A stretch of 50,018 nt of DNA, from NCBI GenBank assembly GCA_017436915.1, contig JAFSCE010000003.1, forward strand, positions 1 to 50,018, given 5' to 3'. How positions within the stretch are numbered: the stretch's first letter is position 1; each line of letters begins with the position of its first letter. This document shows, piece after piece, positions 1 to 50,018 of the stretch. The DNA is from Clostridia bacterium (GTDB taxonomy: Bacteria > Bacillota > Clostridia > Oscillospirales > Acutalibacteraceae). The notes under the pieces were generated by a model. That model did no database searches, was not told the origin of the DNA, and saw nothing but the letters and a program-made list of their open reading frames with translations. The position numbers and the translations under genes were made by a program.

Positions 1-2
1 AA

Positions 3-122
3 CAAGTTGGTGCTGATGGCGGTGAGGGTACACCCGTTCCCATCCCGAACACGGCAGTTAAGCTCACTTGCGCTGACAATACTTGGCTGGTAGCGGCCCG
101 GGAAGATAGGTAGGCGCCAACA
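3..122 (+). rRNA. rrf: 5S ribosomal RNA
   Basis: The segment carries the conserved 5S core with CCCGTTCCCATCCCGAACAC and GAAGATAGG. The 5' GTTGGTGC can pair with the 3' GCGCCAAC to close helix I, so the molecule looks complete; exact mature ends are uncertain by a few bases. It probably ends an rRNA operon whose 23S gene lies upstream of the window, since a terminator follows directly. Confidence 0.95.
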
Positions 123-124
123 CG

Positions 125-163
125 AAGCAAGACCTCGACGATTTCGTCGAGGTCTTTTGCTTT
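125..163 (+). terminator. Rho-independent terminator after 5S rRNA
   Basis: A perfect stem AAGACCTCGACGA / TCGTCGAGGTCTT with a very short loop is followed by TTGCTTTG. It sits a few bases after the 5S 3' end and should end the rRNA operon transcript. Confidence 0.85.
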
Positions 164-175
164 GTGAATGAAGAG

Positions 176-230
176 TGAATGATGAATATTGAAGAATGAA
201 AAATGATGGTGTCGCGCGCGGCGCGACGGA
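176..230 (+). repeat. Dispersed intergenic repeat, copy 1
   Basis: This 55-base segment starts TGAATGATGAATATTGAAGA and ends in a GTCGCG/CGCGAC palindrome. It matches 35851-35905 without gaps at about 49 of 55 positions. Both copies begin just after a terminator hairpin. It looks like a non-coding, possibly mobile, repeat unit; no protein is encoded. Confidence 0.7.
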
Positions 231-345
231 TTGTATGCGGCGGGAGCAAGCCCCCGCCCTACGAGGTTGGTTGTAGGTGACGTTTTCAACCGTTCCAATA
301 CGCGGGCGGATGGTATCCGCTCCTACAAGGTTGGCTTGGGATTGT
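231..345 (+). repeat. Short palindromic units between 5S and its remnant
   Basis: This stretch holds small hairpins, GCGGG/CCCGC at about 239-258 and GCGGAT/ATCCGC at about 305-320. It also has two near-identical CCTACRAGGTTGG motifs (about 258-270 and 322-334). I see no credible coding region; the reading frame across it lacks a ribosome binding site. It is most easily read as a cluster of intergenic repeat units. Confidence 0.5.
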
Positions 346-372
346 GGCGAATATGCAAGGCGCCAACACGAA
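330..372 (+). pseudogene. Possible 5S rRNA 3'-end remnant
   Basis: Bases 358-372 are identical to 112-126, which is the end of the 5S gene plus its first flanking bases (AGGCGCCAACACGAA). The preceding bases, from TTGGCT onward, resemble the 5S helix IV region only loosely. Like the intact gene, this tail is followed at once by a terminator. I infer a decayed second 5S copy, perhaps left after recombination; a 15-base chance or conversion-derived match is the alternative. Confidence 0.45.
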
Positions 373-403
373 AAGCACTTGACGTAAGTCAGGTGCTTTT
401 TTC
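371..403 (+). terminator. Terminator after the 5S-like tail
   Basis: The stem AAAGCACTTGAC / GTCAGGTGCTTT has a GTAA loop and is followed by TTTTTTC. Its position relative to the 5S-like tail mirrors the terminator behind the intact 5S gene. Confidence 0.8.
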
Positions 404-412
404 TTATACAAT

Positions 413-442
413 AAGCCGTCTGCTGTAAAAAGCAGGCGGCTT
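413..442. terminator. Hairpin, probable terminator of the minus-strand regulator
   Basis: AAGCCGTCTGCT and AGCAGGCGGCTT form a 12-bp stem around GTAAAA, 12 bases beyond the stop codon of the minus-strand XRE gene. The T-tract on the minus strand is weak, so function as a terminator is likely but not certain. Confidence 0.55.
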
Positions 443-454
443 TAAAGTTGTAAA

Positions 455-658
455 TTATCCTTCTGTAATTTCCAACAACTCGTTTGGTGTACACTCCAAC
501 AGCAGACACAGTGTTTCGATGTTTTCATACCGAATGGATTTTGTTTCGTTATTTATCATTTTGTTGAAGTTCTGATAGCTCATGCCAAGTTGCTTATATA
601 ACCAGTATTTTGTTTTCCCGCTTTTCTCCAATAATTCCAGTGCTTTTAAACGTATCAT
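455..658 (-). CDS. Small XRE/Cro-type DNA-binding protein
   Basis: This 67-residue protein consists almost wholly of a helix-turn-helix of the Cro/C1 type. The recognition region is around residues 20-45 (KYWLYKQLGMSYQNFNKMIN), and a LLLECTPNELLEI ending is typical of short YozG-like regulators. A GGAG ribosome site lies about 12 bases ahead of the ATG at 658. It diverges from a Cys-rich small protein, and the shared 110-base intergenic region holds a perfect inverted repeat. I infer that it binds that operator and represses the neighbour, itself, or both; no effector domain is present. The two genes are AT-richer than the ribosomal genes that follow, which could indicate acquisition. The fold is secure, the target is inference. 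Confidence 0.8.
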   Translation of the reverse strand: MIRLKALELLEKSGKTKYWLYKQLGMSYQNFNKMINNETKSIRYENIETLCLLLECTPNELLEITEG

Positions 659-711
659 ATCTCATTTCTCCGTATCACATCTTTTTATTAGATAGTATCC
701 CAAGAAAGGGC

Positions 712-754
712 TTTACATATAGACTATTGCAATATATAATGTAATAGTCTATAT
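712..754 (+). promoter_or_regulatory. Promoter with perfect 12-bp inverted-repeat operator
   Basis: TTTACA (712-717), a 17-base spacer and TATAAT (735-740) make a strong promoter for the Cys-rich gene. Arms ATATAGACTATT (717-728) and AATAGTCTATAT (743-754) are perfect reverse complements that flank the -10 box, one in the spacer and one over the likely start of transcription. A dimeric repressor here would block RNA polymerase. The divergent XRE protein is the obvious candidate. A weaker minus-strand -10 (TACTAT, 697-692) may serve the regulator gene. Confidence 0.75.
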
Positions 755-768
755 ATGAGGTGAGAAAT

Positions 769-954
769 ATGATTGTTGATCCCACAGGTGTTACGTTAGT
801 TCCGGGAAATGGAGGACGAGATTGCCCCGGCAACGGATATCAGGAGAATGTGGAATGTTGTTGTGATGAGTGCGACTATTATTTGTGCTGTTTTGATGCT
901 AATGAAGACTATTGTAAGAAGTGTCACGACCAGTCGTGCCCCCGCTGGAATTAA
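769..954 (+). CDS. Cys-rich small protein of unknown function
   Basis: I do not recognise a function. The 61-residue product begins MIVDPTGVTLVPGNGG and has ten cysteines, at 19, 30, 31, 32, 35, 40, 41, 49, 52 and 57, including a CCC run and CxxC pairs. It has no signal peptide or membrane segment. The ATG at 769 is chosen over an in-frame GTG at 760 because GAGGTG (757-762) is correctly spaced only for 769. The arrangement of Cys pairs suggests metal (zinc) binding or a disulfide-rich peptide; a modified-peptide precursor is conceivable but no modifying enzyme is nearby. Strong promoter, strong ribosome site and operator argue that it is a real, regulated gene. It ends just before a terminator. 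Confidence 0.65.
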   Translation: MIVDPTGVTLVPGNGGRDCPGNGYQENVECCCDECDYYLCCFDANEDYCKKCHDQSCPRWN

Positions 955-966
955 ATGTATATAAAA

Positions 967-995
967 AACGCCTTCCCAAAAGGGAAGGCGTTTTG
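967..995. terminator. Bidirectional terminator
   Basis: AACGCCTTCCC and GGGAAGGCGTT pair around AAAA, with T-runs on both strands. It lies between the convergent Cys-rich gene and rpsI and can end both transcripts. Confidence 0.9.
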
Positions 996-1017
996 TGTGT
1001 TTGGAAATACTGAAAAA

Positions 1018-1422
1018 TCAGCGTTTCGAGAACTGGGGAGCGCGGCGAGCACCTTTCAAACCGTACTTCTTGCGTTCCTTCATTCTGGGGTCGCGAGTTA
1101 AGAAGCCCGCTTTCTTCAAAGTGGCGCGGAGCTCGTCGCTGTTGTACTGCAGCAGCGCACGGGCAACACCGTGACGGATTGCGCCGGCTTGACCGGACAC
1201 ACCGCCGCCGGCAACGCGGCACTCGATGTCAAATTTTTCAGCCATGTTCGTGAGAGCCAGAGGCTGACGAACGATGACCTTGAGGGTTTCCAGACCAAAA
1301 TAATCGTCGATGTCACGACCATTGACGGTCACTTTGCCGGTGCCGTTGTACAAACGAACACGAGCAACGGATTTTTTACGGCGACCGGTGCCGTAGAAAT
1401 ACGGTCTTTTATTGTAATCCAT
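1018..1422 (-). CDS. rpsI: 30S ribosomal protein S9
   Basis: S9 sits in the head of the small subunit, and its basic C-terminal tail reaches the P-site tRNA. The 134-residue protein has the family start [15 protein letters not shown] and ends in the expected RAPQFSKR tail, whose final Lys-Arg contacts tRNA. Length is normal. AAAGGGG nine bases upstream sets the ATG at 1422. It follows rplM by 18 bases on the minus strand, the usual L13-S9 pair, and faces the terminator at 967-995. Confidence 0.97.
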
Positions 1423-1440
1423 GTTTTGCAGCCCCTTTCT

Positions 1441-1869
1441 TTAAAATTCGTACGCTTCGGGTTTCTGCGCGGCATGCTCATGTTGAGCGCCGGCGTAAAC
1501 GCGCAAGCGGGTAGCGGCATCGCGGCCGATAGCGTTGTTCGGGATCATGCCGTTAACGGCGAGTTCCATTGCCTTTTCCGGACGCTGCGCCATCAGCGTA
1601 GCGTATTTCGTGGCTTTCAGGTTGCCGATCCAACCGGTGTGGCGGTACCAAACCTTCTGCTCCAGTTTCTTGCCGGTGAGCACGGCCTCGGCACAGTTGA
1701 TGATGATAACGTGATCGCCGCAATCTACGTGGGGCGTATACTCGGGTTTGTGCTTTCCGCGAAGGAGAACAGCGGCCTGAGCGGCTACGCGGCCCAACGG
1801 TTTACCGGCGGCATCAATGACGTACCATTTGCGGTCGACTTGACCGGCTTTTGCCATAAAAGTGGACAT
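1441..1869 (-). CDS. rplM: 50S ribosomal protein L13
   Basis: L13 is an early-assembly protein of the large subunit. The 142-residue product carries the family signatures RKWYVIDAAGKPLGRVAAQ and HVIIINCAEAVLTGKKL and the conserved MIPNNAIGRDAATRLRVYAG near the end. GGAGG eight bases before the ATG fits the chosen start. It is the first gene of a two-gene unit with rpsI, driven by the promoter at 1946-1918, with a leader of about 40 bases. I see no obvious autoregulatory structure in that leader. Confidence 0.97.
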   Translation of the reverse strand: MSTFMAKAGQVDRKWYVIDAAGKPLGRVAAQAAVLLRGKHKPEYTPHVDCGDHVIIINCAEAVLTGKKLEQKVWYRHTGWIGNLKATKYATLMAQRPEKAMELAVNGMIPNNAIGRDAATRLRVYAGAQHEHAAQKPEAYEF

Positions 1870-1917
1870 CGTGAATACCTCCTATTACTTAATACATTGT
1901 TTTTTCACAGCTTGCCC

Positions 1918-1946
1918 ATCATAGCACACCCAAAATCGGCTGTCAA
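1918..1946 (-). promoter_or_regulatory. Promoter of rplM-rpsI
   Basis: Read on the minus strand, TTGACA (1946-1941), a 17-base spacer and TATGAT (1923-1918) give a near-consensus sigma-A promoter about 50 bases ahead of the L13 start codon. Confidence 0.85.
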
Positions 1947-2070
1947 TACCCAAATTGCGGATTTTTTAATTTATATCCCTCTAACGCTCGTTTTCTCTCG
2001 TTTTCTCGCCGTTTTCCTCTGTTTCTCGTTTTTCATTTCATTTTTTGCTTTGACAAATTTCGTTCCCCTC

Positions 2071-2099
2071 TTTTCAAATACATTCTGATTTGTTATACT
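2071..2099 (+). promoter_or_regulatory. Promoter of radC and the ABC exporter
   Basis: TTTTCA (2071-2076), 17 bases and TATACT (2094-2099) with a TG extension just ahead of the -10 box form a plausible sigma-A promoter 28 bases before the radC start. Confidence 0.6.
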
Positions 2100-2127
2100 T
2101 AAACAATACGAAAGAGAGGTGAGCGGA

Positions 2128-2871
2128 ATGCCCGAGCAAAAGAAGGTAAATCCCCATAAAAACCACCGCAGACGCATGAAGCAGCAGTTTATACGCGGCG
2201 GCATCGATCAGTATGAACCGCATCAGGTGTTGGAGCTGTTACTTTTCTTTGCCATTCCGCAACGCGATACCAATCCGTTGGCGCATCGCTTATTGGATCA
2301 TTTCGGGGATCTGGCATCGGTGCTGGATGCAGATTACGAGGAGCTTTGCCGCATAGATGGTATTTCAGAACATTCGGCGACCCTTTTGGTGCTGTGCGGT
2401 CAATTATTGTCACGGTATCACAAGGAAAAGAAGAAGAGACCGAAATTTTCAAATTTTGACGAGATTAACGATTACTTGTGTGCGCAACTCACTCATGAAA
2501 AATGCGAGACGCTTTTACTGCTGTCGCTCAATAACCGTTGTCAGATGATCAACTGTACGGTCGTTCGCACCGGCACGGTTACCTCAACCGAAACCAGTGC
2601 GCGTGAATTGGTGCAGGTGGCACTGAGAGATCGCGCGACCGCGGTCGTGGTGGCGCACAATCATCCTGCAGGGCTTGCCCTTCCTTCCGCGGAGGACGTG
2701 GATGCGACAAAAGCGTTTGTTGCCGCTTTCAATATGATGGAGATTGACGTGCTTGACCATATTATTGTTACACAGGACGACTACTATTCCATGCGCGGGA
2801 GCGCATACTATGCGCCGCTGTTTTCCAAAGCGGTGCCGAAGATCAATGCACGCAGCAATCGAAAGGGTTGA
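2128..2871 (+). CDS. radC: RadC family JAB-domain protein
   Basis: The 247-residue protein has the standard RadC layout: an N-terminal helix-hairpin-helix-like region (to about residue 85) and a C-terminal JAB/MPN metal-site domain. The metal motif HNHPAG with the downstream S and D of PSAEDVD is intact (around residues 175-190). The family was once linked to DNA repair, but its true activity remains unsettled. ATG 2128 is preferred to an upstream GTG because GAGAGGTGAG is spaced correctly for it. The next gene starts five bases after its stop, so the two are probably co-transcribed. Confidence 0.9.
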   Translation: MPEQKKVNPHKNHRRRMKQQFIRGGIDQYEPHQVLELLLFFAIPQRDTNPLAHRLLDHFGDLASVLDADYEELCRIDGISEHSATLLVLCGQLLSRYHKEKKKRPKFSNFDEINDYLCAQLTHEKCETLLLLSLNNRCQMINCTVVRTGTVTSTETSARELVQVALRDRATAVVVAHNHPAGLALPSAEDVDATKAFVAAFNMMEIDVLDHIIVTQDDYYSMRGSAYYAPLFSKAVPKINARSNRKG

Positions 2872-2876
2872 ACAGC

Positions 2877-4637
2877 ATGAGCCAGAAGAAAGAAAAAAAG
2901 GCGGGAGCGCTTTCGCTGATCAAACGGTTTTTACCGTACTATAAGCAGTATGCCGGTGTGGTGGCGTTGGATCTGTTCTGCGCCGCCTTGACAACGATTT
3001 GTGAACTGGTGCTACCGATGATGGTGCGGTACATTACTGATATGGGCATGAACAATTTACAGGCGTTGACGGTAAAAACCGTTGTGGTGATCGGTGCGCT
3101 GTATTTAGCGTTGCGCGTGATCGATACCGTTGCCAATTACTACATGACCTCGATCGGGCATATTATGGGAACAAAAATTGAAACCAAAATGCGCAGTGAT
3201 CTGTTTGGGCATTTGCAACGGTTGCAGTTTGCGTACTATGACGAAACCAAGGTCGGTACGATCATGTCTCGGATTACGAACGATCTGTTTGAGGTAACGG
3301 AATTTGCGCACCATTGTCCCGAAGAATTTTTTATTGCCGGAATCAAGATCGTTGTTTCGTTTGCGATTTTATGCAGTGTAAACGTGTGGTTGACGCTGAT
3401 TGTGTTTGCGATCGTGCCGCTCATGCTGTTTGTTTGCGGACCGTTCCGTCACCGCATGAAAGAGGGGTTTCGCGAATCCAAGGTGATCATCGGTGACATC
3501 AATGCACAAGTGGAAGATAGTCTTTTGGGTGTGCGAGTGGTAAAATCCTTTGCTAACGAAGCGGTGGAAACCGAAAAATTTGAAGAGGGAAACAAGAAAT
3601 TTCTAAATATTAAACGGCATATTTACCATGCGATGGCGGGATTCCATGCGACCACACGGTTATTCGACGGACTCATGTATATCACCGTCGTGGTGGTCGG
3701 TGCATTGTTTATGATGGACGGAAAGATTAACGCCGCGGATTTGGTGGCGTATTTGCTGTATGTCAGCATGTTGCTGACCTCGGTGCGCCGTATCATTGAA
3801 TTTTCCGAGCAGTTTTATCGGGGCCTGACCGGCATTGAGCGGTTTGTGGAGATCATGGACGCGCCGGTGACCATCACCGACAGCCCCGATGCCAAACCGC
3901 TTGGCGATATTCGGGGTGACGTGGAGTTTAAAGACGTCAGTTTCCGATATAGTGAAGCAAGCAAAGACGTGATCCATCATTTGAATTTGCACGTGGAAGC
4001 CGGACAGACGTTGGCGCTTGTCGGGCCGTCCGGTGGCGGCAAGACGACGCTTTGCGGGTTGATCCCGCGGTTTTATGACGTGCAAAGTGGTTTCATACGC
4101 TTAGACGGTGTGGATATTCACGACGTTACGCTGGAATCGTTGCGCAATGCCATCGGTGTGGTGCAGCAGGACGTGTATCTTTTCTCCGGCACGGTGCTTG
4201 ATAACATTTTGTACGGCAGACCCGATGCGACGTTGGACGAAGTCAAAGAGGCAGCGCGTCTTGCCGGTGCGGCGGAATTCATTGACGCGTTGCCGCAAGG
4301 ATATGATACTTACGTAGGTGAGCGCGGTGTAAAATTATCCGGTGGGCAAAAACAGCGTATTTCGATTGCGCGGGTATTTTTGAAGGATCCGCCGGTGCTG
4401 ATTTTGGATGAGGCGACCAGCGCGCTGGACAACGAGTCCGAGCGGCTGGTGCAGGAGTCGCTGGAACGGCTTGCTAAGGGACGTACAACCTTTATTGTGG
4501 CGCATCGGCTAACGACGATTCGCAATGCGGACGTGATTGCGGTGATGACCGAGGAAGGCATTGCCGAAATGGGCTCACACACCGAGCTGATGGAACAAAA
4601 CGGTGCGTATGCTTCTTTATACCGATTATATGAGTAA
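2877..4637 (+). CDS. ABC exporter, fused membrane and ATPase domains
   Basis: This 586-residue half-transporter has about six membrane helices in residues 1-310 and an ATPase domain after about 340. Walker A (GPSGGGKTT), the signature LSGGQKQR, Walker B (VLILDEATSALD) and the switch His (VAHRLTT) are all present, so it should be active as a homodimer or with a partner. It belongs to the MsbA/LmrA-like exporter group; substrate cannot be told from sequence. AAAGGG lies ten bases ahead of ATG 2877, just after the radC stop. No second half-transporter gene is adjacent, which favours a homodimer. A terminator follows. Confidence 0.92.
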   Translation: MSQKKEKKAGALSLIKRFLPYYKQYAGVVALDLFCAALTTICELVLPMMVRYITDMGMNNLQALTVKTVVVIGALYLALRVIDTVANYYMTSIGHIMGTKIETKMRSDLFGHLQRLQFAYYDETKVGTIMSRITNDLFEVTEFAHHCPEEFFIAGIKIVVSFAILCSVNVWLTLIVFAIVPLMLFVCGPFRHRMKEGFRESKVIIGDINAQVEDSLLGVRVVKSFANEAVETEKFEEGNKKFLNIKRHIYHAMAGFHATTRLFDGLMYITVVVVGALFMMDGKINAADLVAYLLYVSMLLTSVRRIIEFSEQFYRGLTGIERFVEIMDAPVTITDSPDAKPLGDIRGDVEFKDVSFRYSEASKDVIHHLNLHVEAGQTLALVGPSGGGKTTLCGLIPRFYDVQSGFIRLDGVDIHDVTLESLRNAIGVVQQDVYLFSGTVLDNILYGRPDATLDEVKEAARLAGAAEFIDALPQGYDTYVGERGVKLSGGQKQRISIARVFLKDPPVLILDEATSALDNESERLVQESLERLAKGRTTFIVAHRLTTIRNADVIAVMTEEGIAEMGSHTELMEQNGAYASLYRLYE

Positions 4638-4640
4638 TCA

Positions 4641-4680
4641 CAACAGCCATGCGGCAGTTTTGCCGTGTGGCTTGTTTTTT
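4641..4680 (+). terminator. Terminator after the ABC exporter
   Basis: CAGCCATGCGGCA and TGCCGTGTGGCTTG form a stem with minor mismatches around a GTTT loop, followed by TTTTTT. Confidence 0.8.
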
Positions 4681-4708
4681 ATCCAACCGTTACCATGACG
4701 ACGGGGAC

Positions 4709-4737
4709 TTGTCAGAAGTCGAAAAGTGTGGTATACT
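4709..4737 (+). promoter_or_regulatory. Promoter of the nifS-sortase-thiI-cinA operon
   Basis: TTGTCA (4709-4714), a 17-base spacer and TATACT (4732-4737) lie 36 bases ahead of the nifS-like start codon. Confidence 0.7.
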
Positions 4738-4773
4738 ATCACCGAATATTGCTAACGGAGAGGAGAGGGGTTT

Positions 4774-5907
4774 GTGGTCTATTTGGATAACAGCGCAACA
4801 ACGGCTGTTTGCAAAGAAGCGGTTGAACAAATGACGCGCGTGATGACAGAGCAATACGGGAACCCCTCCTCCTTGCACACACTCGGGATTGATGCATGGC
4901 GCGAAATGACGAAAGCGCGTGCGGAGGTCGCGGCACTTGTGGGTGCGAAACCCGAGCAAATCGTGTTTACGAGCGGAGGCACTGAGGCGAACAATCTTGC
5001 TGTTTTGGGCAGTGCCGAGGCGAAAGCTCGTTCGCCGCACGTGGCGGTGACGACGGCTATTGAGCATCCGTCGGTTGCGGCGTGTTTTGATCGATTGGAA
5101 GCACAAGGGTGGACGGTGATCCGCGTGCAGCCAGAGGCGGACGGCACGATTTCGGCAGAAGCAATTGAGCGGGCGTGTACGCCGGATACCACCATCGTCA
5201 GCGTGATGACGGTTAACAACGAGACCGGTGCACACATGGATATTCCCGCTATTGTTACACGAGTGCGACGTGTTGCTCCGCGGGCGCTGATCCACACGGA
5301 CGCGGTGCAGGCCGCGGGGAAATTACCCATTCGTGCAGAAAAGTGGGGTGTGGATCTGCTTTCGGTCAGTGGTCACAAGCTGCACGGACCGAAGGGTGTC
5401 GGTGCGTTGTATATTCGTAAGGGCGTGCGCGTACTGCCTCGCGTTCTCGGCGGTGGGCAGGAGGGCGGCTTGCGCTCCGGAACCGAGCCGACGCCCGCGA
5501 TCGTCGGGTTTGGCGCGGCGGCCGCCGCACTGCCGAAGTTCTCCGAGCAGGCGGCTCACTACGAGCGGCTTAAGGCGTGTTTATTGGAAGAACTCGGTAC
5601 GCATCCTGACGTGCGGTTTCATTTGCCGCAGGGTGGCGTGCCGTATATCGTGAATTTGTCGCTGAACGGTTTTCGCAGCGAAACGGTACTTCATTTTTTG
5701 GCACAGCGAGGTATTTTCGTATCCAGTGGGTCGGCTTGTGCAAAAGGTGAGCCGAGTGCGGTGCTGACGGCGATGGGGCTGTCATCTGACGAGATCGACA
5801 GTTCATTGCGTGTGAGCTTTTGCCGTGACAATACGGAAGAGGACGTTCACGCGCTGTGCGCGGCGCTGCGCGAAGCGGCAAACTCCTTACAAAGGAGACA
5901 CGGCTGA
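4774..5907 (+). CDS. Cysteine desulfurase (NifS/IscS family)
   Basis: A pyridoxal-phosphate enzyme that takes sulfur from cysteine as an enzyme-bound persulfide. The 377-residue protein starts with the family hallmark VYLDNSATT. It has the cofactor lysine in SVSGHKLHGPKG and the active-site cysteine in the loop SSGSACAKGEPS near residue 325. A GTG start at 4774 follows a strong GGAGAGGAGAGGGG. ThiI is two genes downstream, so I infer that it supplies sulfur for tRNA 4-thiouridine, like the NifZ-ThiI pair of Bacillus subtilis. No iscU or suf genes are near. Its stop overlaps the sortase start (TGATG), which indicates coupled translation. Confidence 0.9.
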   Translation: MVYLDNSATTAVCKEAVEQMTRVMTEQYGNPSSLHTLGIDAWREMTKARAEVAALVGAKPEQIVFTSGGTEANNLAVLGSAEAKARSPHVAVTTAIEHPSVAACFDRLEAQGWTVIRVQPEADGTISAEAIERACTPDTTIVSVMTVNNETGAHMDIPAIVTRVRRVAPRALIHTDAVQAAGKLPIRAEKWGVDLLSVSGHKLHGPKGVGALYIRKGVRVLPRVLGGGQEGGLRSGTEPTPAIVGFGAAAAALPKFSEQAAHYERLKACLLEELGTHPDVRFHLPQGGVPYIVNLSLNGFRSETVLHFLAQRGIFVSSGSACAKGEPSAVLTAMGLSSDEIDSSLRVSFCRDNTEEDVHALCAALREAANSLQRRHG

Positions 5908-6911
5908 TGAAAGATTGGTTCAAAAAGGTTGGCCGAGGCATCGTTCGCGCGCTGTCATCGGTGATTCCGGTGGCGGGTGATTCAAAGCAGGAATGGCTTC
6001 GCAAGATCGCGTTTTTGTTGGCAGTGTTTGTGTTTATCGGGTCAGTGGCATATTTAATAGACGATATGGTGCTGCAACCTCGTCATACGCAGGCGGTTGC
6101 GGACACGCTGCGTGATCTGTATTACACAGATTCTTTGGAGGATCCCGAAGCGAATGAAGATACTACCGTGTATCCCGAGGGAATGCTGGACGCGTTTCGT
6201 TCGCTGTATCGGCGAAATGCCGACGTGCGCGGATGGCTGACTTTTGCAACACAAGGCGAGGATCTGTTTGGTGGGGCGATCGACAACCCCGTGATGCAGA
6301 CGGTAGATAACGACTATTACCTTACACACGATTTTTTACACGACATCGACAAAGCGGGATCGCTATATTTTGATTATCGCAACGACTTATCGGCAGTTGG
6401 CGAGAACCGCAATTTGATCATATACGGGCACAATTTGAAAAGTGGACTGATGTTTTCTCGTTTTAATTTGCTTTCGAAAGGAACCTTGTTCCGCGCTCGA
6501 AAGTTGACGACTCTCACGCTTTCCACTTTATATGAGCAACGTACCTACAAGGTGTTTGCGGTGATGATCGTTAATGCGAACGCCGAGGAGGAACCGATAT
6601 TTAACTATATCCGCACGCAGTTTACCGACGAGGAGTTTGCGCAGTTTATTGACGACGTGCGCAGCCGTTCGTTGTACGATTTCGGTGACGTGGACGTGAC
6701 TGCCGAGGACGAGATTCTCACACTTTCCACGTGCAGTAACCCGCGTGAGACGCATTTGAAGGACGGGCGTACGGTCATTGTGGCACGAAAGCTCCGTGAG
6801 GGAGAGGATCCAACGGTGGATACCGCCAAAACGGTCCTCAACGAGGACGTGCTGATGCCGAAAACGTGGTACGTTGCACAGGATCTGGAGTTGCCTGAGA
6901 TATATCAGTAA
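5907..6911 (+). CDS. Class B-like sortase, catalytic triad intact
   Basis: This 334-residue membrane-anchored transpeptidase has one N-terminal membrane helix (about residues 34-55) and an extracellular sortase domain. The triad is present: His175 (IIYGHNL), Cys276 (TLSTCSN) and Arg288 (GRTVIVARKL). Sortases cleave a sorting signal and join proteins to the cell wall or to pilins; no substrate with a clear signal is in this window. AAAGGAG precedes ATG 5907, which overlaps the nifS stop. Its presence between two sulfur-transfer genes is unusual. The second sortase-like domain in the operon (inside the gene at 8111) is a clear paralogue, sharing NADVRGW/NDDVRGW and TYKVFAV/TYKIFAV, but lacks the His and Cys. 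Confidence 0.88.
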   Translation: MKDWFKKVGRGIVRALSSVIPVAGDSKQEWLRKIAFLLAVFVFIGSVAYLIDDMVLQPRHTQAVADTLRDLYYTDSLEDPEANEDTTVYPEGMLDAFRSLYRRNADVRGWLTFATQGEDLFGGAIDNPVMQTVDNDYYLTHDFLHDIDKAGSLYFDYRNDLSAVGENRNLIIYGHNLKSGLMFSRFNLLSKGTLFRARKLTTLTLSTLYEQRTYKVFAVMIVNANAEEEPIFNYIRTQFTDEEFAQFIDDVRSRSLYDFGDVDVTAEDEILTLSTCSNPRETHLKDGRTVIVARKLREGEDPTVDTAKTVLNEDVLMPKTWYVAQDLELPEIYQ

Positions 6912-6925
6912 AAAGGAACGTTGGT

Positions 6926-8092
6926 ATGAACGAAGTTATTCTTATTAAAAACGGGGAGTTGGCGCTCAAGGGGCTCAATCGCGGCACCTTTGAGGAGGCG
7001 CTCTTAAAAAATCTGCGTTATCGCTTAAAATCACTGGGTAGTTTTACACTGCGCAAGGCCCAATCGACCGTGTATATTGAGCCGCAGGATGAGGACGTGG
7101 ATTGGGATGAGGTCAGCGAGCGAGTAGCAACCGTGTTCGGCATTTCCGCGTTTTCCCGCGCGTGCGTGGTGGAAAAGGATCTGGACGCGATCAAAGCGGC
7201 GGCGGCAACCTATCTGGAACAGTCGTTATCCGAGGCACGGACCTTTAAAGTGGAGGCAAAACGCGCGGACAAGCGATTCCCGCTGACGTCGCCCGAGATC
7301 TGTGCCGCTGTCGGCGGGTACTTGTTGGAAAAGAATCCGCACCTAACGGTGGACGTGCACGAGCCCGAAATGACGGTGTGGGTGGAGATCCGCGATTTTG
7401 CGGCGTATATCCACGGCCCGCAGCTGCCCGGAGCGGGCGGTATGCCGGTGGGTACCGGCGGGAAAGCCGGAATACTCATTTCCGGCGGCATTGATTCGCC
7501 GGTGGCGGCGTACATGATGGCGAAGCGCGGTATTCAACTGACCGGTATTCATTTCGCCTCGCCTCCGTACACCAGTGAGCGAGCGGAGATGAAGGTCATA
7601 TCGCTGCTCGAAAAGGTTGGAGTCTATGCCGGACGTATGACATTGCACATCGTACCGTTTACCCATATTCAAGAGGAGATCGGACGCGCGTGTCCCGAAG
7701 AACTGTTTACGTTGATCATGCGGCGGTTTATGATGCGCATCGCGACACGAATCGCAAAAAGCACAGAGTGCGGCGCGCTGATTACCGGTGAAAGTGTCGG
7801 GCAGGTTGCCAGTCAGACCATTCCGGCGCTTGGCGTTACCGATGCGGTCGCCGATCTGCCGGTATTTCGTCCCGTGATCGGGATGGATAAGGAAGAGATC
7901 ATCGCGATCGCGCGGCGGATCGATACCTTTGAAACGTCTATTCAACCCTATGAAGATTGTTGCACGGTTTTCACGCCAAGGCATCCGCGTACCCGCCCCC
8001 GTATTGATGAAGTGGAAGCGGCAGAGCGGGCTTTGGCGGTGGAAGAACTGATTGAAGAAGCGATTGCAGGAGTACGGCTGATACACATCTGA
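6926..8092 (+). CDS. thiI: tRNA uridine 4-sulfurtransferase ThiI
   Basis: ThiI activates U8 of tRNA with ATP and transfers sulfur to make 4-thiouridine. The 388-residue protein has the N-terminal ferredoxin-like/THUMP region (about 1-165) and a PP-loop ATPase domain with ISGGIDSPVAAYMM near residue 185. It lacks the C-terminal rhodanese extension of the enterobacterial enzyme, as is normal in Bacillota, so sulfur must come directly from a desulfurase, presumably the one encoded at 4774. It starts 14 bases after the sortase gene. Confidence 0.95.
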   Translation: MNEVILIKNGELALKGLNRGTFEEALLKNLRYRLKSLGSFTLRKAQSTVYIEPQDEDVDWDEVSERVATVFGISAFSRACVVEKDLDAIKAAAATYLEQSLSEARTFKVEAKRADKRFPLTSPEICAAVGGYLLEKNPHLTVDVHEPEMTVWVEIRDFAAYIHGPQLPGAGGMPVGTGGKAGILISGGIDSPVAAYMMAKRGIQLTGIHFASPPYTSERAEMKVISLLEKVGVYAGRMTLHIVPFTHIQEEIGRACPEELFTLIMRRFMMRIATRIAKSTECGALITGESVGQVASQTIPALGVTDAVADLPVFRPVIGMDKEEIIAIARRIDTFETSIQPYEDCCTVFTPRHPRTRPRIDEVEAAERALAVEELIEEAIAGVRLIHI

Positions 8093-8110
8093 TGAAAGGT
8101 GGCGAAACCG

Positions 8111-11100
8111 ATGAATGCGGAAATTATTTCGGTGGGAACAGAATTGCTGCTCGGGGATATCGTTAACTCGAACAGTCAGTTTTTAGCGCGTGAGCTGGCG
8201 GCTTATGGGATAGATACCCTGTACCAGTCTACCGTTGGTGACAACCGAGAGCGTTTGCAGCAGGCGATGGAGCTGGCGCTGTCCCGTTGTGAGATGGTCA
8301 TTCTGACAGGAGGACTCGGTCCGACAGAAGATGATCTGACCAGAGAAACGGTGGCTGAGTGTTTGGGGCTTCCGCTCGTGCTTCACGAGGAGAGTGACCG
8401 CCGCATTCGCGCTTATTTTGAGCGCACCGGTAAGGAGTACACCGAAAACAATAAAAAACAAGCGATGTTGCCTGAAGGATGCATCGTGTTTCCGAACGAT
8501 CACGGTACGGCACCCGGTTGCGCTATTGAGCAGGAGGCGCACCGTGTGGTGATGTTGCCCGGCCCGCCGAGAGAACTTGTTCCGATGTTCTTTGAGCACG
8601 TTGCACCGTATTTAACGCGCTGTTCCGGCGGCACGATCCACTCCCATACGGTAGGGGTGTTCGGTATTCCGGAGGCGGCTGTGGACGAGCGGCTGCAGGA
8701 TTTGATGGAATCCACTAACCCGACTGTGGCGCCTTATGCCAAGGACGGCGAGGTGGTGTTGCGCATTACCGCGAAAGCTGACACGACTACGGAAGCAAAC
8801 GCGTTGTGCGATCCCGTTATTGCGGAGATTCGTGAACGGCTTGGCAACGCCGTGTACGGTGTGGATGCGGGAGGACTTGCCAAGCGGGTGGTAACGCTGC
8901 TTACCGAAAAAGAAATGAAGATTGCAACGGCGGAGTCCTGCACGGCAGGGTTGCTTTCCGGACGCCTTACGGAGGTGCCGGGTGTTTCCGCTGTGTTTGA
9001 ATGTGGTATTGCCGCGTATTCTAAGGAGATCAAGCATCAAATGCTTGGCGTCCCGGAATCTATTTTGGAACAGCGCGGCGCGGTTTCTCCCGAAACGGCA
9101 GGAGCCATGGCGGTTGGTGCGCGGCGCGCCGGCGGTGCGGATATCGGTATCGGTATTACCGGTGTGGCAGGCCCTGATACCAGCGAGGGAAAAGCCGTCG
9201 GTACGGTGTACGTAGCGCTTGCCGACGAAAAGCGAGTATGGGTAAAAAAGGTGTTTGCCGGTCACGGTGATGAGGATCGGGAATACATTCGCAATATGGC
9301 AACGTTGTATGCCCTGGATATGTCACGTCGGTATTTGGAAGCGTTACCGGGTGTGATGGCTGGCGGTCAATCGCTGGAACAAATGCAACAAGAGGTCTTG
9401 GCACTGACAAAAGAACAGAATGCCGTGGCAAAAAAACGCCGCCGTCGTTCGCTGCTGTTGCGGTGGATGTCGGCACTGGCGGCGCTGCTTTTAGTGGTTT
9501 CATTCTGGGGATATGTCTACGTGTACGTCCCATACTATAACCAAAAAAAATACGATGAGCTTTACCAAATGTATACCCAAGCCGAGGTGGAAACTGAGGG
9601 GTGGTATCCAAACGGTATCTTAACGCAGTTTATGACGCTGTACCGCAACAACGACGACGTGCGTGGTTGGGTGCGGATTGAGGATACGCGCATCAACTAT
9701 CCCGTCGTGCTGGAGCCGTCGCTCGGTTACTACGAACAACACGACTTTCACAAAAACTCTTCCTCGTACGGAGTGCCGTATTTGCAGACCGGTACGCAGG
9801 TGGAGCAGGAGAACATCAAACGCACTTTGACGATCTATGGGAATAACGTTGGGAACCGTCAGATGTTTTCACAACTCGAAGAGTATACCGAGCTTAGCTT
9901 TTTGAAAGAACACCCCACGATTGAGATGAACACCATCTATCAGGAGGGAACGTACAAGATCTTTGCAGTGTTGTTAGTGGACGATACGGACAAAGACGAG
10001 TACAATTATGCGCGCACCGCGTTTGAGGATGAAGAAGAGTTTATCTATCACGTAACGCAGTTGCGTGTGCGTTCGTTATTTGATACGCCGGTTGACATTG
10101 TGGAGGGCGATAGTCTGCTCTTGCTCACGACGCCGATCGACTACGGATACGACGGCGCGCGTGTGGTGGTAGCAGCGCGTCGCGTGCGGACAGGAGAGGA
10201 CAAGGAAAACGATCTTTCCAAATCGAGAGTGAATCGCGCACCCAAAATGCCGAAAGGATGGGTGGAGGCAAATGGTGGGAATACGGTCAATTCTACCGTC
10301 ACCACGGTAGAAACTACCGAAATCACGACCGAGCAAACCACGACCACCGAGAAAGTCACTACAACGACCCAAAAAACGACGACAACCACTACCAAAAAAG
10401 CGACGACAACCACTACCAAAAAAACGACGACTACTACTCATACGGAAGGTAATGAGTTGATTGGTGAAACCACCGCCCAGCAAACAACGACCGTACCAAC
10501 CACGCAGGTGGTCACGAAGCCGCCGTCTTCGGATGAGACGCCGTCCCCCGTAGTTCCCAGCGAAGGAACGGTGCAAGGTACGATCTCGGAATACGATTTT
10601 ATGTCGTACATTGCCGTGAAAAACAGCGGTGCGTTTTCCGGGTTTGCACCGGATGCTGATGGCATCTTGCGCCCGAAGAACAAAGAGCAACTGCAATTGT
10701 TGATTGCCGGTATTGTTAAATCCGAACTTGGCAGCGCCAGCACGATGGTTAACTCCACCGAGGCACAAAAAGCACAGGCGGTAGCGTCCTATTCTTATTT
10801 GTTGCACTACAATACGCACTCGGGCGCTTATCCGGCCAGCGTATCGGCAATTAATTTGAGTAACAAGTGGGATAAAAAGATCTACGATGCCGTTGGTGAC
10901 GTGGTGGGCGTTAAGCTGGTAGATACTGCGAAGACATCCATCCCGGCCATGACCTTGCAGACGGTGTATTCCGCCTCTACCGGCGGTTACAGTGCTTCCA
11001 GTAACCGCGTGTGGACGGGAGTGCTCCCGTATGCCAAGAGTGTGGTCAGTCAGTATGACGATGCCATTACCAACGCGAAATATGGCGGCAGAAAGTACGT

Positions 11101-11575
11101 TGCTACAGTTACGATAACTCGCGACGAATTGTACCAAAAAGTAAAAGACTGGGTTAGTGCGAAATCTACGAGCTATTCAATGCCGGAGGAGCAATTTACC
11201 ACCGCAGCGGGACAAGTCCCGCTTAGAGCGCTCAGCTACGACGGAGATGGCAGTGCGGGTACGGGCGATGCGTGGAACTACGTGTTCCATACCAATTTTT
11301 ATTACGTGAACGGTAGAGGACAACAAATACCGTTGACCGGATACAATATGCGTAACATACTGGGACTTCGTTCTCATGCGTTCCGCACCACGTATGACGA
11401 GGCGACGCAAACGGTGACCATTACAACACAAGGTTGGGGTCACGGTGTCGGACTTAGTCAGATGGGGGCGGTCGGTTATGCGAACGAGGCGGGTTGGAAC
11501 TACGTTCAGATCCTGCGCCATTATTATTCCGTAACGGATACCAGCACACACCAAATTGTTATGCCCGTTTGGTAA
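8111..11575 (+). CDS. Fusion: CinA - membrane helix - inactive sortase - Thr linker - SpoIID
   Basis: One open frame of 1154 codons joins unrelated parts. Residues 1-415 are a full CinA: a MoaB-like domain (VGTELLLGDIVNSN, LTGGLGPTEDDLTRE) and a C-terminal NMN amidohydrolase domain (ATAESCTAGLLSG, GITGVAGP). A KKRRRR patch and a membrane helix (about 447-473) follow. The sortase B-like domain (about 490-700) has Asn578 where His is needed and Thr674 where Cys is needed, while Arg684 remains. A Thr-rich linker (about 723-815) leads to a SpoIID/LytB domain (about 855-1154) with the putative catalytic Glu872 (VKSELGS) and GWGHGVGLSQMGA. Topology is consistent: CinA inside, the rest outside. SpoIID proteins are glycan-strand lytic enzymes. 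Start 8111 is set by AAAGGTGG. A TGATG overlap in the +1 frame at 9354-9358 hints that two coupled genes may have fused recently, or that a single-base error joined them. Confidence 0.85.
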   Translation: MNAEIISVGTELLLGDIVNSNSQFLARELAAYGIDTLYQSTVGDNRERLQQAMELALSRCEMVILTGGLGPTEDDLTRETVAECLGLPLVLHEESDRRIRAYFERTGKEYTENNKKQAMLPEGCIVFPNDHGTAPGCAIEQEAHRVVMLPGPPRELVPMFFEHVAPYLTRCSGGTIHSHTVGVFGIPEAAVDERLQDLMESTNPTVAPYAKDGEVVLRITAKADTTTEANALCDPVIAEIRERLGNAVYGVDAGGLAKRVVTLLTEKEMKIATAESCTAGLLSGRLTEVPGVSAVFECGIAAYSKEIKHQMLGVPESILEQRGAVSPETAGAMAVGARRAGGADIGIGITGVAGPDTSEGKAVGTVYVALADEKRVWVKKVFAGHGDEDREYIRNMATLYALDMSRRYLEALPGVMAGGQSLEQMQQEVLALTKEQNAVAKKRRRRSLLLRWMSALAALLLVVSFWGYVYVYVPYYNQKKYDELYQMYTQAEVETEGWYPNGILTQFMTLYRNNDDVRGWVRIEDTRINYPVVLEPSLGYYEQHDFHKNSSSYGVPYLQTGTQVEQENIKRTLTIYGNNVGNRQMFSQLEEYTELSFLKEHPTIEMNTIYQEGTYKIFAVLLVDDTDKDEYNYARTAFEDEEEFIYHVTQLRVRSLFDTPVDIVEGDSLLLLTTPIDYGYDGARVVVAARRVRTGEDKENDLSKSRVNRAPKMPKGWVEANGGNTVNSTVTTVETTEITTEQTTTTEKVTTTTQKTTTTTTKKATTTTTKKTTTTTHTEGNELIGETTAQQTTTVPTTQVVTKPPSSDETPSPVVPSEGTVQGTISEYDFMSYIAVKNSGAFSGFAPDADGILRPKNKEQLQLLIAGIVKSELGSASTMVNSTEAQKAQAVASYSYLLHYNTHSGAYPASVSAINLSNKWDKKIYDAVGDVVGVKLVDTAKTSIPAMTLQTVYSASTGGYSASSNRVWTGVLPYAKSVVSQYDDAITNAKYGGRKYVATVTITRDELYQKVKDWVSAKSTSYSMPEEQFTTAAGQVPLRALSYDGDGSAGTGDAWNYVFHTNFYYVNGRGQQIPLTGYNMRNILGLRSHAFRTTYDEATQTVTITTQGWGHGVGLSQMGAVGYANEAGWNYVQILRHYYSVTDTSTHQIVMPVW
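10371..10438 (+). repeat. 24-base tandem repeat coding the Thr/Lys linker
   Basis: Three consecutive units built on AAAAAACGACGACAACCACT plus ACC, the last one diverged, encode repeated TTTTTKK-type residues. They form the core of a Ser/Thr-rich spacer between the inactive sortase and SpoIID domains. Such spacers usually span the cell wall; unit number may vary by slippage. Confidence 0.75.
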
Positions 11576-11582
11576 AAATCGG

Positions 11583-11612
11583 TTGACAAAAACAAAAGAC
11601 GTGTGCTATACT
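11583..11612 (+). promoter_or_regulatory. Promoter of the aromatic amino acid operon
   Basis: TTGACA (11583-11588), an 18-base spacer and TATACT (11607-11612) lie 19 bases ahead of the leader-peptide start codon and eight bases beyond the stop codon of the preceding gene. Confidence 0.85.
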
Positions 11613-11631
11613 CCAAACAAGGTGTTGCTTT

Positions 11632-11721
11632 ATGAAACAAAACGTGTTTACAGCAGAATACGCGTATTACTTTTACTTTTACTTTACGAACAAAAGTAAA
11701 AGCGTTTTTTGCTGCCGTTGA
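11632..11721 (+). CDS. Aromatic leader peptide (attenuation)
   Basis: This frame of 29 codons plus TGA lies between the promoter and the operon terminator. Ten residues are Tyr or Phe, with seven in a row at positions 12-18 (YYFYFYF). AAGGTG at 11619-11624 is seven bases ahead of the ATG. The design matches leader peptides of amino-acid-biosynthesis attenuators, such as PheL of Escherichia coli, and the operon makes exactly these amino acids. The Tyr/Phe codons form the 5' arm of a hairpin with AAAAGTAAAAG (11692-11702), so a stalled ribosome would melt it. The sequence evidence is direct; the regulatory action is inference. Confidence 0.85.
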   Translation: MKQNVFTAEYAYYFYFYFTNKSKSVFCCR

Positions 11722-11742
11722 TTAAAGGTCAACATCCTTTAA
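11670..11742 (+). promoter_or_regulatory. Attenuator hairpins in the aro leader
   Basis: CTTTTACTTTT (11670-11680) pairs perfectly with AAAAGTAAAAG (11692-11702); a second register starts at 11676. TTAAAGG (11722-11728) pairs with CCTTTAA (11736-11742) immediately after the leader stop codon. A ribosome at the stop would cover the second hairpin, and one stalled in the Tyr/Phe run would open the first. CCTTT at 11736 could touch the AAGGG of the terminator, but I could not draw a convincing full antiterminator by eye. Confidence 0.6.
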
Positions 11743-11755
11743 CCGAACCCGTAAC

Positions 11756-11793
11756 AAGGGCCCGCAGTGAAAACGCGGGCCCTTTATTTTTTC
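11756..11793 (+). terminator. Attenuator terminator before aroF
   Basis: AAGGGCCCGC and GCGGGCCCTT form a perfect 10-bp stem with a nine-base loop, followed by TATTTTTTC. It ends 20 bases before the first structural gene and after the promoter, so it must be conditional for the operon to be expressed. Confidence 0.9.
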
Positions 11794-11812
11794 ATTCTTG
11801 GGAGGAATTATC

Positions 11813-12817
11813 ATGATCGCCGTTATTAAACAAGGAGTGCCAGCTGCTCAGGTTGACAATCTTGTCAATTGGTTGGAAACGCAAAACCTTACCGTGCATC
11901 GCTCGGAGGGTGTGTATACTACTATTCTCGGTCTGGTGGGAGATACCACGCAGGTGGATATTGAGCTCTTACAAAACTTGGAGATCGTGGAAAGCGTTAC
12001 GCGCATTTCCGAGCCCTTCAAAAGCGCTAATCGCAAATTCCATCCCGAAGATACGGTGGTGGACGTGTCGGGTGTTAAGATTGGCGGTGGCCATTTTGCA
12101 ATCGTTGCCGGTCCGTGCTCGGTGGAATCGGAAGAACAGATCATCGCGGTCGCAAAGCAAGTGCAGGCCTCGGGCGCAACATTATTGCGTGGTGGTGCGT
12201 TTAAGCCGCGCACTTCGCCGTACGATTTTCAAGGGCTTGCCGCAGACGGGTTGAAATTACTAAAAGAAGCCAAACGAGAAACCGGTATGCCGATCGTGAC
12301 CGAGATCATGAACGCCAATCACTTGCCGCTGTTTGAGGATGTAGATCTCGTTCAGGTCGGCGCGCGCAACATGCAGAATTTCGATCTGCTCAAGGAACTT
12401 GGGCACATCCGTAAACCGATCTTACTCAAGCGCGGTCTTGCCAACACCATGAAAGAGTGGCTGATGAGTGCAGAGTATATCATGGCGGGCGGTAACGAAC
12501 AGATCATTCTGTGCGAACGCGGTATTCGCACCTATGAAACCTATACCCGTAACACGTTGGATCTGTCGGCGGTGCCGATGCTGCACGAGCTTACGCACCT
12601 GCCGGTGATGGTAGATCCCAGCCACGCGAGTGGCATTAACTGGATGGTCAAGCCCATGGCGATGGCGGCAGCTGCTGCCGGCGCAGACGGGTTGATGATT
12701 GAGGTGCATAACGATCCGAAGCGTGCCCTGTGCGATGGTGCACAGTCGCTCACGCCGGAACAGTTTGATGACGTCGCAAAGCGTGTTCGTCAGATTCGAG
12801 AGGCGATCAAAGAATGA
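11813..12817 (+). CDS. aroF: 3-deoxy-7-phosphoheptulonate synthase (DAHP synthase, type I-beta)
   Basis: It condenses phosphoenolpyruvate and erythrose 4-phosphate, the first step to chorismate. The 334-residue protein has an N-terminal ferredoxin-like regulatory domain (about 1-65), as in the Thermotoga enzyme, and a catalytic barrel with VAGPCSVES and [17 protein letters not shown]. In this subfamily the N-terminal domain mediates feedback by Tyr or Phe; that is family knowledge, not seen here. GGGAGGA sets ATG 11813. It is the first structural gene behind the Tyr/Phe leader, and its stop overlaps tyrA by four bases. Confidence 0.95.
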
Positions 12818-13662
12818 CGGTTGGAATTATTGGGCTTGGGTTGATCGGTGGCTCGCTGGCAAAGGCGTTTAAGAAACATACCGATCACCGTGTGCTCGGC
12901 TATGATTTGGATACGGCGGTTACGCAATATGCGCAGCTGAACGGTGCAATCGATGGAGTGGTGGATACCGCCTCTATTGCACAGTGCGAGCTGATCCTGC
13001 TTGCGGTGTATCCGCGCGCGACGGTAGCGTACTTGCGCGAAATGGCAAGCGCGATCACGCCCGGTACGGTGGTGATCGATTGCGGCGGTATCAAACAAAG
13101 CATTTGTGAGCAATGCCGACCGCTTGCGAAAGAGAATGGATGGGTCTTTATCGGCGGGCACCCAATGGCGGGGTTGCATCATTCGGGTATTAAGTATGCA
13201 AACGCCGATTTGTATGTCGGCGCTTCCATGATTTTGACTCCCGAAAACACCGAAGATATTGCGCTTTTGGAAAAGGTGACGGGCTGGATCAAATCCATCG
13301 GATTCGCTTCGGTGACGGTCACCACTCCCGAAAAACACGATGAGATCATCGCATTCACCTCACAGCTTGCACACGTGGTGTCAAACGCATATGTAAAAAG
13401 TCCGCGCGCAAAGGTGCATCGCGGATTCTCAGCCGGCAGTTATCGGGATCTGACCCGTGTGGCACGGCTGAACGAAACTATGTGGACCGAGTTGTTTTTG
13501 GAAAACCGTGAAAACCTCGTGGCCGAGATCGATCATATCGTGCGGTCACTGAAAGAGTATCAGGCGGCGCTCGAAAAAGGCGACGCCGAAACGCTACGGG
13601 CGTTGCTCAAAGACGGCAGCGACCGAAAAGAGAGGATCGATAGTCCCTATGGAGAGGATTAA
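12814..13662 (+). CDS. tyrA: Prephenate dehydrogenase
   Basis: It oxidises prephenate to 4-hydroxyphenylpyruvate for tyrosine. The 282-residue protein begins with a Rossmann dinucleotide site (IIGLGLIGGSLA) and carries the conserved GGHPMAG segment with the active-site histidine around residue 112. No fused chorismate mutase or ACT domain is present, so it is a minimal form. The ATG overlaps the aroF stop (ATGA), which implies translational coupling, and its own end overlaps aroB by 14 bases. Confidence 0.93.
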   Translation: MTVGIIGLGLIGGSLAKAFKKHTDHRVLGYDLDTAVTQYAQLNGAIDGVVDTASIAQCELILLAVYPRATVAYLREMASAITPGTVVIDCGGIKQSICEQCRPLAKENGWVFIGGHPMAGLHHSGIKYANADLYVGASMILTPENTEDIALLEKVTGWIKSIGFASVTVTTPEKHDEIIAFTSQLAHVVSNAYVKSPRAKVHRGFSAGSYRDLTRVARLNETMWTELFLENRENLVAEIDHIVRSLKEYQAALEKGDAETLRALLKDGSDRKERIDSPYGED

Positions 13663-14689
13663 GGTTGGCACATCCCGCACATACGAGATCCATATTGAGG
13701 AAGGTCTCCTCGGGCGTGTTGCCGAGGAGTGTTCGGCTGTTCTCAAAAGCGAAAAGCTGTTACTGTTGACGGACAGCAACGTAAAGCCGCTGTATGGCGA
13801 TGTTGTTTGCCGTTCGCTGACAGACGCGGGCTATCGGGTGACGGAGTACGTCATTCCCGCAGGGGAAGATTCCAAGAATACCGAACAGTATTTGAACATA
13901 GTGTCTACGCTTGCCAAAGAGGGTTTTTCGCGCAGTGATGCGATTATAGCGCTCGGCGGCGGTGTGGTTGGTGATCTGGCGGGATTTTGTGCATCATCCT
14001 ATTTGCGCGGCATCCCGTTTGTACAGATTCCCACGACGTTACTCGCGTGTGTGGATTCGTCGGTCGGCGGCAAAACGGCAGTTAATCTGCCGGAGGGGAA
14101 AAATCTGCTTGGCGCGTTCTATCAGCCGTCTTTGGTGCTGATTGATCCTTTAACCTTGAAAACGCTGAACCCCGCTGTGTATGCGGACGGTATGGCAGAG
14201 GTTATCAAATATGGTATGATCCGCGACCCCGAATTGTTTACCGCGTTGGAAAACCATGTATGGACGGATACACAGATTATCACCCGTTGTGTTAGCATTA
14301 AAAGTCAAGTGGTGGCGGAGGATGAGTTTGACAACGGTTGCCGCTTGCTTCTGAATTACGGGCACACGATCGGCCATGCGGTTGAAAAATGCAGCCGTTT
14401 TGAGGTGTCGCACGGCAGTGCGGTGGCGATCGGCATGTCAGTCATGGCGCGCGCCGAAGAAGACGGCGCCGACCTTGCTGACCGGTTGGATGCTGTGCTG
14501 AAAGATTACGGGTTGCCTACCGCTTGTAAGTTTTCGACAGAGGAGTTGTACCGCGCGGCGATGGCGGATAAAAAGCGCCGCAACCAAACGTTACATATCA
14601 TCACCGTGCCGACACTTGGACAGGGAACGGTGGTGTCTATTCCCGTGGAGGAACTGAACACCTATCTGCGGAAGGGGTTGTCGGTATGA
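13649..14689 (+). CDS. aroB: 3-dehydroquinate synthase
   Basis: Second shikimate-pathway enzyme, an NAD- and metal-dependent cyclase. The 346-residue protein has the nucleotide motif ALGGGVVGDLAGFCASSYLRG and the metal ligands expected in DGMAEVIKYG and NYGHTIGHAVE. Length is normal. The ATG at 13649 is inside the last codons of tyrA with GAGAGGA about ten bases upstream. It overlaps aroA by four bases. Confidence 0.96.
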   Translation: MERIKVGTSRTYEIHIEEGLLGRVAEECSAVLKSEKLLLLTDSNVKPLYGDVVCRSLTDAGYRVTEYVIPAGEDSKNTEQYLNIVSTLAKEGFSRSDAIIALGGGVVGDLAGFCASSYLRGIPFVQIPTTLLACVDSSVGGKTAVNLPEGKNLLGAFYQPSLVLIDPLTLKTLNPAVYADGMAEVIKYGMIRDPELFTALENHVWTDTQIITRCVSIKSQVVAEDEFDNGCRLLLNYGHTIGHAVEKCSRFEVSHGSAVAIGMSVMARAEEDGADLADRLDAVLKDYGLPTACKFSTEELYRAAMADKKRRNQTLHIITVPTLGQGTVVSIPVEELNTYLRKGLSV

Positions 14690-15954
14690 CGGTGACCGTA
14701 TCGGGGCGCGCGTTAAACGGAGTAACTCCGATTATTGCGTCCAAGTCGGTTGTGCATCGGTTGCTGATCTGCGCGGCGCTGTGTGATGCGCCGACGGTGA
14801 TCGAGGGTGTGACCTATTCCGAGGATATTGAAGCGACGATTCGCTGCCTGCGGGCGGGACTCGCCGACGTGACGTGCGAGGGTGACCGCGTGACGGTTAT
14901 CCCGCGGAGCGACCGAGATCCCGGTGCTCTGCTGGACTGCGGAGAGAGCGGGTCGACCCTACGCTTTTTGTTACCGATCATGGCGGCGTGCGGCGGCGCA
15001 CGATTTACCGGCAGAGGGCGGCTGTCACAGCGGCCGCTGACACCGATCTATCCGGTACTGGAGGCGCACGGCTGCCAGTTGTCGGCGGAGGGCGCGTTCC
15101 CGCTCGCGGTAAGTGGTTGTTTGCAAGGCGATTTGTTTGAAATCGACGGAAGCTTGAGTTCTCAGTTCGTTAGCGGGTTGTTGATGGCGGCGCCGCTTAT
15201 GGGGGATACCTGCCGCATTCGTGTGACGGGGGAGATGGCCTCCTATCCATATATTGCGCTCACGATCGAAGCACTTTCTCGTTTCGGCATAACCGTGACC
15301 GAGGAAAACGGTGTTTTTACCGTTTTTGGGCGGTATCATTCTGCCGGAGTGTTAACCGCAGAGGGCGATTGGTCAAACGCGGCTTTTTGGCTTGTGGGGG
15401 CGGCTATCTCGCACAGTGAAGCGTTTGCGTTGTCCGGTGTGTCTGCCGAATCCCGACAAGGCGACCGGGCAATCGTTACTCTCTTAGAACAGGCGGGATT
15501 TTCCGTTTCCTATGCAGACAATGCCTGGCGCGTGGCGGGTGATAGCCGACGGTCGCTGTGCGTGGACGCCGAGGCGATCCCTGATCTGGTGCCGATTGTG
15601 GCGGTGTTAGCGAGCGCCTTGCCCGGAGAAACGGTGATTTATAATGCTCGGCGGTTAATCCACAAGGAGAGCAACCGCTTACAAAGTGTACGTGATATGC
15701 TTGTGGCGCTCGGTGGAAAAGCCGCGATTACCGAGGACGGTTTGCGGATACAGGGCAGTTGCTTACAAGGCGGGACGGTACAAGGGTGTAACGATCACCG
15801 CATTGTGATGTCGGCGGCGATCGCTTCGCTGATTTGTAAAAACCCCGTTACCATCGTCGGTACTGAGGCGGTCAACAAATCGTATCCGACGTTTTTTGAA
15901 GAGATAGAGAAGAGAGGGGTGAGCGTATGTCATCTGTCTGGGGACGAAATCTGA
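14686..15954 (+). CDS. aroA: 3-phosphoshikimate 1-carboxyvinyltransferase (EPSP synthase)
   Basis: It joins phosphoenolpyruvate to shikimate 3-phosphate. The 422-residue protein shows the N-terminal SKSVVHRLLICAAL (family KS..R motif), the GESGSTLRFLLP loop and the C-terminal RRLIHKESNRL segment. The substrate-binding GESGSTLRFLLP replaces the GNAGTA.R form of plant and enteric class I enzymes, so it resembles class II-type sequences; sensitivity to inhibitors is not predictable from this alone. It overlaps aroB by four bases and aroC by 28. Confidence 0.95.
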   Translation: MTVTVSGRALNGVTPIIASKSVVHRLLICAALCDAPTVIEGVTYSEDIEATIRCLRAGLADVTCEGDRVTVIPRSDRDPGALLDCGESGSTLRFLLPIMAACGGARFTGRGRLSQRPLTPIYPVLEAHGCQLSAEGAFPLAVSGCLQGDLFEIDGSLSSQFVSGLLMAAPLMGDTCRIRVTGEMASYPYIALTIEALSRFGITVTEENGVFTVFGRYHSAGVLTAEGDWSNAAFWLVGAAISHSEAFALSGVSAESRQGDRAIVTLLEQAGFSVSYADNAWRVAGDSRRSLCVDAEAIPDLVPIVAVLASALPGETVIYNARRLIHKESNRLQSVRDMLVALGGKAAITEDGLRIQGSCLQGGTVQGCNDHRIVMSAAIASLICKNPVTIVGTEAVNKSYPTFFEEIEKRGVSVCHLSGDEI

Positions 15955-16988
15955 AAATTACCGTGTTCGGTCAATCACACGCTGAAGCGATCGGCGTGGT
16001 AGTGGATGGTTTGCCGGCAGGACTGCGTATTGATACCGTTGAGTTGCAGGCGTTTTTGCAACGTCGCGCGGCGGGCGGTGCGTTTGCGACCGCGCGCAAA
16101 GAGGCGGATGTGCCGGAGTTTGTGAGCGGTTTGGTGGACGGTGTGACCTGCGGTGCGCCCGTGACGGCATTGATCCGCAATGAAAACGTTCGATCGGGTG
16201 ATTACAGTGAACTGCGGGATCATCCGCGTCCCTCGCACGCTGATTATCCGGCATCCGTACGGTTTGACGGTGCCAATGATATTCGCGGCGGCGGGCAGTT
16301 TTCCGGTCGCTTGACGGCGGCGTTGTGCGTTGCGGGTGGATTATGCAAGCAATTTCTCAAAACCAAAGGAATCACGATCGGCGCGCATATTGCGTCGATT
16401 GGGAATATACGCGACAAGGTGTTTGACCCTGTTGGAGTTACAGCGGCGGATTTTTTAACCGATTCGTTTCCCGTGCAAGATGAGAACGCAAAAGCGGCGA
16501 TGCAGGAACTTATTACTACCGCTCGTAACGAGGGCGATTCTGTTGGGGGCACGATTGAGTGTGCTGCGATCGGATTGCCTGCAGGTATCGGTGACCCGTT
16601 GTTTGACGGGTTGGAAAACCGCATTTCGTCTATTGTGTTCGGCATTCCCGCAGTTAAGGGCATTGCTTTTGGTAACGGCTTTGATGCCGCCGAGCTAAAG
16701 GGCTCCGAGAACAACGATGCCTATTATATGGATGGGGATACGGTAAGGACAAAAACTAATCGTCACGGTGGGATCCTCGGCGGAATATCCACCGGTATGC
16801 CGCTCACTCTTAAGGTGGCGATCAAACCGACACCGTCGATTGCCAAGGAGCAGGAAACGGTGGAACTCAGCAGCAAAAGTGCGTATATGCTGGCAATCAA
16901 AGGACGGCACGATCCGTGCATCGTCCCGCGCGCGGTGCCGTGCGTGGAAGCGGCACTCGCGATCGCACTGGCAGACTATCTCGTGTAA
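15927..16988 (+). CDS. aroC: Chorismate synthase
   Basis: Last shared step: it converts EPSP to chorismate and needs reduced FMN. The 353-residue protein has the signature start GRNLKITVFGQSHAEAIGVVVDGLPAG, the conserved RPSHADY segment and DIRGGGQFSGRLTA. GAGAGGGGTGAG upstream fits ATG 15927, which lies inside the aroA gene. It is a normal-length bacterial form. Confidence 0.97.
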   Translation: MSSVWGRNLKITVFGQSHAEAIGVVVDGLPAGLRIDTVELQAFLQRRAAGGAFATARKEADVPEFVSGLVDGVTCGAPVTALIRNENVRSGDYSELRDHPRPSHADYPASVRFDGANDIRGGGQFSGRLTAALCVAGGLCKQFLKTKGITIGAHIASIGNIRDKVFDPVGVTAADFLTDSFPVQDENAKAAMQELITTARNEGDSVGGTIECAAIGLPAGIGDPLFDGLENRISSIVFGIPAVKGIAFGNGFDAAELKGSENNDAYYMDGDTVRTKTNRHGGILGGISTGMPLTLKVAIKPTPSIAKEQETVELSSKSAYMLAIKGRHDPCIVPRAVPCVEAALAIALADYLV

Positions 16989-17001
16989 GGAGTAAACAAA
17001 A

Positions 17002-18144
17002 ATGGATATTGAAGAACTGCGTAAGGAAATAGACGGCATTGATAAGGAACTGGTTTCCTTGTTCGTTAAGCGCATGGATGTTGCGGCCGAGGTGGCGGCG
17101 TTTAAGAAAGAAAACGGCAGGCCGGTGCTCGACCCCGAGCGCGAACGGAAGTTGTTAGAAAAAGTATCGGATCTGGCGGGCAAGGACATGGAATCGCAAA
17201 CGCGGATCTTGTATCACTTGATTTTGAGTTTGAGCCGTTCGCACCAAAGTCATTTGTTGGGGTTGGACAGCACGCTGACCGACAAGATCACCAAGGCGAT
17301 CGATACCACCGACAAGGTGTTTCCCGAACGTGCGGTTGTTGCGTGCCAGGGCGTGGAGGGCGCGTATTCCCAGCTTGCCTGCGAAAAGCTGTTTGGTGCG
17401 CCGAGCATTATGTATATGAACACCTTTGAAGGAGTGTTTCAAGCGGTGGACAAGGGGCTGTGTCGGTACGGTATTCTGCCGCTCGAAAACAGTACCGCCG
17501 GTTCAGTCAACCAAATTTACGATCTGATGCTGCGCTATAACTTCCACATCGTGCGCAGTACCCGCGTGCACGTCCCACACGTGTTGCTGGCGAAAAAAGG
17601 GGTGCGGTTTGAGGATGTCCGCGAAATTTATTCGCACGAGCAGGCGATCCAGCAGTGCAGTGCGTTTTTGCAAAAGCTCAAAAACGTTAAGGTGCACGTG
17701 TGCGAAAACACCGCAATGGCGGCAAAGGCCGTGGCGGAAAGCGGCCGCACCGACGTAGCGGCGATCTCGTCGGATTCGTGTGCTACGCTGTACGGCCTGG
17801 ATGTGCTCGAAACTGCCATTTCAAACGTCGAGAACAATTACACCCGCTTTATCTGCATTTCCAAAAACCTGGAGGTGTATCCGGGTGCTCACCGCACCAG
17901 TTTAATGCTGACCCTGCCGCATAAGCCCGGCTCACTCTATACGGTGATTGCGAAATTCTATTCGCTGGGTGTCAACCTCATTAAACTCGAAAGCCGCCCG
18001 ATCCCCGGCAAAGATTTTGAGTTTATGTTCTATTTCGATATTGACGTATCGGTATATTCCAAAGCGTTTACCGACCTATTGTGTCAACTGCAAGCGGAGA
18101 CGGAGACTTTCCGTTATCTGGGCAGTTATACCGAGATCGTATGA
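17002..18144 (+). CDS. pheA: Chorismate mutase / prephenate dehydratase (P-protein)
   Basis: A bifunctional enzyme that makes phenylpyruvate from chorismate. In the 380-residue protein, residues 1-85 are an AroQ-type chorismate mutase (IDGIDKELVSLFVKRMDVAAEVAAFK). Residues from about 110 to 285 are prephenate dehydratase (GVEGAYSQLACEKLF, LPLENSTAGSVNQIYDLM). The end is an ACT domain (HKPGSLYTVIAKFYSLGVN, then ESRP), the usual phenylalanine feedback site. The mutase probably also feeds the separate TyrA. It starts 13 bases after aroC. Confidence 0.96.
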   Translation: MDIEELRKEIDGIDKELVSLFVKRMDVAAEVAAFKKENGRPVLDPERERKLLEKVSDLAGKDMESQTRILYHLILSLSRSHQSHLLGLDSTLTDKITKAIDTTDKVFPERAVVACQGVEGAYSQLACEKLFGAPSIMYMNTFEGVFQAVDKGLCRYGILPLENSTAGSVNQIYDLMLRYNFHIVRSTRVHVPHVLLAKKGVRFEDVREIYSHEQAIQQCSAFLQKLKNVKVHVCENTAMAAKAVAESGRTDVAAISSDSCATLYGLDVLETAISNVENNYTRFICISKNLEVYPGAHRTSLMLTLPHKPGSLYTVIAKFYSLGVNLIKLESRPIPGKDFEFMFYFDIDVSVYSKAFTDLLCQLQAETETFRYLGSYTEIV

Positions 18145-19370
18145 TGAAGCGGTATGGGTTACTGGGAAAAACGTTGTCGCACAGCTTGTCGCCACAGATT
18201 CATGCGTTTTTCGGGGATTATACGTATGATCTGATGGAAAAATCCGAAGAAGAGCTGGATTCTTTTTTTGCCGACCCGCCGGTCGCGGCGATGAACGTGA
18301 CTATCCCGTATAAGAAGACGGTGATCCCGTTTTGCACGGAACTTGACGAGGCGGCAAAGCGTATTGGCAGCGTCAACACCATCCGATTTGACGGCGATGC
18401 TGTGTGCGGGTATAACACGGATTATGACGGCTTTTTGTATATGCTCAAACGGGCGGGTATCACGGCCGCCGGCAAAAAGGTGCTGGTGCTCGGCAGCGGC
18501 GGTGCATCGGCGACGGTGTGCTGTGCATTAGAAGATCAAGGTGCAAAAAGCGTGACGGTGATCTCGCGTTCGGGTGAGAACAATTACAACAATCTTGAAC
18601 GGCATCGCGATGCCGAGGTTATTGTTAACACCACACCGGTGGGAATGTATCCCGAAACGGCGGTGGCACCCGTGTCGCTGGAGGCGTTTCCCTCTTGCGA
18701 GGCGGTGGCAGATATTGTTTATAATCCGCTGCGCACGCGGTTGCTGCTGGATGCCGAACGGCGAGGCCTCAAAACGGCAAACGGGCTACCGATGTTGGTG
18801 GCGCAAGCCCACCGCGCGGCAGAAATCTTTTTTGGCAAATCGTTAGACGATGGTTTGATTGAAACAGGGCTCTGCGAATTGGAACGGCAGTTTCGAAACG
18901 TTGTGTTGGTGGGAATGCCCGGTTGCGGCAAAAGCACGCAGGCGCGACTGTTGGCGGAAGCGCTTGGCAAAGAAGCCGTGGATACGGATGTTGCCGTGGA
19001 ACAAAATGCAGGGAAACCCATCCCCGACATTTTTGCCGAGCAGGGCGAAGCAGAGTTTCGCCGCTTGGAAGCAGAAGCGGTGCAGGAGCTCGGCAAATCC
19101 GGCGGGAAAGTGATCGCGACCGGTGGAGGCGCGATTCTGACAGAGGAGAACCGAAATGCGATGCGGCAAAACGCGGTGGTGGTGTTTTTAGAACGCAAGC
19201 TCGATACGCTCGCCACAAACGGACGCCCTTTATCCAAAAGCCGCGAAGCCATCGAGGAGTTATATAAGCAACGGTTGCCGTTGTACCGCGAAGTCGCGGA
19301 CGTGACGGTAACGGTGAATGGTACGCCGGAGGAGACCTGTCGGCGTATAGTGGAGGCGATCGGACAATGA
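18141..19370 (+). CDS. aroE-aroK: Fused shikimate dehydrogenase and shikimate kinase
   Basis: One 409-codon frame carries two successive pathway steps. Residues 1 to about 245 are shikimate dehydrogenase (LSHSLSPQIHAFF, NVTIPYKK, NTDYDGF, nucleotide motif VLGSGGASATV). From about 252 a shikimate kinase begins with Walker A (VGMPGCGKSTQARLLAEALG), DTD and ATGGGAIL. The linker is only a few residues, so the join is tight, and no internal ribosome site is evident. ATG 18141 or 18144 overlaps the pheA stop; an earlier frame opening is ignored since it lies in pheA. Fusion of these two genes is unusual but occurs in some lineages. It overlaps aroQ by four bases. Confidence 0.93.
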   Translation: MMKRYGLLGKTLSHSLSPQIHAFFGDYTYDLMEKSEEELDSFFADPPVAAMNVTIPYKKTVIPFCTELDEAAKRIGSVNTIRFDGDAVCGYNTDYDGFLYMLKRAGITAAGKKVLVLGSGGASATVCCALEDQGAKSVTVISRSGENNYNNLERHRDAEVIVNTTPVGMYPETAVAPVSLEAFPSCEAVADIVYNPLRTRLLLDAERRGLKTANGLPMLVAQAHRAAEIFFGKSLDDGLIETGLCELERQFRNVVLVGMPGCGKSTQARLLAEALGKEAVDTDVAVEQNAGKPIPDIFAEQGEAEFRRLEAEAVQELGKSGGKVIATGGGAILTEENRNAMRQNAVVVFLERKLDTLATNGRPLSKSREAIEELYKQRLPLYREVADVTVTVNGTPEETCRRIVEAIGQ

Positions 19371-19795
19371 AGCTGTATATCGTAAACGGACCGAATTTAA
19401 ACATGCTCGGCATCCGCGAGCCGGATATTTACGGCAGACACACTTATGAGGATCTTGTGAACGAGCTGACGGCATACTGTGCCGAGAAAGGTGTTGAGCC
19501 GATTTTTGTGCAATCCAACCATGAGGGCGAGTTGGTGACGGCAATTCAAAACGCCTATTTTGAAGAGGCCGATGGTATCGTGATCAACCCGGCGGCATAT
19601 ACGCACACCAGCGTAGCGCTTCTGGATGCACTCAAGGCGATCGCGTTGCCGGCGGTGGAAGTGCATCTTTCGGACGTGAGTGCTCGCGAGGACTTCCGTC
19701 AGATCTCGTATGTGCGCGAGGCGTGCATTGCCACCATCAGCGGCAAGGGCTTCGACGGATACAAAGAAGCGATCGACTTATTATTACAAAAATAA
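19367..19795 (+). CDS. aroQ: Type II 3-dehydroquinate dehydratase
   Basis: A small dodecameric enzyme for the third shikimate step. The 142-residue protein has the family start IVNGPNLNMLGIREPDIYG with the catalytic Tyr near 22, the NPAAYTHTS loop and the HLSD motif with the catalytic His. Its start overlaps the aroE-aroK stop, and a terminator follows, so it closes the operon and completes the set of seven shikimate activities. Confidence 0.96.
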   Translation: MKLYIVNGPNLNMLGIREPDIYGRHTYEDLVNELTAYCAEKGVEPIFVQSNHEGELVTAIQNAYFEEADGIVINPAAYTHTSVALLDALKAIALPAVEVHLSDVSAREDFRQISYVREACIATISGKGFDGYKEAIDLLLQK

Positions 19796-19803
19796 ACCGT
19801 ATC

Positions 19804-19841
19804 AACGCAGCCGGAGGACACTGTCCTTCGGCTGCGTTTTT
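19804..19841 (+). terminator. Terminator of the aromatic operon
   Basis: AACGCAGCCGGAGGACA and TGTCCTTCGGCTGCGTT form a long stem with one internal mismatch and a minimal loop, followed by TTTTGCG. Confidence 0.9.
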
Positions 19842-20004
19842 GCGTCCTTATATATACCTTATTATATATATTATAAAAATCGCAGATATAGGGGTGGTGT
19901 GCGGCAAAACACTATATCTTGTAGCATTGTCAAAAAAGCTAAAAAAGCCGGATTTTAAGCCGTTTTTTGTTGCAAAATTTTTTGAAATTTTTTTGAAAAA
20001 ATGC

Positions 20005-20033
20005 TTGCTTTTTTTGAAATGTTGCGGTAAAAT
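20005..20033 (+). promoter_or_regulatory. Promoter of the S10-spc-alpha ribosomal operon
   Basis: TTGCTT (20005-20010), a 17-base spacer and TAAAAT (20028-20033) follow an A/T-rich region (about 19846-20000) with many A- and T-tracts, a likely UP-like or bent-DNA element. Nothing else is evident in that upstream stretch. Transcription should start near 20040, about 360 bases before rpsJ. Confidence 0.7.
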
Positions 20034-20039
20034 GTTTAG

Positions 20040-20402
20040 GCATGACTGTGGGAAGTAGGCGAATTGCGCCCTTTTTCAGGTGTCATGCAGACTGCACGAT
20101 ATGCGATGATGCGGGAGGTTGCGGCTGGCAACAGTCGGTTTTTCCGCGGAGTATGTCCGATTTTAAACCGGGCGACAAGGAATAGCTGTAAGAGGCAAAG
20201 CAAACGGAACAGAGAGTTGCACTCTGCTTCGGCGTGCTTGCGGCGCATTGCGTTTGCCACAGTCTTTTCAAGACGCTTACACTGCACCCGGACGCTTGAA
20301 ACCCAACAGGCATCCGGTTTTAAAATGCCGGTGTAGAAACACCCGGCAGGGTGTGCAGTTTTGGCGTCGCCCGCCAACTAAACTTTTAAGGAGGCGTTTT
20401 CA
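20040..20402 (+). promoter_or_regulatory. Long structured leader of the ribosomal operon
   Basis: No credible gene lies in these 363 bases, but complementary segments are frequent. GCATGAC (20040-20046) pairs with GTCATGC (20082-20088) around a GGCG/CGCC hairpin followed by CTTTTT. GCAAACG (20200-20206) pairs with CGTTTGC (20251-20257), TTTCAAG (20266-20272) pairs with CTTGAAA (20295-20301), and CACCC/GGGTG form a hairpin near 20340. In Escherichia coli the S10 leader is bound by L4; a similar autoregulatory role is inference here. AAGGAGGCG precedes rpsJ. Confidence 0.6.
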
Positions 20403-20714
20403 GTGGCAGTCAAAGAAAAAATCCGTATTCGCATTAAGGGGTATGATCATCAGCTGGTGGATCAGTCCGCCGAGAAGATCGTAGAGACCGCTCGCCGTAC
20501 CGGCGCTCGTGTTTCCGGTCCTGTGCCGCTCCCGACTGAGAAGGAAGTCGTTACCATCCTGCGTGCTGTGCACAAGTACAAGGATTCCCGCGAACAGTTC
20601 GAATCCCGTACCCACAAGCGCTTGATCGACATTCTTCGTCCGTCAAACAAGACAGTTGAAGCCCTGATGGGGCTTGAACTCCCCGCCGGTGTGGAAATCG
20701 AAATCAAACTGTGA
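20403..20714 (+). CDS. rpsJ: 30S ribosomal protein S10
   Basis: S10 is a head protein of the small subunit and, bound to NusB, also serves transcription antitermination in model bacteria. The 103-residue product has [26 protein letters not shown] and the tRNA-site loop region [16 protein letters not shown]. It starts with GTG at 20403 after AAGGAGGCG and heads the superoperon. A 108-base untranslated gap separates it from rplC. Confidence 0.97.
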
Positions 20715-20822
20715 TGCTCCGGTTTGAAGAGGCGTAACGCTTCTGTTCCACCACACGCGAGGTCATGTTCCCGATCACGGTGAAAACGGTGAGGGGAACC
20801 AATAACCAAGGAGGTATAAGAC
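20715..20822 (+). other. rpsJ-rplC intercistronic region with hairpins
   Basis: Unlike most gaps in this operon this one is 108 bases long. GTTCCC (about 20766) pairs with GGGAAC (about 20794) around a smaller ACGGTGAAAACGGTGA element, and GAAG...CTTC flanks GCGTAACGC near 20730. It could be a processing or regulatory site. No small gene is apparent. Confidence 0.4.
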
Positions 20823-21455
20823 ATGCAAAAAGGCATCATCGGTAAGAAGGTCGGCATGACGCAGATCTTCGACGAGAAGGGCAACGCCGTTGCGGTTACG
20901 GTCATTGAGGCCGGTCCCTGCGTTGTTGTTCAGAAGAAGACCGAAGAGAACGACGGCTACGCAGCTGTTCAGCTCGGCTTCGGCGAAGTTTCCGCTAACA
21001 AAGTGAACAAGCCCATGAAGGGTCACTTTGACAAGGCGGATGTGGCGCCCAAAAAGGCGCTGCGCGAGTTCCGCTTTGAGAACTGCGACACCTACAACGT
21101 GGGTGACATTGTTAAGGCAGACGTGTTCGGCGCCGGCGATCAGGTCGACGTTGTGGGCGTCAGCAAAGGTAAGGGCTATGCCGGCGCCATCAAGCGCTGG
21201 AATCACAGCCGCCTGAAGGAAAGCCACGGTACGGGTCCTGTTGCCCGTCACGCCGGTTCCCTCGGTGCTTGCTCCTCTCCCTCTCGTGTATACAAGGGCA
21301 TGAAGGGCGCCGGTCACCTGGGTGCTGAGCGCGTAACCGTGCAAAATCTTAAAGTCGTGAAGGTTGATGTGGAAAACAATCTGATCGCGGTCTGCGGTGC
21401 CGTTCCCGGCCCCCGCGGCGGTCTGATCCTCATCTCCGATTCCGTCAAGGCGTAA
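20823..21455 (+). CDS. rplC: 50S ribosomal protein L3
   Basis: L3 is an assembly-initiating protein whose long loop approaches the peptidyl transferase centre. The 210-residue protein begins KGIIGKKVGMTQIFDEKG and has the conserved HGTGPVARHAGSLGACSSPSRVYKGMKGAGHLG loop region (only part shown by family). GGAGG precedes the ATG. Confidence 0.97.
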   Translation: MQKGIIGKKVGMTQIFDEKGNAVAVTVIEAGPCVVVQKKTEENDGYAAVQLGFGEVSANKVNKPMKGHFDKADVAPKKALREFRFENCDTYNVGDIVKADVFGAGDQVDVVGVSKGKGYAGAIKRWNHSRLKESHGTGPVARHAGSLGACSSPSRVYKGMKGAGHLGAERVTVQNLKVVKVDVENNLIAVCGAVPGPRGGLILISDSVKA

Positions 21456-21474
21456 GGGAAGGAGGAAATAGACA

Positions 21475-22098
21475 ATGGCTACAGTATCTACTTTTGATAT
21501 GACCGGTAAGCAGACCGGTACCATGGATTTGGCCGATGCCATTTTCGGTATCACCCCCAATGCGACCGTCCTGCACAGCGCCGTAGTCAACTACCTGGCC
21601 AATCAGCGTCAGGGCACTCAGTCCACCCTCACCCGTTCGGAAGTCAGCGGCGGTGGTAAGAAGCCGTGGAGACAGAAGGGCACCGGACACGCTCGTCAGG
21701 GTTCCACCCGCGCTCCTCAGTGGACGCACGGCGGTATTGCTCTCGGCCCGAAGCCCCGCAGCTATAACTACGTGCTGCCCAAGAAGGTTCGTCGTTTGGC
21801 TCTTAAGTCTGCGTTCTCCTCTAAGGTGCTCGCCGGCGAGATGCTGGTTCTCGACAGCTTGTCGATGGACGAGATCAAAACCAAGACGGTTGCTACCATG
21901 CTGGGCGCTCTGAACGCCGGCAAGAAGGTTCTGATGGTTCTTCCCGAGAAGAACGACAACGTCATCCTTTCTGCCCGCAACATCCCCGGTGTGAAGACCG
22001 CTCAGGTCAACACTTTGAATGTGTACGACATCCTCAACTGCGATACCTTTATCGTGGTAAAAGATGCCGTCGCTCAGATCGAGGAGGTATACGCATAA
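21475..22098 (+). CDS. rplD: 50S ribosomal protein L4
   Basis: L4 lines the exit tunnel with its extended loop (about residues 45-95 here, with GGGKKPWRQKGTGHARQGS), where macrolide-resistance changes occur in other bacteria. In enterics it also represses the S10 operon by binding the leader. The 207-residue length is normal. Its stop overlaps the start of rplW by one base. Confidence 0.97.
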   Translation: MATVSTFDMTGKQTGTMDLADAIFGITPNATVLHSAVVNYLANQRQGTQSTLTRSEVSGGGKKPWRQKGTGHARQGSTRAPQWTHGGIALGPKPRSYNYVLPKKVRRLALKSAFSSKVLAGEMLVLDSLSMDEIKTKTVATMLGALNAGKKVLMVLPEKNDNVILSARNIPGVKTAQVNTLNVYDILNCDTFIVVKDAVAQIEEVYA

Positions 22099-22388
22099 TG
22101 AACGCACGTGATATCATTCTTGCGCCGGTCATCACCGAAAAAGCGGTGTCGTTGCTTCCCGAAAAGAAGTACACCTTCCGCGTTGCTGACAGCGCGAACA
22201 AAATTGAGATCGCCAAAGCGGTGGAAGAGATCTTCGGCGTGAAAGTCGCTAAGGTCAACACCATCAGCATGAAAGGCCATCTGCGCCGCATGGGCCGTAA
22301 CCAGGGCTACACTTCCGATTGGAAGAAAGCCGTTGTTACCTTGAAGCCCGACTCCAAGACCATCGAGTTCTTCGACGGTATGTTCTAA
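22098..22388 (+). CDS. rplW: 50S ribosomal protein L23
   Basis: L23 sits at the tunnel exit and docks trigger factor and the signal recognition particle. The 96-residue protein has DIILAPVITEKAVSLLPEKKYTF and the loop KVNTISMKGHLRRMGR. It is translationally coupled to rplD through a one-base overlap. Confidence 0.96.
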   Translation: MNARDIILAPVITEKAVSLLPEKKYTFRVADSANKIEIAKAVEEIFGVKVAKVNTISMKGHLRRMGRNQGYTSDWKKAVVTLKPDSKTIEFFDGMF

Positions 22389-22493
22389 GGAGCGCCGCCG
22401 AATAACAAAGGTCGCGGCAACGTATGGGACACCCTCTGATTACAGAGAAGCGGCCGTGTCCCGCAAAGCCAAGAAAAAGGAGAGAGAATCGGA
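22389..22493 (+). other. rplW-rplB intercistronic region with hairpin
   Basis: In this 105-base gap GGGACAC (about 22426) can pair with GTGTCCC (about 22456), with an inner TCTG/CAGA pair. There is no T-run, so it is more likely a stability or processing element than a terminator. AAAGGAGAG precedes rplB. Confidence 0.4.
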
Positions 22494-23327
22494 ATGCCTA
22501 CAAAGTTTTATAAACCGACGACTCCCGGACGCCGCGGTATGTCCGTTATGGATTACAGTGGCCTGTCCAAGGTAGCGCCGGAAAAGAGCCTGCTGGCTCC
22601 TCTGGAAAAGAAATCCGGCCGTAACAGCTACGGTCGCATCACCGTCCGCCATCGCGGCGGCGGAAACCGCCGTAAGTATCGTATCATCGATTTCAAACGC
22701 AACAAGCTGGATATGAACGCCACCGTGTTGACGCTGGAATACGATCCGAACCGCAGCGCGAACATCGCGCTCGTTCAGTACGAGGACGGCGAGAAACGTT
22801 ACATTGTTGCTCCGCAGGGCCTGTCGGTCGGAGACGTGATCTCCGCCGGTACCGGCGCGGACATCAAACCCGGTAACGCACTGCCGATGGCCAACATCCC
22901 CACCGGTACCTTCATCCACAACGTGGAGTTGTATCCCGGCAAGGGCGCTCAGCTCGCTCGTGCCGCCGGTGTGATGGCTCAGTTGGTCGGTAAAGAAAAC
23001 AACATGGCGATGGTTCGTCTGCCCTCCGGTGAGATGCGCAACATCCCGCTGAACTGCATGGCGACGATCGGCCAGGTCGGTAACTTAGAGCATGAGAACG
23101 TGAAGATCGGTAAAGCCGGTCGTAAACGCCACATGGGCTGGCGCCCGACCGTTCGCGGTTCGGTCATGAACCCCTGCGATCACCCCCACGGTGGTGGTGA
23201 AGGTAAGTCGCCCATCGGTCGTCCCGGCCCGGTCACTCCTTGGGGTAAACCGGCTCTGGGTTACAAGACCCGTAAGCATCACAAGGCCTCCGATAAATTT
23301 ATCGTGAAGCGCCGCAACGGCAAGTAA
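22494..23327 (+). CDS. rplB: 50S ribosomal protein L2
   Basis: L2 is a core protein next to the peptidyl transferase centre and needed for subunit joining. The 277-residue protein has [22 protein letters not shown] in the N-terminal half. Its C-terminal segment [19 protein letters not shown] contains the highly conserved histidine implicated in activity. Confidence 0.97.
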
Positions 23328-23348
23328 GCGAAAGGAGATTCATCATTT

Positions 23349-23621
23349 ATGGGTAGAAGCGTAAAGAAGGGTCCTTTCGTACAGCCCGTTCTGTTGAAAA
23401 GGATTCAAGAAATGAATGCCGCCGGTGAAAAGCGCATTTTGAAGACCTGGAGCCGTGCCTCCACGATTTTCCCGGATTTCGTCGGTCACACCATCGCGGT
23501 GCATGACGGTCGGAAACATGTGCCGGTGTACGTCACCGAGGACATGGTCGGTCACAAACTGGGCGAGTTCGCCCCCACTCGTACGTTCCGCGGTCACGTC
23601 GGATCGAAAACAACGAAGTAA
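23349..23621 (+). CDS. rpsS: 30S ribosomal protein S19
   Basis: S19 pairs with S13 in the head and contacts the A-site finger bridge. The 90-residue protein starts [18 protein letters not shown] and has the conserved [27 protein letters not shown] stretch. AAAGGAG precedes the ATG. Confidence 0.97.
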
Positions 23622-23644
23622 GCGGTTGAAAGGAGAGAAACGCT

Positions 23645-23980
23645 ATGGAAGCAAGGGCACAAGTTACCTATGTCCGTATGTCCCCTCGCAAAGTGAAAAT
23701 CGTTCTCGACCTCATCCGCAATAAACCGGTTGATGTCGCACTTGCGATTACCAAAAACATTACCAAGGCCGCCGGCGAGCCCGTTTACAAGGTTCTGAAA
23801 TCCGCGTTGGCCAACGCCGAAAACAATTACAACATGGACCGCCAGAATTTGGTTGTATCTGAATGCTTTGTATGCCCCGGCCCCATTCTTAAGCGCGTCC
23901 GTCCGAGAGCACAGGGTCGTGCGTTCCGCATTGAAAAGCGGACTTCGCACATCACCGTCGTGCTTAAGGAAAAGGAATAA
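23645..23980 (+). CDS. rplV: 50S ribosomal protein L22
   Basis: L22 extends a beta-hairpin into the exit tunnel opposite L4. The 111-residue protein has [23 protein letters not shown] and a hairpin region ending [17 protein letters not shown]. It is preceded by AAAGGAGAG and followed 18 bases later by rpsC. Confidence 0.96.
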
Positions 23981-23998
23981 GCGAGGAGGAGGACGATT

Positions 23999-24664
23999 AT
24001 GGGACAGAAAGTTAATCCCCACGGCCTGCGCGTCGGTGTCATTAAAGATTGGGATTCCCGTTGGTTTGTGAAGAAGAATCAGATCGGTGATACGATCGTT
24101 TCCGACTACAAGCTGCGTGAGTACCTGAAGAAGACGCTGTATGCTGCCGGTATCTCGAAGATCGAGATCGAGCGCGATGCGACTCGCGTGCGTGTGAACA
24201 TTCATTGTGCAAAGCCCGGTCTGGTGATCGGTAAGGGCGGCGCTGAAATCGAGAAGCTCCGCCTGACCTGCGAGAAGATGCTCGGCAAAACTACGTTGGT
24301 AAACATCGTGGAGATCAAAAACCCCGATACCAACGCTCAGCTGGTTGCTGAAAACATCGCTCAGCAGTTAGAAAAGCGCATTGCTTTCCGTCGTGCGATG
24401 AAGCAGTGCATCGGCCGTGCCATGAAGGCCGGCGCAAGAGGTATTAAAACGCAGGTTTCCGGTCGTTTGAACGGCGCGGAAATTGCGCGTACCGAACAGT
24501 ACCACGAGGGTACGATTCCGCTGCAGACTCTGCGTGCGGATATCGACTACGGTTTCGCAGAGGCGAGCACCACCTACGGCCGTATCGGCGTTAAAGTGTG
24601 GCTGTATCGCGGTGAGGTTCTTGCCGGCGCTGCGAAGCCTCGTCGGGAAGGAGGCCGCAAGTAA
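23999..24664 (+). CDS. rpsC: 30S ribosomal protein S3
   Basis: S3 forms part of the mRNA entry channel. The 221-residue protein begins [21 protein letters not shown] and includes the KH-domain loop [17 protein letters not shown] near residues 70-88. The C-terminal domain has the usual [16 protein letters not shown]. Its last base overlaps the start of rplP. Confidence 0.97.
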
Positions 24665-25092
24665 TGCTGTTACCGAAGAGAGTTAAATTCCGCCGCGTTC
24701 AGAGAGGCCGCCTTACCGGTAAGGCCCTTCGCGGCAACAAGGTCACTTACGGTGATTTCGGTCTGGTGGCTTTAGAGCCCGCTTGGATCAAATCCAATCA
24801 GATCGAGGCCGCCCGTATCGCCATGACCCGTTACATCAAGCGTGGCGGTCAGGTGTGGATCAAGATCTTCCCTGACAAGCCGGTAACCGAGAAACCCGCT
24901 GAGACCCGAATGGGTTCCGGTAAAGGTTCTCCCGAGTACTGGGTAGCCGTGGTTAAACCCGGCCGCGTGATGTTCGAGATCGCCGGCGTTCCGGAAGAGA
25001 CCGCCAGAGAAGCTATGAGACTCGCAGCCAACAAGCTGCCCATCAAATGCAAATTCGTTTGCAAGGAAGAAACGGATGGTGAGCAGGAATGA
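24664..25092 (+). CDS. rplP: 50S ribosomal protein L16
   Basis: L16 lies by the A site and helps position tRNA. The 142-residue protein has [21 protein letters not shown] and the conserved [21 protein letters not shown]. It overlaps rpsC by one base and rpmC by four, consistent with coupled translation of S3-L16-L29. Confidence 0.97.
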
Positions 25093-25304
25093 AGTCCACT
25101 GAGATCCAGAAAATCAGAGAACTGAACGAAACCGAGTTGGAAAAGAAGCTTGCGGACCTCAAAGAGGAACTGTTCAACCTGAGATTCCAGCACGCGATCA
25201 ACCAGTTGGAGAATCCGATGCGTCTGAAAGCCGTTAAGAAAGAGATCGCGGTCGTCAAAACGATCATCCGCGAGAACGAACTTAAGAACGGCGCAGAAGC
25301 GTAA
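25089..25304 (+). CDS. rpmC: 50S ribosomal protein L29
   Basis: L29 is a two-helix protein beside L23 at the tunnel exit. The 71-residue product has the signature [20 protein letters not shown] and a C-terminal helix with [19 protein letters not shown] overlap with rplP sets the start. Confidence 0.95.
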
Positions 25305-25321
25305 CGGAAGGAGGAAACATT

Positions 25322-25579
25322 GTGAGCGAACGGAATCTGAGAAAAACCCGGACCGGACTCGTCGTCAGCGACAAAATGGATAAGACCGTTGTGGTCGCTG
25401 TGGAAGACAATGTCCGTCATCCGCTTTACAAGAAAATCGTGAAACATACCGTGAAGCTGAAAGCCCACGATGAGAACAACGAGTGCCGCGTAGGCGACCG
25501 CGTTATGGTCATGGAGACTCGCCCCCTGTCGAAAGACAAGCGCTGGCGCGTCGATCATATCATCGAGAAGGCGAAATAA
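25322..25579 (+). CDS. rpsQ: 30S ribosomal protein S17
   Basis: S17 is a primary 16S rRNA-binding protein of the body. The 85-residue protein has [22 protein letters not shown] and the [11 protein letters not shown] ending of the OB fold. It starts with GTG at 25322, eight bases after GGAGGAA. Confidence 0.95.
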
Positions 25580-25608
25580 GTCGGTCAATCTGAAAGGAGG
25601 AACACACT

Positions 25609-25977
25609 GTGGTACAACAGCAGACCTACCTCAAAGTTGCCGACAACACCGGTGCGAAGGAGCTTATGTGCATTCGCGTTCTCGGTGGTTCCGGCCGGAG
25701 GTATGCAAATATCGGCGACGTTGTGGTTGCTTCTGTTAAAAAAGCAGCACCCGGCGGCGTTGTGAAAAAGGGCGATGTGGTGAAAGCCGTCATCGTTCGT
25801 ACAGTGAAAGGCGTTCGTCGTGAAGACGGTACTTACATCCGCTTCGACGAGAACGCAGCCGTCATCATCCGTGATGACAAGAACCCCAGAGGTACTCGTA
25901 TCTTTGGGCCGGTAGCGAGAGAATTGAGAGAAAAAGAGTATCTCAAGATCTTAAGTCTCGCTCCCGAAGTGCTGTAA
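25609..25977 (+). CDS. rplN: 50S ribosomal protein L14
   Basis: L14 contributes to subunit bridges and is the docking site of the silencing factor RsfS. The 122-residue protein shows [26 protein letters not shown] and ends [16 protein letters not shown]. It uses GTG after AAAGGAGG. Confidence 0.97.
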
Positions 25978-25992
25978 TGGGAGGTGCCGAAA

Positions 25993-26325
25993 TTGAGTAA
26001 CAAACTTCATGTGAAAAAGGACGATACCGTCCTCGTTATCAGCGGCGATGACAAGGGCAAAAAGGGCAAGGTCTTAGAGGTCAGCCCGAAAGAAGGCAAG
26101 GTCATCGTGGAAGGCCTGAACATGGTTAAAAAGCATGTGAAGCCCCGCAAAATGGGCGACCAAGGCGGCATTGTTGAGGCCGAAGGCGCTATGTACGCCA
26201 GCAAGGTGCAGGTTGTCTGCCCCTCTTGCAAAAAGGCAGTACGTGTAGCTTATAAAAAGTTTGCCGACGATAACGGCAAGAACCGCTCGGTCCGCGTTTG
26301 CAGCAAATGCGGCGAGACACTGTAA
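25993..26325 (+). CDS. rplX: 50S ribosomal protein L24, zinc-ribbon form
   Basis: L24 starts large-subunit assembly. The TTG at 25993 is chosen because GGGAGGTG (25979-25986) is six bases upstream; an in-frame GTG at 25984 overlaps that site. The 110-residue protein has a KOW motif ([16 protein letters not shown]) and a C-terminal CxxC pair at 76/79 and 103/106 that should bind zinc. Confidence 0.94.
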
Positions 26326-26342
26326 GAGGAGGGACATACGTA

Positions 26343-26882
26343 ATGGCTAGATTAAAAGAGTATTACAAGAAAGATGTCGCTCCCGCGCTGATGAAGAAAT
26401 TCGGCTACAAGAGTGTCATGCAGATCCCGAAGCTGGACAAGATCGTTATCAACGTTGGTTGCGGCGAAGCGCGTGACAACGCGAAAGTTATTGATGCGAT
26501 CAACATCGATCTGGCAGCGATCACCGGTCAGAAGCCGGTTGTTTGCAAGGCGAAAAAGTCGGTTGCTAACTTCAAACTGCGTGAAGGCATGAACATCGGC
26601 GTGAAGGTAACGCTGCGCGGTGAGCGTATGTATGAGTTCCTGGATCGTCTGTTCAACGTGGCTCTGCCCCGTGTTCGTGACTTCCGCGGCATCAACGCCA
26701 ACTCCTTTGACGGACGCGGCAACTACAACATGGGTATCAAGGAGCAGCTCATCTTCCCCGAGATCCAGTACGACAAGATCGACAAGGTCCGCGGTATGGA
26801 TATCTGCTTCGTTACCACTGCAAACACTGACGAAGAAGCGCGCGAGCTGCTCACTCTGATGGGCGCTCCGTTCGCGAAGTAA
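26343..26882 (+). CDS. rplE: 50S ribosomal protein L5
   Basis: L5 binds 5S rRNA and contacts P-site tRNA. The 179-residue protein starts [21 protein letters not shown] and has [21 protein letters not shown] and the conserved DFRGIN...[12 protein letters not shown] region. ATG 26343 follows AGAGGAGGG; earlier in-frame codons lie in rplX and lack a ribosome site. Confidence 0.97.
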
Positions 26883-26895
26883 GGAGGGAAAACGA

Positions 26896-27081
26896 ATGGC
26901 AAAGACTTCTATGAAAATCAAGCAGCAGAAAGCGCCTAAGTTTTCCACTCAGGCGTACAATCGCTGCAAAATCTGCGGTCGTCCTCACGCGTATCTGCGC
27001 AAGTACGGCGTTTGCCGTATCTGCTTCAGAGAACTGGCTTACAAAGGCCAGATCCCGGGCGTGAAGAAGGCCAGTTGGTAA
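26896..27081 (+). CDS. rpsN: 30S ribosomal protein S14, zinc type
   Basis: The 61-residue form with four cysteines, C24, C27, C40 and C43 (RCKICG, VCRICF), binds zinc and is the short type Z S14 typical of Gram-positive bacteria. The ending [11 protein letters not shown] is canonical. AAGGAGGG lies just before the ATG. Confidence 0.97.
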
Positions 27082-27109
27082 GCAATAGCTAGAAGGAGGT
27101 TGACGGTAT

Positions 27110-27511
27110 ATGCAAATCACCGATACAATTGCCGATATGCTGACCAGAATTCGCAACGCGAGTTCCGCAAAGCATGACACGGTGGATATTCCCGCTTCCA
27201 ACATGAAGAAGGCTATTGCCCAGATTCTTGTTGACGAGGGATATGTCAAAAACTATCAAGTCATCGAAGATGGCAAGCAGGGCGTTATCCGCGTGACGCT
27301 GAAATATCAGGGCCCGTCCAAAAAACCGGTTCTGATGGGTCTGCGCCGCGTGTCCAAGCCGGGCTTGCGTATCTATTCCAGCAGTGAGGATATGCCGAAG
27401 GTCATGAAGGGCATCGGCACCGCCATCGTGTCTACGTCCAAGGGCGTTATGACCGATAAGAAAGCTCGCAAAGAAAACGTGGGCGGCGAAGTCCTCGCCT
27501 TTGTGTGGTAA
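27110..27511 (+). CDS. rpsH: 30S ribosomal protein S8
   Basis: S8 binds the central 16S domain and, in Escherichia coli, represses the spc operon. The 133-residue protein has [23 protein letters not shown] and ends in the conserved [21 protein letters not shown]. Confidence 0.97.
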
Positions 27512-27524
27512 GGGGGAGAAGAAT

Positions 27525-28073
27525 ATGTCGAGAATTGGACGCAAACCCATTACCATCCCCGCCGGTGTGCAAGTCACCATGGCGGACGGCGTGGTGACGG
27601 CCAAGGGCCCGAAGGGCACCCTGACCCAGAAAATCCACCCGAACATGACGGTTGCGATCGAAGGCACCGAGATCACGGTTACTCGTCCCAACGATGAGAA
27701 AGAGAACCGCTCGCTGCACGGTCTGACCCGTACGCTGATCAACAACATGGTCGAAGGCGTTGCCAACGGCTTCAGCAAAGAGCTGGACGTCAACGGCGTC
27801 GGTTACCGTGTTGCGAAGCAGGGTAAAGATCTGGTCATGAACCTGGGCTACAGCCATCAGGTTATCATGAGTGAGATCGAGGGCATCACGATTGACGTGC
27901 CCAACCCGAACAAAATCATCATCAGCGGTCCCGATAAGCAGCTGGTTGGCCAGTTCGCTGCGGAAGTCCGCGAGAAGCGCCCGCCGGAGCCGTATAAGGG
28001 CAAAGGCATCAAATACACCACCGAGCATATCCGCCGCAAGGAAGGTAAGACCGGTGCTAAGGGCAAGAAGTAA
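27525..28073 (+). CDS. rplF: 50S ribosomal protein L6
   Basis: L6 lies near the sarcin-ricin loop and the factor-binding site. The 182-residue protein starts [17 protein letters not shown] and ends [25 protein letters not shown] 27525 follows GGGGGAG; an upstream in-frame GTG lies in rpsH. Confidence 0.97.
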
Positions 28074-28091
28074 GAGAAGGAGTGAAATCAC

Positions 28092-28451
28092 ATGGTCAGC
28101 AAAAAAGATAGCAACCAAGCTCGGTTGCGCCGCCACGCTCGTGTGCGCGGTAAGGTTTCCGGCACTGCTGAGTGCCCCCGCTTGAACGTGTTCCGCTCTC
28201 TGAATCACATCTATGCCCAGATCATTGATGATGTTAAGGGAGTCACGCTCGTCGCCGCTGCCAGCAACGAAAAAGATTTCGGCATGGCCGGCGGTAACAA
28301 GGAAGCTGCCCGTAAGGTCGGCGAACTGATCGCAAAGCGCGCTCTGGAAAAAGGCATTGAAAATGTCGTTTTCGACAGAGGCGGTTACATCTATCACGGC
28401 CGTGTCGCGCAACTGGCCGAAGGCGCCCGTGAGGGCGGCCTCAAATTCTAA
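28092..28451 (+). CDS. rplR: 50S ribosomal protein L18
   Basis: L18 binds 5S rRNA together with L5. The 119-residue protein has [25 protein letters not shown] and ends in [17 protein letters not shown], both family landmarks. Confidence 0.96.
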
Positions 28452-28470
28452 GGAAAGGAGAGGAAGTACT

Positions 28471-28971
28471 TTGGCCAGAAGAGAAGAAATGCACGACGAG
28501 TACAAAGAAACCGTAGTTGCCATCAACCGTGTCAGCAAAACCGTTAAGGGTGGTCGCGTAATGAAATTCGCGGCGTTGGTTGTTGTCGGTGATGGCAAAG
28601 GCACCGTGGGCTTCGGTACCGGTAAAGCCGGTGAAGTTCCGGATGCGATCCGCAAGGGTATCGAGGATGCGAAGAAGAACCTCATTAAGGTTTCGCTGAA
28701 GGGCACCACCATCCCGCACGAGGTGATCGGTGAATTCGGCGCCGGTCGCGTGCTGATGAAACCCGCCGCTCCCGGTACCGGTGTTATCGCCGGCGGCGCA
28801 GTACGTGCCGTGGTGGAGGCTGCCGGTATTAAGGATATCCGCACCAAGGCTCTCCGCTCCAATAACCCCTGCAACGTTGTTAGTGCCGCGATGAACGGCT
28901 TGGCACAGTTGCGTACCGCTGAAGAAGCGGGTGCGATCCGTGGCAAAACTGCCAAGGAAATTTTAGGATAA
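28471..28971 (+). CDS. rpsE: 30S ribosomal protein S5
   Basis: S5 affects decoding accuracy and mRNA unwinding. The TTG at 28471 is chosen since GGAGAGG is seven bases upstream; it gives a 166-residue protein starting [22 protein letters not shown]. The double-stranded RNA-binding fold ([28 protein letters not shown]) and the C-terminal [20 protein letters not shown] are intact. Confidence 0.95.
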
Positions 28972-28987
28972 CAGGAGGGCGTACGAA

Positions 28988-29182
28988 ATGGCTAAAAAGG
29001 CAAACGATTGCTTGACCATCAAGTTGACCAAAAGCTTGATCGGTGCAAAAAAAGATCAGATCGCCACTGCCAATTCCCTGGGTCTGCGTAAGATCGGCGA
29101 CACCGTGTGCCAACCTGTCAACGCAGCTACTCAAGGTAAGGTGGCGAAGATCATCCACCTCATCGAGGTAACGGAAGCTTAA
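28988..29182 (+). CDS. rpmD: 50S ribosomal protein L30
   Basis: A 64-residue short-form L30 with [32 protein letters not shown] (family core). GGAGGGCG precedes the ATG. It lies in the standard order between S5 and L15. Confidence 0.94.
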
Positions 29183-29210
29183 CCTATACGATCAAGGAGG
29201 TGCGAATACT

Positions 29211-29651
29211 ATGAAGCTACAAGAGCTTTCTCCGGCACCCGGCTCGGTTCGGGATGTCAAGAGAATCGGCAGAGGTCACGGTTCCGGCCAGGGCAAAACT
29301 GCCGGTAAAGGCCACAAGGGTCAGAAGGCGCGTGCCGGCCGCGGTATGCAGCTGGGCTTTGAAGGCGGCCAGATGCCTCTGCAAAGACGAGTGCCGAAAA
29401 GAGGTTTCGTCAACATTTTTGCAACAACTTATGCCACTATCAATGTCGGTTCCCTCAACGTGTTTGAGGACGGTGCTGTTGTCGATGCAGCAGCACTGAA
29501 AGAAGCCGGTTTGGTGAAAAAGACCTATGACGGTGTTAAGGTGCTGGCTAACGGCAACCTGACCAAGAAACTCACTGTCAAGGTAGCAGCCTATTCTGAA
29601 GCAGCTAAGGCAAAAATCGAAGCTGCTGGTGGAAAGGCTGAGGTGATCTGA
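29211..29651 (+). CDS. rplO: 50S ribosomal protein L15
   Basis: L15 is a late-assembly protein with an extended N-terminal tail. The 146-residue product starts [20 protein letters not shown] and has the Gly/Lys-rich [18 protein letters not shown] tail. It ends one base before the secY start codon. Confidence 0.96.
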
Positions 29652-29652
29652 C

Positions 29653-30975
29653 ATGTTTCAAACCTTACGGAATGCATGGAAGATCGAGGACCTGCGTAAA
29701 AAGCTCCTGTTCACGCTGTTGATCATATTGATCTTCCGCATTGGTTCGGTTATCACCGTTCCGTTTGTGGACGTTGCAGCGCTGAAAGAAGCTATCAGTT
29801 CGACGGAAAGCGTGTTCGGTTATCTGACCATGATTTCCGGTGGCGGCTTCTCCAATGCGAGTGTTTTTGCGTTGTCCATCACTCCGTATATCAACGCCAG
29901 CATTATTATCCAACTGTTGACCGTTGCAATCCCCGCTCTTGAGCGTTTGGCACAGGAAGGGGAAGCGGGCCGCAAGGTGATTGGTAAGATCACGCGGTTC
30001 GTGACCGTCGGTCTCGGTTTGATGCTTGGTATTGCCTACTATTTCATGGTGCGCAATAACTATGGCTCCAACGTGCTGGTTCCCGAGGCAAGAAAAGGTT
30101 TCGGTGAATGGTTTGCGGCAGTGGTTATCATCCTTTGCTTCGTGGCGGGCTCCGCACTCATCATGTGGCTCGGCGAACAGATCAACGAAAAAGGTCTCGG
30201 TAACGGCATTTCTATTTTGTTGTTTGCCGGTATCCTTTCGGGGATCCCCTCCGCCGCTCGCACGCTGTGGGCGTGGTTCTACGAAGCGGGTATTGCACAG
30301 CTCGGCACTTATCCGGGTGCGATTTGGAACGTCATCTTGGTTCCGGTTGTTCTGATTATCTTCCTAGCGATGATTGGTTTTATCGTCTTTATGAGCGATG
30401 CAGAACGCCGCATCCCGGTACAGTACGCGAAGCGCGTTGTCGGTCGTAAAATGTACGGCGGACAGAGCACGTACATCCCGATCAAGGTCAATATGTCCGG
30501 TGTTATGCCGATCATTTTGGCTGTTTCGATCGTGTCGTTGCCCTCGATTTTGCAACAGTTCTTCAGTTGGAAAGACAACTGGTTCTTGAACGCATTTAAG
30601 CAGGACAGCTGGGTGTATATTCTCGTTTATTTTGTTATGATCATTGGCTTTGCCTTCTTCTATGTCACGATCCAGTATAATCCGCTGGAGATGGCGAACA
30701 ACCTTCGCAAAAACTCCGGTGCGATCCCCGGCTACCGTCCGGGTAAGCCCACTTCGGATTATATCAAGCGTGTATTGAATAAGGTGACCTTGATCGGTGC
30801 ATTGTTCCTGGGCTTTATCGCCCTGTTCCCGAGCGTTTTCGGTAAACTCAGCGGCTTCTACGGATTGACGCTGGGCGGCACGTCCCTCATGATCGTGGTG
30901 GGCGTTGCACTGGAAACCACGCAACAGATCGAAAGCCAGATGATGATGCGCCATTACAAAGGCTTCCTCGAGTAA
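29653..30975 (+). CDS. secY: Preprotein translocase subunit SecY
   Basis: SecY is the pore of the general secretion channel. The 440-residue protein has ten predicted membrane helices. Family landmarks include SVFALSITPYINASIIIQLL, the plug region near residues 50-65 and the cytoplasmic loop GRKMYGGQSTYIPIKVNMSGVMPIILA. It sits in its usual place in the spc operon. SecE and SecG are not in the window. Confidence 0.97.
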   Translation: MFQTLRNAWKIEDLRKKLLFTLLIILIFRIGSVITVPFVDVAALKEAISSTESVFGYLTMISGGGFSNASVFALSITPYINASIIIQLLTVAIPALERLAQEGEAGRKVIGKITRFVTVGLGLMLGIAYYFMVRNNYGSNVLVPEARKGFGEWFAAVVIILCFVAGSALIMWLGEQINEKGLGNGISILLFAGILSGIPSAARTLWAWFYEAGIAQLGTYPGAIWNVILVPVVLIIFLAMIGFIVFMSDAERRIPVQYAKRVVGRKMYGGQSTYIPIKVNMSGVMPIILAVSIVSLPSILQQFFSWKDNWFLNAFKQDSWVYILVYFVMIIGFAFFYVTIQYNPLEMANNLRKNSGAIPGYRPGKPTSDYIKRVLNKVTLIGALFLGFIALFPSVFGKLSGFYGLTLGGTSLMIVVGVALETTQQIESQMMMRHYKGFLE

Positions 30976-31002
30976 CATCCCGTTCGTACGATGAACATAC
31001 TG

Positions 31003-31040
31003 ATCCGATCCGTCCGGTGGGTGACACCGGACGGTCGGAT
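31003..31040 (+). other. Strong hairpin between secY and adk
   Basis: CCGTCCGGTG (31010-31019) and CACCGGACGG (31025-31034) form a perfect 10-bp stem extended outward by ATCCG/CGGAT. The following bases (ACGATTGTTTACG) are not a proper T-run, so read-through is expected. It may set mRNA stability or partial termination between secY and adk. Confidence 0.6.
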
Positions 31041-31072
31041 ACGATTGTTTACGAAAAGAGAGGTTGTATTCC

Positions 31073-31711
31073 ATGAAGCTGATCTTATTGGGTGCTCCGG
31101 GTGCCGGCAAAGGCACACAAGCTGAAATCATCAGCGAGCATCTGAACATTCCCACAATCTCCACGGGTAATATTATCCGTGAAGCGCTGAAAAGCGGAAC
31201 GGAGATGGGGCTGAAAGCCAAAGCGTTTATCGAATCCGGTAAGCTTGTTCCCGACGAAGTGGTGATTGGTATTATCCAAGACCGCCTCAAAGAGGACGAC
31301 TGCCAAAACGGGTTCATTCTCGATGGTTTTCCGCGTACCATCCCGCAGGCCGAGGCGCTTGACCGCATGGGTATCGTCATTGACCGCGTCGTCAGTTTAG
31401 AAGTCGCGGACGAAACGATTGCCCGGCGTGTATCGGGCCGCCGTGTCTGCTTAGCTTGCGGTGCCACCTACCACGTCGACTATAAACAGCCGGCAGTGGA
31501 GGGGGTGTGCGACAAGTGCGGCGACACCCTTGTTCAGCGCAAGGATGACCATCCCGACACGGTAAAGGAACGCCTTGAAGTGTATCATGAGCAGACCGAA
31601 CCGCTCAAAGAGTACTACGCGAAAGCGGGTAAGCTTGTCACGGTAGAAGGCCAAGAGGCGGTTGAGGATACCACTCGACTGACCCTTGCCGCTCTTGAGG
31701 TTGATTTATGA
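31073..31711 (+). CDS. adk: Adenylate kinase, zinc-lid type
   Basis: It interconverts AMP, ADP and ATP. The 212-residue protein has the P-loop GAPGAGKGTQ and DGFPRT. Its lid holds four cysteines (126, 129, 146, 149) that bind zinc, as in Gram-positive adenylate kinases. ATG 31073 follows GAGAGG; an in-frame TTG nine bases earlier is less well placed. It overlaps map by four bases. Confidence 0.96.
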   Translation: MKLILLGAPGAGKGTQAEIISEHLNIPTISTGNIIREALKSGTEMGLKAKAFIESGKLVPDEVVIGIIQDRLKEDDCQNGFILDGFPRTIPQAEALDRMGIVIDRVVSLEVADETIARRVSGRRVCLACGATYHVDYKQPAVEGVCDKCGDTLVQRKDDHPDTVKERLEVYHEQTEPLKEYYAKAGKLVTVEGQEAVEDTTRLTLAALEVDL

Positions 31712-32454
31712 TATCCATCAAGAACAGCCGAGAGCTTTCTTTAATGCGGGAAGCGTGTATCATCTCGGCGAGAGCGTTACAGTTGGCGGGTGAGGCGGTC
31801 GAGCCCGGTGTCACTACCGGCGAGATCGATCGCTTGATCCGTAAGTATATCGAGAGCCAGGGCGCCAAGCCCTCGTTCCTCGGATATGCAGATTACCCCG
31901 CCAGCGCTTGCATTTCTGTGAACGAAACGGTTATCCACGGCATACCGGACAAACGTGTGATCAAAGCGGGCGATATCGTCAGCATTGATGTGGGCGCGTA
32001 TTTGAACGGTTATCACGGCGATAACGCCGCTACCTTCGCTGCCGGTGAGGTGTCGAAGGAGGCGAAGGCCCTGATGGATGCCACCCGCGAAAGCTTGTAT
32101 GAAGGCATCGCGGCGGCGACAGCGGGCAATCGCATCGGCGATATCGGCGCAGCGGTTCAGCGGTATGTCGAGATGCGTGGTTACTCGGTCGTACGACAGT
32201 TTGTCGGCCACGGAGTAGGCACGAATCTGCACGAAGACCCCAGCGTTCCGAATTTTGGGACACCCGGTCGAGGCCCACGCTTGCTACCGGGAATGACCTT
32301 AGCCATTGAACCTATGATCAATAAGGGTGGTCCGGAGGTCGAGGTATTATCCGACGGATGGACGACCGTCACAAAAGATCGCGAACTGTCGGCTCATTTT
32401 GAGCATACCATAGCGATCACAAAAGACGGGCCCGTTATATTGACCATGCCGTAA
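31708..32454 (+). CDS. map: Methionine aminopeptidase, type I
   Basis: It removes the initiator methionine. The 248-residue protein has the five metal ligands of the family: Asp in SIDVGAYLNGYHGDNAATF (two), His in GHGVGTNLHEDP, Glu in LAIEPM and Glu in HFEHTIAI. There is no N-terminal zinc-finger extension. Its ATG overlaps the adk stop. Confidence 0.96.
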   Translation: MISIKNSRELSLMREACIISARALQLAGEAVEPGVTTGEIDRLIRKYIESQGAKPSFLGYADYPASACISVNETVIHGIPDKRVIKAGDIVSIDVGAYLNGYHGDNAATFAAGEVSKEAKALMDATRESLYEGIAAATAGNRIGDIGAAVQRYVEMRGYSVVRQFVGHGVGTNLHEDPSVPNFGTPGRGPRLLPGMTLAIEPMINKGGPEVEVLSDGWTTVTKDRELSAHFEHTIAITKDGPVILTMP

Positions 32455-32472
32455 CGAAAGGGAGGAACCAGC

Positions 32473-32691
32473 ATGTCCAAAGCGGACGTTATTGAACTGG
32501 AGGGTGTCGTGGTCGAGGCGTTGCCGAATGCAACATTCCAAGTGGAGCTTGCGAACGGCCACCAGATACTCGCTCATATTTCCGGAAAACTGCGGATGAA
32601 TTTTATTCGCATTCTGCCCGGTGACAAGGTCACGGTGGAAATGTCACCCTATGACCTGACCAAAGGGCGCATTACCTGGAGAACCAAATAA
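32473..32691 (+). CDS. infA: Translation initiation factor IF-1
   Basis: IF-1 blocks the A site during initiation. The 72-residue OB-fold protein begins [21 protein letters not shown] and has the conserved [31 protein letters not shown] precedes the ATG. Confidence 0.97.
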
Positions 32692-32737
32692 AGGACGCAG
32701 GTCTATGACCTGACCGACTATCAAAGGAGGCATTTTC

Positions 32738-32851
32738 ATGAAAGTCAGACCTTCTGTAAAGAAAATCTGCGAAAAGTGCAAGATCATCAAACGCAAGGGC
32801 CGCATCATGGTCATTTGCGAAAACCCCAAGCATAAGCAGCGTCAGGGCTGA
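32738..32851 (+). CDS. rpmJ: 50S ribosomal protein L36, zinc type
   Basis: The 37-residue protein begins [14 protein letters not shown] and has zinc ligands Cys11, Cys14, Cys27 and His32. It is the canonical C+ form, in its normal place between infA and rpsM. AAAGGAGG lies nine bases ahead of the ATG. It is short enough to be missed by length-filtered gene finding. Confidence 0.97.
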
Positions 32852-32907
32852 TCCCGACGACTGAAAGCCGTTAAACAACGGCAAAACCGAAAGGAAGGAA
32901 TACTATT

Positions 32908-33276
32908 ATGGCTCGTATAGCTGGTGTTGACCTGCCCAGAGATAAGCGCGTTGAGATCGGTCTTACCTATATCTACGGTATCGGCCGCAAGACCGCTAAC
33001 GATATCCTGGCTGCTTCCGGCGTGAATCCCGACACTCGTGTTCGGGATCTGACCGAGGATGAAATTTCCAAACTGCGTGAGTACATTGACCACAACTGTG
33101 TCGTGGAAGGCGATCTCCGTCGTGACATCGCGTTTGATATCAAACGTTTGATCGAAATCGGTAGCTATCGCGGTCTGCGTCACCGCAAAGGTCTGCCGGT
33201 GCGCGGACAGCGCTCCAAGACCAATGCGCGTACCCGTAAGGGTCCGAAGAAGACCATCGCCAACAAGAAGAAGTAA
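32908..33276 (+). CDS. rpsM: 30S ribosomal protein S13
   Basis: S13 is at the top of the head and forms bridges to the large subunit. The 122-residue protein starts [25 protein letters not shown] and ends in a basic tail with [20 protein letters not shown]. Confidence 0.97.
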
Positions 33277-33292
33277 GCAGGAGGGATAGAGA

Positions 33293-33697
33293 ATGGCTGC
33301 TGCAAAAACAACTGCGAAGAAGGGCACTGTCCGTCGCAAAGAGCGTAAAAATATTGAGCGTGGCGCCGCACATATCCAGTCCACATTCAATAACACCATT
33401 GTTACCATCACCGACACGCAGGGCAATGCGTTGTCCTGGGCGAGCGCCGGTGAACTTGGTTTCCGCGGCTCGCGGAAATCCACCCCCTTTGCTGCTCAGA
33501 CGGCTGCGGAAACCGCTGCCAAAGCAGCAATGGAGCACGGTCTGAAGACCGTCGAAGTGTACGTTAAGGGCCCGGGCGCCGGCCGTGAAGCCGCGATCCG
33601 TGCCTTACAGACCGCAGGACTCGACGTTACCATGATCAAAGACGTAACGCCCGTCCCCCACAACGGATGCCGTCCTCCCAAGAGAAGACGCGTATAA
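33293..33697 (+). CDS. rpsK: 30S ribosomal protein S11
   Basis: S11 lines the platform near the E site. The 134-residue protein has [27 protein letters not shown] and the ending [16 protein letters not shown], both diagnostic. The N-terminal 20 residues are Lys/Ala-rich as is common. Confidence 0.97.
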
Positions 33698-33724
33698 CAC
33701 GAGAATTTAGGAGGTGCAACCAAA

Positions 33725-34351
33725 ATGGCAAGATATACCGGTGCGGTGTGCAGACTTTGCCGCCGTGAAGGACAGAAATTGTTTTTGAAGGGCGAGCGTT
33801 GCTATACCGGCAAATGCGCCGTTGCCCGCCGTGCGTACGCACCCGGCCAGCATGGTCAGGCCCGTAACCGCAAGGCATCTGAATACGGCAAACAGCTCCG
33901 TACGAAACAGTACGCAAGACGTTACTACGGTGTGCTCGAGGGTCAGTTCCGTCACTATTTTGAGATGGCGACCAAGATGACCGGCGTGACGGGTGAAAAC
34001 CTGCTCCGTTTGCTCGAGTCCCGTCTGGATAATGTTGTGTATCGCCTGGGCTATGCCAGCTCCCGTGCAGAAGCTCGTCAGCTGGTTACTCAGGGACATT
34101 TCACGGTTAACGGCCGCAAGGTCAACATTCCGTCTTACCTGACCAAGGTCGGCGAGGCGATTGCCGTGAAAGAAAACAGCCGCGCGCTTGATAAAATGAA
34201 AGCTATCGCTGAGGCGAACAGCTCTCGTCCCGTTCCGAAGTGGCTCGAGAAGACCGCTGAATGGGAAGCCAAGATCGCTGCGGTGCCTGCTCGTGAAGAC
34301 ATTGATCTTCCGATCGAGGAAACCCTTATCGTCGAGTTGTACTCGAAATAA
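33725..34351 (+). CDS. rpsD: 30S ribosomal protein S4, zinc type
   Basis: S4 starts small-subunit assembly and affects fidelity. The 208-residue protein carries four N-terminal cysteines (9, 12, 26, 31) that form the zinc site of the C+ form, and an S4 RNA-binding domain ([25 protein letters not shown]) near residues 95-120. A 103-base gap with a hairpin separates it from rpoA. Confidence 0.97.
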
Positions 34352-34393
34352 TCCGAGCTTTTGCACAGTGTTGCAAGTTCGCACGACACATTA

Positions 34394-34432
34394 CGAAACG
34401 CGCGCGCACGCGTTGTGCGCGTAGCCATTTCG
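34394..34432 (+). other. Hairpin between rpsD and rpoA
   Basis: CGCGCAC (34403-34409) pairs with GTGCGCG (34415-34421), and an outer CGAAA (34394-34398) pairs with TTTCG (34428-34432). No T-run follows. It is a plausible RNA processing or stability element ahead of the RNA polymerase subunit gene. Confidence 0.5.
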
Positions 34433-34454
34433 TTCATTAAAAGGAGGGTTTTGA

Positions 34455-35408
34455 ATGATAGAGATTGAGAAGCCCAGAATTGAAGCGTTGGACCTCGCTG
34501 CAGACGGCACCTACGGTCGCTTTGTTGTTGAACCGTTGGAAAGAGGTTACGGCACGACTCTCGGTAACAGCCTGCGTCGTGTACTGCTCTCCTCACTGCC
34601 GGGTGTGGCGGTCACTTCCGTTAAAATCGACGGCGTTCTTCATGAGTTTTCCACCATTGAAGGTGTGAAAGAAGATGTGACGGAGATTATCCTGAACATC
34701 AAGGATCTGGTTCTGAACCTGAACGGTGAAGGACCGAAAACCGTGTACATTGAAGCTCAGGGCCCCTGTGAGGTCACGGCGGGTTCTATCAAATGTGACA
34801 GCGAAGTGGAGATCCTGCGTCCCGAAACGCATATCGCGACGCTTGGTGAAAACGGCAAGCTGAACATGGAAATCACTCTGGATAAGGGCCGCGGTTATGT
34901 TCCTGCTGAGCGTAACAAGCAGATCATGCAGCCCGTTATCGGCGTGATTCCGGTTGACTCCATCTACACGCCCGTGGTCAAGGTCAACTACGCGGTCAGC
35001 AATACCCGCGTGGGTCAGATCACCGACTACGACAAGCTGAGCTTGGAGGTTTGGACCAACGGTACCATCTCTGCTCAGGAAGCTGTTTCGTTGGCAGCAA
35101 AGATCATCACCGATCATCTGGCACTGTTCGTGGATCTCTCCGGCGAGATGTATGCCGGCGACTCCATCATGGTCGAGAAAGACGACAAGGGCAAGGAGAA
35201 GGCGCTCGAAATGACGATCGAAGAACTTGATCTGTCGGTCCGTTCCTTCAACTGCTTAAAGCGTGCCGGTATCAACACGGTGGAAGATCTGACCAACAAG
35301 ACCGAGGACGACATGATGAAGGTCCGCAACCTCGGCCGCAAGTCTTTGGAAGAAGTTATCAACAAACTGGCGTCGTTGGGCTTTAGCTTGCGCGACGAAG
35401 AGGAATAA
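34455..35408 (+). CDS. rpoA: RNA polymerase subunit alpha
   Basis: Alpha dimerises to nucleate RNA polymerase and contacts promoter UP elements and activators. The 317-residue protein has the N-terminal assembly domain ([29 protein letters not shown]). The C-terminal helix-hairpin-helix domain ([34 protein letters not shown]) is after about residue 245. AAAGGAGGG precedes the ATG. Confidence 0.97.
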
Positions 35409-35449
35409 GGAAATCTATTCCGCAGAATTCTGAAAAGGAGTGAATTCAC

Positions 35450-35794
35450 ATGCCCGGAACTCGTAAGCTCGGCAGACCTACCGCTTCGCGTATGGCGATG
35501 CTGAGAGCGATGGTGACCTTCCTGCTGGAAAAAGGCCGTATCGAAACGACCGTTACCCGCGCCAAGGAAGTTCGCGCCATGGCAGAAAAAATGATCACGA
35601 TCGCAAAACAGCCGACTCTGGCTAATAAGCGACTGGTGTTCTCTTTTGTGACGAAAGAGAGCGTTTGCAAGAAATTGTTTGATGAGATCGCGCCTTCCTA
35701 TGAGGGTCGCAACGGCGGTTACACCCGCATCATCAAGATCGGCGCCCGCCGCGGTGACGCTGCGGAGATGGCCATCATCGAGCTCGTGAAATAA
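35450..35794 (+). CDS. rplQ: 50S ribosomal protein L17
   Basis: L17 lies near the tunnel exit. The 114-residue protein begins [22 protein letters not shown] and ends [14 protein letters not shown] as the family does. It is the last gene of the superoperon; the ECF transporter genes that often follow in Bacillota are absent here, and a terminator comes next. Confidence 0.96.
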
Positions 35795-35806
35795 GTCACA
35801 ACAATC

Positions 35807-35841
35807 AAAAAGCCCTCGTCCATTTGGACGAGGGCTTTTTT
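35807..35841 (+). terminator. Terminator of the ribosomal superoperon
   Basis: AAAAGCCCTCGTCCA and TGGACGAGGGCTTTT pair around TT, followed by TT, 13 bases after the rplQ stop. Confidence 0.92.
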
Positions 35842-35850
35842 GATGAATAA

Positions 35851-35905
35851 TGAATGATGAATAGTGAAGAATGAAAAATTAAGGTGTCGCGAGGGGCGCG
35901 ACTGA
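35851..35905 (+). repeat. Dispersed intergenic repeat, copy 2
   Basis: Second copy of the 55-base unit at 176-230, gap-free, about 49 of 55 positions the same, ending in GTCGCG...CGCGAC. As with copy 1 it begins about ten bases after a terminator. The following bases (about 35910-35960) form another palindromic unit with CTCCCTC/GAGGGAG arms around a GTCGGC/GCCGAC hairpin. Confidence 0.7.
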
Positions 35906-35961
35906 TGTTTTCTCTCCCTCCGTCGGCATTCGCCGACACCATCCTGGTCAGAGGGAGGCAT

Positions 35962-35996
35962 AAAAAGGAGTCGACGCTTTGCGTCGACTCCTTTTT
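35962..35996. terminator. Bidirectional terminator (galE side)
   Basis: AAAAAGGAGTCGACGC and GCGTCGACTCCTTTTT form a perfect 16-bp stem with a TTT loop. It lies ten bases beyond the minus-strand galE stop and can also stop read-through from rplQ. Confidence 0.92.
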
Positions 35997-36005
35997 GCGG
36001 ATTTG

Positions 36006-37022
36006 TTAGTTTTTATATCCCTTGGGGTTTTGGGATTGCCAGCGCCAAGCGTCGCGGCACATATCCTCAAGGCCGAATTCCGCTTCCCAACCGAGCAGCT
36101 CTTTGGCTTTGGCGGGGTTGGAATAGCAGGTGCCAATATCGCCGGGGCGGCGATCGACGATGGCAAAGGGGACGGGAACGTTGTTGACTTTCTCAAAGGT
36201 TTTAACAAGGTCCAAAACGCTGTAACCGGTGCCGGTGCCGAGGTTGACCGCCTCGATGCCGGTGGTCTTCAGCGCGTAATTGACAGCGCAGACGTGGCCG
36301 CGGGCAAGGTCGACGACGTGGATATAGTCGCGCACACCCGTGCCGTCGGGTGTATCGTAATCGTTACCGAAGACGGACAGCTTCTCGCGCTTGCCGACGG
36401 CAACCTGCGTGACGTACGGCATAAGGTTGTTCGGGATGCCGCTGGGATCTTCACCGATGCGGCCGCTCTTGTGCGCGCCGATGGGGTTGAAATACCGAAG
36501 CAGGACGACAGACCACTCGGGATCGGATACGCAGAGATCTTGCAGGATGCATTCGATCATAAACTTGGTGCGGCCGTACGGATTGGTGACGGCACCGACC
36601 TCCATTGTTTCATTCAGCGGGGAGGGGTTGTTCATGCCGTACACAGTGGCAGACGAGCTGAACACCATGCGTTTGCAGCCAAACTCGCGCATGACACTGC
36701 ACAGCACGAGCGTACCGTTGACGTTGTTATCGAAATACTCGAGCGGTTTTTCGACCGATTCGCCGACCGCTTTGAGCCCTGCGAAATGAATGACAACGTC
36801 AATATCGTTCTCTTTAAAAATGCGGCGGAGGCCTTCGGCATCGCGAATGTCGCACTCGTAGAACGGGAAATCCTTGCCGGAGAGTTCTTTGACGCGGTTC
36901 AGCGCCTCGATATCGGAGTTGTAGAAGTTATCCAGCACCACGATATCGTGACCGGATGAGAGCAGTTCAATGCAGGTGTGGCTGCCGATATAGCCGCAGC
37001 CGCCGGTAATCAATATTGACAT
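36006..37022 (-). CDS. galE: UDP-glucose/UDP-N-acetylglucosamine 4-epimerase
   Basis: It interconverts UDP-glucose and UDP-galactose, and in some forms the N-acetyl sugars. The 338-residue short-chain dehydrogenase starts SILITGGCGYIGSHT (NAD site) and has the catalytic Tyr-x3-Lys in NPYGRTKF around residue 150. ATG 37022 follows GGGAGGAACC on the minus strand; longer readings lack a ribosome site. It diverges from a sugar nucleotidyltransferase and a NahK-like kinase, which suggests N-acetylhexosamine use among its roles. Confidence 0.93.
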   Translation of the reverse strand: MSILITGGCGYIGSHTCIELLSSGHDIVVLDNFYNSDIEALNRVKELSGKDFPFYECDIRDAEGLRRIFKENDIDVVIHFAGLKAVGESVEKPLEYFDNNVNGTLVLCSVMREFGCKRMVFSSSATVYGMNNPSPLNETMEVGAVTNPYGRTKFMIECILQDLCVSDPEWSVVLLRYFNPIGAHKSGRIGEDPSGIPNNLMPYVTQVAVGKREKLSVFGNDYDTPDGTGVRDYIHVVDLARGHVCAVNYALKTTGIEAVNLGTGTGYSVLDLVKTFEKVNNVPVPFAIVDRRPGDIGTCYSNPAKAKELLGWEAEFGLEDMCRDAWRWQSQNPKGYKN

Positions 37023-37052
37023 TTTTGGTTCCTCCCAGTATAGTATAAGTAC

Positions 37053-37081
37053 AGTATAGCGTACTCCTCTGTATTTTTCAA
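37053..37081 (-). promoter_or_regulatory. Promoter of galE
   Basis: On the minus strand TTGAAA (37081-37076), 17 bases and TATACT (37058-37053) precede galE by about 30 bases. Confidence 0.8.
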
Positions 37082-37132
37082 CGATAACATGCGGTTGTGG
37101 CGAAAAATACACGATTTTTGCCAAAACGGCTA

Positions 37133-37161
37133 TTGCGCGAAACGGACAGGCGGAGTACGAT
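37133..37161 (+). promoter_or_regulatory. Promoter of the nucleotidyltransferase-nahK pair
   Basis: TTGCGC (37133-37138), a 17-base spacer and TACGAT (37156-37161) lie 33 bases before the start codon. The fit is moderate. Confidence 0.5.
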
Positions 37162-37194
37162 AGAGGAGTATTATAAGGAAAAGAGGATCTTAAC

Positions 37195-38106
37195 ATGAAA
37201 CCGACTCTCGTAATTATGGCTGCCGGCATGGGTAGCCGCTTTGGCGGACTGAAACAGTTGACTCCCGTTGGTCCGAACGGTCAATTACTGATTGATTACT
37301 CAATATACGATGCGATCCAGGCCGGATTCGGCAAGATCGTGTTCGTTATCAAGCACGCGATCGAAAAGGAGTTTAAGGAGTTGCTCGGCGACCGTATTGC
37401 TGCGAAGTTCCCGGTGGAATACGTGTACCAAGAGTTGGATCGTTTGCCCGAGGGATACACTGTTCCTGAAGGTCGCACCAAGCCGTGGGGAACTGCGCAT
37501 GCGATTCTGTGCTGCCGCGGCGTGGTGAACGAGCCGTTCATGGTCATTAACGCGGACGATTTTTACGGTCGTGAAAGTTATCAGCTGTTAGCGGATTTCT
37601 TGTCCAAGCCGCAGCCGGAGGGGCCGATGTCGTTTGCTATGTCGGCGTATATTTTGGAAAACACACTGACCGAAAACGGGTACGTGTCCCGCGGTATTTG
37701 CTCGGTGGACGAAAACGGCAAGCTGTGCGGTCTTGTGGAGCGCACCCACATTGAAATGGTGGACGGCAAAGCACAGTTTAGTGAAGACGACGGTAAAACG
37801 TGGGAAGTATTGCCCGCCGGTTGCGCCGTTTCGATGAACGCGTGGGCGTTCCCTGCCGAGATGCTGGATCATCTGGATGAGCGTTTTAAGGCGTTTTTGG
37901 ATACGACGGCGAAAGCCAATCCCGCAAAAGCGGAGTTCTTCCTGCCGTTTGCGGTCAACGATATGATGGCGGACGGCGAGGCGACGACCACGGTGTTGCG
38001 TACCCCTGACCGTTGGTATGGCATGACCTATGCGGAAGATAAGATCGACGTGCAGAACGCGATTGCGGATATGACCGAAAAAGGCATTTATCCTGCCGAT
38101 ATGTAA
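37195..38106 (+). CDS. Sugar-phosphate nucleotidyltransferase
   Basis: The 303-residue protein has the nucleotidyltransferase fold with MAAGMGSRFGGLKQLTPVG at the N-terminus and the metal-binding VINADDFYG near residue 120. These enzymes join a sugar 1-phosphate to UTP or another NTP. The next gene encodes a NahK-like hexosamine 1-kinase, so N-acetylhexosamine 1-phosphate is the likely substrate and, with galE, the product would be a UDP-HexNAc. Exact substrate is inference. It is shorter than GlmU and lacks the acetyltransferase half. Confidence 0.82.
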   Translation: MKPTLVIMAAGMGSRFGGLKQLTPVGPNGQLLIDYSIYDAIQAGFGKIVFVIKHAIEKEFKELLGDRIAAKFPVEYVYQELDRLPEGYTVPEGRTKPWGTAHAILCCRGVVNEPFMVINADDFYGRESYQLLADFLSKPQPEGPMSFAMSAYILENTLTENGYVSRGICSVDENGKLCGLVERTHIEMVDGKAQFSEDDGKTWEVLPAGCAVSMNAWAFPAEMLDHLDERFKAFLDTTAKANPAKAEFFLPFAVNDMMADGEATTTVLRTPDRWYGMTYAEDKIDVQNAIADMTEKGIYPADM

Positions 38107-38119
38107 GGAGCATACAAAC

Positions 38120-39199
38120 ATGAACATGGTAGAGATTGCAAAACAATTTGCACTGGACCGCGAGCCGCTCACTGCTGAGCCGTACGGTTGCGGACATATT
38201 AACGACACCTACTGCGTGCAGGCGGCTGACAAACGCTATATTCTGCAACGCATCAACCACAACGTGTTCCCGAACGTCGAGGGGCTCATGAGCAATATTC
38301 AGCGCGTGACCGAGACCATCCGTGAAAAGGTGGTGGCGGCGGGCGGCGATCCCGAGCGCGAGTGCTTGCAGATCATCCCGGCCAAGGACGGCAAAGCGTA
38401 TTTGAAGCACGAAGGCAACTATTATCGGATGTACGTGTTCGTGGAACGCACGCTGTCGTTGCAGACGGTGGAAAATCCGATCCATTTCTATTATTCCGCC
38501 GTGGCGTTTGGTCAGTTCCAGCGCCGTTTGGCGGATTTCCCGGCGGAAACGCTTAGTGAAGCGATCCCGAATTTCCACAACACCGTGAACCGCTATAAGA
38601 ATTTTGAAGCGGCGGTGGCGGCGGATAAGATGGGACGTGCCGCGTCGCTGAAAGAGGAGATCGCGTTCGTGCGTGAGCGCAAAGCGGATACCGAATTGGT
38701 CGTTTCTCTGCTGGCGAGCGGTGAGTTGCCGCTGCGCGTGACGCACAACGATACGAAGCTTAACAACGTGCTGCTTGACGACGAGACCGGCAAGCCCATG
38801 GCGGTGATCGATCTGGATACCGTAATGCCCGGCTCGGCACTGTACGATTTCGGCGACAGCATCCGTTTCGGTACCAATCCTGCGGCGGAGGACGAGACCG
38901 ATCTTTCCAAAGTTTATTGCGACGTTTCGTTGTTTGAAGAATACACCAAGGGCTTCTTGGAGGCCTGCGGCGAGAGCTTGACGGCAAAAGAAAAAGAATT
39001 GCTGCCGTTCTCGGGCTATTTGATGACGCTGGAATGCGGTATTCGTTTCCTTACCGACTATCTGGAAGGCGATACCTATTTCAAAATTCATTATCCCGAG
39101 CAGAATCTCCACCGTTGCCACACCCAGTTTAAGTTGGCGGCAGACATCCAAGCGAAGATGGACGAGTTGTGCGAGATCGTGAAAAAGTACGATAAATAA
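38120..39199 (+). CDS. nahK: N-acetylhexosamine 1-kinase-like protein (NahK family)
   Basis: This 359-residue aminoglycoside-phosphotransferase-fold kinase matches the length and motifs of NahK/LnpB from Bifidobacterium, which phosphorylates GlcNAc and GalNAc at C1. Visible motifs are GHINDTYCV in the nucleotide loop, the catalytic THNDTKLNNVLLD and the metal site AVIDLDTVMPGS. It is 14 bases behind the nucleotidyltransferase gene with GGAG ahead of the ATG. No lacto-N-biose phosphorylase gene is adjacent, so the free sugar may come from another route, possibly the GH109-like enzyme at 42354. Confidence 0.87.
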   Translation: MNMVEIAKQFALDREPLTAEPYGCGHINDTYCVQAADKRYILQRINHNVFPNVEGLMSNIQRVTETIREKVVAAGGDPERECLQIIPAKDGKAYLKHEGNYYRMYVFVERTLSLQTVENPIHFYYSAVAFGQFQRRLADFPAETLSEAIPNFHNTVNRYKNFEAAVAADKMGRAASLKEEIAFVRERKADTELVVSLLASGELPLRVTHNDTKLNNVLLDDETGKPMAVIDLDTVMPGSALYDFGDSIRFGTNPAAEDETDLSKVYCDVSLFEEYTKGFLEACGESLTAKEKELLPFSGYLMTLECGIRFLTDYLEGDTYFKIHYPEQNLHRCHTQFKLAADIQAKMDELCEIVKKYDK

Positions 39200-39203
39200 G
39201 AGC

Positions 39204-39275
39204 GATTGTTTTGACAATCCCCCAGTCATTTGCTTCGCAAATGCCGGCCCCCTTTACACAAGGGGGCCTTTTTTG
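39204..39275 (+). repeat. Hairpin mosaic ending in a terminator
   Basis: Three hairpins lie in a row: GATTGT/ACAATC (39204-39219), CATTTGC/GCAAATG with TTC loop (39227-39243), and GGCCCCCTT/AAGGGGGCC (39246-39268) followed by TTTTTTG. The last is a good terminator for nahK. The layout resembles the palindromic unit at 35910-35960 and looks like an intergenic repeat family that supplies terminators. Confidence 0.7.
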
Positions 39276-39304
39276 TTGACAAGTGTCGGCAGATATGATA
39301 TAGT
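39276..39304 (+). promoter_or_regulatory. Promoter ahead of the lysine riboswitch
   Basis: TTGACA (39276-39281), 17 bases and TATAGT (39299-39304) sit 17 bases before the riboswitch. The -35 box abuts the T-tract of the preceding terminator. Confidence 0.85.
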
Positions 39305-39320
39305 CAAAACATAAATCGTA

Positions 39321-39474
39321 GATAGAGGTGCGAAACACATCAGTAGCGCGAACAACTCACAGGTGCGAGCGCGCGAAAGGGTGTTTTGCCGAAGTTTCGG
39401 GAGCGGGCCCTGCCGCACCGACGCTGGTTGGCTGCAAAATATGTTGTCAACTGTCACAACCGTGGAGCGCTATC
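39321..39474 (+). promoter_or_regulatory. Lysine riboswitch aptamer (L box)
   Basis: The conserved pieces appear in order: GATAGAGGTGCG, AGTA, GCGAAAGG, GCCGAAG, GCTGG, CTGTCACA and TGGAGCGCTATC. P1 is GATAG (39321-39325) with CTATC (39470-39474). These match the L-box consensus known from Bacillus subtilis lysC. It responds to free lysine by family knowledge. Confidence 0.95.
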
Positions 39475-39477
39475 GAT

Positions 39478-39533
39478 CAAATCGTCTGTTTGTCGTGGTC
39501 GTTCCATAAGGTGCGATCACGATTTGTTTTTTG
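39478..39533 (+). terminator. Riboswitch expression platform: terminator and antiterminator
   Basis: TCGTGGTCG (39493-39501) and CGATCACGA (39514-39522) form a stem followed by TTTGTTTTTTG, the terminator. CAAATCGT (39478-39485), just after P1, is a perfect complement of ACGATTTG (39519-39526) and could form the competing antiterminator. Lysine binding should therefore turn the transporter gene off. Confidence 0.85.
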
Positions 39534-39548
39534 TAGGAGGGAATGTTT

Positions 39549-41360
39549 ATGAAAAGAACCAGAAGACCCCGCTGGCTGACGGTTTCCATCATGTGCTTGG
39601 TTGTGTTTTTCGTAACGACCTTTGCGCTGACGGTATCGGCAGACGGCGACACGACGACAGTCGGCGCGACGCCTTCGAGCGACGTGGTGTTCACATTGGA
39701 CGACGTGGAGTACGATCTGTCGGACGGCGAATCGGCACAGGCGTACGTGGACGGCTATGCGGACAACCTGAATGCGGATCCCGATTTTGATACGCATTTG
39801 GAGAAAGCGCTTGCCACTGTTCGTGAATCGGTGGGACAATATGCTACCATCTGGGCATTGTTGCCGCCGGTGATCGCTATTGTGTTGGCGCTGATTACCA
39901 AAGAGGTGTATTCCTCGCTGTTTGTTGGTATTTTGGCAGGAGGCCTGATCTATTCCGGCTTTAACTTTGAGGGTACGGTCGTTCACGTGATCAGCGACGG
40001 TTTTGTGGCGAGCTTGGCTGACAGCTACAACGTTGGTATTTTGCTGTTCCTCGTGATGCTTGGTGCCTTGGTTGCTATGATGAACAAGGCGGGCGGTTCC
40101 GCGGCGTTCGGCCGTTGGGCGACGAAGCATATCAAGAGCCGTATTGGCGCGCAGTTGGCGACGATCGCTCTCGGTGTTCTGATCTTCGTGGATGACTATT
40201 TTAACTGCTTGACGGTAGGTTCCGTTATGCGTCCCGTGACGGATGCGCAGAAGATCTCCCGTGCGAAGCTGTCGTACCTCATTGACGCGACGGCGGCACC
40301 GATTTGCATTATCGCTCCGATTTCTTCGTGGGCGGCGGCGGTGTCCGGCTTTGCGGCGGGCAGCGGCGCTGCGAACGGTATGGCGCTGTTTATCAGTGCA
40401 ATTCCGTACAACTTCTATGCACTTCTTACCATTGCGATGATGATCTTCCTTGCGGTGACACAGACCGAGTTTGGCCCGATGAAGAAGCATGAGGATAATG
40501 CGAAAAACGGCGATATCTTTACTGTTGAGGTGGAAGAGGCCGTTGAGAATATGCAGGGTAATCCCAAAGGGCGTGTGTGGGATCTGGTGGTGCCGATCCT
40601 GTTCTTGGTCGCTTCCTGCATCGTCGGTATGATCTACTCCGGCGGCTTCTTTACCGCTGATTCGGAAGGATATCAAAACTTTATTACGGCGTTCTCTAAC
40701 TGTGATGCGTCGGTTGGTCTGGCGTACGGCTCGGTGGTCGCCTTGTTGTTTGCGGTGATCTATTTCTCGCTGCGCGGTGTGATCTCGTTTAAAAACTGCA
40801 TGGCGTGCGTGCCCGAGGGCTTCAAGCTGATGGTACCCGCGATCATGATCTTAACCTGTGCTTGGACACTGAAAGCAATGACCGACAGTTTGGGTGCAAA
40901 GATCTTTATTTCCCAGATCGTGGAGCAATCCGCCGGCTCGTTCGCGTTGTTCCTGCCCGCTATCATCTTCCTGATCGCGGTGGGGCTGTCCTTTGCGACC
41001 GGTACCTCGTGGGGTACGTTCGGCATCCTCATTCCGATCGTGCTCAGCGTGTTCGGTGCTGAGTCCGGTGTGATTACCGTTATCGCGATCTCCGCTTGTA
41101 TGGCCGGTGCGGTGTGCGGTGACCATTGCTCGCCGATTTCGGATACTACCATCATGGCATCTGCCGGTGCACAGTGCAACCACATTGCACACGTGTCTAC
41201 GCAGTTGCCGTATGCGTTGCTCGTTGCCGGTGTGTCGTTTATCGGCTACGTGCTGTGCGGTTTCGTACAGAATGCGTGGGTGGTACTGCCCATCTGCTTG
41301 GTGCTGTTGTTTGCCGCGATCCTCGCGATCCGTGCGATCCAAAAGCGCATGGCGGCGTAA
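39549..41360 (+). CDS. NhaC-family carrier under lysine control, likely lysine transporter
   Basis: The 603-residue membrane protein has about 11-12 helices of the NhaC antiporter family, with the conserved DDYFNCLTVGSVMRPV and AGAVCGDHCSPISDTTIMAS segments. NhaC proteins under L-box control have been proposed as lysine transporters (called LysW). Before the carrier core is an N-terminal extension: a signal-like helix (about 9-30) and an acidic external segment of about 75 residues. AGGAGG fits the ATG at 39549 better than the one at 39543. Transport of lysine is inferred from the riboswitch; substrate and coupling ion are not shown. Confidence 0.88.
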   Translation: MKRTRRPRWLTVSIMCLVVFFVTTFALTVSADGDTTTVGATPSSDVVFTLDDVEYDLSDGESAQAYVDGYADNLNADPDFDTHLEKALATVRESVGQYATIWALLPPVIAIVLALITKEVYSSLFVGILAGGLIYSGFNFEGTVVHVISDGFVASLADSYNVGILLFLVMLGALVAMMNKAGGSAAFGRWATKHIKSRIGAQLATIALGVLIFVDDYFNCLTVGSVMRPVTDAQKISRAKLSYLIDATAAPICIIAPISSWAAAVSGFAAGSGAANGMALFISAIPYNFYALLTIAMMIFLAVTQTEFGPMKKHEDNAKNGDIFTVEVEEAVENMQGNPKGRVWDLVVPILFLVASCIVGMIYSGGFFTADSEGYQNFITAFSNCDASVGLAYGSVVALLFAVIYFSLRGVISFKNCMACVPEGFKLMVPAIMILTCAWTLKAMTDSLGAKIFISQIVEQSAGSFALFLPAIIFLIAVGLSFATGTSWGTFGILIPIVLSVFGAESGVITVIAISACMAGAVCGDHCSPISDTTIMASAGAQCNHIAHVSTQLPYALLVAGVSFIGYVLCGFVQNAWVVLPICLVLLFAAILAIRAIQKRMAA

Positions 41361-41368
41361 ATCGTTAT

Positions 41369-41407
41369 AAAAAAAGCGCCCCGACTATCAGTCGGGGCGC
41401 TTTTTTA
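41369..41407. terminator. Bidirectional terminator between the carrier and araC-type gene
   Basis: AAAAAGCGCCCCGAC and GTCGGGGCGCTTTTT pair around TATCA. It overlaps the last codon of the convergent AraC-type gene. Confidence 0.92.
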
Positions 41408-42214
41408 TTGTGATTGATGGCGGTAGGCGAGGGCGGTCATACCCGTTGCCGACTTAAAGGTTTTCATGAAATGCAGTTCATCGTTAAACCCACAGGAGAG
41501 TGCGACGGTCTTGACGGGGAGGTTTCCGCCTGCCAACAGATGCTTCGCGTGCTCTAAACGGCGGGTGATGAGATACTGCTTGACCGATACGCCGTAGGCG
41601 GCTTTAAATTGCCGGCACAAATGCGAGTGACTGATGTATAGAGTCTGGCAAAGCTTTTCGATGGAAAAGCTGTTGCTGGTAAAGTTGGCATCGACGATCT
41701 CCTTGGCGCTTTCCATACTGCGCGGTTGTATGGCTTGGCGGCAACGGTGAACGACCTCATAAAACGCCGAGAGGACCAAGTAGTAGTCGTCCGTGCTGCC
41801 GAGTGACAAAAACAACCGTTCCAGGCACGAGCGGATGGCTTGCGGGAAAGGGGCAGTGCGAACGGGCGCTTGCTCCGAAAAGCCCATGAGGTTACCGTAC
41901 CGTGCGGCTTGGTCACCGTTAAATGAAAACCACACGTATTCCCACGGGTCGGTGGGGTCGGGGTAGTACAAAATGGGCTCGTTCGGCGGCAGAAAGAAAA
42001 GCGAATCCGCACCGACGGCATAGGTGTTGCCACCGAAGGTCAGCGTTCCTTTTCCGCTGATAACGTAATGCAGGGTGTAATACCCTTGCAGGCGCGGGGA
42101 ATGGATCGGTGTCAGGTCGGACTTTGAAAAGTCGTTGTAACCGAGGTTGACGATATGCAGATCGCCCTCTGATAAAAAGAAACGGGAATCTTGTGATGAA
42201 AGAAATTTACCCAT
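41405..42214 (-). CDS. AraC family transcriptional regulator
   Basis: The 269-residue protein has an N-terminal cupin sensor domain (about 1-155; GYYTLHYVISGKGTLTFGG, FFLPPNEPILYYPD) and a C-terminal pair of helix-turn-helix motifs (IEKLCQTLYISHSHLCRQFKAAYG, then VKTVALSCGFNDELHFMKTFK). This class usually senses a sugar or glycoside and activates nearby catabolic genes. It diverges from a GH109-like glycosidase gene, which is the probable target. ATG 42214 follows GGGTGA; an in-frame GTG lies nine bases earlier. Confidence 0.92.
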   Translation of the reverse strand: MGKFLSSQDSRFFLSEGDLHIVNLGYNDFSKSDLTPIHSPRLQGYYTLHYVISGKGTLTFGGNTYAVGADSLFFLPPNEPILYYPDPTDPWEYVWFSFNGDQAARYGNLMGFSEQAPVRTAPFPQAIRSCLERLFLSLGSTDDYYLVLSAFYEVVHRCRQAIQPRSMESAKEIVDANFTSNSFSIEKLCQTLYISHSHLCRQFKAAYGVSVKQYLITRRLEHAKHLLAGGNLPVKTVALSCGFNDELHFMKTFKSATGMTALAYRHQSQ

Positions 42215-42299
42215 AAGTATCACCCAAAATCAGTGTAACATATCAAAAGAAAAAAGTAAAGATGATAAAAAAACACAGTTTTTGTGATAGAAAATCCCA

Positions 42300-42328
42300 T
42301 TGTACCGGTTGTCGATGAGCGATATGAT
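42300..42328 (+). promoter_or_regulatory. Promoter of the GH109-like gene
   Basis: TTGTAC (42300-42305), 17 bases and TATGAT (42323-42328) lie in the divergent region with the AraC-type gene. The 75 bases upstream are A/T-rich and could hold the regulator site, but I saw no clear direct repeats. Confidence 0.7.
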
Positions 42329-42353
42329 AAAGAAAAAAGGAAAAGGAGCGAAA

Positions 42354-43598
42354 ATGATGGATAAAGTAAGAATTGCGGTTATCGGACTCGGTGCGCGTGG
42401 TTCCCAGATTCTTAAGGATATTCTCTTGAAGATGGCAGACGTGCAGATCACCGCCGTGTGTGACTCGTACGAGGATCGCGTGGACGATGCGGCAAAAGCA
42501 ATTGTGGAAGCCGGTCAGGATGAGCCGTTTAAGACGACGGATTACCGCGAGGTTATTGCGTGCGGTAAAGTGGATGCAATCAGCATTTATACGGCTTGGG
42601 ATATGCATGCGGAGATCGCGATTGCCTCGATGCGCGCGGGTATTCCGGTTGCCAGTGAGGTGGGCAGTGAATATTCCCTGAACAACTGTTGGCAGTTGGT
42701 GCGTACGCACGAAGAAACCGGCACGCCGTACATGTTCATGGAAAACTGCTGCTTTGGTAAAGATGAATTGCTGGCGACGGCCATGATGCGTCACGGTTTA
42801 TTCGGCGAAGTGGTACATTGCTCCGGTGTGTACGGTCACGACCTGCGCAAAGAGGTTGCCGAGGGTATTCAACAGCGGCATTACCGTTTCCGCAACTATC
42901 GCGCTCGTAACTGCGAAAACTACCCCACGCACGAGCTGGGCCCCATGGCAATGCTGTTAAATATCAACCGCGGCAACCGTATGGTGTCGCTGACGTCCGT
43001 TGCCTCCAAGGCGGCGGGTCTTAAAGCGTATATTGAGGAGACGAAGGATAAGGTTGAGTATTCGGACGAAGTGCTGAACGCGACGTTCAAGCAGGGTGAT
43101 ATCGTGCAGACCCTCGTTACCTGCGAGAATGGTGAAACCATGCTGTTGACGCTGGATACCACTCTGCCGCGCTACTATACCCGTGGGTTTACGGTGCGCG
43201 GTACCAAGGGCTTTTATCAGCAAGAGACGAATTCCGTCTTTATCGATGGTGTGCATCCCGAGGAGTGTGAGCTTGACACCTACCGCAACTACGAGAAGTT
43301 CTTGAACAACGCGACGGAGTACGAAAAAGACTATCTGCCGTCGATCTGGAAAGATATTTCTCCGGAAGTCAAGGAAATGGGTCACGGTGGCATGGACTAC
43401 TTTACCCATCGCGCTTTCATCGAGGCGGTCAAGAACGGCACGCCGATGCCGCTTGACGTGTACGATGCTGCCGCGTGGATGGCGGTCTCTGTCCTGTCTG
43501 AGCAGTCTATCCGCGAGGGTGGTTCGGTACAGCAGATCCCCGATTTCACCAACGGAAAATGGATGTTCCGTCCCGCAAAGGACGTTGTGGAACTGTAA
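42354..43598 (+). CDS. Gfo/Idh/MocA protein, GH109-like glycosidase
   Basis: The 414-residue protein begins with an NAD site (IAVIGLGARGSQ). Later motifs fit glycoside hydrolase family 109, which removes alpha-linked N-acetylgalactosamine by an NAD-dependent mechanism: EVGSEYSLNNCWQLV, MENCCFG, GLFGEVVH, YGHDLR (160-165), NYPTH (189-193) and NINRGNR. The EKP lysine of ordinary Gfo/Idh dehydrogenases is absent (SEVG), as in GH109. No signal peptide is seen, so it should act in the cytoplasm on imported glycans. AAAAGGAG sets ATG 42354. GH109 membership is from remembered motifs; an ordinary sugar dehydrogenase is the alternative. Confidence 0.78.
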   Translation: MMDKVRIAVIGLGARGSQILKDILLKMADVQITAVCDSYEDRVDDAAKAIVEAGQDEPFKTTDYREVIACGKVDAISIYTAWDMHAEIAIASMRAGIPVASEVGSEYSLNNCWQLVRTHEETGTPYMFMENCCFGKDELLATAMMRHGLFGEVVHCSGVYGHDLRKEVAEGIQQRHYRFRNYRARNCENYPTHELGPMAMLLNINRGNRMVSLTSVASKAAGLKAYIEETKDKVEYSDEVLNATFKQGDIVQTLVTCENGETMLLTLDTTLPRYYTRGFTVRGTKGFYQQETNSVFIDGVHPEECELDTYRNYEKFLNNATEYEKDYLPSIWKDISPEVKEMGHGGMDYFTHRAFIEAVKNGTPMPLDVYDAAAWMAVSVLSEQSIREGGSVQQIPDFTNGKWMFRPAKDVVEL

Positions 43599-43608
43599 AC
43601 GCAAAAGA

Positions 43609-43645
43609 AAAGCGCCCCTTCCAAACGGAAGGGGCGCTTACTTTT
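43609..43645. terminator. Bidirectional terminator
   Basis: AAGCGCCCCTTCC and GGAAGGGGCGCTT pair around AAAC with A/T runs on both sides, between the convergent GH109-like and NagB-like genes. Confidence 0.92.
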
Positions 43646-43652
43646 TATGGGA

Positions 43653-44591
43653 TTAGTTGCATTCCGGAGTGAGCGGACCGGCGAGTTCTTTTAAGTAGAA
43701 CAGTTTGCCGGGGAGCGTCGGAATGTAGGACGAGGTGAAGCTCGTGTTCGGACCGTAGTGCAAGGTGATGAGGAAGCTCATGCCCTGCCAGCCCATGCCG
43801 CGGCCGAGAGTCCCGTCGGCGCCGCCGATGGCGTAGTCTGCCTGGAACATGAGGCCGGGGCCCATGGTGTTCGCAAAGCAGGGAACCAGCGTGGTACGGC
43901 TCTTGAAGCTGGTGATAGCATTCTGCTCGATGGTCATCGGGGTCAGTTTGGCACCAATGCGGTACGGAGCGGCTTTCCACTCGGCCTCGGTTGCATAGTC
44001 CTCAGCAAAGGTCGGCTCCCAGAAGGCGATGTGGCAAGCGCGGCCGATACCGTATACCAACACGAGTTTCGCGCCTTCGGCTTTTAATGCGGCGATCTTC
44101 TCGGGGTAGGTGGGCAGGTTCGCTTTGGTAGCGAAGTTGCGCTGTGCGGGCGGAACGGTGTTCTCGCCAAGCTTATCAAAGAACGCCTGCTTCATGCTGT
44201 ACTCGAACGAAGCGGGGTTGTCGGACGGCAGGTTGTTACCGTCGATATCCGACCACTCGTCCATGTTGAAGGTGTAAACGTGGTCGCATTTGACGTTCCA
44301 TTCTTTTAAGAAGAAGGAAGCCCATTTGTACATGCCCATCGGGCCGACCGGCAGGATCATGGCGAGTTTCTCGCCGGCTTCGCGCGCTTTGCGGATGGTG
44401 TTGGCGATCTCGTGACCCATGAAGGTGTCAAAATCGCTTAAAGATTCGCAAGCGATCGGGGTGAAATCGTCGTTCCAGAATGCCTCGCGGGCAACGCCCT
44501 TTTCGCAGCATTCGTCGATTCGTTTCATGTCCCATCCCTTGGGGAAGTAGTTCTCCAGATCGGAACCTTTAACGGTGCTCAAAAAATCCAT
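43653..44591 (-). CDS. NagB-like glucosamine-6-phosphate isomerase homologue, altered active site
   Basis: The 312-residue protein has the NagB/RpiA/6-phosphogluconolactonase fold. It keeps TFNMDEW with Asp111 (equal to Asp72 of Escherichia coli NagB), His187 and Glu192. However the GxGxDGH motif reads GIGRACH, so the catalytic Asp141 equivalent is Ala185. It may therefore deaminate poorly, isomerise another sugar phosphate, or sense a ligand. It faces the GH109-like gene and shares the hexosamine theme of the region. GGAGGA precedes the ATG. Confidence 0.8.
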
Positions 44592-44628
44592 GTTGTATCC
44601 TCCTTAATATTCCTTGATCTTCCATTTT

Positions 44629-44657
44629 ATTATAAAAACAACGGCGACAAAAGTCAA
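44629..44657 (-). promoter_or_regulatory. Promoter of the NagB-like gene
   Basis: On the minus strand TTGACT (44657-44652), 17 bases and TATAAT (44634-44629) form a strong promoter. Confidence 0.85.
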
Positions 44658-44666
44658 GTCGTCCGT

Positions 44667-44695
44667 AAAAAAAGCGGGTAAAGCCCCGCTTTTTT
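44667..44695. terminator. Terminator-like hairpin between divergent promoters
   Basis: AAAAAGCGGG and CCCGCTTTTT pair around TAAAGC. It sits between the NagB-like promoter and the valS promoter, so it ends no obvious gene and may insulate the two units. Confidence 0.7.
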
Positions 44696-44696
44696 C

Positions 44697-44725
44697 TTGT
44701 ATAACAAGAAAGTTTGTGATATACT
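44697..44725 (+). promoter_or_regulatory. Promoter of valS
   Basis: TTGTAT (44697-44702), 17 bases and TATACT (44720-44725) lie 35 bases before the start codon. The leader is too short for a T box. Confidence 0.8.
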
Positions 44726-44760
44726 TACCTATATATTGTTGTTATTTGGAGGACACCCCT

Positions 44761-47457
44761 ATGGCAGAGCGCAAAGAATTAGCCAAAACATATGAACCGC
44801 GCGAAGTGGAGGATCGTATTTACGACTTCTGGACAAAGGGCGGCTGGTTCCACGCGGAGCCGAACCCCGAAAAGGAGCCGTATACTATCGTTATTCCCCC
44901 TCCGAACGTCACGGGTCAATTACATATGGGACATGCCTTGGACGAAACCTTGCAGGATATTTTGATCCGCTTTAAGCGTATGCAGGGGTATGAGGCGCTG
45001 TGGTTGCCCGGCACGGATCACGCATCCATTGCGACCGAAGCCAAAGTGGTGGAGGCCATGCGCAAGGAAGGACTCACCAAAGAGATGCTCGGGCGCGACG
45101 GCTTTTTGGAGCGTGCGTGGGCCTGGAAAAATCAATATGGCAATCGTATTGTCAGTCAGTTGAAAAAGCTGGGTTCGAGCTGTGACTGGGAGCGCGAACG
45201 CTTTACCATGGACGAGGGTTGTTCGGCGGCGGTTAAAGAGGTGTTCGTGCGTCTGTACGAGCAAGGACTTATTTACCGCGGTAACCGTATGGTCAACTGG
45301 TGCCCGCATTGTAACACGTCGATCTCGGACGCCGAGGTGGAGTACGAGGAGAAGGACGGACATTTTTGGCATCTGCTGTATACGGTCAAGGAGACCGGCG
45401 AGAAGCTGGAACTCGCGACTACGCGTCCCGAAACCATGCTGGGTGATACGGCGGTGGCGATCAATGCGGAGGATCCGCGCTATGCGCATCTGCACGGTTG
45501 CCACGTGATTTTGCCGCTGCTTGATAAGGAAATTCCGATTGTGTGCGATGAGCACGCGGATATGACCAAGGGTACGGGCGTTGTGAAGATTACCCCCGCG
45601 CACGATCCGAACGACTTTGAGGTCGGAAAGCGTCACGATCTGCCGATGATCCGCGTGTTTACCTATGACGGGCACCTGACGGGCGCTGCAGACAAAGCGG
45701 TGGCGGATGAACTTCGTGCGTCCGGTCGTGCGGCGGTTGATGAGCCCGAAGTGCTGGATTGCGGCAAGTATGCCGGCATGACGGCGCTCGAGGCGCGCAA
45801 AGCGATTCTTGCCGATCTTGAAGCGGGCGGTTACCTGAAAGAGACCGAGCCGCGTAAACACGATGTCGGCACCTGCTACCGTTGCCATCAGACCATTGAG
45901 CCGATGGTATCCAAGCAGTGGTTTGTCAAAATGGAGCCGTTGGCATTGCCTGCCATTGAGGCGGTGGAAAAAGGCGAGATCAAATTCGTCCCCGAACGCT
46001 TTACCAAAAACTATATGAACTGGATGCGCGGCACGCGCGACTGGTGTATTTCCCGTCAGTTGTGGTGGGGTCACCAGATTCCCGCGTGGTACTGCGCGGA
46101 TTGCGGTGAGACGATCGTCGCGAAAGAGGCACCCGCGGCCTGCCCGAAATGCGGCAGCCATGCGCTCACACAGGATCCCGATACGCTGGACACCTGGTTC
46201 TCCTCGGCACTGTGGCCGTTCTCGACCCTTGGTTGGCCGAACGAGGACAGCGAGGATCTGAAATATTTCTATCCCACCGATACGTTGGTGACCGGATACG
46301 ATATTATCGGGTTCTGGGTCAGCCGTATGATCTTCTCGGGGCTCGCGTATACGGATAAGGCGCCGTTCCACACGGTGCTCATTCACGGTTTGGTGCGTGA
46401 CTCGCAAGGCCGTAAAATGTCGAAATCGCTCGGCAACGGTGTGGATCCGCTCGAGATCATCGACCAATACGGCGCGGATGCGCTGCGCTTTATGCTGGCT
46501 ACCGGTAACAGCCCCGGAAACGATATGCGCTTTATGAGCGATAAGGTGGAATCATCCCGCAACTTTGCCAACAAGCTGTGGAACGCGACGCGGTTTATCC
46601 TTATGAATATCGGCGACGAGCCGGTGGAACTGTCGCTGCCCGCAGAACTGACGCTGGAAGATAAGTGGATCGTTTCTCGCTTTAACACGCTTGTCCGCGC
46701 GGTGACAGAAAATCTGGATAAATACGAGCTCGGCATTGCGGTGCAGAAGCTTTATGATTTCATTTGGGACAATTTCTGCGACTGGTATATCGAACTGTGC
46801 AAGGGCCGTTTGCAGGGTGAAAACGCTGCGGCGGCGCGACAGGTGCTTGTGTACGTGATGACCGGGATGCTCAAGCTCCTTCATCCGTTTATGCCGTTCG
46901 TGACCGAGGAGATCTGGCAATCGTTGCCGCACGAGGGTGAGGCGCTGATGATCGCCTCTTGGCCGGTGTACGACGAGGCGCTTAACTTCCCGTCGGAAGA
47001 AAAGGAAATGGAACGTATCATGGAAGCGATCGGTGCGATCCGCAACCGTCGCGGCGAGATGAACGTGCCGCCGTCCCGCAAGGCGCAGATCTTTGTGGAG
47101 ACTGCGTTTGCGGATACCTTCCGAAAGGGTGTGCCGTTCTTCCTGCGGCTTGCCTCCGCGTCTGAGGTGACGGTGGGTGAAGCGTTCGAGGTGGATGGTG
47201 CGGTCAGCATTGTCACGGCGGACGCTACTATCAAGATCCCGATGGCGGAGCTGGTGGATATGCAGGCGGAAAAAGCACGACTCACCAAAGAAAAAGAGAC
47301 CGCGCAAAAGCAGCTTGACGGCGTGTTGGCGCGCCTTGCCAATCCGTCCTTTACCGACAAAGCGCCTGAGGCGGTGGTGCAGACCGCGCGCGATCAGGCG
47401 GCGAGGTTGCAGGAAAAAATCGCGCTTCTTGAGCAGAGCATGGCGCAGTTGGGATAA
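44761..47457 (+). CDS. valS: Valyl-tRNA synthetase
   Basis: It charges tRNA-Val. The 898-residue class I synthetase has PPPNVTGQLHMGHALDETLQD (HIGH motif at about 55-58), the editing domain (TTRPETMLGDTAVAINAEDPRY) and KMSKS at 552-556. A C-terminal coiled coil (about 825-898, AEKARLTKEKETAQKQLDG) is also present. ATG 44761 after GGAGG is chosen; a longer reading upstream crosses the promoter. Unlike many Clostridia, no T-box leader precedes it. The thioesterase gene follows after four bases. Confidence 0.97.
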   Translation: MAERKELAKTYEPREVEDRIYDFWTKGGWFHAEPNPEKEPYTIVIPPPNVTGQLHMGHALDETLQDILIRFKRMQGYEALWLPGTDHASIATEAKVVEAMRKEGLTKEMLGRDGFLERAWAWKNQYGNRIVSQLKKLGSSCDWERERFTMDEGCSAAVKEVFVRLYEQGLIYRGNRMVNWCPHCNTSISDAEVEYEEKDGHFWHLLYTVKETGEKLELATTRPETMLGDTAVAINAEDPRYAHLHGCHVILPLLDKEIPIVCDEHADMTKGTGVVKITPAHDPNDFEVGKRHDLPMIRVFTYDGHLTGAADKAVADELRASGRAAVDEPEVLDCGKYAGMTALEARKAILADLEAGGYLKETEPRKHDVGTCYRCHQTIEPMVSKQWFVKMEPLALPAIEAVEKGEIKFVPERFTKNYMNWMRGTRDWCISRQLWWGHQIPAWYCADCGETIVAKEAPAACPKCGSHALTQDPDTLDTWFSSALWPFSTLGWPNEDSEDLKYFYPTDTLVTGYDIIGFWVSRMIFSGLAYTDKAPFHTVLIHGLVRDSQGRKMSKSLGNGVDPLEIIDQYGADALRFMLATGNSPGNDMRFMSDKVESSRNFANKLWNATRFILMNIGDEPVELSLPAELTLEDKWIVSRFNTLVRAVTENLDKYELGIAVQKLYDFIWDNFCDWYIELCKGRLQGENAAAARQVLVYVMTGMLKLLHPFMPFVTEEIWQSLPHEGEALMIASWPVYDEALNFPSEEKEMERIMEAIGAIRNRRGEMNVPPSRKAQIFVETAFADTFRKGVPFFLRLASASEVTVGEAFEVDGAVSIVTADATIKIPMAELVDMQAEKARLTKEKETAQKQLDGVLARLANPSFTDKAPEAVVQTARDQAARLQEKIALLEQSMAQLG

Positions 47458-47461
47458 GGGT

Positions 47462-48190
47462 ATGAAATTTACGGAAACGTATCGCATTTCCTCGCACGAC
47501 CTCGCGCATAATAACCGCGTGCGGCCGTCTGCGGTACTGCGGTATATGATGGAAACGGCGAATCGCAATATGTACGTGCAAAAGCCGTCGTACAGCGACC
47601 TGTTAGCAAAGGGGTATGCCTTTTTGGTGGGGCGCACGCATTTATGTATTTACGGTGATCTGCACGAGTTTGATATGGTGACGGCGGAAACGTGGGCGAT
47701 CCCCGAAAAGGGCGCGTCGTTTGATCGTTGTTATCGCCTGCTCAAAGACGGCGAGGTGGTGGCGGAAGCATATTGTGTATTCGGGCTTTTGAATCTGAAT
47801 ACCAAAAAGTTATGCCGCGCAGGCGAGGTCGAGTTGTCGTATTACACCGATGAGCCGCTTTCCCTTTCCACGCGGTTTCGGTTGCCGGACTGTGAGATGG
47901 CGGTGGTCGGCGAGCGGGAGATCCGCTATGCGGATACCGACTGTAATGCGCACATGAACAACACGAATTATCCGGATATGCTGTGTGATTTCATTCCCGA
48001 GATCGACGAGATACGCGTCACCGACGTGCAGATTCAGTTTGTGAGTGAAGCGCCGCTCGGCGAAACACTCACGGTGAAAATGGGGCGGTGCGAGGAATCG
48101 GACAAAACGGTGTTCGCGTTTGAAACCGTGCGCACGGACGGTACGGTGAATATCCGCGCCTTGATTGAGACGGTAAGGGTGGACTTCTGA
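47462..48190 (+). CDS. Acyl-ACP thioesterase
   Basis: The 242-residue protein has two hotdog domains as in the FatA/FatB family (start FTETYRISSHDLAHNNRVRPSAVLRYMMETA). The second domain holds the motif ADTDCNAHMNNTNYPDML with the Asn and His of the active site. These enzymes release fatty acids from acyl carrier protein. Co-transcription with valS is implied by the four-base gap but has no clear functional meaning. Confidence 0.87.
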   Translation: MKFTETYRISSHDLAHNNRVRPSAVLRYMMETANRNMYVQKPSYSDLLAKGYAFLVGRTHLCIYGDLHEFDMVTAETWAIPEKGASFDRCYRLLKDGEVVAEAYCVFGLLNLNTKKLCRAGEVELSYYTDEPLSLSTRFRLPDCEMAVVGEREIRYADTDCNAHMNNTNYPDMLCDFIPEIDEIRVTDVQIQFVSEAPLGETLTVKMGRCEESDKTVFAFETVRTDGTVNIRALIETVRVDF

Positions 48191-48209
48191 CGTTTTTTGG
48201 AAAATTTTC

Positions 48210-48238
48210 TTGACACGAAAAAAACGCAGTACTATAAT
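48210..48238 (+). promoter_or_regulatory. Consensus promoter of guaA
   Basis: TTGACA (48210-48215), 17 bases and TATAAT (48233-48238): a perfect sigma-A consensus. The 35-base leader is too short for a purine riboswitch. Confidence 0.92.
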
Positions 48239-48273
48239 ATTTTCTATTCAAAGACCTTGGAGGAGGAACTTGT

Positions 48274-49254
48274 ATGGACAACAACAAACGACCCGAAAGC
48301 ATGGAACGCATCACTACCCCCGCGCTGGCACAAGCGTTTATTGACGAGCAAGTTGCCGCGGTGCGCGCACAGGTTGGTGATAAAAAGGTGTTGCTGGCAT
48401 TGTCCGGCGGTGTGGATTCGTCGGTCGTGGCGGCGTTGTTGATCAAAGCCATCGGCAAGCAGCTCGTTTGCGTACACGTAAACCACGGGCTTATGCGCAA
48501 AGGCGAGAGCGAGCAGGTGATCGAGGTCTTTGGAAAAGAATTGGATGCCAACTTGATTTATATCGATGCGACGGATCGCTTCTTGGATCTGCTCGCGGGT
48601 GTTGCTGAACCGGAGCGTAAACGCAAGATCATCGGCGGCGAGTTCATCAAGGTGTTTGACGAGGAAGCAAGCAAGCTGGAGGGCATCTCGTTTCTGGCGC
48701 AGGGTACCATTTACCCCGATATTCTGGAGTCGGACGGCGTCAAAGCCCATCACAACGTCGGCGGGTTGCCCGAAGACATGGAAATGGAATTGGTCGAGCC
48801 GGTCAAATTGTTGTATAAAGACGAAGTCCGCGTAGTGGGCGAGGCGCTTGGTCTGCCGCACGCGATGGTGTACCGTCAGCCGTTCCCGGGTCCGGGTCTC
48901 GGCGTGCGTTGCCTTGGTGCGATCACTCGTGATCGCTTGCATGCGCTGCGCGAAGCGGATGCGATTCTGCGTGAAGAGTTTGATAAGAACGGTCTTGCCG
49001 GTAAGGTTTGGCAGTATTTTATTGCCGTACCCGATGTCAAGAGCGTCGGCGTGAAAGACGGCAAGCGTTACGAGGGTTGGCCCGCCATCATTCGTGCGGT
49101 GAACACCACCGATGCGATGAGCGCGACCATCGAGGAGATCCCCTATGCGCTTCTCCATCACATTACCGATCGCATCACGCACGAGGTCGAGGGTATCAAC
49201 CGCGTGTTGTACGATCTGACTCCGAAGCCGATCGGCACGATCGAGTGGGAATGA
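48274..49254 (+). CDS. guaA: GMP synthase, synthetase subunit without glutaminase domain
   Basis: It aminates XMP to GMP with ATP. The 326-residue protein consists of the PP-loop ATPase (LALSGGVDSSVVAALL at about 41-56) and the C-terminal dimerisation domain (QPFPGPGLGVRCLGAITRDRL, ending KPIGTIEWE). The usual N-terminal class I glutamine amidotransferase domain of about 190 residues is missing; the promoter and GGAGGAGGAAC site show that the start is genuine. Either a separate glutaminase subunit is encoded elsewhere, as in two-subunit archaeal enzymes, or ammonia is used directly. Its 3' end is a known integration site in several bacteria. Confidence 0.92.
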   Translation: MDNNKRPESMERITTPALAQAFIDEQVAAVRAQVGDKKVLLALSGGVDSSVVAALLIKAIGKQLVCVHVNHGLMRKGESEQVIEVFGKELDANLIYIDATDRFLDLLAGVAEPERKRKIIGGEFIKVFDEEASKLEGISFLAQGTIYPDILESDGVKAHHNVGGLPEDMEMELVEPVKLLYKDEVRVVGEALGLPHAMVYRQPFPGPGLGVRCLGAITRDRLHALREADAILREEFDKNGLAGKVWQYFIAVPDVKSVGVKDGKRYEGWPAIIRAVNTTDAMSATIEEIPYALLHHITDRITHEVEGINRVLYDLTPKPIGTIEWE

Positions 49255-49288
49255 CCCCGTGTGGCTGTGTGGTTCTGTAAATAGTTAG

Positions 49289-49335
49289 AAAAACACCGTA
49301 TTTTGTGGTAAATTCCGCAAAATACGGTGCTTTTT
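49289..49335 (+). terminator. Terminator of guaA
   Basis: AACACCGTATTTTGTGG and CCGCAAAATACGGTG, with near-perfect pairing around TAAATT, are followed by CTTTTT. Confidence 0.92.
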
Positions 49336-49519
49336 ATTCTTGATTTACCCAATTCGAAATCAGCCATTTTGAATTTGACCAACTTTTGACCAACAGTTTC
49401 CCACTTGATTATTTTCATATATACTTGCAAAGATTTATTTTAAGTGGTAAGATTGTGGTGGAGATGCAAATTTTCTGCAAATTACCCAGCTCATTACTTT
49501 ATTATGGAGGTGTTTTATA
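49336..49519 (+). promoter_or_regulatory. AT-rich region with promoter of the last gene
   Basis: TTGCAA (49425-49430), 17 bases and TAAGAT (49448-49453) form a plausible promoter. GGAGGTG (49507-49513) is the ribosome site of the final gene. TTGACCAAC occurs twice, at about 49376 and 49386. ATCAAGTGGGAA on the minus strand (about 49410-49399) nearly matches the end of guaA (ATCGAGTGGGAA) in inverse orientation; this may be chance. Confidence 0.55.
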
Positions 49520-50018
49520 ATGAGCAATATCTATCCTTCTATCTCGGAAAAGCTTGCCGCACTCAATATAGATATCTATCATTACGAGGATGTTGTCCGC
49601 TGTTACGCTCTGGCAAAGCTCAATATAGAGCACTCCAGAAAGCCTGATTACACAGACGGGATTCACAGCGCAGAATTTGATGCAGAGGCTTCCCGGTACC
49701 AACTGTTGTCCCCTGACGAGAACCCCTACTATGATAGTACTGCTTTTTTCTCTCTTTGCAGTGCGCTTGTCTCGGCAGGTATGGATACGGATTGCCGGCT
49801 GTTTTTTGAAACCTTCGCTCCCTTCCTGGTTACTGACTGGGATACGTTTGTGTCTAAGTTCCCAAAAGAACATCACGAAAAATTAGTCTATGTGCTTTAT
49901 CTGATCCTCAAATCTACAAAGGAGTCTGAGCTACCAATTGCAGAAATTGAGGATGCCACGATTGAGAGCTTCTATGAGGAAAACAAGGAACTCTATCATT
50001 CATTTGGACTTACCAAGG
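49520..50018 (+). CDS. Unrecognised protein, open at the window end
   Basis: I do not recognise this protein. At least 166 codons are open from ATG 49520 (MSNIYPSISEKLAALNID) and the frame continues past the window. The visible part is acidic, rich in Tyr and Phe, has no signal peptide or membrane segment, and looks helical. A GGAGGTG ribosome site and a promoter support it. Its DNA is more AT-rich and its codon choice less uniform than in guaA or valS, so it may belong to an accessory or mobile segment placed after guaA. Confidence 0.75.
   Translation, partial: MSNIYPSISEKLAALNIDIYHYEDVVRCYALAKLNIEHSRKPDYTDGIHSAEFDAEASRYQLLSPDENPYYDSTAFFSLCSALVSAGMDTDCRLFFETFAPFLVTDWDTFVSKFPKEHHEKLVYVLYLILKSTKESELPIAEIEDATIESFYEENKELYHSFGLTK

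Follow-up and report, generated by a model that had tools for sequence, protein, structure and literature searches.

Why should a single gene encode a CinA enzyme, a sortase without its catalytic His and Cys, and a SpoIID domain, and what could hold these parts together? The window we analysed, a stretch of DNA of 50,018 nucleotides from a bacterium that is probably of gut origin, contains this gene on the forward strand at 8111..11575 (1154 codons plus stop), in the order CinA, helix, pseudosortase, linker, SpoIID. An earlier note had read the one frame as CinA, a basic helix, a dead sortase and SpoIID, a reading with which profile and fold matches agree, and had taken the combination to be undescribed; in open PMC text we found no account of the CinA-sortase-SpoIID combination or of the wider locus. 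Other CinA fusions are mentioned in general terms in the accessible part of PMC3855486.

Architecture of the fused gene

The frame is open from the ATG at 8111 to the stop at 11575. A GTG at 8099 is merely the earliest possible start, and AAAGGTGG (8095..8102, forward strand), which as read from the sequence resembles a ribosome-binding site, lies 8 bases 5' of the ATG. Residues 1-410 are CinA, matched at full length by the NCBIfam equivalog NF001813 with 513.5 bits (cut-off 379). On the forward strand they comprise a COG1058/MoCF domain of the ADP-ribose pyrophosphatase type (8120..8617; Pfam PF00994), the KH-type domain of CinA (8642..8860; Pfam PF18146) and a PncC, or NMN deamidase, domain (8876..9334; Pfam PF02464). 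The active-site residues were located by motif and by alignment to a PDB structure: E11, D44 and D75, corresponding to the acidic triad of the COG1058 domain named in the accessible part of PMC3680494, are kept, as are Y303, K308, T350 and R390 of the NMN site, whose Tyr, Lys, Thr and Arg are named in the accessible part of PMC4246079. In all three domains and in the catalytic residues, this portion resembles the CinA/PncC NMN deamidase and ADP-ribose pyrophosphatase of Thermus (4ct8), as far as the available portions of these two papers describe it; unlike Thermus CinA, the chain in the window adds a membrane helix and about 680 residues. Judged by its residues, the CinA of the window, an enzyme of vitamin B3 recycling, looks fully active, which would suit an enzyme or a sensor as well as a scaffold.

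The motif KKRRRR (9431-9448, residues 441-446) and a hydrophobic stretch (residues 448-473), predicted to form a transmembrane helix (9452-9529), occupy 9431..9529 of the forward strand and run from inside to outside. The fusion protein is predicted to cross the membrane once, with CinA inside and the pseudosortase and SpoIID outside; the topology that had been called coherent holds as a prediction from hydropathy.

The next domain (9602..10270, forward strand) was identified by TIGR03064, alignment and Foldseek as a class B sortase fold without the catalytic His and Cys. TIGR03064 matches it with E 5.7e-31 and 107.6 bits, below the curated cut-off of 153.75, and with the structure model as query, class B sortases topped the Foldseek list (4lfd_A, E 1.9e-17; 5b23_A, TMt 0.91). 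With the class B sortases of S. aureus (4lfd/1ng5) and C. difficile (4ux7) it shares the fold, the catalytic Arg (R684) and a membrane helix before the domain; unlike them, it has N578 in place of the His and T674/P675 in place of the Cys, and is fused to CinA and SpoIID. We counted residues in an alignment of 118 chains, which comprises the query and the top 120 out of 338 database hits, less the short rows P0070, P0081 and P0087. The His and the Cys are each lost in all 118, and because neither is kept in any of them, we regard the domain as a pseudosortase and not as a sortase enzyme. A live sortase with a shifted Cys was also considered and rejected, as none of the 118 rows has a Cys at the Cys column or the next.

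The pseudosortase is followed by a Thr-rich linker (10289..10570, forward strand) with 42 Thr in 94 residues, where model confidence is low (pLDDT about 25) and evolution rapid (dN/dS 0.21). The SpoIID/LytB domain (10658..11572, forward strand), recognised by TIGR02669, alignment and Foldseek, is in normal rather than permuted order; for a permuted SpoIID we found no account in open PMC text. It scores 88.8 bits with TIGR02669 (cut-off 83.3) and 16.3 with Pfam PF08486, which is below the cut-off of 23, and in the structure model it matches 5i1t_A with E 5.7e-12. It is like the lytic transglycosylase SpoIID/LytB of C. difficile (5i1t), as described in the accessible part of PMC6221140, in its fold, in the position of the catalytic Glu and in the GHGxG motif (here GHGVGLSQ). 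E872 is kept in 118 of the 118 chains and indirectly appears to mark the place of the catalytic Glu: it has the same motif position as the Glu of EAEMGS in L053, a related chain, and that Glu aligns, in a weak segment, to residue 77 of the 5i1t chain, which by the offset to 5txu is E101, the catalytic Glu of C. difficile SpoIID according to the same portion of that article. Unlike C. difficile SpoIID, the domain in the window is tethered through the Thr-rich linker to CinA and the pseudosortase and lies outside sporulation gene clusters.

A SpoIID domain with its catalytic Glu, in a genome with a Spo0A_C match (E 9.2e-47) and three amidase matches, could be taken for a SpoIID variant that acts in forespore engulfment. 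However, this explanation is very unlikely, as a separate SpoIID above the Pfam cut-off is found elsewhere in the genome (C20), the fused gene adjoins nifS and thiI and no sporulation genes, and the equivalog spore_II_D reaches 61 against a cut-off of 234.75. In addition, when five other genomes of the genus were searched for Spo0A_C, three of them, including one that is 95% complete, had no match, yet the fusion is present in all three.

Conservation of the fusion

The earlier note had allowed for a recent accident, or for a one-base error in this assembly with relatives that all have two separate genes. Instead, the fusion is found in eight of the eight other same-genus genomes searched, which excludes an assembly artefact. 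In seven of them it forms one frame; in the eighth, G003, the gene runs to the end of a contig, whose last 241 bases recur with 97.5% identity at the start of the contig with the remainder, and we therefore regard it as one gene split between contigs. The SpoIID-bearing fusions form a single clade (support 100/99). Among the top 120 out of 338 database relatives, 117 have at least 1000 residues and can be aligned along the entire architecture. P0070, a close relative of 709 residues, begins at the membrane helix. Compared with the nearest relative, dN/dS is 0.056 for CinA, 0.034 for the dead sortase, 0.109 for SpoIID and 0.214 for the linker, values which indicate that purifying selection is acting on all three folded parts. 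Apart from the unusual combination, nothing speaks for an accidental recent fusion or an assembly error of two genes, and given the single clade, the full-length relatives and the low dN/dS of the dead sortase, we practically dismiss it.

The locus in related bacteria

Upstream of the fused gene, all on the forward strand, lie a nifS/iscS-type cysteine desulfurase (4774..5907; NCBIfam matches), which is the first gene of a conserved block, a separate class B sortase (5856..6911, with ATG 5907 as the likely true start) and thiI (6926..8092; tRNA 4-thiouridine or thiamine sulfur transfer; Pfam ThiI 225 bits). In most relatives' loci too, nifS precedes thiI, and across 112 family loci, chosen by CinA match, thiI is in 84 cases the listed gene directly 5' of the CinA/PncC gene; beyond the family, 16 same-order loci were drawn up. 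The separate sortase has its His, Cys and Arg intact and is matched by TIGR03064 (139.5 bits, under the cut-off of 153.75) and Pfam Sortase (42.5 versus 26.6). It and the dead domain are the only two places in the genome that TIGR03064 matches, and it is presumably the live partner of the dead domain. A search for sortase substrates with an LPXTG model, at a threshold of E up to 10, gave weak places only, the best with E 0.004. At this threshold the model also matches in 14 of 14 control genomes.

A class B sortase is present in 79 of the 112 family loci, according to a census taken from one alignment, in whose codes dashes stand for gaps or contig ends. In the other 33, some of which are short contigs, no sortase was seen, and the partnership is thus not obligatory. 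A CinA/PncC frame occurs in 111 of the 112 loci. It is fused to a sortase in 38, and in 40 more the next gene listed is a sortase; "next" skips unmatched genes here because the listing holds profile-matching genes only. The PncC-sortase fusions without SpoIID keep His, Cys and Arg in 22 of 31 instances, and four of the other nine are contig-end frames. Of 21 sortase domains fused to SpoIID, 20 have lost the His, and in 18 of these cases the locus also contains a separate intact sortase; L129 and, by eye, P0144 and P0150 are exceptions to the rule that a SpoIID-linked sortase is dead. A sortase accompanies SpoIID in 35 of 35 loci, compared with 44 of 77 loci without SpoIID. A live or decayed CinA domain is found on 29 of the 35 SpoIID chains; the SpoIID chains of L108, L115, L122 and L123 have no scored CinA domain, and three of these, L115 being the exception, resemble a decayed COG1058 domain by eye. 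The arrangement of these loci shows that related bacteria shuffle CinA, sortase and SpoIID parts within one conserved gene neighbourhood.

In related genera, the SpoIID proteins bear, on the presumed cytoplasmic side, CinA copies with decayed catalytic motifs (pseudo-CinA). Among ten such proteins, Pfam detects CinA in just one, and weakly (E 0.012), and an NCBIfam CinA model matches four at E ≤ 0.01 (best 4.2e-6). Pairwise profile comparison yields E 1.9e-14 for COG1058 and 3.6e-10 for PncC, each being the E for a single comparison, and a structure model has Thermus CinA (4ct8) as its best match (E 2.5e-12). The whole-chain TM is low (0.35) owing to a different placement of the domains; taken singly, the domains score about 0.6-0.7. 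We considered a chance profile match and rejected it, as the profile comparison and the independent structure model agree. In a short second group (L053, L058, L065 and L073) the COG1058 part alone was found. Loci with pseudo-CinA contain a sortase in 38 of 38 instances (35 with His and Cys), compared with 41 of 74 without it. That related SpoIID chains are tied to decayed CinA copies suggests that the common part is the CinA fold and not its activity.

This bears on the earlier proposal that CinA couples nucleotide-cofactor status to wall remodelling. In such a metabolic sensor, turnover of NMN, ADP-ribose or NAD at the live CinA sites would shift the dimer and switch cutting by SpoIID. The conservation of Y303, K308, T350 and R390 in 118 of the 118 chains and of the COG1058 acids in 111-112 of them would agree with a sensor, as would the moving domains of the asymmetric Thermus CinA dimer (accessible part of PMC4246079). 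However, the kept NMN-deamidase site can also be explained by the fusion chain being the sole CinA match found in its genome, and SpoIID is retained in six chains of the 118 (P0110, P0111, P0113, P0114, P0118 and P0120) in which two or all three of the COG1058 acids are gone. Coupling is possible, but as the SpoIID chains of relatives are joined to CinA copies without the catalytic motifs it is not the simplest reading, and we hold a sensor to be rather unlikely.

Alternatively, adjacent and co-translated cinA and sortase genes might merge repeatedly, giving one chain without a common function. The partners do adjoin in unfused relatives (the 40 loci mentioned above), the fused state changes eight times on a quick tree of 97 rows, with three changes forced by starred branches, and 7 of 25 CinA-fused chains, that of the window not among them, retain the juxtamembrane motif P-[WF]-[KR]-G-D that free sortases have. 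We nevertheless consider this explanation unlikely, as it accounts neither for the decayed second CinA on SpoIID chains, with a sortase in every one of those loci, nor for the purifying selection on the dead sortase.

A possible scaffold at the membrane

We favour, with a probability of about one half, a real and conserved fusion in which the CinA part likely serves as an inner anchor or platform that holds the pseudosortase-SpoIID arm near the intact sortase. The shuffling of parts among relatives in one conserved neighbourhood suggests that the CinA fold is likely an inner anchor for what would be an outer wall machine; beyond the architecture, which is observed, we infer that the parts are partners and function as a scaffold. 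A CinA dimer, CinA being dimeric in Thermus (accessible part of PMC4246079), would let several copies meet beneath the membrane, or join live CinA chains to pseudo-CinA chains there. For the active sortase or its substrates, the dead domain may act as a docking site or as a holder of substrates, and SpoIID may trim glycan strands where surface proteins get attached, with the Thr-rich linker providing its reach. The CinA fold would then be the cytoplasmic platform that keeps the lytic transglycosylase and the sortase together at the membrane. The CinA part could also persist merely as an inheritance of the fused gene.

More tentatively, CinA may have turned into a transmembrane scaffold in a large family of Clostridia, where live and dead CinA, assembled inside, would keep sortases of both kinds and SpoIID transglycosylases in place outside, as an undescribed machine for anchoring surface proteins and remodelling the wall. 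The counterpart, in the sense of working alike, would be gephyrin and the corynebacterial Glp-GlpR, in which a molybdopterin-enzyme fold (MoCF/MoeA-related) became a membrane scaffold that organises membrane proteins (accessible part of PMC10522489). Unlike the chain in the window, those proteins are MoeA/MogA, soluble and receptor-bound, whereas here a CinA would do the scaffolding as part of one covalent transmembrane chain.

If this is true, an NAD-recycling enzyme is covalently part of a cell-wall machine whose dead and live enzyme versions evolve together, and the tree, along which the fusion state changes eight times, would be a natural experiment in enzyme folds becoming scaffolds. The locus would offer a testable handle on the role of class B sortases in uncultured Clostridia. 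Across the family loci, 38 of the 111 CinA/PncC genes are fused to a sortase, so the label "competence/damage-inducible protein A" may hide a membrane protein. The NCBIfam model Glp_gephyrin weakly matches residues 3-83 of the fusion (29.9 versus 475 bits).

The fusion gene and its conservation

The fusion gene is a complete open frame of 1154 codons on the forward strand, from the ATG at 8111 to the stop at 11575, with AAAGGTGG just ahead of the start. In Pfam and NCBIfam searches, residues 1-410 contain the three CinA domains, COG1058 (MoCF), KH and PncC; a class B sortase domain follows at about 454-687, and SpoIID/LytB occupies about 865-1143. This bears out the earlier note's description of a single frame that joins CinA, a helix, a sortase domain and SpoIID. 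Between CinA and the sortase domain lie KKRRRR (residues 441-446) and a hydrophobic stretch (448-473), and a Thr-rich linker (Thr at 42 of 94 residues) separates the sortase from SpoIID. The proposed fold prediction past CinA, run on residues 471-1154, supports a sortase B fold: the AlphaFold model (mean pLDDT 70.3; about 25 in the linker) matched class B sortases (4lfd_A, E 1.9e-17) and SpoIID (5i1t_A, E 5.7e-12) in Foldseek. The gene order is nifS, class B sortase, thiI and fusion, all on the forward strand; a DAHP-synthase-like gene follows 3', and then frames that by eye resemble shikimate-pathway genes.

The check for conservation in related genomes found the fusion in all eight other same-genus genomes searched, in one frame in seven of them (identity 61-92%). 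In the eighth, G003, the gene is truncated at a contig end and its remainder lies on another contig; the start of the second contig repeats the last 241 bases of the first at 97.5% identity, and this is therefore one gene split by assembly. An assembly artefact of two genes is thus ruled out by the eight genomes, and neither the assembly error nor the recent accidental fusion that the earlier note had allowed for is borne out. In a 45-row CinA tree all SpoIID-bearing fusions (13 rows) fall in one clade with support of 100/99, whose two remaining members are frame-broken (L043) or stop at a contig end (L046). Nei-Gojobori dN/dS is low: against the nearest relative, L034 (dS 0.5-1.0), CinA has 0.056, the dead sortase 0.034, SpoIID 0.109 and the linker 0.214; against L035, where dS already reaches 1.5-2.1, the values in the same order are 0.038, 0.053, 0.047 and 0.184. 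Comparisons with the other four genes are mostly at or near dS saturation, and their values are not relied on.

The database search gave 338 relatives, and length and residue counts rest on the best 120, of which 117 have at least 1000 residues; P0070, P0081 and P0087 are shorter. The close relative P0070 (709 residues) begins at the membrane helix, without CinA, which might result from splitting of the gene, a break in its frame or the way genes were called. In L043 (6415-10019), a named relative, a frame change within the PncC part interrupts the fusion gene; it may be a sequencing error or a genuine break. Of the 16 named relatives from the genome scan, nine are recorded as gut genomes (goat, buffalo, sheep, yak, water deer or horse), the other seven being Clostridiales, Oscillospiraceae or Ruminococcaceae MAGs.

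Catalytic residues kept and lost

The alignment comprises 118 chains: the query plus 117 from among the best 120 hits. All of them keep the NMN-deamidase residues Y303, K308, T350 and R390, which are identified from the Thermus CinA structure paper (PMC4246079). The COG1058 acids E11, D44 and D75, whose counterparts are essential by mutagenesis (PMC3680494), are kept in 111, 111 and 112 chains. The SpoIID residue E872 and the GHG histidine are invariant; the counterpart of E872 in C. difficile SpoIID is E101 (PMC6221140), as traced through a weak aligned segment of a relative. The sortase domain is dead, as the earlier note had claimed: its His position holds N, S, A or K in 118/118 chains, no chain has Cys at the Cys column or its neighbour column, and Arg is kept in 104. 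Thus selection has kept the CinA and transglycosylase sites and the fold of the sortase, but not its chemistry. Six triple fusions (P0110, P0111, P0113, P0114, P0118 and P0120) have lost at least two of the three COG1058 acids and retain the PncC residues and the SpoIID Glu.

All the domains are of known families, with the reservation that the sortase domain does not pass the catalytic test. In open PMC text we found no described protein combining CinA, a pseudosortase and SpoIID, as had been supposed, and nothing on this architecture or locus; PMC3855486 states only that fusions of CinA domains to others occur occasionally. No known kind was found to fit the assembled locus.

Decayed CinA and the wider locus

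In many relatives the adjoining SpoIID gene has about 160-400 residues ahead of its helix, and HMM iteration followed by independent tests shows these to be decayed CinA (pseudo-CinA). An NCBIfam CinA model matches four of ten such proteins at E <= 0.01 (4.2e-6 to 0.0074), and Pfam gives one weak CinA match among the same ten. When profiles were compared pairwise, one group matched COG1058 at E 1.9e-14 and PncC at 3.6e-10, and another matched COG1058 at 1.5e-12. One such chain, P0123, was modelled with AlphaFold (mean pLDDT 74.5); the model's top hit in the PDB is Thermus CinA (E 2.5e-12), with a low whole-chain TM of 0.35, the domains being placed differently, and about 0.6-0.7 for single CinA domains. 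By eye, the pseudo-CinA sequences inspected lack the CinA catalytic motifs.

We compared 112 family loci: the window, 24 found in the initial search for relatives and 87 taken from 150 evenly sampled family genomes. Of these genomes, 111 have CinA matched at E <= 1e-30, and the other 39 have no such match. The set omits other members of the window's genus, and since loci were chosen by CinA or PncC, presence of these in 111/112 follows from the selection; L183 is a fragment at a contig end. A sortase occurs in 79 loci, one with His and Cys in 68. CinA or PncC is fused to a sortase in 38, with SpoIID added in seven, and another 40 loci have a sortase as the first listed gene after CinA/PncC, only genes matching the profiles used being listed. 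His-Cys-Arg is kept in 51/63 stand-alone sortases and in 22/31 PncC-sortase fusions without SpoIID (four of the other nine are contig-end frames); therefore the commonest fused form is CinA, helix and intact sortase, a form not seen in the window's genus. The fused state requires eight changes on a 97-row tree, three forced by starred branches, and so has been repeatedly gained or lost. Among 16 same-order loci outside the family, four have a sortase and three a fusion; the association therefore extends past the family but is rarer there.

In the 35 SpoIID loci, the SpoIID chains are pseudo-CinA-SpoIID (12), pseudo-CinA-sortase-SpoIID (10), CinA-sortase-SpoIID (7), sortase-SpoIID (4) and SpoIID alone (2), and thus a CinA fold is attached in 29/35. 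All 35 have a sortase (44/77 of loci without SpoIID), as do 38/38 pseudo-CinA loci, 35 of them with His and Cys (41/74 of loci without pseudo-CinA have a sortase). His is absent from 20 of 21 SpoIID-fused sortase domains, and 18 of those 20 loci have a separate intact sortase. The exceptions are L129, with His-Cys-Arg, and by eye P0144 and P0150; all three appear to combine a live sortase with a decayed CinA part (partly by eye). P0151 combines CinA, a very decayed sortase-like stretch and SpoIID, its state again judged partly by eye.

A proposed structural role for CinA

Shared throughout are a CinA fold, a helix, and a SpoIID and/or sortase fold; most of these loci also have an intact sortase. 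Since the CinA part is live in some chains and dead in others, and a sortase linked to SpoIID is dead almost without exception, the most economical reading is a structural role of CinA. The intact sites of the window's CinA would also suit a metabolic sensor, which we consider less likely. A sporulation role is far less probable: Spo0A_C is matched in the window's genome but not in three of the five other same-genus genomes searched, and a separate SpoIID above the Pfam cut-off is present in the genome. Under the structural reading, we infer that CinA domains, dimeric in Thermus (PMC4246079), would come together beneath the membrane and place the transglycosylase beside the active sortase; the dead sortase would dock this partner or its substrate. 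PMC10522489 describes similar reuse: gephyrin, with a MoCF-related fold, serves as a scaffold clustering glycine receptors, and corynebacterial Glp, a MoeA-type protein, is a divisome scaffold with a membrane receptor.

The class B model matches twice in the window's genome, both times in this locus: the dead domain of the fusion and the intact sortase at 5856-6911. The genome's other sortase, on contig C16 (G000:C16, L092; about 237 residues), matches Pfam and not the class B model; the small, secreted-looking protein beside it, with a C-terminal hydrophobic stretch and basic tail by eye, is a possible substrate. In L071 (6967-8550) even the sortase that lies between nifS and thiI is dead, its His and Cys being replaced by Asn and Gly. 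A P-x-x-G-D type motif immediately before the membrane helix is common to free sortases and 7/25 CinA-fused chains (examples: L055, L060, L042, L089, L051, L057 and the window's 5856-6911), which suggests the joining of cinA to a whole sortase gene.

Circular permutation of SpoIID, with the GHGxG part (profile about 235-290) ahead of the Glu/KAQA part (about 7-235), is seen by profile coordinates in 13 of 36 SpoIID-bearing chains (L051, L052, L056, L057, L066, L133, L134, L137, L151, L153, L165, L173 and L188); L152 is probably a fourteenth. No sortase domain was seen in the permuted chains, and we found no report of such a permutation in open PMC text. The permuted protein of L056 (11734-13095) has, by eye, a signal-like start and dockerin-like repeats and lies beside a sortase cluster.
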